From: Methanomicrobia archaeon | GTDB lineage: Archaea > Methanobacteriota_B > Thermococci > Methanofastidiosales > NM3 | Reading direction: 5' to 3' | Length of the DNA stretch: 39,503 nt | Assembly: GCA_030603445.1 (NCBI GenBank) | Contig: JAUVXU010000014.1 | Location: 1-39,503 of the forward strand | Shown here: in pieces, positions 1 to 39,503 of the stretch | How positions within the stretch are numbered: the first letter of the stretch is position 1 | Layout: each line of letters opens with the position of its first letter | Position numbers and translations under genes: made by a program | Notes under the pieces: generated by a model | Told to the model about the DNA's origin: nothing | The model's input: the letters and a program-made list of their open reading frames with translations, nothing else | Databases searched by the model: none

Positions 1-711
1 GGAGTAAAGAAGTATGGAAAATTGCCTGCACTTGCTGTAGCAACGCATGTGGACGGCAACTATGGAAACGTTCTAGATGCGAAAAGAATATCTGAAATAT
101 GCCATTCCTATGATGTGCCTGTGCTGCTAAACACAGCTTATTCTTCGGGGCGCATGCCGGTTGATGGCAAGGCGTTAGGAGCGGACTTCATAGCATGTTC
201 TGCCCACAAATCATGGGCAACAGGCGGGGGGAACGCAGGCATCCTGGCTATGCAAAAGGAATATCGCGACAAAGTCTTAAAATTCTCAGATGACTTTCCT
301 GTAAAGCCTTTGGAAAATCTTGGATGTTCGACGCGCGGCTCTGCAATAGTTGCGCTTATTAGCTCGTTTCCTATGATAAAGAAGCGTGTAAAAAAGTGGG
401 ACGAAGAGGTAAGTCATGCGCAATATGTTGCTTCACACCTGGTTGATGATGAAGGATTTTTGCTTCTTGGCACATCTCCAAAAAAACATGATATAATAGC
501 TTTAGAGACACCGGGGTACGATAACATCGCGAAGACCCACAAGAAACGCGGATATTTTCTTGCAAAAGAACTAAAGGCGCGCGGCATAGTTGGGATAAAG
601 CCCGGACGGACTAAAAAGTTCAAATTTTCCACATACGGCTTAACAGATGAACAGACAAGATACCTTGTAGAAAGTTTTATAGACATCAAAGAGAAGTATA
701 ATACAGGGTGA
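1..711 (+). CDS. pscS: Sep-tRNA:Cys-tRNA synthase, C-terminal part (5' truncated by window edge)
   Basis: This PLP enzyme converts O-phosphoseryl-tRNA(Cys) to cysteinyl-tRNA(Cys), the indirect route to cysteine in many methanogens. The frame is open from base 1, so the N-terminal part is outside the window; about 236 residues remain of a family of roughly 370-390. The motif SAHKSWATGG carries the likely PLP-binding lysine (codon 208-210). Other blocks that I recognise from the family are GCSTRGSAIV, the WDEEV stretch, KKRGYFLAKEL and KPGRTKKFKFSTYGLT near the end. A ThiI-like gene starts 4 bases after the stop, so the two are probably cotranscribed. Both act on tRNA and sulfur, which fits SepCysS needing an activated sulfur donor. 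The identification rests on motif memory, not on a search. Confidence 0.92.
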   Translation, partial: GVKKYGKLPALAVATHVDGNYGNVLDAKRISEICHSYDVPVLLNTAYSSGRMPVDGKALGADFIACSAHKSWATGGGNAGILAMQKEYRDKVLKFSDDFPVKPLENLGCSTRGSAIVALISSFPMIKKRVKKWDEEVSHAQYVASHLVDDEGFLLLGTSPKKHDIIALETPGYDNIAKTHKKRGYFLAKELKARGIVGIKPGRTKKFKFSTYGLTDEQTRYLVESFIDIKEKYNTG

Positions 712-715
712 AATT

Positions 716-1324
716 GTGAAAAAGGCCGTTGTATTGCTTTCTGACGGGATAGACAGCCCAGTTGCCTGCCATCTTGCTATGGAACAGGGATATGACATTA
801 TCGCAATAACATATGACAATACCCCTTTCTACTCTCCTGTAAATCTGGAGATAACAAAACGCCTTTTCATGCAACTAGCCGAACTCCACAATAAACCTTT
901 AAAGCTTTATATTATAAAGCACGGGGAAAATCTCGCAAGGATAATCGATACTCTTTCTGATAGATCTAAATCTTATATCTGCGTGCTATGCAAGCGCTCG
1001 ATGATTAAGCTTGCAAACGAGATAGCAGACAAGGAGGGAGCAGATGTCATCGTGACCGGTGAGAACCTTGGGCAGGTGGCATCGCAGACCCTTGATAACA
1101 TGATAGTCATCTCTAAGGCAAGCAAACGCCACATAGTGCGCCCGCTGTTATGCATGGACAAGCTTGAGATAGAGAAGATAGCAAAGGAGATAGGCACCTA
1201 CGAGACATCCATTGGGTCCAAATCTGGATGCAGCGCTGTACCGAAGCATCCCCAGACCAAGGCTAACAAAATAATTGTGGAAAAGTTAGAGAAGGATATC
1301 GAGATCGTTATGGACCTGGAATGA
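716..1324 (+). CDS. thiI: ThiI-like sulfurtransferase, PP-loop domain only
   Basis: This is a 202-residue protein matching the ATP-pyrophosphatase part of ThiI, which adenylates U8 of tRNA for 4-thiouridine synthesis. The PP-loop reads LSDGIDSP (residues 8-15), with Asp where most family members have Gly. A CXXC pair (Cys89, Cys92) sits where methanogen ThiI proteins have one. GENLGQVASQT (115-125) and a late Cys172 in SGCSAVP also match the family. The usual N-terminal ferredoxin-like and THUMP tRNA-binding domains are missing: full ThiI is about 390 residues. It starts with GTG, 4 bases after the SepCysS stop. It could be a stand-alone catalytic subunit or a paralogue serving another thiolation. 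The gene ends one base before the convergent neighbour. Confidence 0.85.
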   Translation: MKKAVVLLSDGIDSPVACHLAMEQGYDIIAITYDNTPFYSPVNLEITKRLFMQLAELHNKPLKLYIIKHGENLARIIDTLSDRSKSYICVLCKRSMIKLANEIADKEGADVIVTGENLGQVASQTLDNMIVISKASKRHIVRPLLCMDKLEIEKIAKEIGTYETSIGSKSGCSAVPKHPQTKANKIIVEKLEKDIEIVMDLE

Positions 1325-1325
1325 T

Positions 1326-1733
1326 TCACATAGCTCTTTTTCCTTGCATCATATTTACTACAAATGATCCCATATACATTATTAGCGACAGTGTTGCCAG
1401 CTGCCAGAATGACCAGATAATTATGGTTTTTAGTCCAAATTCGTTATATCCCAAAATAAGGTTAGTTATCAGGAACACTATGGATATCATGGCAGATAGT
1501 TTTACACATATCCTAAAGTCCCATTTTACCATGTTCCTTGTAAGAAGAGGAAATATTATCACAAGTATGGAGATGGAACCGGCGAGCGCAAGCATGCTGC
1601 CTACAGCAACCAAAGCTATTAACACTAGAGGGGGAAAGTCGTTACGTACTTCTCGTCCTTCTGTTCTTGCACGCCTCTTCTCTACTTTTTCCTGTTTTTT
1701 TTGCATACCCTTAAATCGCGAACTTATTTTCAT
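1326..1733 (-). CDS. small three-helix membrane protein, unknown function
   Basis: A 135-residue protein with a very basic N-terminal 30 residues (rich in Lys, Arg and Glu) followed by three hydrophobic segments at about residues 35-60, 75-95 and 105-125. The positive-inside rule puts the N-terminus in the cytoplasm. I do not recognise a family. A TATA-like box on the minus strand at 1754-1763 is centred 26 bases before the ATG, which suggests a leaderless transcript and supports this start. The opposite strand is also open here, but its product looks like an antisense of the hydrophobic segments and lacks a promoter of this quality. Confidence 0.65.
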   Translation of the reverse strand: MKISSRFKGMQKKQEKVEKRRARTEGREVRNDFPPLVLIALVAVGSMLALAGSISILVIIFPLLTRNMVKWDFRICVKLSAMISIVFLITNLILGYNEFGLKTIIIWSFWQLATLSLIMYMGSFVVNMMQGKRAM

Positions 1734-1753
1734 GAAAAAGGGTATACAACACC

Positions 1754-1763
1754 TAATATAAAG
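1754..1763 (-). promoter_or_regulatory. TATA-like box for the membrane protein gene
   Basis: On the minus strand the sequence reads CTTTATATTA, centred about 26 bases before the start codon at 1733. This spacing is typical of archaeal leaderless promoters. Confidence 0.5.
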
Positions 1764-1926
1764 ATTTTTGTCACAGTTTGTAAATAATAAAATAGAAAAA
1801 CTTAAAAAGAGTAAGATTTTCTGTCAGTTTGCAGGCATAACATAATCTATTTCCACCTCCCACTTGTTGTGTCTGCGTACTTTTATTGAGGTGAATATTT
1901 TTATTACATGCCATTATCCTTGTAGT

Positions 1927-2514
1927 ATGCAAGCTGTTATAAAATGTGACGAATATGGTTTTGTCACTAAGTGGGCATCTGAGGCTGAAGAAATATTGGG
2001 ATACTCATCTAGCGAGACCGTTGGATGGGCAGTTGGTATTTTCTTGCAATCTATCGAGAGGGGATTCACTGAGCTTGATTGGGATGTTGTTATTGAAAAG
2101 GCGGAGGATGGAGAAGTTGTGGTGTTTTCCACAACGAATCTGCGAAGCGACCTTAAGGCATGTAGCAATACCATTACAATTGTGCAGGGCGAAGAAGGAA
2201 TAATCACAGTAACGATGGTGCGTGATGAGGACTCTGATATGGTCAAGGAATACAATGCCCTTGTGGAGATGGAGAAGGGCAAGGCGCTCGCCGTTACCAC
2301 AGCTGATGGCATGGTGCTAGGCGTCAACGGGAAATTTGCCATGTTTGCCAAGACAAATCGGATGAGTCTTCTTAATCGGCAGATAGCAAGGATCGATAAT
2401 GCAATGTACTACGACCTCTCGGACTTTGATGTTTTTGAAGGCCTTCTTGTGGCTTTTGACTACACACCGTCAACTGAAAAAGACGAACTCCCCCACTGCG
2501 GCATGAGAAGATAA
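1927..2514 (+). CDS. PAS-domain protein
   Basis: A 195-residue soluble protein. The N-terminal part (CDEYGFVTKWASEAEEILGY, then SSSETVGW) follows the classic start of a PAS sensory domain. The second half (ADGMVLGVNGKF and what follows) looks like a second, more degenerate PAS-like unit. No kinase, HTH or other output domain follows, so it is a stand-alone sensor or adaptor. I chose the ATG at 1927 because PAS homology begins right after it and an AT-rich box (1894-1904) lies 28 bases upstream; the frame is open back to 1864, but the extra residues look non-native. The gene is tail-to-tail with the PhoU-like gene, 9 bases apart. The ligand is unknown. Confidence 0.7.
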   Translation: MQAVIKCDEYGFVTKWASEAEEILGYSSSETVGWAVGIFLQSIERGFTELDWDVVIEKAEDGEVVVFSTTNLRSDLKACSNTITIVQGEEGIITVTMVRDEDSDMVKEYNALVEMEKGKALAVTTADGMVLGVNGKFAMFAKTNRMSLLNRQIARIDNAMYYDLSDFDVFEGLLVAFDYTPSTEKDELPHCGMRR

Positions 2515-2523
2515 GTGAAGCTA

Positions 2524-3501
2524 TCATACTGCTAGATTTATCGTAAGCTCAGAGATGTTAGCGCAGTGCCTCAATATGCTCAGATAGTAATCTGTCATCT
2601 TGGAGTAGAATGATATGTTCACTATGGTGGCTCTTTTCTTGTTTAGAGTTGTTATATTAGGAATATTTTGCTCCTTTTCCTTTAAATTATCAAGCAGTGT
2701 ATTTGCCTTTTGAAGGTCCTTTATGAAAATATTCTTTGTAACGTCTTCAAATACTTGATAAGCCTCATTGGCGAAATCCATTATCTCATCCGGGACCTGT
2801 TTGCCATAGGGTATAAATATATTAAGCATGTTTATGAGATAGTCAGCGATACGTTCTATGCCTTTTAGGGCCGTGAAATAGGAGAGGATGTCTGTGCTTC
2901 TGTTTATGCCCATTCCTTTTTGTATCTGTGGCGTGCGCAGTGCCTCTGCAAGCTCGCGTATGCCGTGGAAGTAGAATTTGTCAATCTCGTCTTCACGAGG
3001 CATTATCTCGCGTGCGAACTCGACGTTCCCTTCTTTTAGGGCCATAATGGATTCTTCGAATATGGAGTGAGTAAGTATTATCATCCTTCTTAATATCTTC
3101 TCTATTTTTATGGATCCAAAATCAATTAACGTTGAGAGCACGAATTTATTTGCAGTCTCTTCAAATATCTCGATTCCTATTAAGTTTCGCACGGTGCCTA
3201 TTATCTCCTTTCGCGCATCCTTTGGTATTCGCTCGCTTGAGACTACTTCTATGGTGTCATACCCTTCAAGGTATTTTGAGATTATTAGCCTGTTGTTGAG
3301 TGAGTTTGATGGCGTAAGTTCTATTGTGAAGGAACGTTTTATTCTTTCTTTTGCTTTAGGGAAGATGGTGACCGTGCCATCTTCATTAGTGTTTAACCCA
3401 ACATAGTCCCCTTTTGAGAGCCCTGTTTTTATTATCCAGTTGCGTGGCAATGATACTATGTAGGAATTTCCCCCGGTTATCTGTATCTTTCTTTGTTCCA
3501 T
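2524..3501 (-). CDS. AbrB-PhoU family phosphate-type regulator (copy 1)
   Basis: A 325-residue protein. Its first 50 residues form an AbrB/SpoVT-like DNA-binding fold (KIQITGGNSYIVSLPRNWI and then GLSKGDYV). The rest has PhoU-type helical repeats with acidic, metal-binding-like stretches (REDEIDKFY at about 168-176, and a second half around KGIERIADYLINM). In archaea such fusions are annotated as phosphate-uptake regulators, but no pst genes are visible here, so the ligand and target are inferred. A TATA-like region at 3514-3528 precedes the start by about 20 bases. A paralogue lies at 4183-5133 on the other strand, with a secreted-protein gene between them. Confidence 0.85.
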   Translation of the reverse strand: MEQRKIQITGGNSYIVSLPRNWIIKTGLSKGDYVGLNTNEDGTVTIFPKAKERIKRSFTIELTPSNSLNNRLIISKYLEGYDTIEVVSSERIPKDARKEIIGTVRNLIGIEIFEETANKFVLSTLIDFGSIKIEKILRRMIILTHSIFEESIMALKEGNVEFAREIMPREDEIDKFYFHGIRELAEALRTPQIQKGMGINRSTDILSYFTALKGIERIADYLINMLNIFIPYGKQVPDEIMDFANEAYQVFEDVTKNIFIKDLQKANTLLDNLKEKEQNIPNITTLNKKRATIVNISFYSKMTDYYLSILRHCANISELTINLAV

Positions 3502-3513
3502 ATTATCATTTCC

Positions 3514-3528
3514 ATTAATATATATTTA
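3514..3528 (-). promoter_or_regulatory. TATA-like box for AbrB-PhoU copy 1
   Basis: The stretch reads TAAATATATATTAAT on the minus strand, about 20 bases before the ATG. This suggests a leaderless or short-leader transcript. Confidence 0.45.
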
Positions 3529-3631
3529 TCTTAGAATTATATATAATATATAAATATTTTCCATATATCATGTCCTGACAACTTGTGGGAGTTTGAAAAG
3601 AAGTTTATCGAATTCGTATTGCCTACAAAGG

Positions 3632-3643
3632 GTCGTTAACGAC
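3632..3643. promoter_or_regulatory. 12-base perfect palindrome, possible operator
   Basis: GTCGTTAACGAC is a perfect palindrome in an otherwise AT-rich gap between copy 1 of the AbrB-PhoU gene and the end of the secreted-protein gene. It could be a dimeric regulator site. It lies about 130 bases upstream of the copy-1 start and downstream of the secreted-protein stop. No second copy was noticed. Confidence 0.3.
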
Positions 3644-3654
3644 TATAAGATTAA

Positions 3655-3682
3655 GATAAAAAAAATAAAAAATTAAAAAGAA
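3655..3682 (-). terminator. T-rich terminator of the secreted-protein gene
   Basis: Directly after the stop at 3685, the minus strand runs through three T-tracts (up to eight T) separated by short A/T steps. Archaeal RNA polymerase stops at such oligo-T tracts without a hairpin. A very similar tract lies downstream of glnK. Confidence 0.55.
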
Positions 3683-3684
3683 CA

Positions 3685-4002
3685 TCAAGCAAGCAGTGCC
3701 TCAAGCATCGCCTTTGCCTCTAGTAGCAATCCTTTCTTATAGATGTAGTTTGCTCCATTATTTGCATCTGAGATAATAGCGTTAATGGCTTCTAGTTCTT
3801 CTTCAAGCGAGCAAGGGTCCTCCATTTCAGCAAGCATAGCCTGCACTTCACCCATAAGGGCGTCGACATCCTGGAGTGCATCTTTGTAGAGGGGCATGTT
3901 CGATGCCGGAGTGTAAGGATTGCAGACGCTATCAGAAGACGCGACGGATAGCGTTGCCATAATTATTGCAGCTGCAACAAATAATATCAATATCTTTTTC
4001 AT
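3685..4002 (-). CDS. small secreted helical protein
   Basis: A 105-residue protein with an N-terminal signal peptide (Lys-Lys, then a hydrophobic core ILILFVAAAIIMATLSVA) and a mature part that is acidic and helical. It has two Cys (in SVCNP and EDPCSLEEE) that could form a disulfide. A SD-like GAGGT lies 8-12 bases upstream, and a TATA-like box at 4023-4033 is centred 26 bases before the ATG. The C-terminal half (DANNGANYIYKKGLLLEAKAM) resembles the tail of the large secreted repeat protein at 28306-29955, so the two may share an extracellular helical module. The function is unknown. It is flanked by two AbrB-PhoU genes, which may control it. Confidence 0.65.
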   Translation of the reverse strand: MKKILILFVAAAIIMATLSVASSDSVCNPYTPASNMPLYKDALQDVDALMGEVQAMLAEMEDPCSLEEELEAINAIISDANNGANYIYKKGLLLEAKAMLEALLA

Positions 4003-4022
4003 AAAAATACCTCAACATGTCT

Positions 4023-4033
4023 TATTATATATT
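4023..4033 (-). promoter_or_regulatory. TATA-like box for the small secreted protein
   Basis: AATATATAATA on the minus strand is centred 26 bases before the start codon at 4002. Confidence 0.45.
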
Positions 4034-4182
4034 TGGGAAAAACAGGGACGGTCCTGCTCTACCTTCTGATAGTAATATGCTATTATGATATTTTTATAGT
4101 TATTGGATGTATGATTTTCCACAAAAAATGGTGCAAGATCTAATGGGAAGGCTTTTTTAGTACTAATATTAATCACCACATA

Positions 4183-5133
4183 ATGGAGATTCGAAAGTTG
4201 CAGTACAGCGGCAAGGGGACATACGTGCTTTCCCTTCCCAAGAAGTGGCTTGAGAAGTATAATGTCAAGAAAGGCGACAAGTTTGCCATAATAGAGATGG
4301 AAAATGGAATATATGTTACACCAAAATTCAACGAGAGCACGCAAAGAACAGCAACACTTGATGTCACAGAATACATATCAAAGGAAATAATCGCCAGATA
4401 TACCTATGGATACAAGAACGTCACGATAAACGGCCCTTTATCAAGTATAGAGAGGACCGTTATAAAAAATACCATAGCCGAGCTTATGGGCTATGACATA
4501 ATAGAAGAAACGGAAGATAAGATAATAATTACAGACTTGTTAAATCCTTCACAGCTTAATATAATAAAGACGATCAAAAGGGAGTTCTTTCTTGCATCTC
4601 ACATGCACAAGGATGCTATTATGGCATTCTTAAAGCTTGACGGGGCACTAGCCCAGGACGTGATAGACAGGGATTCAGAGGTAAACAAGCTCTACTTCTT
4701 TACGGTGCGCCAGTTGCGTACAGCACTCCAGGACACCACCGTTGCAGAAAGCATAGGTGTAAACAGCTTAGAAAGCATAGATATAAGGGTCGTTTCAAAG
4801 TCAATAGAGGAATTGGGAGACCATGCTGTTGCTATAGCGAGATCTGTTCTAAACCTGTCTACAATAGAGGAGGCACTGTTTTTCAAAATATCAGATTTTA
4901 GCGCCAAGGCACAGACAATATCGTCCCTTGCCATAAAGGCGTTTATAGATGCAGATAAGGAGGAAGGGGTCAAAGTCCTCAAGATGAAGGATGCTTTTAT
5001 GAAACAAAAGGATGAGCTTGATGAGGCTGTACTTTCATCAGGTCAGGCTATAAACCTTCGAAACATACTTGAGAACATAAAAGACATCGGAGAGAAAGGA
5101 ATAGAGATAGCTCAACTGGCTTACAAGCCTTAA
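4183..5133 (+). CDS. AbrB-PhoU family phosphate-type regulator (copy 2)
   Basis: A 316-residue paralogue of the protein at 2524-3501 with the same order: an AbrB-like N-terminus (KLQYSGKGTYVLSLPKKWL, VKKGDKFAII) and PhoU-like helical repeats (RDSEVNKLYF at about 166-175, KSIEELGDHAVAIA at about 206-219). The ELGDHA motif is typical of PhoU metal-binding repeats. The role is probably DNA-binding or partner regulation tied to phosphate or another anion, inferred from the family. The stop codon overlaps the convergent coaBC stop within TTAA at 5130-5133. Divergence from copy 1 is high, so this is an old duplication. Confidence 0.85.
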   Translation: MEIRKLQYSGKGTYVLSLPKKWLEKYNVKKGDKFAIIEMENGIYVTPKFNESTQRTATLDVTEYISKEIIARYTYGYKNVTINGPLSSIERTVIKNTIAELMGYDIIEETEDKIIITDLLNPSQLNIIKTIKREFFLASHMHKDAIMAFLKLDGALAQDVIDRDSEVNKLYFFTVRQLRTALQDTTVAESIGVNSLESIDIRVVSKSIEELGDHAVAIARSVLNLSTIEEALFFKISDFSAKAQTISSLAIKAFIDADKEEGVKVLKMKDAFMKQKDELDEAVLSSGQAINLRNILENIKDIGEKGIEIAQLAYKP

Positions 5134-6344
5134 GAAAACAGTGATGATATCCTGTCTGCAATGCCTTTTGCTATCTCTTCTTTTTTAGCTAATGGGAGAT
5201 GCTGCACCTCCCCCTTATCGTCTACAATGTACACTTCATTGGTACTTCCCCCAAATCCGCGCATTTCCTTTCCTACGTCGTTTGCCACAACAAGAGTTGC
5301 CTTGTTCTTTTCAAGCGATGCATGCGCCTTTTTTATAAGTTCATTGGTACTTACGTTATGCTCTGCCTTGAAACCTATTATTGTGTTGTTTGTCTTTTCT
5401 CGGAGTGCTGATATGATTTTCTTATTAGGTTTTAATCTAATTTCCAGAGCACCTGATGAAGATATCTTTCCAGTTGTTTTTTCCGGCTTAAAGTCTGAAG
5501 CCGCCACTGCCAGGACGTAAATATCATAATCGTCCCCACCTATTATCTCGTTGTACATATCACCGTACGTTTCTCGCATCACAACTTTAGAGACATGCGC
5601 TGTATGTGGTGTTTTTCCCAGTACAAGCTTTACATCTGCGCCTCGTATCTCCATTTCCTCTGCAAGGGCGATTCCCATCTTGCCAGAGCTCTTGTTGGTG
5701 ATGAACCTGACATCATCTATCTCCTCTATTGTCGGGCCTGCAGCTACGAGGACCTTCTTCTCATTAAGATCCTTTTTTGAAAGCCTCTTTATGACCTCAT
5801 ATACTATGGAGTCCACAGATGGAAGCTTTGCTTTTTTTTCAGATGCTTTTGGTTGCAGAAGAGTGATACCCCATGACTTTAGGACCGCAGCATGTTTGGC
5901 AACTGCCGGGTGCTCATACATCGAGAGGTGCATGGCAGGAACTATCATTACAGGAATATGCGAGAGTGCTGTTGCAACGATAAGCGTGGGGGGAGTGTCT
6001 GCAACGGCTGATGCGATTTTTGCCATGGTGTTTAATGTGCAGGGGCAGACCAGGACAAGATCAAGCCTTGTTTTAGTATTGCCTGCAAGCCCTATATGCT
6101 CTATTTTCCCGGTGATGTTATCTATTACTTCATTTCCAGTTGCAAACTCCAGGGCGTTTGGGTGCAGTATCTCCTTTGCGCCTTCACTCATGACAGCTGT
6201 CACGTCAGCTCCATGGCGCTGTAGTTCCCGTGCCAGTTTTACAGTTTCAACAGCCGATATACTGCCAGTGACACAAAGACCTATCTTTTTTCCAAACAGC
6301 CTTTTGCTCTTCTCACATAGTATGGCTTTTCTGTGCATATGCAT
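5130..6344 (-). CDS. coaBC: bifunctional phosphopantothenoylcysteine decarboxylase / phosphopantothenate-cysteine ligase
   Basis: This CoA enzyme joins cysteine to 4'-phosphopantothenate (CoaB) and decarboxylates the product to 4'-phosphopantetheine (CoaC); the usual length is about 400 residues, and here it is 404. The N-terminal flavoprotein domain opens with KIGLCVTGSISAVET and has VPAMHLSMYEHP, the CoaC substrate-loop motif with His where bacterial enzymes have Asn. The C-terminal ligase domain shows VLVAAGPTIEEIDDVRFITN, then KSSGKMG, and late VVANDVGKEMRGFGG. It is divergent from the pantoate kinase gene across a 109-base promoter region, so the CoA genes may be co-regulated. Its stop overlaps the stop of the preceding AbrB-PhoU gene by 4 bases. 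Confidence 0.95.
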   Translation of the reverse strand: MHMHRKAILCEKSKRLFGKKIGLCVTGSISAVETVKLARELQRHGADVTAVMSEGAKEILHPNALEFATGNEVIDNITGKIEHIGLAGNTKTRLDLVLVCPCTLNTMAKIASAVADTPPTLIVATALSHIPVMIVPAMHLSMYEHPAVAKHAAVLKSWGITLLQPKASEKKAKLPSVDSIVYEVIKRLSKKDLNEKKVLVAAGPTIEEIDDVRFITNKSSGKMGIALAEEMEIRGADVKLVLGKTPHTAHVSKVVMRETYGDMYNEIIGGDDYDIYVLAVAASDFKPEKTTGKISSSGALEIRLKPNKKIISALREKTNNTIIGFKAEHNVSTNELIKKAHASLEKNKATLVVANDVGKEMRGFGGSTNEVYIVDDKGEVQHLPLAKKEEIAKGIADRISSLFS

Positions 6345-6359
6345 CCTATGGCAATTTAT

Positions 6360-6387
6360 CTATATTCTTTTCCAATATAGAATATAG
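6360..6387. promoter_or_regulatory. inverted repeat in the coaBC / pantoate kinase divergent promoter
   Basis: CTATATTC (6360-6367) and GAATATAG (6380-6387) are exact inverted 8-mers separated by 12 bases, between two divergent CoA genes. This could be the operator of a dimeric repressor for both directions. It is AT-rich, so chance or overlapping TATA elements cannot be excluded. Confidence 0.35.
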
Positions 6388-6426
6388 TACCAAGAAAAAA
6401 AACATATTATCTATATATGAAAACTA

Positions 6427-6437
6427 TTTTTATACAT
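6427..6437 (+). promoter_or_regulatory. TATA-like box for pantoate kinase
   Basis: TTTTTATACAT is centred about 22 bases before the GTG start at 6454, consistent with a leaderless transcript. Confidence 0.45.
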
Positions 6438-6453
6438 AGATTTTATCGATGCT

Positions 6454-7320
6454 GTGTTTGCAGAAACCTTTGTTCCAGGAAATATTACCGGATTTTTTGC
6501 ACTTCATAGTGCAGAAGATATTCTTGATACAGGCACTACCGGTGCCGGTGTATGCATATCCCAAGGCGTTCGGACAAGAATGGAGGCACATCGTTCTTCT
6601 GAAACTTCCTGCGCATTTTATACAAACGACAAGAGGGTCGATATAGCAGGCGCTGCAAAAGTATGTGAAAATCTGCTTAGAGCATCCTCTGAGCCGTATG
6701 AGGTAACATTTCATTACGATACTACTCTACCTATTGGTTCTGGCTATGGGGTTAGCGGGGCAACAGCACTAGGCACTGCAAGGTGTCTGGGGCATCTTTT
6801 ACACTGCCCTCAAGAATTATGCGGTGCTATTGCCCACAGGGCTGAGATAGAAACTTTTGGAGGTCATGGAGATGTTGTATCCCAACTTTCTGGGGGGGTA
6901 TGCTTGCGTGAGAGCCCCGGCATAAATGGAATTATCAGTCAAATCCCTAAACAAGATCATAAAGTCCTTAGTCTGTCTTTTGGACCGTTGTCGACAAAAA
7001 AAGTCCTAAGTGATAGCAAGCTTGTAGAAACAATCAATTGCAACGGCCTGGCATGCATGCAGGATATTACCCACAAAAAATCTTTGGAAGGGATGATGGG
7101 ACTCTCACGTTCCTTCTCAATAGCAATTGGCTTGGAGACCCCCAGGCTTAAGGAAGCAATATCTGCTTTGGATAAGACCCATACAATGCCGTCATCTATG
7201 GTAATGCTTGGCGAGACGCTTTTCACTTTTGCTAGGGATGAGGACATGCCGCGCCTTTTAGATGTGCTCTTATCTTTTGATGGGGAAGTGTTCGTATCAG
7301 ACATATGGGAGAAGATATAA
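6454..7320 (+). CDS. pantoate kinase (GHMP family)
   Basis: PoK phosphorylates pantoate with ATP, the archaeal replacement for pantothenate kinase. The 288-residue protein begins ETFVPGNITGFF, as archaeal PoK proteins do, and has the GHMP ATP loop LPIGSGYGVSGA (92-103). The start is a GTG with a TATA-like box just upstream; no better in-frame start is near. Phosphopantothenate synthetase follows with its start codon overlapping this stop (TAATG), and then an ECF S component, so these three form an operon. Together with CoaBC on the opposite strand and CoaD at 20678-21115, most of the CoA pathway is encoded in this window. Confidence 0.92.
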   Translation: MFAETFVPGNITGFFALHSAEDILDTGTTGAGVCISQGVRTRMEAHRSSETSCAFYTNDKRVDIAGAAKVCENLLRASSEPYEVTFHYDTTLPIGSGYGVSGATALGTARCLGHLLHCPQELCGAIAHRAEIETFGGHGDVVSQLSGGVCLRESPGINGIISQIPKQDHKVLSLSFGPLSTKKVLSDSKLVETINCNGLACMQDITHKKSLEGMMGLSRSFSIAIGLETPRLKEAISALDKTHTMPSSMVMLGETLFTFARDEDMPRLLDVLLSFDGEVFVSDIWEKI

Positions 7321-8087
7321 TGGATATTTCAAAAAATCACCCCCGCTACGCGTCACTAGTCAGTAGGAAAAAAATAGTAGACGCGTTTGAATCTGGAATG
7401 CTTGCTAAAGCAGGTCTTATAGCTCACGGGAGAGGTGAGACGTTTGATTACTTGTTTTGCGAGAAGACCCATGATTTTGCAATAGATGCCATTAGGGCAG
7501 CTGCATCGGCGCTTCTTCTAGCAAAAAATCCAGTGATATCTGTTAACGGCAACGTTACAGCACTTGTGTGTGACGAGGTCGTGGCGCTGTCAAAAGAAGT
7601 GCCGGCAACAATTGAGATAAACTTGTTCTACTGGACAAGGGAGCGCGAGGATGCTATTCGTTTAGCGTTTTGTGGGATAGATCCAAAGGTAAAGCTGTTG
7701 GGAAATGGCACGAAGCCAAAGATAAAAGGGACCTGCTCTAATCGCGCAAAAGCAAATTCCAAGGGCATACCAAATGCTGATGTAGTGCTTATTCCACTTG
7801 AGGATGGGGACAGGGCAAATGCGCTTGTAAATGCTGGGAAAAAGACAATTACAGTGGATCTGAACCCTTTTTCAAGGACGGCAATAGCGTCTGATATCAC
7901 AATAGTGGACAATATTGTAAGAGCATTTCCTCTCTTGGTAAGAGAGGTTGCAAGGTTGAAAGAGACACCATCTTTGATACCTGATGCGCTTGTAAAATTT
8001 GATAACAAGGCCAATTTGAGAAAGGCTGCAAACTATCTTAAAAATAGGCCATACTCATTTGAAGAGGAATTAATATGTATAAGATGA
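7320..8087 (+). CDS. 4-phosphopantoate-beta-alanine ligase (phosphopantothenate synthetase)
   Basis: PPS condenses 4-phosphopantoate with beta-alanine, following PoK. Family hallmarks are ISKNHPRYASLVSRKKIVDA at the start, LIAHGRGETFDYLF, and LGNGTKPKIKGTCSNRAKA with the following IPNADVVLIPLEDGDRANAL. I chose the ATG at 7320 because it forms a TAATG junction with the PoK stop and has GGGAG about 8 bases upstream; an ATG at 7305 would add five residues. The stop overlaps the next gene by 13 bases, which suggests translational coupling. Confidence 0.93.
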   Translation: MDISKNHPRYASLVSRKKIVDAFESGMLAKAGLIAHGRGETFDYLFCEKTHDFAIDAIRAAASALLLAKNPVISVNGNVTALVCDEVVALSKEVPATIEINLFYWTREREDAIRLAFCGIDPKVKLLGNGTKPKIKGTCSNRAKANSKGIPNADVVLIPLEDGDRANALVNAGKKTITVDLNPFSRTAIASDITIVDNIVRAFPLLVREVARLKETPSLIPDALVKFDNKANLRKAANYLKNRPYSFEEELICIR

Positions 8088-8608
8088 ATACAAGAACAAT
8101 AGCAATGGCAGGCATGTTTGGTGCACTTGCACTTGTTGCATCAACTATAAAAGTGCCGATGCATTTTGGAAATCCCAATTTAGGATCAACACCCGTTTCG
8201 GTAGCTAGCGTACTATTTCCACCAGGAGTCTCATTCTTCACAGGATTGATAAAAGGTATTGGCGCTTCTTTGTGGACAGGTCAGCCATATATTGAGATGG
8301 CCGCAGGCCTTGGTGACGCATTTATGGCATTATTTACATATGCCCTTACTAAAAGAATGAGGGTGGAAAAGGCACTCATCTTTGGGCAGCTTTCACGATA
8401 TGTGTTTACATCTACTCTTATTGCAATATCGGTATCTGTCTTCTTGAAGGGGGACTTTACCCTTATCCCTGCTACTTGGTGGGCAATATTTCCTGCAGTG
8501 ACGCTTTCTATAATCGCTAACATCATCGTTTCTCTCCTGATAGTAAGGGGGATGAGCGATAAGGTTAAATCGCTTCTTGGGATTAACACTTTCAGCACCG
8601 TAAAATAA
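8075..8608 (+). CDS. ECF-transporter S component-like membrane protein
   Basis: A 177-residue protein with about five to six hydrophobic helices and the look of an ECF S component (substrate-binding subunit): an early AGMFGALALVAS helix, a loop with MHFGNPNLGSTPVSV, and PPGVSFFTGLIKGIGAS, where small residues pack against the T subunit. It starts inside the end of the PPS gene (13-base overlap) with GAGGAA before the ATG; an ATG at 8084 would also work. The operon position suggests a CoA-pathway substrate. Since PoK and PPS bypass free pantothenate, pantoate or beta-alanine are as plausible as pantothenate. No EcfA or EcfT gene is in the window. The substrate is inferred only from context. 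Confidence 0.7.
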   Translation: MYKMNTRTIAMAGMFGALALVASTIKVPMHFGNPNLGSTPVSVASVLFPPGVSFFTGLIKGIGASLWTGQPYIEMAAGLGDAFMALFTYALTKRMRVEKALIFGQLSRYVFTSTLIAISVSVFLKGDFTLIPATWWAIFPAVTLSIIANIIVSLLIVRGMSDKVKSLLGINTFSTVK

Positions 8609-8627
8609 GGGAATATTTCCCTTTTTT
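8607..8627 (+). terminator. hairpin plus T-tract after the CoA operon
   Basis: AAGGGAA-TAT-TTCCCTT is a perfect 7-base-pair stem with a 3-base loop, followed by a T-run, right at the stop codon of the S-component gene. It would end the PoK-PPS-S transcript. Confidence 0.6.
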
Positions 8628-8723
8628 CATTATTTTAAGTAGACTATTTACTGATCCCGTTTTCATATTAAGGGTGCTGAAGCGTCGATTTTAACTTAAG
8701 TATAGTTTTTGATTAACTTACCT

Positions 8724-8757
8724 CTATAAATAAAAAATTAAAAAAATTAAAAATAGA
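8724..8757 (-). terminator. T-rich terminator of the amt-glnK operon
   Basis: Reading along the minus strand about 40 bases past the glnK stop, the sequence passes through several T-tracts (up to seven T) with short AA interruptions. This is the same style as the tract at 3655-3682. Confidence 0.5.
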
Positions 8758-8794
8758 AGTTAATCGTATTCCATATAATACTTAGTTGGAGATA

Positions 8795-10377
<1,583 letters not shown>

Positions 10378-10384
10378 ATAATCA

Positions 10385-10741
10385 CCTTAATTTATGTTTG
10401 TCTATTATTTTTTATTTATTCTCTACATTTGTCTTATATTATTGTCAATTTATGTACATACATATATTGATTACGATGTAAATTAAACTTTTGTTTAAAA
10501 ATATTTTGGATAAATTATAGACATTATGTGCAATTGTTTATTATTTTCATAATTATTTATATAAACGTCTAAAATTATATTAATATTATATACATATGTA
10601 TCATTAGGATAATAAAAATTCAACATATCGTCTAGCTTATCTTTAATATTCCTAAAAATACCTACGACGAAGTTTCATGTTTCTCTTTTAGGGTAACATT
10701 AGTATGAGAATCTAAATACGCCTGCCTTCATAAGTTGATTT
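10385..10741. other. AT-rich intergenic region upstream of amt
   Basis: About 350 bases without a supported gene. It holds the amt promoter on the minus strand and several A/T stretches, but nothing else that I can name. No open frame of useful length or regulatory palindrome stands out. Confidence 0.5.
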
Positions 10742-10747
10742 AAGAGT

Positions 10748-10900
10748 ATGTCTGCCCAGATTGAAGCAAAAAGGCCACCGTCTGCCAGGGGAATTTCCCA
10801 CAAAAGTGGTGCTTCTGGCACGCATAAGAAACTATGCACGCATAGTTTCTTGAAACCTAGTCATACTAGAGCAATTATTATTCATCATAAAGAACTGTAA
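10748..10900 (+). other. GC-richer structured element; possible 50-residue open frame
   Basis: This stretch is more GC-rich than the flanks and can be read as a 50-residue frame (starts MSAQIEAKRPPSARG, contains SGTHKKLCTHSF). It also holds several nested inverted repeats: TGCCAG/CTGGCA, CCAC-AAAA-GTGG, and the perfect 12-base arms at 10826-10851. I think a structured RNA, or a remnant of a repeat or mobile element, is more likely than a protein. No ribosome binding site precedes the ATG. Confidence 0.35.
10826..10851. repeat. perfect 12-base inverted repeat
   Basis: AAGAAACTATGC (10826-10837) and GCATAGTTTCTT (10840-10851) are exact reverse complements with a 2-base gap. It has no T-run, so it is not a standard terminator. 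It may be a folded RNA, a recombination or transposon end, or a protein site. Confidence 0.6.
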
Positions 10901-10941
10901 TTATAGATTTTCCAATGTTGCAATAATATGATTAAAAAAGG

Positions 10942-11014
10942 TGCGGCTGCCGGGATTTGAACCCGGGTTATGAGCTTGGAAGGCTCAAGTGCTGGGCCAC
11001 TACACTACAGCCGC
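10942..11014 (-). tRNA. tRNA-Gly (anticodon UCC)
   Basis: On the minus strand a 7-base-pair acceptor stem (GCGGCTG with CAGCCGC), an anticodon arm TGAGC-CTTCCAA-GCTCA with anticodon TCC, and a T-arm CCGGG-TTCAAAT-CCCGG form a complete cloverleaf. The discriminator is A. CCA is not encoded: the sequence continues CC then T. A T-run follows (10931-10938) and would end transcription. No intron is present. Confidence 0.96.
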
Positions 11015-11136
11015 ATGTCTAACCTAGTATAAGAGGGTAGTTTAAAAAATTTTCTGTATATACAATAGTTAGCAAAGTAATTGAAGTTATCCTATAAGGG
11101 ATTATCTTTTAATTATAGAATGATATTATCAAATTC

Positions 11137-11709
11137 ATGGATAATGATTATTATATCTTTATTGGTGTAGTTATAGTCACTCTAGTGGTATTATTTCTCA
11201 CAGACTCATATCGAGATCCTGCTCCTGTTTTTGCAGGGGGCGTGTTAGTAGCTACAATGGTATATGCAGTATATACTCGTAAACTAGTAAACGAAACGCG
11301 CGCAACATGGATTGAAACATATAAAACTAGACAAGCATCGCAAAAACCCAGTATAATCGCGTTTCCTAAATTCATAGATATTTCTAATGAAAATGACGGC
11401 TTTCTAAGGAAGGAACAATATATTTACATCTCTAATATTGGCGGGGTTGTGGCAAGAAATATTACTTTTGAAATCAAAGATAAAAATATGGAACTGCCAG
11501 AAATTGGAATGAATAAAATAAAAAAAGGCATTAAATATCTAGCTCCAAGTGAGGAAATATATGATTTATTTAATTTTGTAGGGTTAGGTAGTAAATTTGA
11601 TGAATCATTTAATTTAGTAATATGCTATGAATATATATCTGAGGAGGATAAATTAGTGAAAACAGAAGAAGTTGTACCTATTGATTTTTATTTGGTATCT
11701 CATTGGTAA
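11137..11709 (+). CDS. membrane-anchored protein of unknown function
   Basis: A 190-residue protein with two hydrophobic segments at about residues 6-22 and 32-48, then a soluble domain rich in beta-strand-like stretches (YIYISNIGGVVARNITFEIK, YLAPSEEIYDLFNFVG). I do not recognise a family; proteins with two N-terminal helices and a beta-sandwich-like domain are common in accessory regions. Codon use is AT-rich like the restriction-modification genes that follow, so it may have arrived with them. It lies next to tRNA-Gly, on the 5' side of the tRNA. Confidence 0.6.
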   Translation: MDNDYYIFIGVVIVTLVVLFLTDSYRDPAPVFAGGVLVATMVYAVYTRKLVNETRATWIETYKTRQASQKPSIIAFPKFIDISNENDGFLRKEQYIYISNIGGVVARNITFEIKDKNMELPEIGMNKIKKGIKYLAPSEEIYDLFNFVGLGSKFDESFNLVICYEYISEEDKLVKTEEVVPIDFYLVSHW

Positions 11710-11723
11710 TTATTTTTTCCTTA

Positions 11724-11846
11724 TTACTCAAAATCCATTTCAATATATTTTTTCATCTTTTCAAGAAATATTTTCATGTAAACTTTTTCTGTTTTTTCAG
11801 TGGCGCCAGTTCTCTTTTTAGCTAGTAGGTAATATCCCTGTATAAA
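11724..11846 (-). pseudogene. gene remnant, C-terminal 40 residues
   Basis: On the minus strand a protein-like reading of 40 codons (contains YYLLAKKRTGATEKTEKVYM and ends in KYIEMDFE then TAA) is open from a TAG at 11847-11849, with no start codon before an internal ATG 17 codons from the end. The composition looks like real coding sequence, so I read it as the tail of a deleted gene. It could also be chance in a short frame. Confidence 0.35.
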
Positions 11847-11960
11847 CTAATCATATGATTATCTGTTAACTTATTATATAAATTTTATTATTTTCAAATG
11901 ATTTTCTATAAATAAACAATACTTTTTTATATAAAAAATATTAAAATTATATAGATAATT

Positions 11961-12239
11961 ATGAAAAAAAACAATGATTACGAAAAAGGAGATACAATCC
12001 CCGATGTAGACTATGGAAAAAATAAGCCAGAGGAAACAATCAAAATATTAAACAACGAAATTGACATAATTGAAAAGAAAACAAAACTTACATGGGATGG
12101 TAGGCAGTTTATAGTGCGAATACCAAAAGCAATTGCAGATGTGATGAATCTTAAAGAAAAAAACGAACTAAGGTTTCGACTTGAAAGACGTGCTCCAGGG
12201 GAAGGGCAGAATCCAAAATTAAAAATGTGGTTTGAATGA
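11961..12239 (+). CDS. AbrB-like DNA-binding protein, probable controller
   Basis: A 92-residue protein. The N-terminal 35 residues are charged and probably flexible. The rest (KLTWDGRQFIVRIPKAIADV, then NLKEKNELRFRLE) follows the swapped-hairpin AbrB/MazE pattern, in which G-R-Q-F-I-V-R-I-P-K marks the DNA-binding hairpin. It overlaps the next gene by 4 bases (ATGA) and stands upstream of a DNA methyltransferase gene, so I infer that it regulates the restriction-modification genes. An antitoxin role is the alternative, but no toxin-like partner is seen. Confidence 0.65.
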   Translation: MKKNNDYEKGDTIPDVDYGKNKPEETIKILNNEIDIIEKKTKLTWDGRQFIVRIPKAIADVMNLKEKNELRFRLERRAPGEGQNPKLKMWFE

Positions 12240-12451
12240 AAGATTTAAATCTTATTGAGAGAAGGATACTCAAAGTATTATATCTGGCAAACAGACCCCT
12301 TACCACAAGTGAAGTCGCAAAAAAATCAGAAATATCTTGGCAAACAACAAAAAAATATCTGGATATTCTATATTTTGTAAAAACATTGGTGCATGCTCGA
12401 AGAGTTAGCAATAAATCAATTTATTGGTGGTTAGTAACAGAAAGGGATTGA
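12236..12451 (+). CDS. winged helix-turn-helix protein, probable controller
   Basis: A 71-residue protein that is almost only a wHTH domain: LIERRILKVLYLANRPLTTSEV, then AKKSEISWQTTKKYLDILYF as helix-turn-helix, and a wing (VHARRVSNKSIYWWLV). It is translated from an ATGA overlap with the AbrB-like gene. Small DNA-binding proteins next to restriction-modification genes often act as timing controllers; that role is inferred from position. Confidence 0.65.
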   Translation: MKDLNLIERRILKVLYLANRPLTTSEVAKKSEISWQTTKKYLDILYFVKTLVHARRVSNKSIYWWLVTERD

Positions 12452-12489
12452 GTATTATTAATAGAAGATTTATGGAAAAAATATCTTCA

Positions 12490-12501
12490 ATGTGTTCACA
12501 T
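12490..12501. promoter_or_regulatory. short inverted repeat before the methyltransferase
   Basis: ATGTG-TT-CACAT lies about 65 bases before the methyltransferase start, in the gap behind the two small regulators. It could be their operator. The arms are only 5 bases. Confidence 0.25.
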
Positions 12502-12564
12502 ACTTAGATAATAAAGAGTTAGAATTATTAATGTACACAACCATCTACCCTACTCGGTGAAATA

Positions 12565-14211
12565 ATGCAATTAATCAAAGATATAAGCGAAGAAAAGCTA
12601 AGGGGCGGTTTTTATACACCTGCCCCAATTGTACGTTTTATTCTTCGATGGGCAAAAAATGGTAATAGTTCATACGAACTTCTAGAACCTAGTTGTGGAG
12701 ATGGGGCATTTTTAAAAGAAATAAAAGATACACAATTCAAATATAAAAGTATTACAGCATTAGAACTAATAAAAAAAGAAGCTGAAAAAGCAAGTCTTAT
12801 CAATCTCCCAAATACAGAAGTGATTAACGATGATTTTTTTTCTTTCTCGAACACAACAAAAAATAAATATGACTTAATAATTGGAAATCCCCCTTATATT
12901 CGATATCAGTATTTTGATAAAAAACAGAGAGAAGAAACGATTAAGATATTTTCACGTGCAGGCATAAAATATAGTAAATTAATGAATGCTTGGACAGGGT
13001 TTGTTGTTAGCTCAACATTAATGATAAAAGAAAAAGGAAAACTAGCTTTTGTATTACCAGCAGAAATATTACAAGTAGGATATGCTAAACAAATTAGACG
13101 ATTTCTTTCTAATAACTTCAATAAGATAAGCATTGTTAGTTTTAGAAAACTTATTTTTCCTAGTGCACAGCAAGAAATAGTGTTGATACTATGCGAAAAA
13201 AATGGTACTTCTGAAAGATTAATAGAGCATATTGAACTTGATGATAGAGAGCCGCTTGATAATATTGATGTGATCAACTTAAAATATCCAAAAAAGCGAA
13301 TGAATACATTTAGTGATAAATGGACATTGTATTTCTTAAATCAAAACGAAATAGACTTTGTTGAATCTATTGCAAAAAAATATAATATATATAAAATAGG
13401 TAATTATGCTAAAGTTGAGGTAGGAATGACAACAGGATGCAATGACTTTTTTACTGTATCCGAAAGAGTAGTACAACAATATGATTTATTCCCTTATTCA
13501 GAACCTATGGTTGGTAGAAGTGTTCAAGTTATTAGTAATATTTTTACTAGAAATGATTGGATAATGAATATTGAAAAGGGTGCAAAAGCTTTTTTCCTTA
13601 AGTTTCCAGAAAAGAAGAATCTTCTTAATAAAGCATTAGACTATATTAAGAAAGGAGAACAAGAAAAAGCAAATGAATTCTACAAATGTAGAATTCGTAA
13701 AGAATGGCAAATTGTGCCTAGTGCATGGGTAAGTGATGCGTTATTTATTAGAAGAAATGACATTTATCCTAGACTCATAATGAATAAAGCTAATGCATAC
13801 ACCACAGATACGATGCATCGTGTTACACTTCGTAAAGATAATTTATTGGGGCATAATGTTAATATTAACATCGATTCGTTTGTGGCAAGTTATTACAATA
13901 GTCTCTCTTTTGCTTTTGCAGAAATATGTGGAAGAAGTCATGGGGGCGGAGTTCTTGAATTAATGCCTAAGGAAGTTGAAAATATTCTCTTGCCTTATGA
14001 TGAACGAAATGCTAGTCTTCTTTCATCTATTGATAATATGCTACGTTCGGGTAAAACAATCGATGAAATCATTGCATATACGGATAATATTATTCTAAGA
14101 AAAAATGTTGGACTAACTAAAGAAGAAATATTAATCGCTAATGGAATATGGAAAAAAATGCTTAATCGAAGAAAGGGAAGAAGCACTAATCAGTTGATGT
14201 CAATGATATAA
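12565..14211 (+). CDS. adenine-specific DNA methyltransferase (NPPY type)
   Basis: A 548-residue protein. The N-terminal domain has SAM motif I (LLEPSCGDGAFL, about 39-50) and catalytic motif IV NPPY (108-111) in DLIIGNPPYIRY, as in gamma-class N6-adenine methyltransferases (TaqI/Eco57I-like). The C-terminal about 300 residues (from VEVGMTTGCNDFF) would carry the target-recognition domain. No nuclease motif is visible inside it. GGTGA lies 5 bases before the ATG. Its 3' end overlaps the convergent PLD-fold nuclease gene by 22 bases, so methylation and restriction genes face each other. The recognition sequence cannot be read from here. Confidence 0.88.
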   Translation: MQLIKDISEEKLRGGFYTPAPIVRFILRWAKNGNSSYELLEPSCGDGAFLKEIKDTQFKYKSITALELIKKEAEKASLINLPNTEVINDDFFSFSNTTKNKYDLIIGNPPYIRYQYFDKKQREETIKIFSRAGIKYSKLMNAWTGFVVSSTLMIKEKGKLAFVLPAEILQVGYAKQIRRFLSNNFNKISIVSFRKLIFPSAQQEIVLILCEKNGTSERLIEHIELDDREPLDNIDVINLKYPKKRMNTFSDKWTLYFLNQNEIDFVESIAKKYNIYKIGNYAKVEVGMTTGCNDFFTVSERVVQQYDLFPYSEPMVGRSVQVISNIFTRNDWIMNIEKGAKAFFLKFPEKKNLLNKALDYIKKGEQEKANEFYKCRIRKEWQIVPSAWVSDALFIRRNDIYPRLIMNKANAYTTDTMHRVTLRKDNLLGHNVNINIDSFVASYYNSLSFAFAEICGRSHGGGVLELMPKEVENILLPYDERNASLLSSIDNMLRSGKTIDEIIAYTDNIILRKNVGLTKEEILIANGIWKKMLNRRKGRSTNQLMSMI

Positions 14212-15356
14212 GCCTCGTTTTCATCGATAGGTTCATAAAGGCACAATCTTTTACCTATTAAATTCTGTTTACGTATCTCATAGGATATTTTTCCCCATAA
14301 TAAGTAAGTTGTAAAGTTACCTTGACCTGCTTCGCCACTTGGTTTATGTTGTATTTCAAGTAAATGTTCACCAATATCTTTATTTAGAATTCTTATTCGA
14401 AATAACACGCATGTTGATTCGGTAAGAGGAATATTTTTTGTTACTGCCCAATATTCCTTTCCAAAAATACTATATCTAAAGTAAATAGTTTGGTCAATCT
14501 TAGTATCATCAACTTTAAAATCTGCTTGGGTGAAACGTAATTGTCCTGTAACATGGGTATTATCAGTATCTGTTTGCATCACATCGCTTTTTGGCAAAGA
14601 TTTTTTTTCCCACAATAATCTTTGTTTTTCTCTTATATCCGAGGGAAGTTGTACAAGAGGAATTGCGTCTTCTATTTCTACAAGTTGAGTATACTTAATT
14701 GGCGATATAGGAGGAAATAATTTGTATAATTTATCATGATATTCATTATCGTGTAGTTTTTCTTTTGTTCTTTTGGTTGAATTATCTTTTCGACGTTCTT
14801 TTTCTGTAAGGATAATGCCAGCATCATAAAGCAATTTTATCAATTCGTGGCTTAACAATCTTGTATTGGGGGATTGTTCAATTTTTTCAAAAAAAGTTTT
14901 TAGACTATTAATAATATCTAACTCTTTTTCATTTTCTTTTGAAAATTCAATAACTAAATTTGTTTCAACATTGTTAATAAATCCTGATAATGTCAAATTA
15001 GATGAACCAATTATTAATAACAATTCCTTTGCGTTTTCAAAAATATACATTTTTGGATGGTATATTTCAGCTGATGTTGTATAATATATTTTAGTATCAA
15101 TATCTAATTTGAGATATTTATCTAAAGCTTCTTTGGTTGTCCCTTTGTGGTCTATTCCAACAATTATGTGCCATTCTGTAATATGTTCTTTTGCAGAAAT
15201 AATGTGATTTTCTAATCTATTTAATAAAGAAAGACCTGAAAAAGCAGACATAGCATAGAAATGAAAATACGAATCATCATTAAGTTTGGATATCATCAAA
15301 TTCAGAAGATTGTTGTTAGTGTCTCCGTATCCCTGGCTAAAAAAATTAGTATTCAT
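14190..15356 (-). CDS. phospholipase D-fold restriction endonuclease (NgoFVII/BfiI-like)
   Basis: A 388-residue protein. The N-terminal domain shows one HxK...N PLD motif: H100-P-K102 and GSSN (N120), followed by E131 in NNVETNLV, the pattern of BfiI- and NgoFVII-type nucleases, which dimerise to form one metal-independent active site. The C-terminal half would read DNA. Its neighbour is an adenine methyltransferase, so I read the pair as a type II restriction-modification system. NgoFVII itself pairs with a cytosine methyltransferase, so this combination is worth noting. An alternative is a PLD-type helicase-associated domain, but no helicase is present. Confidence 0.72.
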   Translation of the reverse strand: MNTNFFSQGYGDTNNNLLNLMISKLNDDSYFHFYAMSAFSGLSLLNRLENHIISAKEHITEWHIIVGIDHKGTTKEALDKYLKLDIDTKIYYTTSAEIYHPKMYIFENAKELLLIIGSSNLTLSGFINNVETNLVIEFSKENEKELDIINSLKTFFEKIEQSPNTRLLSHELIKLLYDAGIILTEKERRKDNSTKRTKEKLHDNEYHDKLYKLFPPISPIKYTQLVEIEDAIPLVQLPSDIREKQRLLWEKKSLPKSDVMQTDTDNTHVTGQLRFTQADFKVDDTKIDQTIYFRYSIFGKEYWAVTKNIPLTESTCVLFRIRILNKDIGEHLLEIQHKPSGEAGQGNFTTYLLWGKISYEIRKQNLIGKRLCLYEPIDENEAYIIDIN

Positions 15357-15683
15357 CGTACCACATTACAGAGTAAAGATTATAATACTACAATTGAAAT
15401 TGTTACACTTATATAACTATCTTCACTATAATTTATGAGTATACTGAAGAAATAATCACTTATTTTAATCAATTGCATAATATCATCTAGTATTGTTGCA
15501 TATAGATGTAATGATTATAATTAATATTAACATCACATGTTTTTTAATCAAAATAATTGTGAGTAAAGAGGTATATTTATTCTCGAGTTTATTATATACT
15601 CTTTATGAAGAAAATAATATACAAATAGCATAGCATGAAAAGTATATTTTACTTTGCCAACTCCGATATAATACATGAAGCAC
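15357..15683. other. AT-rich gap right of the restriction genes
   Basis: This 327-base stretch has no convincing gene. It contains the nuclease promoter (minus strand) and A/T-rich sequence. No direct repeats marking an island boundary were found by eye. Confidence 0.45.
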
Positions 15684-16520
15684 CTATACCCATTTTTCCT
15701 CAAGTATTTCTCCTCTTATGCTTACTGTGATCTTTTTTATAGGCACCTTGCGCTCAGCTTTTTCAAGTGCCTGTTGCACAAGAACAAGGAGTCCGGAGCA
15801 GCATGGGACCTCCATTACCAAAAGAGTGATGGTATTTATTTCTGCCTCATCTATCATCCTACGCAGCTTCTCAACATATATCTCCTTATTTGAGTCGAGT
15901 TTTGGGCATGCTATGGCAAGGCTTTTTCCCTTGAGGTAGTCTTTGTGAAAATCTGCCAAGGTATAAGCCACGCAGTCTGCCGCCAAAAGGAGATCAGCTC
16001 CTTTAAAGTAGGGCGCAATCGGGGATACCAAATGCATTTGCACAGGCCATTGGCGCAGCTGGGTGGAGCGCGCCCCCGTTTCTTCAGGAGCATATTCGGA
16101 GGTGAAGTCCTTTTGTGCAGTACCAGGACAACTTCCCGCGCATGCGCTTTTTCCAACAGTATTTTTTCCCAATGGATTTTCAATATTGTTTTCCTTGAGA
16201 TATTCAAGTGCATCCTTGTAATAGTCAATAGCGTCATGTTCCTTAAGATGCAGAAGGTGTGCTGCAATGACGTTTTCTCCTCCTTCTACTATTTTTCTCA
16301 TTACCTTTTTCTCATCATAAGGCTCAGCTTCCCTTTCCTCTACTTCTATAGCCCCCTCCGGGCATGTTCCGATGCATGCACCAAGACCGTCGCAGAATAG
16401 GTCACTTACTAGTCTGGCCTTTCCATCTATTACCTGCAGTGCGCCCTCCGGGCAGTTTGGGATGCATTCGCCACAACCATTGCATTTCTCCTCATCTATT
16501 TTTATTATGCTGCGTTTCAT
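15684..16520 (-). CDS. ferredoxin-like 4Fe-4S protein with C-terminal domain
   Basis: A 278-residue cytoplasmic protein of a family found in strict anaerobes. The first cluster motif is CNGCGECIPNCPEG. The second is CDGLGACIGTCPEG, where the second Cys of the CxxCxxCxxxCP pattern is Leu, so this site may hold a 3Fe-4S cluster or a labile 4Fe-4S cluster. The C-terminal part has further Cys in SACAGSCPG, AIACPKLD and VPCCSGL, probably for more metal. The substrate is unknown; an electron-transfer or redox-sensing role is likely. It is divergent from the PLP-homeostasis gene. Confidence 0.8.
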   Translation of the reverse strand: MKRSIIKIDEEKCNGCGECIPNCPEGALQVIDGKARLVSDLFCDGLGACIGTCPEGAIEVEEREAEPYDEKKVMRKIVEGGENVIAAHLLHLKEHDAIDYYKDALEYLKENNIENPLGKNTVGKSACAGSCPGTAQKDFTSEYAPEETGARSTQLRQWPVQMHLVSPIAPYFKGADLLLAADCVAYTLADFHKDYLKGKSLAIACPKLDSNKEIYVEKLRRMIDEAEINTITLLVMEVPCCSGLLVLVQQALEKAERKVPIKKITVSIRGEILEEKWV

Positions 16521-16645
16521 TTACACCACATATGCTAATTGTAATTTAGTTTAAAAAACACTTTGCATGCCTATTTCATATTGTATTGTAAGCGAATAAG
16601 AAAAAACATTAAAATATCTTCATGTTCCTAAAGAGAAAGAGCATC

Positions 16646-17308
16646 ATGACAATAACAGACAATGTCCACAAATTACTGCGGTCAATCCCTTCTGGCGTTA
16701 TCGTGGAAGGAGCTGCAAAAACACGCACTGCAGACGAAATAATCGAAGCAGCAGGGGCTGGCATCACCACAATAGGAGAAAATTATCTCCAGGAATCTAT
16801 TGATGTCATAAATGAAGTTGGGGATATCGTGGAATGGCACTACATAGGCCAGCTTCAGAAGGGAAAGATAAAGAAGATAGTGGGCCTTTTTGATATGATA
16901 GAAACTGTTGATTCCTTTGAAGTTGCAAGCCGCATCGACAAGTATGCAGCTTTGAAGGATAAGATAATGCCAGTTCTGATAGGAATAAACAGCGGCAAGG
17001 AGAAGCAAAAATCAGGAGTATACCCTTCAGCTGCCCTTGAAGTGGTGCAAAGCATATCCGAGCTTGAAAATGTTCGCATATTGGGGCTTATGACAATGGG
17101 GCCATGGATGGAGGACCTAGAAAAACTTAGGCCTTACTTCTCACTTACACGAGCCTTGTCTGACAAGTTGGGTGCCCAAAATATGCCTAATGTTAAAATG
17201 GATATATTATCGATGGGAATGTCATCATCTTATCGTGTTGCCATAGAAGAAGGTGCAAATCTCGTACGCATTGGCGAGGGCATATTTGGCGGCCGAAAGT
17301 ACAGGTAA
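16646..17308 (+). CDS. YggS/PROSC-family PLP homeostasis protein
   Basis: This PLP-binding TIM-barrel protein keeps free PLP low and supplies it to enzymes. It has the family lysine in EGAAKTR near the N-terminus, TIGENYLQE, WHYIGQLQKGKIKK, LMTMGPW, and LSMGMSSSYRVAIEEGANLVR at the C-terminus (in two stretches). Length is about 220 residues, as usual. I start it at the ATG at 16646, because family homology begins there and an AT-rich box lies about 35 bases before; an in-frame ATG at 16622 would add eight residues. Confidence 0.9.
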   Translation: MTITDNVHKLLRSIPSGVIVEGAAKTRTADEIIEAAGAGITTIGENYLQESIDVINEVGDIVEWHYIGQLQKGKIKKIVGLFDMIETVDSFEVASRIDKYAALKDKIMPVLIGINSGKEKQKSGVYPSAALEVVQSISELENVRILGLMTMGPWMEDLEKLRPYFSLTRALSDKLGAQNMPNVKMDILSMGMSSSYRVAIEEGANLVRIGEGIFGGRKYR

Positions 17309-17380
17309 GAATCAACGAATCGGGACAAATTATTTATATCCCAAATTTTTTCGCTTTCTTAAATATTATCAAGTGATTTT

Positions 17381-17815
17381 ATGGATGAATATGCAAGTTT
17401 AGTACAGAGGGCTATTGCCTCTATCATAGATCAGATGTTAATGTCGATTATTGTCCTTATAATAGCGGGTCTTGGCATAGGAGGCTTGACGCTTTCTGTT
17501 GATAAGGTGGACCCTATGGCCTCTATGGGGTCCGTGGTTGGCATTATGGTTATAGTTTACTTATTATGGATAGTTTACTATACTTATTTTGAGGGAAGTT
17601 CGGGACAGACACTTGGAAAGAAGCTAATGCACATCCGTGTTGTGCGCAGGGACGATAATCCAATGGGTTTTGTTACGGCGTTTGTGAGAAATGTCCTAAG
17701 GGTAGTTGACTACCTACCGACATTATACATACTGGGCCTAGCCATGATACTATTAAACGAGGATAAGCAGCGCCTAGGCGACATGGCGGCAAATACTGTG
17801 GTAATACAAGATTAG
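17381..17815 (+). CDS. RDD-family membrane protein
   Basis: A 144-residue membrane protein with the RDD pattern: Arg early (LVQRAIASIID, with Asp in the first helix), then QTLGKKLMHIRVVR after the second helix and a last helix around LYILGLAMILL, followed by QRLGDMAA. RDD proteins are small integral membrane proteins, some implicated in ion exchange; no specific substrate is known here. Its stop shares a 4-base TTAG with the convergent NurA stop. Confidence 0.85.
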   Translation: MDEYASLVQRAIASIIDQMLMSIIVLIIAGLGIGGLTLSVDKVDPMASMGSVVGIMVIVYLLWIVYYTYFEGSSGQTLGKKLMHIRVVRRDDNPMGFVTAFVRNVLRVVDYLPTLYILGLAMILLNEDKQRLGDMAANTVVIQD

Positions 17816-18717
17816 ACGAGATTGTCAAGAACACTATGGAATCCATTGGATTCTATTCCTTTTACAATTTTACCTTTAAAATATTCTTTTAACAATCCTT
17901 GGTGCTCCATTTCCTTGCGCAGCTGGTGCTCGTATATTTCCCGTTTGTCACTAAGGCACACGATCCTGTGTATTTCTTCTAAAGGGAAGGGGTAACCAGG
18001 ACATAATCTGTAGGAGGAGTAGTGGCGCAGCACTTCAAATACTTCCTTGCTTTTTCCTGAAATGTCTATTCTTAGGGTCGGCCCATTTCCATGCAGCTTT
18101 GCGAGAAATACCCGGGCGCTCTTAACTAGGCTCTTGCTATCGACCATCCTTTTCCTTTCAGCGTCTGGGATCTCATAATAAGTGTTTGGACGAAATGGGA
18201 GCCATGTGTCAGGATACGGCGCAGAGATAAAAGACATGCTGCTTTTCTTTGAGACACCAACGACTGTGGCGTAAGAAGTTGTTTTCTCAAGTGCTTTTTC
18301 CATTCCTTTATCCGGGATATTTGAGAGCGCTCCGTCAAATAAAATAAGCGGTGCATGCAAGGAAGCCTCTTTTATCAGGCTTACCTCTTGCTTGTGACGC
18401 TCTAGGTCTAGTAAGCTTCCCTCACTTTCTAGTGAAAAGAACTCACTTTTAACATGCGTCTTAATAATGCGATAAGACGGGTCGTAAGCTATAAATCCCA
18501 CACGAATCACGCCTATTGAGCGTATTCCGTTTGACCACAGCATCGAGGACCCGCCATCTATTGCCACGACCGGCATCTTTTGAGCATCACCAATCATGGC
18601 GACCTCCAATCTATCCAACGCTTTAGCATGGTCGGTGGGCATTATATCCGCAACGATTGAATGTAGTTTCTCCCTCACTCTACCATCACCTTTATATGAC
18701 GGGTGAAGAAGAAGCAT
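17812..18717 (-). CDS. nurA: NurA-like 5'-3' nuclease
   Basis: NurA is a nuclease that works with HerA, Mre11 and Rad50 in DNA-end resection. The metal-binding motif VAIDGGS (51-57) and the later IRVGFIAYD block define the NurA domain; the C-terminal part includes LRIDISGK. I start it at the ATG at 18717. The frame is open to 18804, but those bases encode the conserved N-terminus of RadB on the other strand, so the extension is unlikely to be protein. The 301-residue length is within the NurA range but shorter than the Pyrococcus protein. HerA is not in the window. It is divergent from radB, another recombination gene. Confidence 0.83.
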   Translation of the reverse strand: MLLLHPSYKGDGRVREKLHSIVADIMPTDHAKALDRLEVAMIGDAQKMPVVAIDGGSSMLWSNGIRSIGVIRVGFIAYDPSYRIIKTHVKSEFFSLESEGSLLDLERHKQEVSLIKEASLHAPLILFDGALSNIPDKGMEKALEKTTSYATVVGVSKKSSMSFISAPYPDTWLPFRPNTYYEIPDAERKRMVDSKSLVKSARVFLAKLHGNGPTLRIDISGKSKEVFEVLRHYSSYRLCPGYPFPLEEIHRIVCLSDKREIYEHQLRKEMEHQGLLKEYFKGKIVKGIESNGFHSVLDNLV

Positions 18718-18738
18718 ATAAAGATTAGGTGCTTTTTC

Positions 18739-19395
18739 ATGGATATAGGATGCCGCCCTATCGACAAGATGACCCGGGGCCTTCTTGAAGGTTCTATTAC
18801 CCAATTTTATGGGGAATTTGCAACAGGCAAGACCACATACTGCCTGCAGGCGGCTGTTGCAGTATCTAAAAATGGCAAGCGTACAATATATATAGATACT
18901 GAGAATGGATTTTCCCCCGAGAGATTAATCCAAATAGGCGGGCGCGACGTGCTCAAGGATGTCGATGTATTTTATCCGGATGATCTTGGCGAACAGACGC
19001 AGATTATCAAAGGGCTGGAGCAGACACTTTCTAGTGATGTGGGCCTTATAGTCGTTGACTCCTTTGTAGCCCTCTACAAGGTGGATGCAACAGATGTAGA
19101 GAAGCGCAGCGAGCTGCTATGCGACCTAAGCCTTCAGCTGCTTATCTTGTCTCGAATAGCCAGAAAACGCAACATACCAATCGTAATAACGAATCATGTA
19201 TATGAGGATTTTAAGAAAGAACAGCAGATGCCGCTTGGGGGAAATACTCTTAAATATTGGTCAAAAGTAATAATACTCTTGTCAAAGGCACACAGCTCAA
19301 GGAGAAAGGCAGATCTCATACGCCACCCTTTCATAGGGGATGGGGCGAAATGCTACTTCACTCTCGTACAAAATGGGTTGGGAAGTGATGAGTAA
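18739..19395 (+). CDS. radB: RadB, RecA/RadA paralogue
   Basis: RadB is an archaeal recombinase paralogue, shorter than RadA and probably an accessory factor. It has Walker A GEFATGKT (25-32), Walker B around GLIVVDSFVAL and the RadB-like C-terminal RHPFIGDGAKCYFTLVQNGL. Length 218 residues fits RadB, which lacks the N-terminal helix-hairpin-helix domain of RadA. I chose the ATG at 18739 since family homology starts with DIGCRPIDKM; an upstream start at 18703 adds 12 residues. An AT-rich ATATAAAG lies about 20 bases upstream. Confidence 0.92.
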   Translation: MDIGCRPIDKMTRGLLEGSITQFYGEFATGKTTYCLQAAVAVSKNGKRTIYIDTENGFSPERLIQIGGRDVLKDVDVFYPDDLGEQTQIIKGLEQTLSSDVGLIVVDSFVALYKVDATDVEKRSELLCDLSLQLLILSRIARKRNIPIVITNHVYEDFKKEQQMPLGGNTLKYWSKVIILLSKAHSSRRKADLIRHPFIGDGAKCYFTLVQNGLGSDE

Positions 19396-19403
19396 TATCA
19401 GTA

Positions 19404-19416
19404 ATATTTATATATA
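19404..19416 (+). promoter_or_regulatory. TATA-like box for the small Cys-containing protein
   Basis: AATATTTATATAT is centred about 31 bases before the ATG at 19442. Confidence 0.4.
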
Positions 19417-19441
19417 GTATTGATGATTAATGGTGAGGACT

Positions 19442-19717
19442 ATGAGCGACGACGATATTAAGATGGTGCTGGAACGCTACAGCGGATGCAAAATATGCAA
19501 CAGGGAAAATACCAAACTATGCGAGGATGCTGTAGATTATGCCTTAAGGCAAGTGTACTTTACCGCGCCGTTCAAACGCTTGGAAGATGAGATGACCAGG
19601 TACTGCAAGTTCTTCAAGCTTAGCACATCCAAGCTCAACAAGGTGCTTTGCGAGCTTTCTGAGATTAGTGAGAATGAGAAAGTTGTTCAGGAGAAGACAG
19701 AGTCCTGTGCTTTTTAG
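19442..19717 (+). CDS. small hypothetical protein with CxxC
   Basis: A 91-residue soluble protein with CKIC near the N-terminus and further Cys (in KLCEDA, RYCKFF and KVLCELS), mostly helical and charged. I do not recognise its family. The CKIC motif and spaced Cys could bind zinc. I chose the ATG at 19442 because GGTGAGG lies 3 bases upstream and the TATA-like box fits; an in-frame ATG at 19430 overlaps that ribosome binding site. It lies between radB and an RNA methyltransferase. Confidence 0.6.
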   Translation: MSDDDIKMVLERYSGCKICNRENTKLCEDAVDYALRQVYFTAPFKRLEDEMTRYCKFFKLSTSKLNKVLCELSEISENEKVVQEKTESCAF

Positions 19718-19776
19718 GTTTGTTCTTTTTTCTAGAAATACCAAAACCATAAAAGCGTTTTTATAATAACAATATC

Positions 19777-20700
19777 GTGGATGAAAAATACCCTTCTTGG
19801 ATGCTTGAGCGCTACAGGCAATTGTACAAAGAGCAGTTCCAGACGTTTTTGGAATACATGGATAAGCCCCTAAAAAAGGCACTGCGCGTAAACACCCTAA
19901 AGACATCGCACGTAAAAATTGGAGAAGTCCTTGAGAAAAAGGGTTTTTCCTTTGCACCTGTCGGGGACGGCGTTGGATTTGAGATAAATAATGGACCGTA
20001 TGCCATATCCTCCATTCCGGAACATCTTTACGGCCATTTCTATATCCAGGGCGTTGCTGAGATGTCAATTGCGCCGCAACTAAAGTGCGAGAAGGGGGAC
20101 GCGATATGGGACATGTGCGCTGCTCCGGGGGGAAAGACCACGCATATCTCACAACTTGTAAAAAACACCGGCATGATCCTTGCGACCGATGTTTCCTCAC
20201 AAAAGCTGCAAGCGCTCAGAAATAATGTTGCACGTCTTGGTTGCACAAACACCCTTATAGTAAAAGCTGATGCACGCGATATCAATCTCCCTTTAAAGTT
20301 TGACAAGATAATGCTTGATGCACCATGCACCGGCAGCGGGATAGTTCGAAAGGACCCTTCAAGAAAAAGCTCCAGGACAATGGAGGATATTACCTTTATG
20401 AGCTCTTTGCAAAAAGGATTGCTAGAAAAGGCGGTGTCATCAGTCAAGCATGGGGGGAAGGTACTATACTCCACATGCTCATTGGAACCTGAGGAAAATG
20501 AGATGGTAATCAATTGGGCAATTGACTCCCTCCCTGTGAAGTTGCTCCCTCTTGATAGGGGCGCCATGTCACCTGCGTTTACCTCTCCTTTTGGAAAAAA
20601 GCTAAACGACGAGATTGCCTTATGTGGAAGGATACATCCTCATGTCGCAGACTCGAATGGCATGTTCATGGCGCTTATTAAGAAGACAGGGACTTCCTGA
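19777..20700 (+). CDS. NOL1/NOP2/Sun-family RNA m5C methyltransferase
   Basis: This SAM-dependent methyltransferase modifies cytosine-5 in tRNA or rRNA. It has SAM motif I MCAAPGGKTTH (113-123), motif IV DAPCTGSG with Cys184, and motif VI STCSLEPEENE with the catalytic Cys234. Length 307 residues fits the archaeal core enzymes; no PUA domain is visible. It starts with GTG; an AT-rich box lies 15-20 bases before it. The exact substrate cannot be deduced. Its 3' end overlaps convergent coaD by 23 bases. Confidence 0.92.
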   Translation: MDEKYPSWMLERYRQLYKEQFQTFLEYMDKPLKKALRVNTLKTSHVKIGEVLEKKGFSFAPVGDGVGFEINNGPYAISSIPEHLYGHFYIQGVAEMSIAPQLKCEKGDAIWDMCAAPGGKTTHISQLVKNTGMILATDVSSQKLQALRNNVARLGCTNTLIVKADARDINLPLKFDKIMLDAPCTGSGIVRKDPSRKSSRTMEDITFMSSLQKGLLEKAVSSVKHGGKVLYSTCSLEPEENEMVINWAIDSLPVKLLPLDRGAMSPAFTSPFGKKLNDEIALCGRIHPHVADSNGMFMALIKKTGTS

Positions 20701-21115
20701 TTCGCGTGGAGGATATCTTTCCATTCTTATCAGAGATAAGCGCACAGGACAATATTCTTAGTGGCTTATGCCCAAGCAGTGCTCGCTTTTTGTTTATCTT
20801 TTGCCCAATATCCTCATTCTCTTCTGTCACTAGAATAGCATCGAAATCCTCGTTCTCACAAGCAAAGCCAAAAGGCGTTGTTATTTCCCTAATTTCAAAA
20901 TCTGTTCCTTCAAATCGGCCATTTAGGGCCAACCACTTCAAAAGATGCATTTTTCTTACTTCGTAAGGTTCTATCTTTTCTTGCGTACACTTGTCTTCAA
21001 TAAGAGTGTCTGATGATAGGCCTATTAGCACATATCCATTCTCGAAGGCAGAATCAAGGAAAAATTTATGGCCGTCGTGAAGGTGGTCAAATGTGCCGGA
21101 AGCTATAACTTTCAT
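20678..21115 (-). CDS. coaD: phosphopantetheine adenylyltransferase, archaeal type
   Basis: CoaD transfers AMP from ATP to phosphopantetheine, the fourth CoA step after PPS and CoaBC. The 145-residue protein starts KVIASGTFDHLHDGH, carrying the nucleotidyltransferase HxGH-type motif (His11 with His13-Asp-Gly-His16), and ends with the ISSTRIR ATP-binding motif. It belongs to the archaeal/eukaryotic class, which is distinct from bacterial CoaD. A 46-residue zinc-ribbon gene lies 14 bases upstream on the same strand, so they are probably cotranscribed. The last CoA enzyme (DPCK) is not in the window. Confidence 0.92.
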   Translation of the reverse strand: MKVIASGTFDHLHDGHKFFLDSAFENGYVLIGLSSDTLIEDKCTQEKIEPYEVRKMHLLKWLALNGRFEGTDFEIREITTPFGFACENEDFDAILVTEENEDIGQKINKKRALLGHKPLRILSCALISDKNGKISSTRIRKSLSS

Positions 21116-21129
21116 TTTACATCCGCCTG

Positions 21130-21270
21130 CTAGAACTCACTTTCGCATCGTGGACACTTAATACTGGCGCAACTTGAAATGGATTGCGGGCAACCCTTGC
21201 ACATCGTTAACCTCGAATACATCCTTGAAAATCTATATCCGCATTTTGGACAAACAACAATATCGGACAT
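21130..21270 (-). CDS. zinc-ribbon microprotein (46 residues)
   Basis: This small gene encodes a 46-residue protein with four Cys pairs or near-pairs: CPKCG at the start, CKGCP and an additional Cys in SSCAS in the middle, and CPRC near the end. It could bind one or two zinc ions. It starts with ATG at 21270 and ends with TAG 14 bases before coaD, which suggests an operon. The regular spacing of the CPxC motifs makes it very unlikely to be noise. Its role may be RNA- or protein-binding, but this is not shown by the sequence. Confidence 0.75.
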   Translation of the reverse strand: MSDIVVCPKCGYRFSRMYSRLTMCKGCPQSISSCASIKCPRCESEF

Positions 21271-21341
21271 GCTATTGCCTTAATGCATCATATTAAAAGT
21301 TTTTTCCTTCCATCTCAGCCCCTTTGTGCAACGTTGGTAAC

Positions 21342-21350
21342 ATTTTTATG
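21342..21350 (+). promoter_or_regulatory. TATA-like box for cofD
   Basis: ATTTTTATG is centred 28 bases before the ATG at 21374, which supports that start and a leaderless transcript. Confidence 0.4.
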
Positions 21351-21373
21351 TTTTTATTGTGTTTTTTATTTTG

Positions 21374-22294
21374 ATGCTGACTTTCTTTTCAGGTGGAACA
21401 GGTACGCCCATGCTGCTCACAGGCATGCAGCATATAGTTCCAAGGGACCAGATATGCGTTGTTGCAAACACCGCTGAGGACGTTTGGATAAGCGGGGCGT
21501 ATTTGTCCCCTGATGTTGATTCTGTCACATACGCGCTTGCAGGAATAGTAGATGAGGACCACTGGTACGGTATCAAGAACGACACTTTTTTCACGCATGA
21601 TGCGATGGCATCTCTAGGATATAAGGAACTGCTTAAAATGGGTGATACCGACAGGGCAACGAAGCTTTACAGGACAATGCGGCTACAGAAGGGGGATGCC
21701 CTTTCAGTAATAACAGCTAAGATATGCAAGCGGCTCGGGGTCTTAGAGCATGTTTTTCCCATGACTGATGATCCCGTCAAGACAATTATCAGAACAGAGA
21801 AAGGGGATATGGATTTTCATGATTTCTGGGTAAGGGATGGCGGCAAGCATGTTGTAAATAGTGTTAATTACACCGGGAGCGGGCATGCGCGCGCACCACC
21901 TGGGTTAGAAGATATCATTGGAGCAACTGATGCGATAGTTATAGGCCCTTCAAATCCTGTTACATCCATCTCGCCTATTCTTTCCGTCAAGAAGCTTCGC
22001 GCCCTTTGCGAGGAAAAGCGCACAATAGCAATTAGCCCGATGGTGGGGCATGGGGCTTTTAGCGGGCCCGCACCTGCTCTTATGAAAGGATTAGGCTATG
22101 AGGCTACGGCTGTTGGCGTAGCAGAGATGTATTCTTCATTTCTGGATGATATTGTCATTGATAGTTTGGATGCGCACATGGCGCCAACGATAAAAAAGAT
22201 GGGAATATCTGTGCATGTTACAGACATTAATATGAAAAATTTAAATAAGAGAATTGCTCTTGGGGAATATATCCTAAAACTTTTGGTGATATGA
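21374..22294 (+). CDS. cofD: 2-phospho-L-lactate transferase (F420 biosynthesis)
   Basis: CofD joins phospholactate (or a related three-carbon unit) to the deazaflavin Fo in F420 synthesis. Family features are FFSGGTGTPMLLTGM near the start, ICVVANTAEDVWISGAYLSP, DGGKHVVNSVNYTG-like blocks, IVIGPSNPVTSISPILSV and SPMVGHGAFSGPAPALM. I begin at the ATG at 21374; the GTG at 21359 would add five hydrophobic residues. A NifR3-like TIM-barrel gene starts in its stop codon (ATGA). Presence of F420 agrees with a methanogen-like host. No cofE, cofG or cofH is in the window. Confidence 0.93.
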   Translation: MLTFFSGGTGTPMLLTGMQHIVPRDQICVVANTAEDVWISGAYLSPDVDSVTYALAGIVDEDHWYGIKNDTFFTHDAMASLGYKELLKMGDTDRATKLYRTMRLQKGDALSVITAKICKRLGVLEHVFPMTDDPVKTIIRTEKGDMDFHDFWVRDGGKHVVNSVNYTGSGHARAPPGLEDIIGATDAIVIGPSNPVTSISPILSVKKLRALCEEKRTIAISPMVGHGAFSGPAPALMKGLGYEATAVGVAEMYSSFLDDIVIDSLDAHMAPTIKKMGISVHVTDINMKNLNKRIALGEYILKLLVI

Positions 22295-23016
22295 TGAACA
22301 TGAGGCATCCTTCGGTTCTGGCCGCATACGCAGGGAGAAATGACGGCACTTTTTGCAAGAATATAGGCGATCTAGGTGTTGGAATGGTTACTATCGGCGG
22401 GATAAGCGTTGATGAAGCAACCAAGAAACAAAGCGAGAAACTAATAGCAAGGAAGAGGGCCGAGTTCGTCTTCAAAGACCATGAAGCATTTATTCAGGAG
22501 CAAGTGGCAATAGCGAAAGAATCTGGTGCAAAAGTTGCGGTAAACATACGCTCCTCAACAGTTGAAGGATATTTAAGTTCGGCTTCAGTAATTGCTAATT
22601 GCGGCGCCGTTGTGGAAATAGATGCGCACTGCAGGCAAAAAGAGATTATGGATGTTGGCGCCGGACAGGCACTGCTTTTTGATCTTCCAAGACTGCACGA
22701 GATTCTTGTTAGTATCAAGGATATCGGTGTAAGCACCATTCTAAAATTTAGGGGAAACGTGGTCCCTGAGGTGGGGATATACGACGTATCGGAGGGATGT
22801 TGCGACGCCTTGCACGTGGATGCCATGCTTGAGGGGGCCGATGAGTTCGATATAAGTGTATTTAACACGATTCCTGACGGAATTTTTCTAATAGGAAACA
22901 ACTCGATTCGGGATGCGCATAGTGCAGGGATAGTTCTCGAGTACTGCGATGCGTTCTCTTTTTCTCGTATTGCAGATGATATGGATGCTGTGCGAAGTAT
23001 AGTTGGGGGAATATGA
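22291..23016 (+). CDS. archaeal NifR3/DUS-related TIM-barrel protein
   Basis: A 241-residue protein of the exclusively archaeal family related to dihydrouridine synthases and dihydroorotate dehydrogenase. I recognise LGVGMVTIGGISVDEAT, VAVNIRSST, CGAVVEIDAHCRQ and the glycine-rich phosphate-binding-like end around GNNSIRD. A flavin-binding barrel is likely. It overlaps the cofD stop by 4 bases, so both are translated from one transcript, which hints at a flavin- or deazaflavin-related role. Its reaction is not established. Confidence 0.8.
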   Translation: MMNMRHPSVLAAYAGRNDGTFCKNIGDLGVGMVTIGGISVDEATKKQSEKLIARKRAEFVFKDHEAFIQEQVAIAKESGAKVAVNIRSSTVEGYLSSASVIANCGAVVEIDAHCRQKEIMDVGAGQALLFDLPRLHEILVSIKDIGVSTILKFRGNVVPEVGIYDVSEGCCDALHVDAMLEGADEFDISVFNTIPDGIFLIGNNSIRDAHSAGIVLEYCDAFSFSRIADDMDAVRSIVGGI

Positions 23017-23029
23017 AAAATCCCGTCTA

Positions 23030-23041
23030 AATATTTTATAT
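23030..23041 (+). promoter_or_regulatory. TATA-like box for the basic microprotein
   Basis: AATATTTTATAT is centred about 33 bases before the ATG at 23069. Confidence 0.4.
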
Positions 23042-23068
23042 GTCACTTAATGTAGGGGTCTTAAGTAT

Positions 23069-23209
23069 ATGTCAAAGTCCAAAAAATGGAGAAAGGGAGA
23101 GGAAAAATCGCTTGCTCAAAAGCGCCAGGAATCCAAGAATGGCAAGAAAAACAAGGGCAAGAAGATATTTATTGGCAAGAAGGTGGTCTGGGTAAAGGAT
23201 GAGGGCTAA
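23069..23209 (+). CDS. highly basic microprotein (46 residues)
   Basis: A small open frame: starts MSKSKKWRKGEEKS, ends KKVVWVKDEG, with nearly 40 percent Lys/Arg and a short hydrophobic stretch (KKIFIGKKVVWV). It has its own TATA-like box about 33 bases upstream. Its stop shares CTAA with the convergent E1-like gene. Such composition suggests RNA or ribosome binding. No family was recognised; the promoter and clean compact frame make a real gene likely. Confidence 0.65.
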   Translation: MSKSKKWRKGEEKSLAQKRQESKNGKKNKGKKIFIGKKVVWVKDEG

Positions 23210-23925
23210 CCACATACAGGACAATTTTTTCTTTTCTTTATCGGGACCTTGTCAAACGACTGGTACCATACATCATAAATAATAAGGTCTTTGGAATATT
23301 TTGCACCAGTTAATATTTTCATGCATTCTGTTGCCTGTATAGAACCTATTATTGCAGGGACCGTGTTGACTATGCCCACCTCTGCACAGGTTGGAAGATG
23401 CTCCATTGCCTTGCTTGGGGGAAATACGCATGCAAGGCAGGGCGACTTTTGGGGGATTATGTTAAGTGTCATGCCATAGCTTCCAAGAACGCCCCCATAA
23501 ATATATGGAATGTTGTTGTTTATGCAGTATTTGTTCATTATGTAGCGCGGCACCATGCTGTCTGTGCCGTCAAGCACTATGTCTGCATTTTCTATTATCT
23601 TCTTGGCATTGTCCTCACTAAGGAATTCCTCAAAACCTTTTATCGCAACTTCAGAGTTCATGGCCCGCAATTTTTCAAGGGAGATCTGTAGCTTGGACTT
23701 TCCAATGTCTTTTTCAGTATATAGCAGCTGGCGCTGGATGTTATGCATGTCAATCGTGTCATTCTCACACAATGTTACAGTTCCTATTCCTGCCCTTACA
23801 AGGTGCAGGGCGATAGTTCCCCCCAAGGCGCCTGTACCGATAACCACAGCATGGCTTTCTTGAAGCTTGCGCTGACCATCTGGACCTATCTCTGAGAATG
23901 TAACGTTCCTGCAGTACCTGTTCAC
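23206..23925 (-). CDS. E1-like activating enzyme (ThiF/MoeB/HesA family)
   Basis: This enzyme adenylates the C-terminus of a ubiquitin-like or sulfur-carrier protein (SAMP, MoaD or ThiS type). It has the nucleotide motif GTGALGG (30-36), ENDTIDMHNIQRQ with the conserved Asp, Asn and Arg, the ADIVLDGTDS loop and two zinc-binding CxxC pairs (CLAC, and CPVCG at the end). The gene ends at the convergent basic microprotein. Archaeal relatives (UbaA) activate SAMPs for protein conjugation and tRNA thiolation. The partner small protein is not in the window. Confidence 0.92.
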   Translation of the reverse strand: MNRYCRNVTFSEIGPDGQRKLQESHAVVIGTGALGGTIALHLVRAGIGTVTLCENDTIDMHNIQRQLLYTEKDIGKSKLQISLEKLRAMNSEVAIKGFEEFLSEDNAKKIIENADIVLDGTDSMVPRYIMNKYCINNNIPYIYGGVLGSYGMTLNIIPQKSPCLACVFPPSKAMEHLPTCAEVGIVNTVPAIIGSIQATECMKILTGAKYSKDLIIYDVWYQSFDKVPIKKRKNCPVCG

Positions 23926-23962
23926 AACAAAACTTCACAGGACAAATATAAAAATCCTCTCA

Positions 23963-25897
23963 CTACTTGCTAAAAAAATCTTTGATGGTCTTTTCAAGAA
24001 GTCCTGGCTTGTCATCAATTGTATGCATATCGCGTTTTATCCAGGATGATATATCCTTTTTCACAAATGGTTGGAGCACCCGATAGTCTAAGAAAACGAT
24101 TGCTGCCTTATCATCCAGGCGGCGATGTGCTCTTCCGGCCCCCTGATTAAGCTTGCGGTGTGCAGGAAGATAGTATCCGTAGTAGTTTCCTTTTGTTGGG
24201 AATACCTGTTTGTAGTATTCTATCTGGGCCTTTACTCTTGCAGTTGGTCTGGCGTATGGCACCCCAAGAAGAACTACACAGTTCATCTCGTCCCCGGGAT
24301 AGTCCTGCCCCTCTGCATTTCTTCCGGCAAGAACCCCAAGAAGGACCGCCCCTCCGTGTGACTCATGGTCTTTGAAAGCTTTTATCAAACGGTCGTTTTC
24401 CATTGATGACAGGGAGCGCGACTCAGAATAAAGTGGTTTTTCCAGCATATATTTCAGGCCGCCGGAAAGCACGCCTTCTAGCACCTCGTATGACGGGGCG
24501 AACACACCCACGTTCTTTGGCGTGTTGTTGACAACTTCTGCCACTTTCGATGCTATCTTTCGATACATTTCAAGCCCCCTGTACGATCCTTTGGTGGTCA
24601 CGCCGCGCCCCCCAAGTACTAAGATGTTGGAACGTTGGAATGGGGATTCGAATATATTGCTAGAGTAGTTTGTAAGCCCTATGGTATCAGCATATGCAAC
24701 AACAGGCGACAAGGTCCCGGACATTGCTATTACGGAATGGCAGTGCGATGTAACCTGTGTTGTTATGTTTCGTGGGTCAAGGTCGACAATCTCCAGACGG
24801 GCACTTTGCGCCCCGGATTTTGTGACGTAGCTTACAAGCAGGAAGCAGAAGTCTTTTCGGCTGCGCATTGTCAGCCAGTTGTTAAGGAATGCGCCGCAGC
24901 TGTGGATGTATGAGCGAGGGGGTCTGCCTTTCTTGAGCATCTCCTTTTGTATCTCATCCCCCTGTTTTAGCATAAATCCCATAAACTCCTCTAGCTCGAT
25001 AAGATTGTGCTCTTTTATAAACGGCACCTTATTGCCTAAATAGTATGAGATTAGTTCTGCTGGCAGGATTCGGGCTTCGTCCCCTTTCTCGAGCTTGTAC
25101 TTTTCGTCAAGAGATAGCAGCGCCTGGTACGTGGCCTCAAGGAATGTGGCGATGCCTTGCTCATTGTACTCCTCCGCTTCCCTTATGCCGCTACGAAGCA
25201 CCGAGAGGGACAATCGTGACGATCCTAGATCAATGGCAAGGCCCGGCAGGTTGTGCGCCTCGTCCATGATGATTATAAGGTCTTCTAGGCCGACGCCTAT
25301 TCCTTCGAGGAAACCTTCCCTTATTTCAGGGTGGAACAAATACATGTACGAGCAAGCTATAACCTGCGAGTTTTTCATAACAGACTTTGCCACCTCATAT
25401 GGGCAAAATGCATGCTGTTCGCACGATTGCTTCACCTCGTTGCTAAAGGTCGGGCCTTTGGAGAAGAGTGTCTCCATCTCGTACGCCTTGTCTTCCTGCT
25501 CCTTCGTGTTGTTGTAGTGCGTGCAGCGCTTCATCTTGCGCAGCAGCCTGCAGACATACATCGATGTGCTAGCGTCCTGTGTATGTGTTAAAATAAGCGG
25601 TGAAAGGCACATTTCCCTCCTGCCCCTAAGCGATAGGGCGGATATTTGCGTCTTCTTTGATAAAAGCTTGAGCTCTTCAATTACTCTATCCATCTGCTTG
25701 TGCGTCCTGCAGAGGTAGACTATCTTCTTGTTCTTCTCTTTTGCTATTGGGAGGACACCAGCTAGAACACATGCGGTCTTCCCAAAACCAGTGGGCGCCT
25801 CTAGTACTAAGTTCTTGCCAAGCCCTACATTTTCATTGACCATGGCAATGAACTCTTTTTGATAGTCTCTTAGGCGTTCATATGAGAAGTAGTCCAT
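23963..25897 (-). CDS. XPD/Rad3-like 5'-3' DNA helicase with Fe-S cluster
   Basis: A superfamily 2 helicase of nucleotide-excision-repair type. The Walker A is APTGFGKT (34-41), the DEAH box is in IIMDEAHNL (about 211-219), and the C-terminal motif VI is QGAGRAHRR. Between Walker A and DEAH lies the Fe-S domain: C97, C116, C125, C159 and C165 (the last in CPYE), of which four would bind the cluster. The 644-residue length is within the usual archaeal XPD range. RadB and NurA nearby add a DNA repair setting. The start follows from homology; a minus-strand TATA-like CATATATTTT lies about 30 bases upstream. Confidence 0.92.
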   Translation of the reverse strand: MDYFSYERLRDYQKEFIAMVNENVGLGKNLVLEAPTGFGKTACVLAGVLPIAKEKNKKIVYLCRTHKQMDRVIEELKLLSKKTQISALSLRGRREMCLSPLILTHTQDASTSMYVCRLLRKMKRCTHYNNTKEQEDKAYEMETLFSKGPTFSNEVKQSCEQHAFCPYEVAKSVMKNSQVIACSYMYLFHPEIREGFLEGIGVGLEDLIIIMDEAHNLPGLAIDLGSSRLSLSVLRSGIREAEEYNEQGIATFLEATYQALLSLDEKYKLEKGDEARILPAELISYYLGNKVPFIKEHNLIELEEFMGFMLKQGDEIQKEMLKKGRPPRSYIHSCGAFLNNWLTMRSRKDFCFLLVSYVTKSGAQSARLEIVDLDPRNITTQVTSHCHSVIAMSGTLSPVVAYADTIGLTNYSSNIFESPFQRSNILVLGGRGVTTKGSYRGLEMYRKIASKVAEVVNNTPKNVGVFAPSYEVLEGVLSGGLKYMLEKPLYSESRSLSSMENDRLIKAFKDHESHGGAVLLGVLAGRNAEGQDYPGDEMNCVVLLGVPYARPTARVKAQIEYYKQVFPTKGNYYGYYLPAHRKLNQGAGRAHRRLDDKAAIVFLDYRVLQPFVKKDISSWIKRDMHTIDDKPGLLEKTIKDFFSK

Positions 25898-25983
25898 GTC
25901 TTTTCAATCTCTCTTGTGTTTAAAATATATGCGGTCCACATAAAAGAAAATGTTATAAAGTATATTATTTCTAATCTACATTA

Positions 25984-27219
25984 ATGGAGTATAAATACGA
26001 GTGCCCACGCTGTGATTATTCTGCAGTATCCTCGCGGCGCATGTCACCAGAGTGCCCAAAATGCAGCACACTTCTTTTTGAAGAGGTAAGTGAAGAGGAC
26101 AGCCCGCTTTTTGATAGTATTGGGAAGGCCGCTTACGGTGTACTGCCTGTTGAGAACATATCACGTATCGGTAAGATAATCTCAATAGATATTGGCACAG
26201 AAAAACCTGTATACGATTCCATACACAATGCTTTTGATGGCATGGGTTATGATGCTTATTTGCGCAGCCGTAATGGCCGCTACCACGTATACTTGGTAGA
26301 ACGCCAAAAAGATGAGAAAAAGTCAATATTCTCAAGCCCCCTTATGTATATAGGGCTGTTCGTAGCTACAGTCCTTTCAACAATATTCGCGGGATACTCA
26401 CTATCCGTCCCGCTCGTTGAAGAGGGATTGATGGAAAGCCCATGGGTGGGCGCATTTAGTTTCTCTTTGGGCCTTATGGCAATCCTTGGATGCCATGAGA
26501 TGGGGCATAAGGTCCAGTCGATAAGAAGCGGCATCTCATCCTCATGGCCATACTTTATACCTATGCCGTTCCTTCCTCTCGGCACCCTTGGCGCACTAAT
26601 AAAGATGAAGTCTGCAATTCCCACTAAGAACGATGCCATTCTTCTTGGCGCCTCCGGCCCGCTGGTCGGAGTGATAGTTGCCATACCAGTGGTGATAATA
26701 GGCATGAAGCTCTCTTATGTTGTTCCTGCAACATCTTTTGGGGAAGAGGGATTTTATCTTGGCAACTCACTCTTGTTCATGATACTTTCATCTTTTTCGC
26801 TGCATGTACCGGAGGGGATGAGTATCTGGATGCATCCGCTCGCCTTTGCCGGCTGGGTCGGTCTTTTCGTGACGATGTTAAATCTTCTACCTGCAGGCCA
26901 GCTTGACGGCGGGCACGTCATACGGGCAATTTTTGGTGAGAAGGGGCACTTGGCCATCTCTAAGATGACAGTACAGATGCTAATATTTCTTGGCCTTCTT
27001 GGCATATTGTCGGAATGGGGGGTACTTGAGGGCATACAGCAGTATACGTGGTCGGGGTGGCTTATATGGGGGTTACTTTCTCATTTTATAACAAAAGGCG
27101 GGCATCCGGGTCCGCTAAACGAACTCGAACCTATCTCGACATCCTCAAAGATAATAGCCGCGCTTGCACTAATAACATTTGTAGTGTGCTTTGTCCCTGT
27201 TCCGATAATTGTGGGCTAG
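25984..27219 (+). CDS. site-2 protease-like intramembrane metalloprotease (M50)
   Basis: A 411-residue protein with an N-terminal zinc ribbon (CPRC at 7-10, CPKC at 24-27), a short soluble domain, and then about seven to eight membrane helices. The zinc site is HEMGH (171-175) with the second motif LDGGH (about 307-311), the hallmark of S2P-type proteases that cut membrane-bound regulators. The zinc ribbon is an extra domain that may bind the substrate or a partner. No obvious membrane-bound substrate is adjacent. Its stop shares CTAG with the convergent small gene. Confidence 0.88.
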   Translation: MEYKYECPRCDYSAVSSRRMSPECPKCSTLLFEEVSEEDSPLFDSIGKAAYGVLPVENISRIGKIISIDIGTEKPVYDSIHNAFDGMGYDAYLRSRNGRYHVYLVERQKDEKKSIFSSPLMYIGLFVATVLSTIFAGYSLSVPLVEEGLMESPWVGAFSFSLGLMAILGCHEMGHKVQSIRSGISSSWPYFIPMPFLPLGTLGALIKMKSAIPTKNDAILLGASGPLVGVIVAIPVVIIGMKLSYVVPATSFGEEGFYLGNSLLFMILSSFSLHVPEGMSIWMHPLAFAGWVGLFVTMLNLLPAGQLDGGHVIRAIFGEKGHLAISKMTVQMLIFLGLLGILSEWGVLEGIQQYTWSGWLIWGLLSHFITKGGHPGPLNELEPISTSSKIIAALALITFVVCFVPVPIIVG

Positions 27220-27515
27220 CGCATTATGTTATCGCCCTCGATATGGAGATTTCCACTATTGAGGTATATGTTTAACATCTTTTGCACGTAGGCATGGTCC
27301 AGTCCATTTTTTGATGCCTCAAGCACTAATATTGACAATGGGGCCATTCCATTGTGGCGATCAAGCACAATATCAAGCACATCTTTGAATAAGCGGGCTT
27401 TTCCTTCCTCATTGCTTAGTACTGTTGCCGTAGCAGCACGGCTTCCCTTTCTAATACCCACATTTACCACTAGCTCCTCTTTGCAGTGTGGACAGCGTAT
27501 TTTTACAATTGTCAT
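27216..27515 (-). CDS. small zinc-binding protein with helical C-terminus
   Basis: A 99-residue protein starting with a CPHC pair (IRCPHCKEEL), followed by a basic linker and a winged-helix-like part (LSILVLEASKNGLDHAYVQK, MLNIYLNSGNLHIEG). The pattern of a last helix plus short strand resembles the wHTH domains found at the end of MCM proteins, so a DNA-binding role is possible. Only one CxxC is present, so a zinc site would need a partner. It converges with the site-2 protease gene. Confidence 0.6.
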   Translation of the reverse strand: MTIVKIRCPHCKEELVVNVGIRKGSRAATATVLSNEEGKARLFKDVLDIVLDRHNGMAPLSILVLEASKNGLDHAYVQKMLNIYLNSGNLHIEGDNIMR

Positions 27516-27613
27516 ATCTTGTCACCATAAATATACTTACTATATTTATTCATAAGATGCCATTAAATGTTTCTGTTCTAGATCAACGCAAGAGAGGTTG
27601 TCGTTCGCATTGT

Positions 27614-28114
27614 TCAATAAATAGACACTTTCTTGACGCCATTTACCTTTAATATCTTTTCAAAAACATGCGGGGGTATTTTTCTGTCTGTCACGATGGT
27701 AAGCTTTGGTTCTGGAAAGAGGATTGGGTCGTCTGCGACTGCCTGCTGTATGGATATTCCTTCTTCAGCTATTAGGGCCGAAACTCCTGCAACTATTCCC
27801 ACGGTTTCGGAGCTTGCCTCAATTTCCACCACGCCATAGTTAAGTGCCGATGCAGCATCGCGCAAAAATGCCCTTGGTTTTAGATTTGTAAAAACTTTGC
27901 GCATCTTGTCATTTGCCATGATGTCTCTTACCGTATCGGTGACAACGCGCCTGTCAATACCAAGCATATCGGCTATCTTTTTTATAGGCACTTCTATTTC
28001 CTGGCAGTAGACCTTAAGATCCTCGTTGCACGATAATCCAAGCATCAGAAACAGCGATGCTACTTCTCTCCTTTTTGGAGAAGACCTAAAGTACTGTTCT
28101 ATATCTCCCCACAT
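27614..28114 (-). CDS. ACT-domain regulator of amino acid metabolism
   Basis: A 166-residue protein with an N-terminal HTH-like region (VPIKKIADMLGIDRRVVTDT) and a C-terminal ACT-like domain (GVVEIEASSETVGIVAGVSA, then LIAEEGISIQQAVADDPI). It matches the archaeal regulator family (COG2150) that I know as ACT-domain amino acid metabolism regulators. Its promoter faces a secreted repeat-protein gene and lies in the segment duplicated at 38.1-38.3 kb. The minus strand has a TATA-like AATTATATAATTAA at 28146-28159 and an AGGGA about 9 bases before the ATG. Confidence 0.83.
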   Translation of the reverse strand: MWGDIEQYFRSSPKRREVASLFLMLGLSCNEDLKVYCQEIEVPIKKIADMLGIDRRVVTDTVRDIMANDKMRKVFTNLKPRAFLRDAASALNYGVVEIEASSETVGIVAGVSALIAEEGISIQQAVADDPILFPEPKLTIVTDRKIPPHVFEKILKVNGVKKVSIY

Positions 28115-28310
28115 TTTGTTTCCCTAAGGTGGTTTATACGTCTTTAATTATATAATTATTCCTCTTTTATGAAAAATCAGAATTCTAGGACACACTCTTT
28201 TAACCTCATCTTCATCTGTATAAAAATAAAAAAATTCCTCCTTTCACAAAAACTATTTATAATATACAATATACAAATCATAAAACAGAGGGGATGAATT
28301 TAGATATGAA
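28103..28310. repeat. duplicated bidirectional promoter segment, copy 1
   Basis: About 208 bases covering the first codons of the ACT-regulator gene, the shared intergenic region and the start of the secreted repeat-protein gene match 38142-38350 along the whole length, at roughly three-quarters identity by eye. Shared blocks include GGTGGTTTATRCGTCTTTAA (R = A or G), ATATAATTATTCCTC and TGTATAAAAATA. Both copies retain the TATA-like blocks. Confidence 0.85.
28254..28266 (+). promoter_or_regulatory. TATA-like box and SD for the secreted repeat protein
   Basis: TATTTATAATATA is centred about 46 bases before the ATG at 28306, and GAGGGG at 28288-28293 is a good ribosome binding site for that start. 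The ATG at 28294 immediately follows the GAGGGG and is less likely. Confidence 0.45.
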
Positions 28311-29955
28311 AAAAGCAGCCATAATAATTATTTTTCTTATAGCACTTGTATTAATAACTCCAGTTGCCGGCCAGACCACGCCCACACAGGTAACCGACAA
28401 CGAATATGATAATGAATCTCCGCAGATAGCAATCGACTCCTCAGGCAACTCCTATCTAACATGGTATGGATGGGATGGAAGTTACTATCAAATATTCTGG
28501 GCAAAGGTAGACTCCTCAGGAACTGTGGCCCCTATCGTTAACGTCTCTGACAACGAATATGATAATTATGATCCACAGATAGCAGTCGACTCCTCAGGCA
28601 ACTCCTACCTCACATGGCATGGAGGGGGCAACAGTCAAATATTCTTGGCAAAGGTAGACCCCTCAGGAACTGTCACTAACACCACACAGGTAACCGACAA
28701 CCCATATGATGATTACAGGCCACAGATAGCAATCGACTCCTCAGGCAACTCCTATCTAACATGGGGCAGGTATGATGGAACTCAAGGCGATGATTTATTC
28801 TGGGCAAAGGTAGACCCCTCAGGCACCGTCACCGACACCGAACAGCTCACCGACAGCTCAGATGACGAGAGTGATCCACGGATAGCAGTAGACTCCTCAG
28901 GCAACTCCTACCTCACATGGCGCAAATACTATGAAAATGACGGTGAGGTATTCTGGGCAAAGGTAGACTCCTCAGGAACTGACCCCGTCGTCACCATCGA
29001 ACAGCTTACCGACAATGAATATGATGATTACAGTCGGAATATAGTAGCAGACTCCTCAGGCAACTCCTACCTCACATGGCACGGAGAGGATGGAAATGAT
29101 TATGAGGTATTCTGGGCAAAGGTAGACTCCTCAGGCACTGACCCCATCGTTACCATCGAACAAATCACCGACAACGAATGTTATGATAGATATCCTCAGA
29201 TAGCAATTGACCCCTCAGGCAACTCCTACCTCACATGGCACGGATGGGATGAAAATAACCATGAAATATTCGTGGCAAAGGTAGACTCCTCAGGAACCCT
29301 CATCGGCACCGAACAGATTACCGACAACGAATATAATGATAAACATCCTAATATAGCAGTAGACCCCTCAGGCAACTCCTACCTCACATGGCACGGAGGA
29401 TACGAAAGAGCAGACTTGCGGTATGGAGACAACGACGGCGACACTAGTACAAGTCTAGAGATATTCTGGGCAAGGGTAGACTCCTCAGGCGTCGTCACTA
29501 ACATCGAACAGCTCACCGACAACGATTATGATGATAAATATCCTAAGATAGCAGTAGACTCCTCAGGCAACTCCTACCTCACATGGCACGGAGGATACTA
29601 CGAAGAAGACGTTTTGCGATACGGAGACAACGACGGCGACACTAGTGTAAGTCTAGACATATTCTTTATTAAAATGGAAACCCAAAATGACGCCAAAACC
29701 TTGATCAATCCGTTTGCAATATTTAAGCCGATAGCAAACACGCAGCTTTCAAACGCAAACACAATATGGAACTGCATCGCTGAAAACCTGCCGGAAGAAA
29801 TACCTGCAGAAGTCCAGGAAATGATTGAGGAAGCACAAACGCATATGGCAAACGCAACATCTCTTTCAAATCCAATATACTCTAACGGCGAGCTTGTAAA
29901 AGCAATAAAATTGATGGAAAATATAAGTGAAGCGCTAGGGTGCGAATGCATCTAA
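28306..29955 (+). CDS. secreted repeat protein, propeller-like, with helical tail
   Basis: A 549-residue exported protein with signal peptide (KKAAIIIIFLIALVLITPVA, then GQT). Eight tandem units follow, each with D-S/P-S-GNSYLTW, a FWAKVDSSGT-like strand and E-Q-x-TDNEYDD, about 45-65 residues each. This resembles a beta-propeller, perhaps of eight blades. Units 7 and 8 contain GDNDGDTS, a likely calcium-binding loop. The last about 85 residues are helical with three Cys, and resemble the small secreted protein at 3685-4002. It may be a surface or adhesion protein. No sortase or S-layer anchor motif is visible. Nearly identical nucleotide units show recent expansion. Confidence 0.85.
   Translation: MKKAAIIIIFLIALVLITPVAGQTTPTQVTDNEYDNESPQIAIDSSGNSYLTWYGWDGSYYQIFWAKVDSSGTVAPIVNVSDNEYDNYDPQIAVDSSGNSYLTWHGGGNSQIFLAKVDPSGTVTNTTQVTDNPYDDYRPQIAIDSSGNSYLTWGRYDGTQGDDLFWAKVDPSGTVTDTEQLTDSSDDESDPRIAVDSSGNSYLTWRKYYENDGEVFWAKVDSSGTDPVVTIEQLTDNEYDDYSRNIVADSSGNSYLTWHGEDGNDYEVFWAKVDSSGTDPIVTIEQITDNECYDRYPQIAIDPSGNSYLTWHGWDENNHEIFVAKVDSSGTLIGTEQITDNEYNDKHPNIAVDPSGNSYLTWHGGYERADLRYGDNDGDTSTSLEIFWARVDSSGVVTNIEQLTDNDYDDKYPKIAVDSSGNSYLTWHGGYYEEDVLRYGDNDGDTSVSLDIFFIKMETQNDAKTLINPFAIFKPIANTQLSNANTIWNCIAENLPEEIPAEVQEMIEEAQTHMANATSLSNPIYSNGELVKAIKLMENISEALGCECI
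28384..29667 (+). repeat. eight tandem coding repeats of about 140-200 bases
   Basis: The stretches TCAGGCAACTCCTAC and GCAAAGGTAGAC recur once per unit with few changes at the DNA level, from the first unit at about 28390 to the end at about 29660. The strong nucleotide identity suggests recent duplication or gene conversion, and the copy number may vary between strains. Confidence 0.8.
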
Positions 29956-29962
29956 CACTTCC

Positions 29963-30352
29963 CTATTGTTTTTTTATTATCTCTACGTTTTCCCCATCTA
30001 TTTTTATAGTATCCCCAGTGGATATTCCAGAGATATCTATCTTATCCACCATAGGTATGTCTGAGATTATTGCACCAACACATACTATGGGTTCTGATTC
30101 CTCGTTTATTATTGCAAGCGGATTTTTTCCTTCTTTTTTTAGCCTTAACAAAGTGTATGACCCGACGGTGGATCCCTTCCCATACGGGAACACAAGTATT
30201 TTTCCGCTCATGCTTTTCCCATAGATATCGGAATCTTTGGAGATTATCGTCCCTGTTTTAGGATCTACCCCGCCAAAAAAAGAAAGTGGATTTTTGCTGA
30301 CAAGCGCCTCTCCTTCTACAGTGCCCTTTTTTACAATACGTCCTTTTATCAT
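29963..30352 (-). CDS. phosphomevalonate dehydratase small subunit
   Basis: Partner of the large subunit (aconitase-X type), dehydrating 5-phosphomevalonate to trans-anhydromevalonate 5-phosphate. The 129-residue protein starts IKGRIVKKGTVEGEALVS and has FFGGVDPKTG, then YGKGSTVGSYTLLRL, the family loop. I choose the ATG at 30352, which makes an ATGA overlap with the large-subunit stop and has AAGGTGG 5-8 bases upstream. A GTG at 30361 is also in frame. It is the last gene of the mevalonate operon. Confidence 0.9.
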   Translation of the reverse strand: MIKGRIVKKGTVEGEALVSKNPLSFFGGVDPKTGTIISKDSDIYGKSMSGKILVFPYGKGSTVGSYTLLRLKKEGKNPLAIINEESEPIVCVGAIISDIPMVDKIDISGISTGDTIKIDGENVEIIKKQ

Positions 30353-31554
30353 TGTTTCCACCTTCCTGACATTGATGCAGAAAGACAGGCTTTTATATCG
30401 CCAAATCGTGTTTCAACGTTGCACCACGAGTGCAGGTAGCTGCATCCCTTGGCAGAGTTTGTCGCAACAGTTTCAAACCCGAACCCCTCTATTGGGGATA
30501 CTACCATGCATGTGTCTGAGATAATTTTGGCACCGCTCTTTTCTATAATGTCTTTGTACCCATACGTCTGTGCCATGTATGAAATCGCCCTAGATGTTGT
30601 TATCCATGTGGGGATTGCAACTTTCTTTCCTTTAAGCATCATAGCAATATGAATTATCTCTTCTAATGAGGAGTGAGGGCACCCTATTGAAACAAAGTCT
30701 ATCTTGTCCCCACCAGTATTTAGAATATCATATGCTGGCTTTAGCGTCTCAATTACATATTTTTCGCTATTTTCCTTTACCATCTTTTTTGTCCGTGCTT
30801 CAGGTGTCTGTCTATCAACGTGATAAAGCGCCACGGACCCAAATGCTGCCATTGCCGCCCCGAGCTGTTTGAAGTCGGTCTGCCTCATGGGGGGAAGTGA
30901 AGAAAAATATGGCACATTGTTCTTTGATTCCTTTCCGGCAAGAACACCAAGTGCACCGAAATCTGCCTCTGTTCTCATTGGTGCTGTAACGTTGAATACC
31001 AGGTTGGCTAACCTGGGTTCATCAAGATGGAACTTATATCGCGGCGTCTTTCCTATAATAGATGATGCCAGTGCTGAAGGACCGCCTTCCCTATTGGTGC
31101 GTGCCCCGATATAGGTGTTGACAAAAGATACTGCAGAAGATTCGCTCCAGGCGACATGGTCGCCGTATTTAGGGAGGTTTCCTATTTCATAAGGGGTGCA
31201 CGTGCAGGTCGGGACAATTCCCATCTTTTCATAGAGCTCGACTACGTGCCGTTGTTTTTCCGAGAACTCATTGGAGAATCCTAGCTCTTCTGCTCGTTCG
31301 AGATCGATACCCGCAGGATTTAAGGTGGAGAAGCTTTTTACCTTGGCGCCATGCTCTACCCACCATTCAAGAAATTCCGTCCCTGGTTTCCCAAGGTTCT
31401 TGTAGCTTACTCCGGCAATCTGTGCACTTGATACGGGAACAAAGTCTTTTGCTTTGTAGATGTTGCCAAGAGCAACAAGTATCTCCATTGCCTTTTGCAG
31501 CACTTCTCCTCTTTCACCATCATAAATTTCCTGATTTTCTTTGGTAAGGTACAT
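30349..31554 (-). CDS. phosphomevalonate dehydratase large subunit (aconitase X)
   Basis: This Fe-S enzyme of the archaeal mevalonate pathway is about 400 residues. It starts YLTKENQEIYDG and has probable cluster Cys in CTCTPYE (117 and 119), IGCPHSS (292) and SDTCMVVSP (349). Numbering is from the ATG at 31554, chosen because AGGTGAT lies 4 bases upstream and family homology begins there; a GTG at 31563 gives three more residues. It is embedded between the UbiD-type decarboxylase and the small subunit, in the arrangement described for the archaeal mevalonate pathway. Confidence 0.93.
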   Translation of the reverse strand: MYLTKENQEIYDGERGEVLQKAMEILVALGNIYKAKDFVPVSSAQIAGVSYKNLGKPGTEFLEWWVEHGAKVKSFSTLNPAGIDLERAEELGFSNEFSEKQRHVVELYEKMGIVPTCTCTPYEIGNLPKYGDHVAWSESSAVSFVNTYIGARTNREGGPSALASSIIGKTPRYKFHLDEPRLANLVFNVTAPMRTEADFGALGVLAGKESKNNVPYFSSLPPMRQTDFKQLGAAMAAFGSVALYHVDRQTPEARTKKMVKENSEKYVIETLKPAYDILNTGGDKIDFVSIGCPHSSLEEIIHIAMMLKGKKVAIPTWITTSRAISYMAQTYGYKDIIEKSGAKIISDTCMVVSPIEGFGFETVATNSAKGCSYLHSWCNVETRFGDIKACLSASMSGRWKQ

Positions 31555-31555
31555 G

Positions 31556-32881
31556 TTAATCACCTAAGTACTTTGATATGTCAACACGGGAAAATTCAAC
31601 TTTCTTAAACATTTCTTTTTTGACGCCAAAAGGAATAGTTGCATCAAGCCCCATCTTGTCAGTAAGGGATTTCTTTCCTTCTTCATGAATGCCCGAGGGG
31701 TCAAGCGAGGAGCCGGGTTGTGCAGTTTTGATAACAAGGTCCTTTGATGCCTGGAATCGTGTGGCAAGCGCCCATTCAACGTCCTTTTCGTCATATATGT
31801 CTATGTCAGTGTCAACAACAATGCAATTTTTCATCGAACCATGCCCTTCAAAAGCTTTTTCGATAGCTATTTTGCCATCATCTTCTTTGTGCTTTTCTAT
31901 TTGCACTATCCCGTGCAACCATGAGCAGCCTCCGGTCGTTATAACGACATTGGTCGCCTTTACAGCGCTATTCACCTTTGTGTAGATGCTTGGTTCTTTT
32001 GGCATCCCCATGAGGAGCTTGTGCTCCTGGGAGGAAGGAAGGAGTGCTTGGTAGATGGGGTCGCTTCGCGTTGTGATAGCATCAACTTCCACTACCTGCT
32101 GCTGTCGTATTAAGTCAGGTGTTTGGGTCAGATCAACAAACGGCCCCTCATTTGTCATCTCATCAGTTATCCTCCCTTCTATAACTATTTCAGTATAAGC
32201 AGGGATCAGTATATCAGAGGTCTCACATCTTACCAGGGGCGTTTTGTCAAGCCCCTGGGCTATAAGAGCCTCATCATGGCCCAGGGGAGGCGAACATGCT
32301 GCAGCAAGAAGCACATGGAGCGGGGCGCCAATACATATTGCTATTGGCAGCTCGCCGCCAGCATTCTTTAACGCAGTGTCAGTACCCCTATTTTTCACAA
32401 TTCTTGCCACCATCTTTTTCCTGCCTATTTTCATGAGGCGATGAAAACACATATTTTGTCCAAGGTCTTGGTCCTTTACCACAGCTACCCCTGCCGTGAT
32501 ATACGGTCCTCCATCCCCTGTGAAATGGGTCAGTATCGGCAGGTCATCTAGATTGGGATTTGAGTATATCTTTTCTTTACAGACGGCATCATCAACTATT
32601 GGCGGCCGTTTAGTGGACTGAAATGCGCCAGAAAGCTTTTGGAGCAGGTCCTGTTTTTTTGTATTAAGGCCTAAGGCAAAGTAATCCCTGTCACTGCAGA
32701 TGCCTGCTACAACGGGCATCGAGTGGCCTTTTACCTTTTCAATCATGACCGGCCTTCCATCCAGTTCGGCCATAATAGAGGCGATTACCAAATTTGGGTC
32801 GGCCTCTTTTTCTATGCGCGTGAGCAAATTATTTTGCTCAAGCATTGTTAAAAGTGTTCTTAAACTAGGTTTCTCATCCAT
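31556..32881 (-). CDS. UbiD-family decarboxylase (anhydromevalonate phosphate decarboxylase)
   Basis: This prenyl-FMN-dependent decarboxylase would convert anhydromevalonate phosphate to isopentenyl phosphate. About 441 residues. Family motifs include LDGRPVMIEKVKGH, GPYITAGVAVVKD, CFHRLMKIG, the active-site block EIVIEGRITDEMTNEGPFVD with the conserved Glu, and CSWLHGIVQIEK. I choose the ATG at 32881: it forms TAATG with the ubiX stop and has GGGAT upstream; an ATG at 32896 adds five residues. UbiX next door makes its cofactor. The substrate assignment rests on the operon with mvk and the dehydratase. Confidence 0.93.
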   Translation of the reverse strand: MDEKPSLRTLLTMLEQNNLLTRIEKEADPNLVIASIMAELDGRPVMIEKVKGHSMPVVAGICSDRDYFALGLNTKKQDLLQKLSGAFQSTKRPPIVDDAVCKEKIYSNPNLDDLPILTHFTGDGGPYITAGVAVVKDQDLGQNMCFHRLMKIGRKKMVARIVKNRGTDTALKNAGGELPIAICIGAPLHVLLAAACSPPLGHDEALIAQGLDKTPLVRCETSDILIPAYTEIVIEGRITDEMTNEGPFVDLTQTPDLIRQQQVVEVDAITTRSDPIYQALLPSSQEHKLLMGMPKEPSIYTKVNSAVKATNVVITTGGCSWLHGIVQIEKHKEDDGKIAIEKAFEGHGSMKNCIVVDTDIDIYDEKDVEWALATRFQASKDLVIKTAQPGSSLDPSGIHEEGKKSLTDKMGLDATIPFGVKKEMFKKVEFSRVDISKYLGD

Positions 32882-33432
32882 TATATCCCATCCCATTGTG
32901 GGTAGTTATGTTCAAGCGAAAAAGCATCAAGTACTTTTCCAACAAAAAAATTGTTTATATCTTGTAAGGTTTTCGGCCTTGTGTAGTATGCCACTATTGG
33001 TGGCAGGATGATTGCTCCTGCAAGAAATAGCTTTTGCATATTTTCAATAGCTTGAAGGGAAAGCGGCGTCTCGCGTGGCATGACAACAAGAGTTCTTTTC
33101 ATGCGAAGCGTATTTTCTGCAGCCCTGGTGATAAGGTTGTTGCTGTGGCCATTAGCAATTGCTGATAAGGTCTTCAATGAGCATGGCACAACTACCATCC
33201 CATCTGTATGGCATGTCGATGAGGATATCAATGCTTCTAGATTTTTTTCATTGTAGCACTTTGTTGCCAGTGCTTCTGTCTCTTTTACAAGGCACCCTTC
33301 AATATTGGCTATCTTTTTTGCAGCTTCAGATATTATAAGATGCACTTCAATATCTTTTTCCTTTAATGCCGCAACAAGGTCGTGGCCAAGGCAGTACCCG
33401 GATGCCCCCGTTATAGCAACGATTATCTTCAT
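32881..33432 (-). CDS. ubiX: UbiX flavin prenyltransferase
   Basis: UbiX prenylates FMN to make the cofactor of UbiD enzymes. The 183-residue protein begins KIIVAITGASGYCLGHDL and has VVVPCSLKTLSAIANGHSNN, VVMPRETPLS and an end rich in Pro (AIILPPIVAYYTRP), all family features. The stop overlaps the UbiD start (TAATG). In this operon UbiX and UbiD supply the decarboxylation step of the archaeal mevalonate pathway. Confidence 0.95.
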   Translation of the reverse strand: MKIIVAITGASGYCLGHDLVAALKEKDIEVHLIISEAAKKIANIEGCLVKETEALATKCYNEKNLEALISSSTCHTDGMVVVPCSLKTLSAIANGHSNNLITRAAENTLRMKRTLVVMPRETPLSLQAIENMQKLFLAGAIILPPIVAYYTRPKTLQDINNFFVGKVLDAFSLEHNYPQWDGI

Positions 33433-33475
33433 CCTTTATCCCCCCATGCTAACAATCTTTCAGAATAAATATTTT

Positions 33476-34396
33476 TTAGATCCCTATTGTTGTTTTTAAC
33501 ACCCTAAATCCTTTTTTCTTGATAGCTGATGCGACCTTTTCTTGCACGCTTTTTTCAGGAGTAAGTGCCACCATATATCCGCCAAGGCCTCCGCCGGTCA
33601 TCTTGGCGCCTATTGCCCCATTTTCTCTAGCGGTATTTACAAGGCCATCAAGGTCATCGTTAGAGACCTCTATCTCCTGCAACAGCTTGTGATTCTCATT
33701 CATCAACTTGCCGACTGCTTCTAGGTCAAATGATTCAAGTGCTTTTCTGCCTTTAAATGCAACTTCTTCAGCAGACTTGAAGATATTATCATACTTCTCA
33801 GGATATTTTCCTTTTCTTTCCTTTACACCTGCAACAGCTGCCATTGTGTCAGCCACTTTTCCGGTATTTCCCATGACGATATTTACGGGTCTTGCAAGAT
33901 GCATGCGCTCCATGATATTCTCTTTACCCTTGATAAACCAGATCAACCCCCCATAAGTCGATGCTGTGTTGTCAATGCCGGAAGGGACGCCATGGTATCC
34001 TTTCTCCCCTTCATACGCAACGCGATTTATAGCATCATCTGAATAGTTGAGGTCGAACTCATCTGAAAGCGCGCGTGCAATAGCTACGCAGGACGCTGCA
34101 CTGGCACCTACGCCACTGGCAGCATAGAGGTCGCCCCCAAGCACTATCCTTACCCCTTTTTTCTCCAGATTCATGGCATTAAATATATTGTCAATAGAAT
34201 CCTTTTGCTGGGATAGCTTATCTTCCTTGTATTTTGGGGTGGCAGGCCTGTTGTCCTCATATTCAAAGCCGCCAGATATTCTTGAAACAGCAGCAGTCGT
34301 GCGCATACCTATTGCAGCTACTATTGCAGGCACACCGTGTACTACGAAATGTTCGTTAAATAAGATAACTTTTCCAAATCCGCTTCCTTGTCCCAT
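33476..34396 (-). CDS. mvk: mevalonate kinase
   Basis: GHMP kinase phosphorylating mevalonate. Features are GFGKVILFNEHFVVHGVPAI at the N-terminus, the ATP loop ASGVGASAAS (93-102), the catalytic Asp in SGIDNTAS (Asp142) and AKMTGGGLGGYMVAL near the end. It has 306 residues. It is the first gene of the isoprenoid operon, followed after 43 bases by ubiX. A possible ribosome site GGAGAT lies about 10 bases before the ATG. Isopentenyl phosphate kinase and HMG-CoA enzymes are not in the window. Confidence 0.95.
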   Translation of the reverse strand: MGQGSGFGKVILFNEHFVVHGVPAIVAAIGMRTTAAVSRISGGFEYEDNRPATPKYKEDKLSQQKDSIDNIFNAMNLEKKGVRIVLGGDLYAASGVGASAASCVAIARALSDEFDLNYSDDAINRVAYEGEKGYHGVPSGIDNTASTYGGLIWFIKGKENIMERMHLARPVNIVMGNTGKVADTMAAVAGVKERKGKYPEKYDNIFKSAEEVAFKGRKALESFDLEAVGKLMNENHKLLQEIEVSNDDLDGLVNTARENGAIGAKMTGGGLGGYMVALTPEKSVQEKVASAIKKKGFRVLKTTIGI

Positions 34397-34640
34397 AATA
34401 GGTATCTCCTTAACCCGTTTTTGATATGTTGCATATATATTATTTTTGGTTTAATATGCTTTACACATAAAGTGTGCCATTGAACATAAAGTTCTTATTC
34501 AAATTCAATAATCGATTTAAGATGATAAATAGTAAATCGTGTTATATAAAAAATTGATTAGATTAATATTACTTTTTCTCCTAAACCTCTAATTCTATAA
34601 GAATCGCAAACATGTTTTTTATCGCTTATAATTATTAGGG

Positions 34641-34655
34641 GAAATATTTTTAATT
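34641..34655 (+). promoter_or_regulatory. AT-rich promoter box of the GHKL gene
   Basis: GAAATATTTTTAATT is centred about 30 bases before the ATG at 34678. The gap between mvk and this gene (34397-34677) holds otherwise only AT-rich promoter sequence. Confidence 0.35.
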
Positions 34656-34677
34656 ATTTTTCTATCAAAGAATATAT

Positions 34678-35499
34678 ATGTCAATATTGGAAAGTTACAA
34701 AACTTGTTGCAATATTCGATACGAATACTTGAATACTAAAATATTGGATATGAGTCCACTAGATTTTGTATTGCCAATACATTTGGCATTGATGTTTGAA
34801 TTAATATTAGATGCTAAAAGAAAAGGAAAAGAGATAATATTGCCATCAAACCAGGACGCTGCTTCATATTTTAGTGCAATGTATAAGATAGGTCTTAGAG
34901 ATGATAGATTAAGGGGTAATACATACATCCCTTTGAGTAAGCTTCCTCTTGATCAAAAAGACATTGCAGATTTAAAAAACGACATGTTATCAAAATTGTC
35001 TAAAGGAATGCCTACGAGGGGGGAACAAGTTGTGGGCTACATAATTGATGAGTTAATAACAAATATATACGATCATTCTAATTTTTCTTTGGCTCTTGTT
35101 GCCGCTCAAAAATACAAAAAGAATTCACAACTAACTTTTTATGACAATGGTATCACTATCCCACACAACTACGAAGTAAACAACCTTCCTTTTAAAAATG
35201 ATTGGGAATCAGTGAAAATGGCAATGGGAGGATTATCAACAAAAAAAGAAAAAAGCAGAGGATACGGTCTTCGTTCTTGTCAAAATTTCATTAAATACTT
35301 TGAAGGGGAGATGTTAATACTGTCACGTGCCGGTGGATTATACAAAAGCATGGATAATAAGGAATTTAGATCAGTATCTTTAAGCGATAAATTTAAGTTT
35401 GATGGAACTCTAGTATGTATTAATACTAAAATATCAAAAATTTCAGGGAAAGATTTTTATAATTTAGTTGAATGCAAAAATCCAAGGGGGTTAATATGA
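34678..35499 (+). CDS. GHKL-type ATPase, histidine-kinase-like
   Basis: A 273-residue cytoplasmic protein. Residues about 115-245 form an HATPase domain: N-box DELITNIYDH (124-133), G1-like DNG (156-158), and a G2-like RGYGL (194-198) after a charged loop. No DHp/His phosphorylation domain, receiver or membrane segment is present, so it resembles anti-sigma-type serine kinases (SpoIIAB, RsbW) more than sensor kinases, though the N-terminal 110 residues are unfamiliar. It is translationally coupled (ATGA) to a STAS-like gene. Codon use is more AT-rich than the neighbouring isoprenoid operon, hinting at transfer. Function is unknown. Confidence 0.7.
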   Translation: MSILESYKTCCNIRYEYLNTKILDMSPLDFVLPIHLALMFELILDAKRKGKEIILPSNQDAASYFSAMYKIGLRDDRLRGNTYIPLSKLPLDQKDIADLKNDMLSKLSKGMPTRGEQVVGYIIDELITNIYDHSNFSLALVAAQKYKKNSQLTFYDNGITIPHNYEVNNLPFKNDWESVKMAMGGLSTKKEKSRGYGLRSCQNFIKYFEGEMLILSRAGGLYKSMDNKEFRSVSLSDKFKFDGTLVCINTKISKISGKDFYNLVECKNPRGLI

Positions 35500-35804
35500 A
35501 AACAATTTTAGTAAATAAATACCTGCATGGTGGTCTTAGCCTAAGGTCATATGCGAAAGACATCATGAATGATGTGCTTAAACATCAGGATTGTGAGATT
35601 TCCCTTGATTTTAATGATGTAGAGTATATCAGTAGGTCATTTGCCCATGAATTGATTATGGATAAAAAAAACACCAAAAAAACAGTAACATTCATTAATA
35701 AAAATCCTAATGTTGATGCCATGTTCTGTGTTGTGGAATCCAGTATCAATCAGACAAACACTAGAAAGATAAACATAAAACTTGGAAGCCCCATCTCCAT
35801 ATAA
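35496..35804 (+). CDS. STAS-like domain protein (DUF4325 type)
   Basis: A 102-residue protein with the fold pattern of a STAS-like domain: beta strand (CEISLDFNDVEYIS), then RSFAHELIMDKK as the first helix (the canonical anti-anti-sigma Ser lies here as S-R-S), and VTFINKNPNVDAMF. The start at 35496 has an AAGGGGG 6-12 bases upstream and overlaps the stop of the GHKL gene. I infer that the ATPase phosphorylates or binds it, as in bacterial partner-switch modules. Short T-rich sequence follows the stop. Confidence 0.68.
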   Translation: MKTILVNKYLHGGLSLRSYAKDIMNDVLKHQDCEISLDFNDVEYISRSFAHELIMDKKNTKKTVTFINKNPNVDAMFCVVESSINQTNTRKINIKLGSPISI

Positions 35805-35833
35805 ACTTTTACCCTTTTATGTACAAAGCCGGT

Positions 35834-37222
35834 TTAATACGTACGGCAGAATGCCAGTACATCCGGAAGCATTTCTGCAACGTCATGTGCTGTAAAAAAC
35901 GTCTTTTTCTGGGCATAGAGCGTATCACCGGCAAGCCCGACAGCAAAAGTTGCGGCAAGCGCGGATTCTAAAAGGAGATTTGTCGTTGCAAACGCTGCAA
36001 TACACCCCGCAAGCACATCACCTGTCCCACCTGTTGCCATACCCTCATTGCCTGTGACGTTCTGCCACGATTCATTTCCGTTTGAGATTATGTCCACCAT
36101 TCCTTTCAGCACGATTGTGCAGCCGTATTTTTCGGCAATATTTTTAACATGCTTTTTTCTTTCGTTAATTGTACTTGGGAGCGGGCCAAACAAGCGTTCG
36201 TACTCTTTTGCATGGGGGGTTATGCACACATTCTTACCTAAAAGGCCAAGATGCCCCTTTAGTGCGAACAGGCCGTCCGCGTCTATTACAAGAGGCACTG
36301 TTGCACGTTCGTAGATATGAAGAAGCGCATCAACAGTTTCTATGGAACGTCCGGCGCCAACACCGCATAAGATAGAGTCCACAGAGGAAAGTAATGGGCT
36401 TTTGGCTAGATGCATCGTGATATCCGGCCCTACTTGTGATTCTATGATAAGGTCGGGGCTTAGTGATCGCAACGCATCACCAACACACAAGGGGCATAGG
36501 ACATATACCAAGTCGCATATCTTTGCGGCCGTTATCCCTGCGTAGGCTGGGGCGCCATGATATGTTTCAGACCCACCGACTATAGCTACCACGCCACCTT
36601 GGCGCTTGTGTGCGTCTTTACTGCGTCTATGGAGAAACTTCACGTTCCCCGGGCCGCACTGCATGGTCAATTGGCGCGGGATGCCTATGGGGAGCGTTGT
36701 TGCATTTTCTACCTTCTTCTTGTGCAGTGATATCGTTGCATCGGCCTGCAGTTGCAGATCTGTCCCGTAGCCTGAGGGGACGTCTATTGAAACTGCCGGC
36801 ACATCCGCGTTGTTGATGGATTTGATGAACGAAGCGTATGGCTCCCTAACAACACCGCTGGCTCCTGTGCCAAGCATAGCGTCTATTATGAGATCGTAGT
36901 TCCAATTCTCTGGAGGATAGCATGACGAAATGATGTTCACGCTGCAGTGTGAGAGGATCTTGAAGTTTTGTCTTGCCTCTTTTGTCCTTATCTTTTGGGG
37001 TTCTTGTGCAAGCAGCACGTCAATATCAAAATCATCTTCAAGGTGGCGGGCAACAACAAATCCGTCGCCCCCATTATTTCCAGTTCCACACACGATAGCG
37101 ATTTTCTTTCCATCAATATTAGTTCTTATATGGTCTGCTATGCCCCTTCCTGCATTTTCCATCAGGACAATTGGAGGTAGTCCAAAGTAGCGTGCGTTCG
37201 TGTCAGTGATGCGAAAGTCCAT
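35834..37222 (-). CDS. nnr: bifunctional NAD(P)H-hydrate epimerase / ADP-dependent dehydratase
   Basis: This enzyme repairs damaged NAD(P)HX. The fused protein is 462 residues. The N-terminal epimerase domain (about 1-210) has LMENAGRGIADHI and CGTGNNGGDGFVVARHL, and VPAVSIDVPSGYGTD. The C-terminal dehydratase (about 220-460) has AIVGGSETYHGAPAYAG, VIDADGLFAL, ITPHAKEYERLF and the end motif GGTGDVLAGCIAAF (about 393-406). It is the second gene after a coiled-coil gene. The fused form is common in archaea and bacteria. Confidence 0.95.
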   Translation of the reverse strand: MDFRITDTNARYFGLPPIVLMENAGRGIADHIRTNIDGKKIAIVCGTGNNGGDGFVVARHLEDDFDIDVLLAQEPQKIRTKEARQNFKILSHCSVNIISSCYPPENWNYDLIIDAMLGTGASGVVREPYASFIKSINNADVPAVSIDVPSGYGTDLQLQADATISLHKKKVENATTLPIGIPRQLTMQCGPGNVKFLHRRSKDAHKRQGGVVAIVGGSETYHGAPAYAGITAAKICDLVYVLCPLCVGDALRSLSPDLIIESQVGPDITMHLAKSPLLSSVDSILCGVGAGRSIETVDALLHIYERATVPLVIDADGLFALKGHLGLLGKNVCITPHAKEYERLFGPLPSTINERKKHVKNIAEKYGCTIVLKGMVDIISNGNESWQNVTGNEGMATGGTGDVLAGCIAAFATTNLLLESALAATFAVGLAGDTLYAQKKTFFTAHDVAEMLPDVLAFCRTY

Positions 37223-37226
37223 AAGA

Positions 37227-37466
37227 TCACTCTATAAGTTCACCTATCGAACAGCTGTCCCAATCGCTCTTCTCCTGTATTTTGACGTAATTAGCAGTGG
37301 ATGGAGGCGAGGATATCTTTTTTATCTCGGTCTTACTGTCTTTTTCTTTTGAGGAAGAAGATTTTTGATGTTTTTTTATTTCGGCTATATCCTCTTTTAT
37401 CTCTTCTAAAATTTTAAGGATCTTTTCTATTTCCTCTTGCATAACGTAATGAGGATAATTACTCAT
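37227..37466 (-). CDS. small coiled-coil protein
   Basis: A 79-residue acidic/basic protein with a heptad-like helix (EEIEKILKILEEIKEDIAEI) followed by a Ser/Lys-rich linker and an unstructured C-terminus. No family recognised. It ends 4 bases before the NAD(P)HX repair gene, so they are cotranscribed. An in-frame ATG at 37442 (before QEEIEK) is a possible alternative start. Confidence 0.6.
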   Translation of the reverse strand: MSNYPHYVMQEEIEKILKILEEIKEDIAEIKKHQKSSSSKEKDSKTEIKKISSPPSTANYVKIQEKSDWDSCSIGELIE

Positions 37467-37530
37467 TTATATTTTTCTATATATCTCTAAAAGTTATTTA
37501 TTATCTAATCGTCCTGCTATGAAGTAATTC

Positions 37531-37544
37531 TTAAATATATATAG
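37531..37544 (+). promoter_or_regulatory. TATA-like box of the transglutaminase-like gene
   Basis: TTAAATATATATAG is centred about 23 bases before the ATG at 37560, in agreement with a leaderless transcript. Confidence 0.45.
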
Positions 37545-37559
37545 CCCCGCATTCTAGTC

Positions 37560-38114
37560 ATGAGAAAATTGCTTGCAGTTCTAGCCTCAGTTGCATTGGT
37601 GCTAGTAGTGCTTTACCCAAACGCCTATCTTGGTGTTGTACAGATGCGTAATGAGGCGAAGGGGTTGGAGTCGCTTGTAGATACAGACTGTGAGCTTGTT
37701 GCATTGGTGGGGGATCATCTTGATATATCGGGAGAAACGCCTGAATCGTGGGTATTACGTAACATACAGTGGCAAAGCGATTATGATGCATATGGCAATT
37801 TAGAATATTGGGCTACACCCAAAGAGACCATTTTATCTGGTAAAGGTGATTGTGAAGATAGGGCCATATTGGCAAAGTCGCTAAACGCTTACCTGCAAAA
37901 GGATGTTGAGATAGTGGTCCAGGTGGACCATGTATATCTTGTTAAAGATGGTGAGAACTATTTTGGAGTTTCTGATACAGAGGGTGTAGGAGAATTAGTA
38001 AAGAAGATAATTGTAGAGATGCCGGTAATAAGGAAAATAATCATAGCAGCGGGCCTTATAATAATCTGGGGTTTGGTGGCGTATTACGAAGCTTGTAGTC
38101 GTCTTTGGATATGA
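37560..38114 (+). CDS. exported transglutaminase-like cysteine peptidase-fold protein
   Basis: A 184-residue protein with a hydrophobic N-terminus (signal or anchor, LLAVLASVALVLVVLY), a transglutaminase-like core and a C-terminal membrane helix (about 157-176). The catalytic triad pattern is Cys98 in GKGDCEDRA, His124 in VDHVYL and Asp139 in VSDTEG. Such archaeal proteins act outside the membrane, maybe in peptide or cell-surface processing. It is followed by the duplicated intergenic segment. The substrate is unknown. Confidence 0.8.
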   Translation: MRKLLAVLASVALVLVVLYPNAYLGVVQMRNEAKGLESLVDTDCELVALVGDHLDISGETPESWVLRNIQWQSDYDAYGNLEYWATPKETILSGKGDCEDRAILAKSLNAYLQKDVEIVVQVDHVYLVKDGENYFGVSDTEGVGELVKKIIVEMPVIRKIIIAAGLIIIWGLVAYYEACSRLWI

Positions 38115-38484
38115 CAAACATCACTTGATATGGATGTTAACTGTATCTCCCAACATTTTGTTTTCTGCGGTGGTTTATGCGTCTTTAATCATATAATTAT
38201 TCCTCTCTTTTGGAAAATTAGAATTCCGGGACGCATTTTCTTAATCTCTCCTTCATTTGTATAAAAATAGAAAATTCCCTCTTTCTCATAAAAACATTTT
38301 TTCCATGTTAATACAAATTCGAAAATAGGGGAAGATGAATTGATATGAAATTTAGCCTTTCCACCACGATTTCGGACAACATATATGATTAAGCGATGAC
38401 CACGAACAACTTGAGCGGTTTTGGGGGAGCGGAGTGCAACTGTACCAAGCGACTAAAAAGAGTGTAGAGTTATCCTTAAACCCA
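38115..38484. other. intergenic region holding the decayed duplicate segment
   Basis: A 370-base gap with no intact gene. It consists of the duplicated promoter segment (38142-38350) and then a GC-richer tail of about 130 bases that gives only short frames, for example 23 codons from 38396. No terminator or RNA gene could be assigned to it. Confidence 0.6.
38142..38350. repeat. duplicated bidirectional promoter segment, copy 2 (decayed)
   Basis: This stretch matches 28103-28310. On the minus strand it still begins with ATG and the codons for M-L-G-D, like M-W-G-D of the ACT regulator, but a stop comes after about ten codons. On the plus strand the ATG at 38345 begins M-K-F-S and ends after 15 codons. 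The genes that the copy once drove have therefore been lost. Confidence 0.85.
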
Positions 38485-39503
38485 TTAAATGAGAAGTAAA
38501 AAAATCGAAACAGGAATTTTTACGTAATTTCTATAATTTCCTAAATCATCCTTTGTAATCATAATACCTTTGTTAAAAGATTTAAACGCAAAGAAATCGG
38601 AACTATTTATTGTTGCTTGATATTTTACTTCAAAAGGCAAGTATTTATCATCATGTATTAGAACAAAATCAACTTCTTTTTTATTTTTATCCTTATAATA
38701 ACAAACGGTGTCTTTTGGATCAAATAAATCCCTTGGATTTAAATTGAATGATAATCTACAAAGATGATTATAAACAACTCCCTCAATTAATTTACTCTTC
38801 ATCTCTAAATTTAAGAGATTGGCTTTGGCATTAGTATAATAATCTTTTTTTCCATGGGACCAACCATGTAAAGCGTGAAATATGAATGGGTCCTGTAAAT
38901 ATATTTTTTTCATAAAAGTATGAATTCTTTTATCGTGTATCGAACAACGGTATGAAATATTTGCAACAAATAATTCTTCAAGAGCAGTTATATAATCTTG
39001 AACAGTATTATGGGATTTTACTTCGGTATTTTTTGTAAAACTATTCCAACTTATGGGATTTGACAATACATTGTATGTTTCTTTTATCAGTTGCTTAAAG
39101 TAATGCTCTTTATAATTATATCTTCTCAAATCCCCTATAATTGATGTTAGATAGACATTGAATAATTTCGTTGAAATTTTACTATTCGTCTTATATTCAT
39201 TAATTATTGAAGGTATACCTCCTGTTAATAGATAAATTTCAAATAAAGCATCTAGTTGTTTCTTAAATATCATCATATTCTGAATATCTTTGCTAATTTT
39301 TCCTTCAAAAAATTCGAATATTTTATTTGTTCTATCTTTTTTACTTGCAAATTCAGAATCAAAAAGTTTATTCTTGGATTCTGGCCAAAGTAAATTAACG
39401 AATTCTGAAAATTTCATAGGGAGTAAAATTTTGTCAAGTGGTTCATCGTCTTTTCCTCCCCTCCTACCAGGCATAAGTTCTGTAGAATGTTTTAAATCCA
39501 TTG
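38485..39503 (-). CDS. AAA_14/DUF4143-type ATPase, N-terminus beyond window
   Basis: The visible 339 residues start with STELMPGRRGGKD and LLPMKFSEFVNL, which is the region after the Walker motifs in this ATPase family, and continue into the C-terminal DUF4143 domain with a nuclease-like VDFVLIHDDKYLPFEVKY (D-E-K-like motif in EVDFVL ... PFEVKY). The frame is open to the window edge, so the N-terminal AAA domain is outside. These proteins are common accessory ATPases of unknown role in archaea. AT-rich codon use suggests an acquired gene. Confidence 0.82.
   Translation of the reverse strand, partial: MDLKHSTELMPGRRGGKDDEPLDKILLPMKFSEFVNLLWPESKNKLFDSEFASKKDRTNKIFEFFEGKISKDIQNMMIFKKQLDALFEIYLLTGGIPSIINEYKTNSKISTKLFNVYLTSIIGDLRRYNYKEHYFKQLIKETYNVLSNPISWNSFTKNTEVKSHNTVQDYITALEELFVANISYRCSIHDKRIHTFMKKIYLQDPFIFHALHGWSHGKKDYYTNAKANLLNLEMKSKLIEGVVYNHLCRLSFNLNPRDLFDPKDTVCYYKDKNKKEVDFVLIHDDKYLPFEVKYQATINSSDFFAFKSFNKGIMITKDDLGNYRNYVKIPVSIFLLLI

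Follow-up and report, generated by a model that had tools for sequence, protein, structure and literature searches.

A probable archaeal branch of the bacterial CapKS/VapKS kinase-substrate module, encoded by a mobile pair of GHKL kinase and STAS genes

What would a kinase of the anti-sigma type act on in an archaeon, given that archaea, to our knowledge, have no sigma factors? The question is raised by two adjacent genes in a stretch of 39,503 nucleotides (hereafter the window; contig JAUVXU010000014.1) from a Methanomicrobia archaeon of the Methanofastidiosales. In the initial annotation they were read as a SpoIIAB/SpoIIAA-like pair with a target other than a sigma factor. The pair and its surroundings are arranged as follows.

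33476-34396, - strand: mevalonate kinase gene, flanking the pair
34397-34677, no strand: intergenic, AT-rich (23% GC) upstream part of the insertion, from flank comparison with the sister-genus genome G001
34678-35499, + strand: kinase gene (273 aa), STAS-like N-terminal domain and GHKL (SpoIIAB-like) ATPase domain, VapK/CapK-like (ORF, Pfam, AF2, Foldseek, hhalign)
35496-35804, + strand: STAS-like (DUF4325) gene for a putative substrate (102 aa), VapS-like (ORF, Pfam, match to PDB 9z7o, hhalign)
35834-37222, - strand: housekeeping gene for an NAD(P)HX dehydratase/epimerase-like protein, flanking and converging on the pair

Both genes had been placed at the right coordinates and on the right strand, and the ATGA overlap between them was found at 35496-35499, with a Shine-Dalgarno-like AAGGGGG ahead of the STAS-gene ATG at 35496. 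The AT-richness of the pair was likewise evident: its GC content is 32%, compared to 45% for the mevalonate kinase gene and 49% for the gene at 35834-37222, and its GC3 is 27-35%, compared to 42-48% for neighbouring genes. NCBIfam and PADLOC profile searches covered neither protein at a meaningful score, and PADLOC gave no match for either. Elsewhere in the window, the contig ends in a DUF4143 ATPase-type gene (38485-39501, - strand) that shares the AT-richness of the pair, and a long low-GC stretch (24-36%) at 10201-15600, in a window of 40-49% GC, is possibly another acquired region.

The features of the two proteins that bear on their function are listed here.

34678-34953, + strand: degenerate STAS domain, residues 1-92 of the kinase (MAFFT, AF2 model, VapK alignment)
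34765-34767, + strand: F30, in the column of the ssDNA-stacking aromatic (CapK W68, VapK F54)
35050-35076, + strand: N box, E125-x3-N129-x3-H133 (53/53 homologues, partly forced by the scan pattern)
35143-35157, + strand: G1 box, D156-N-G158-I-T160 (D and G in 53/53, partly forced by the scan pattern)
35260-35268, + strand: G2 box, G195-Y-G197 (53/53, outside the scan patterns)
35637-35639, + strand: Ser48 of the STAS protein, invariant (59/59 STAS proteins), predicted phospho-acceptor

In the kinase, Pfam matched HATPase_c to residues 121-218 at 2.1e-4, which falls below the family cut-off. The N, G1, and G2 boxes first recognised by eye are present, and no His-phosphotransfer domain accompanies them, as had been noted. 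E125, N129, H133, D156, G158, G195, and G197 are invariant in 53 homologues, a figure inflated for the N and G1 boxes, whose residues form part of the scan patterns; the G2 and STAS residues are not affected. The N-box and G2 residues, on whose conservation the initial proposal had been staked, are thus kept in 53/53. E125 lies at what we take to be the position of the SpoIIAB catalytic base. The second glycine of the usual DxGxG motif is replaced by Ser or Thr in 52/53 kinases. The best target-normalised Foldseek match of the AF2 model (pLDDT 89.5) was SpoIIAB (1til; TMt 0.76, 3.4 A), and a viral structure library returned generic HATPase matches only. When a kinase-STAS ORF joined by a frameshift was modelled as one chain, the model matched SpoIIAB together with the anti-anti-sigma STAS proteins RsfB, TM1442, and RsbS. 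This joined ORF (L075, 1330-2604) was used for modelling only; its status as a single-frame fusion was rejected, as one shifted base relative to L066 removes the kinase stop and an indel or assembly error accounts for it.

Systems of this kind, with a target that is not a sigma factor, were recently established by experiment in bacteria (PMC13373217, June 2026), which lends support to that part of the initial annotation; the kinase-STAS arrangement is therefore not new in principle. CapK (HTH-STAS-GHKL) is partnered by CapS (STAS-wHTH), and VapK (STAS-GHKL) by VapS, a STAS domain with a short tail, and by the PIN nuclease VapC. The two systems are close relatives. The activator of CapK is ssDNA; the active kinase phosphorylates S54 of CapS, which then leaves DNA and frees a promoter. 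VapC is neutralised by VapS, an effect abolished by S48E, and vapKSC confers about 2 logs of phage protection. The ssDNA-stacking aromatic is W68 in CapK and F54 in VapK; activation of VapK by ssDNA is modelled and backed by the phage result for F54A, with no direct assay. That study covers bacteria only and does not discuss archaeal systems, the word occurring only in a reference (PMC13373217).

Comparison with VapK and VapS was made using Deinococcus plasmid P5, where the gene order is ATPase-STAS-PIN, with a Streptococcus phage added to the VapK alignment. The archaeal kinases aligned with VapK at E 6.6e-17 over 223 columns and both domains (hhalign). As a control, the RsbT encoded by the same genome aligned at E 4e-4 over 75 columns, covering the GHKL core only. 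The N-terminal 110 residues of the window kinase, initially called unfamiliar, proved to be a STAS-like domain by MAFFT, by the AF2 model, and by the VapK alignment. In a joint MAFFT alignment of kinases and STAS proteins, the STAS proteins fell unprompted on the kinase N-terminal domain (VVWDFSDVTFLHPFF against VILDFEGITFMSRSF), and helices and strands alternate in the AF2 model of this domain as they do in STAS domains. The equivalent part of Deinococcus VapK matches Pfam STAS (5.5e-5), and the archaeal kinase profile aligns with VapK through the N-terminal domain. Direct comparison of the kinase N-terminal domain with the partner STAS protein by hhalign was weak (E 0.003, probability 11%). 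From the VapK alignment and the predicted secondary structure, the window kinase is read as a STAS domain fused N-terminally to a GHKL domain. Within the predicted STAS domain, F30 was equated with E. coli VapK F54 by way of W53 of Deinococcus VapK. This position is Phe or Trp in 50/53 homologues, as would fit ssDNA activation, but it is hydrophobic in many STAS domains generally and is therefore weak evidence for ssDNA binding.

The 102-aa partner matches DUF4325 at 2.5e-6, which exceeds the family cut-off, and consists of a STAS core with a tail of ~20 aa and no wHTH. The best solved relative of the family STAS profile was Escherichia VapS (PDB 9z7o, E 1.5e-4), and hhalign of the profile to VapS gave E 6.5e-6. 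The Ser-rich site that had been pointed out exists (ISRSFA), but invariance is confined to S48 (59/59), and Ser, Thr, or Gly is found at position 46. Ser48 lies one residue C-terminal of the column that holds the VapS S48 acceptor and, in the register that we presume for SpoIIAA, S58. That column is occupied by R47 here and by Arg in 55/59 family STAS proteins. Given this offset, either the geometry at the acceptor is not that of VapS and SpoIIAA, or the modification falls on a different residue.

Relatives were gathered by tblastn and by a profile scan with residue patterns. The 67 genome loci comprise 59 archaeal and 8 bacterial ones by submitter label, and further relatives occur on the archaeal phage psiM100, Bacteroides phage BF1-TP2, and a Halobaculum plasmid. 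Co-occurrence of the two genes, for which a neighbourhood survey had been suggested, was upheld: the STAS gene adjoins the ATPase gene in 63/63 testable loci, a contig edge ending the other 4 of the 67. Usually the two genes overlap or stand no more than about 60 bp apart, and at one locus (L071) the gene order is reversed with the overlap retained. Kinase and STAS distances correlate with r 0.71, to which shared ancestry contributes, compared to 0.22 for the best of 2000 permutations. The archaeal labels span Methanobacteriota, Thermoplasmatota, DPANN, Bathyarchaeota, and Nitrososphaerota. The distribution is patchy, because DUF4325 is found in 6/115 genomes of the phylum and the ATPase is absent from relatives in the genus and family of the window organism. 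A candidate cross-domain transfer between Ruminococcaceae and Methanobrevibacter (near-identical loci L050 and L054) was rejected, the bacterial contig being a 4-kb MAG piece that may be misbinned.

STAS genes without the ATPase were seen in three genomes. At L006 and L007 (G010 and G018, from the window's order), the upstream ATPase has been lost and its last 8 codons remain before the STAS gene; RelE-like and DUF4065-like genes, recognised by eye, stand in its place at L007. At L003 (G105), a DUF4325 STAS gene that retains the conserved Ser stands as an orphan: the 3-kb locus holds no family ATPase, and the gene downstream encodes an AAA-type ATPase akin to the window ORF at 38485-39501. Another kinase-STAS pair is probably formed by Fhv_0046 (293 aa, hypothetical protein) and the next gene, Fhv_0047 (112 aa, DUF4325), which lie close to the CI repressor and integrase of a Francisella prophage (PMC7924643).

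Between the flanking mevalonate kinase gene and the NAD(P)HX dehydratase/epimerase-like gene lie 94 bp in a sister genus (G001) and 1440 bp in the window; in G002-G004, a diverged mevalonate-kinase homologue comes 60-137 bp after the same dehydratase gene. The simplest reading is that the pair is an insertion in the window lineage. The earlier idea of a transferable module is thereby sustained, as AT-rich DNA has been inserted between genes that are contiguous in sister genomes, with the pair missing from genus and family and its relatives carried by phages and a plasmid. No convincing terminal repeats of the insertion were found. In a tree of the pair, the window sits on a long branch and shares no more than 32% identity with any other row. 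It does not group with Methanofastidiosum of its own order, though its position has low support. A viral setting is provided by the following fragment.

AF301375.1 record, 6786-9711: psiM100 inserted fragment IFa, ORFB/ORFC/ORFD (L008), all genes annotated 'unknown' in the record

IFa has 33% GC, compared to 43% in the remainder of the retrieved region, and its order is kinase, STAS, and then ORFD directly after the pair. The ORFD N-terminus reads MKILVDTNIL, containing a VDTN motif, and matches PIN at E 0.014, below threshold; from these two features ORFD is probably a PIN protein. Close homology to the Deinococcus PIN was rejected, as pairwise comparison of the two gave no significant match. 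IFa is probably an archaeal vapKSC-type cassette in a provirus. ORFB/ORFC and MTH315/MTH316 form a well-supported clade with Methanobacteria members in the pair tree, and no mention of MTH315/MTH316 was found in the literature searched.

The window genome also encodes a canonical set of partner-switching proteins.

G000:C45, about 102840-106790 (locus L117, 341-4289), - strand: rsbRSTX-like stressosome module, with RsbR (RsbRD_N and STAS), RsbS (STAS), RsbT (HATPase_c_2), and a SpoIIE-type PP2C phosphatase

A histidine kinase and a response regulator come next, and rsbRSTX-like modules have been reported from some archaea (PMC9237108). The window pair is thus not the sole partner-switch-type system in this sigma-less organism. 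On a different reading, the window pair is a switch of the RsbT/RsbS or SpoIIAB/SpoIIAA kind: metabolic or stress signals, and not ssDNA, would trigger it, and its target would be a transcription factor or a membrane component of the archaeon. In fold the kinase comes closest to SpoIIAB, and the SpoIIE-type phosphatase of the rsbRSTX-type module could reverse the phosphorylation. However, sequence comparison puts the kinase far closer to VapK than to the RsbT encoded in this genome, and the predicted STAS-GHKL fusion and the phage and plasmid locations fit CapK/VapK and not Rsb modules; we regard a switch of this kind as unlikely.

Flanking genes were searched for a linked effector by clustering and by Pfam and PADLOC searches of 146 flanking proteins from about 50 loci. 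These genes are unrelated and mostly housekeeping; no family occurred in >5 of the proteins, so a conserved third-gene partner was rejected, and PIN was not among the recurrent families. AAA_14/DUF4143 genes near 5 loci were also rejected as partners, being distant and variable in orientation. Such genes are common in archaea, and their proximity was judged to be chance. The client search linked no effector to the window pair and found neither a neighbouring VapC nor a wHTH-controlled operon. The archaeal family is typically a free-standing pair, lacking a wHTH domain and a linked PIN toxin. A full VapKSC toxin-antitoxin system, with the gene for its VapC-type nuclease at another place in the genome, would accord with the VapS-like size and tail of the STAS protein, with the probable PIN directly after the pair in psiM100, and with the clear PIN on the Deinococcus plasmid. 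Yet the window genome (96% complete) offers one weak PF01850 match, below the cut-off and inside a 607-aa frame too large for VapC, which makes VapC in trans unlikely, and the flanks of about 50 loci lack a recurrent PIN; this reading is accordingly quite improbable. Least probable is that the two genes make up a toxin-antitoxin unit on their own, with a harmful ATPase and the STAS protein as antidote to it: free-standing mobile cassettes without a third partner and STAS genes kept where only the last ATPase codons are left (L006, L007) would suit it, but the characterised relatives use STAS as a kinase substrate with a third protein as toxin (PMC13373217).

We therefore favour, with a probability of roughly 0.68, the reading that the window pair belongs to the CapKS/VapKS kinase-substrate modules as their archaeal branch, including the full mechanism proposed here. 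The kinase, with its STAS-like and SpoIIAB-like GHKL domains, would bind ATP and phosphorylate the small STAS protein, most likely at Ser48. In its unphosphorylated form the STAS protein would hold a client inactive, and phosphorylation would break this contact and free the client. By analogy with CapK and VapK, ssDNA generated by DNA damage or phage attack would bind between the two kinase domains and switch the kinase on. The two genes would travel together as a small mobile cassette. Homology and conservation make a kinase-substrate function of the pair probable, and activation of the window kinase by ssDNA is plausible from the bacterial analogy; phosphorylation of S48, and ssDNA as the signal, are what we would predict for this pair.

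These results suggest that the module described in bacteria in 2026 reaches across archaeal phyla, mostly without an adjacent effector. The effector-less pair makes a testable question: which protein does the unphosphorylated STAS protein hold? An identity can be suggested for psiM100 IFa, and a candidate ssDNA-sensing kinase is on offer in archaea. We propose only tentatively that archaea at large possess a widespread, mobile, stand-alone CapKS/VapKS branch in which an ssDNA-sensing kinase would cause a STAS protein to release a host protein, a damage- or virus-triggered pathway undescribed in archaea.

Comparison with known systems places the pair as follows. It shares a GHKL kinase and a STAS partner with the rsbRSTX module, which is a separate, canonical set of RsbR, RsbS, RsbT, and a SpoIIE-type phosphatase. 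With SpoIIAB/SpoIIAA and RsbW/RsbV it has in common a GHKL fold nearest SpoIIAB and a STAS partner whose beta3-alpha2 region contains a conserved Ser; it differs in that the kinase appears to carry its own STAS domain, the partner belongs to DUF4325 and not to PF01740 STAS, and there is no sigma factor. CapK/CapS is likewise a two-gene unit of a GHKL kinase with a STAS domain and a STAS substrate, but the window kinase (273 aa) lacks the HTH, the STAS protein (102 aa, STAS only) lacks the wHTH, and a converging housekeeping gene occupies the place of a downstream immune operon. The psiM100 ORFB/ORFC and MTH315/MTH316 pairs belong to the same family (33% identity), and psiM100 differs from the window in its archaeal provirus setting and in having ORFD, the N-terminus of which is probably PIN, as a third gene. 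With respect to VapK/VapS, which was described for bacteria only, sequence identity is very low (24% over the GHKL part), neither the window nor nearly any other archaeal locus has an adjacent third gene for a VapC-type PIN nuclease, and the archaeal Ser comes one residue after the VapS acceptor column, in which Arg is found. The pair resembles VapK/VapS in the order of a STAS-GHKL kinase followed by a small, short-tailed STAS protein and in the association with phages and plasmids; a conserved serine/threonine of the STAS protein, offset by one column, and an aromatic residue in the predicted STAS domain of the kinase may be further points of resemblance.
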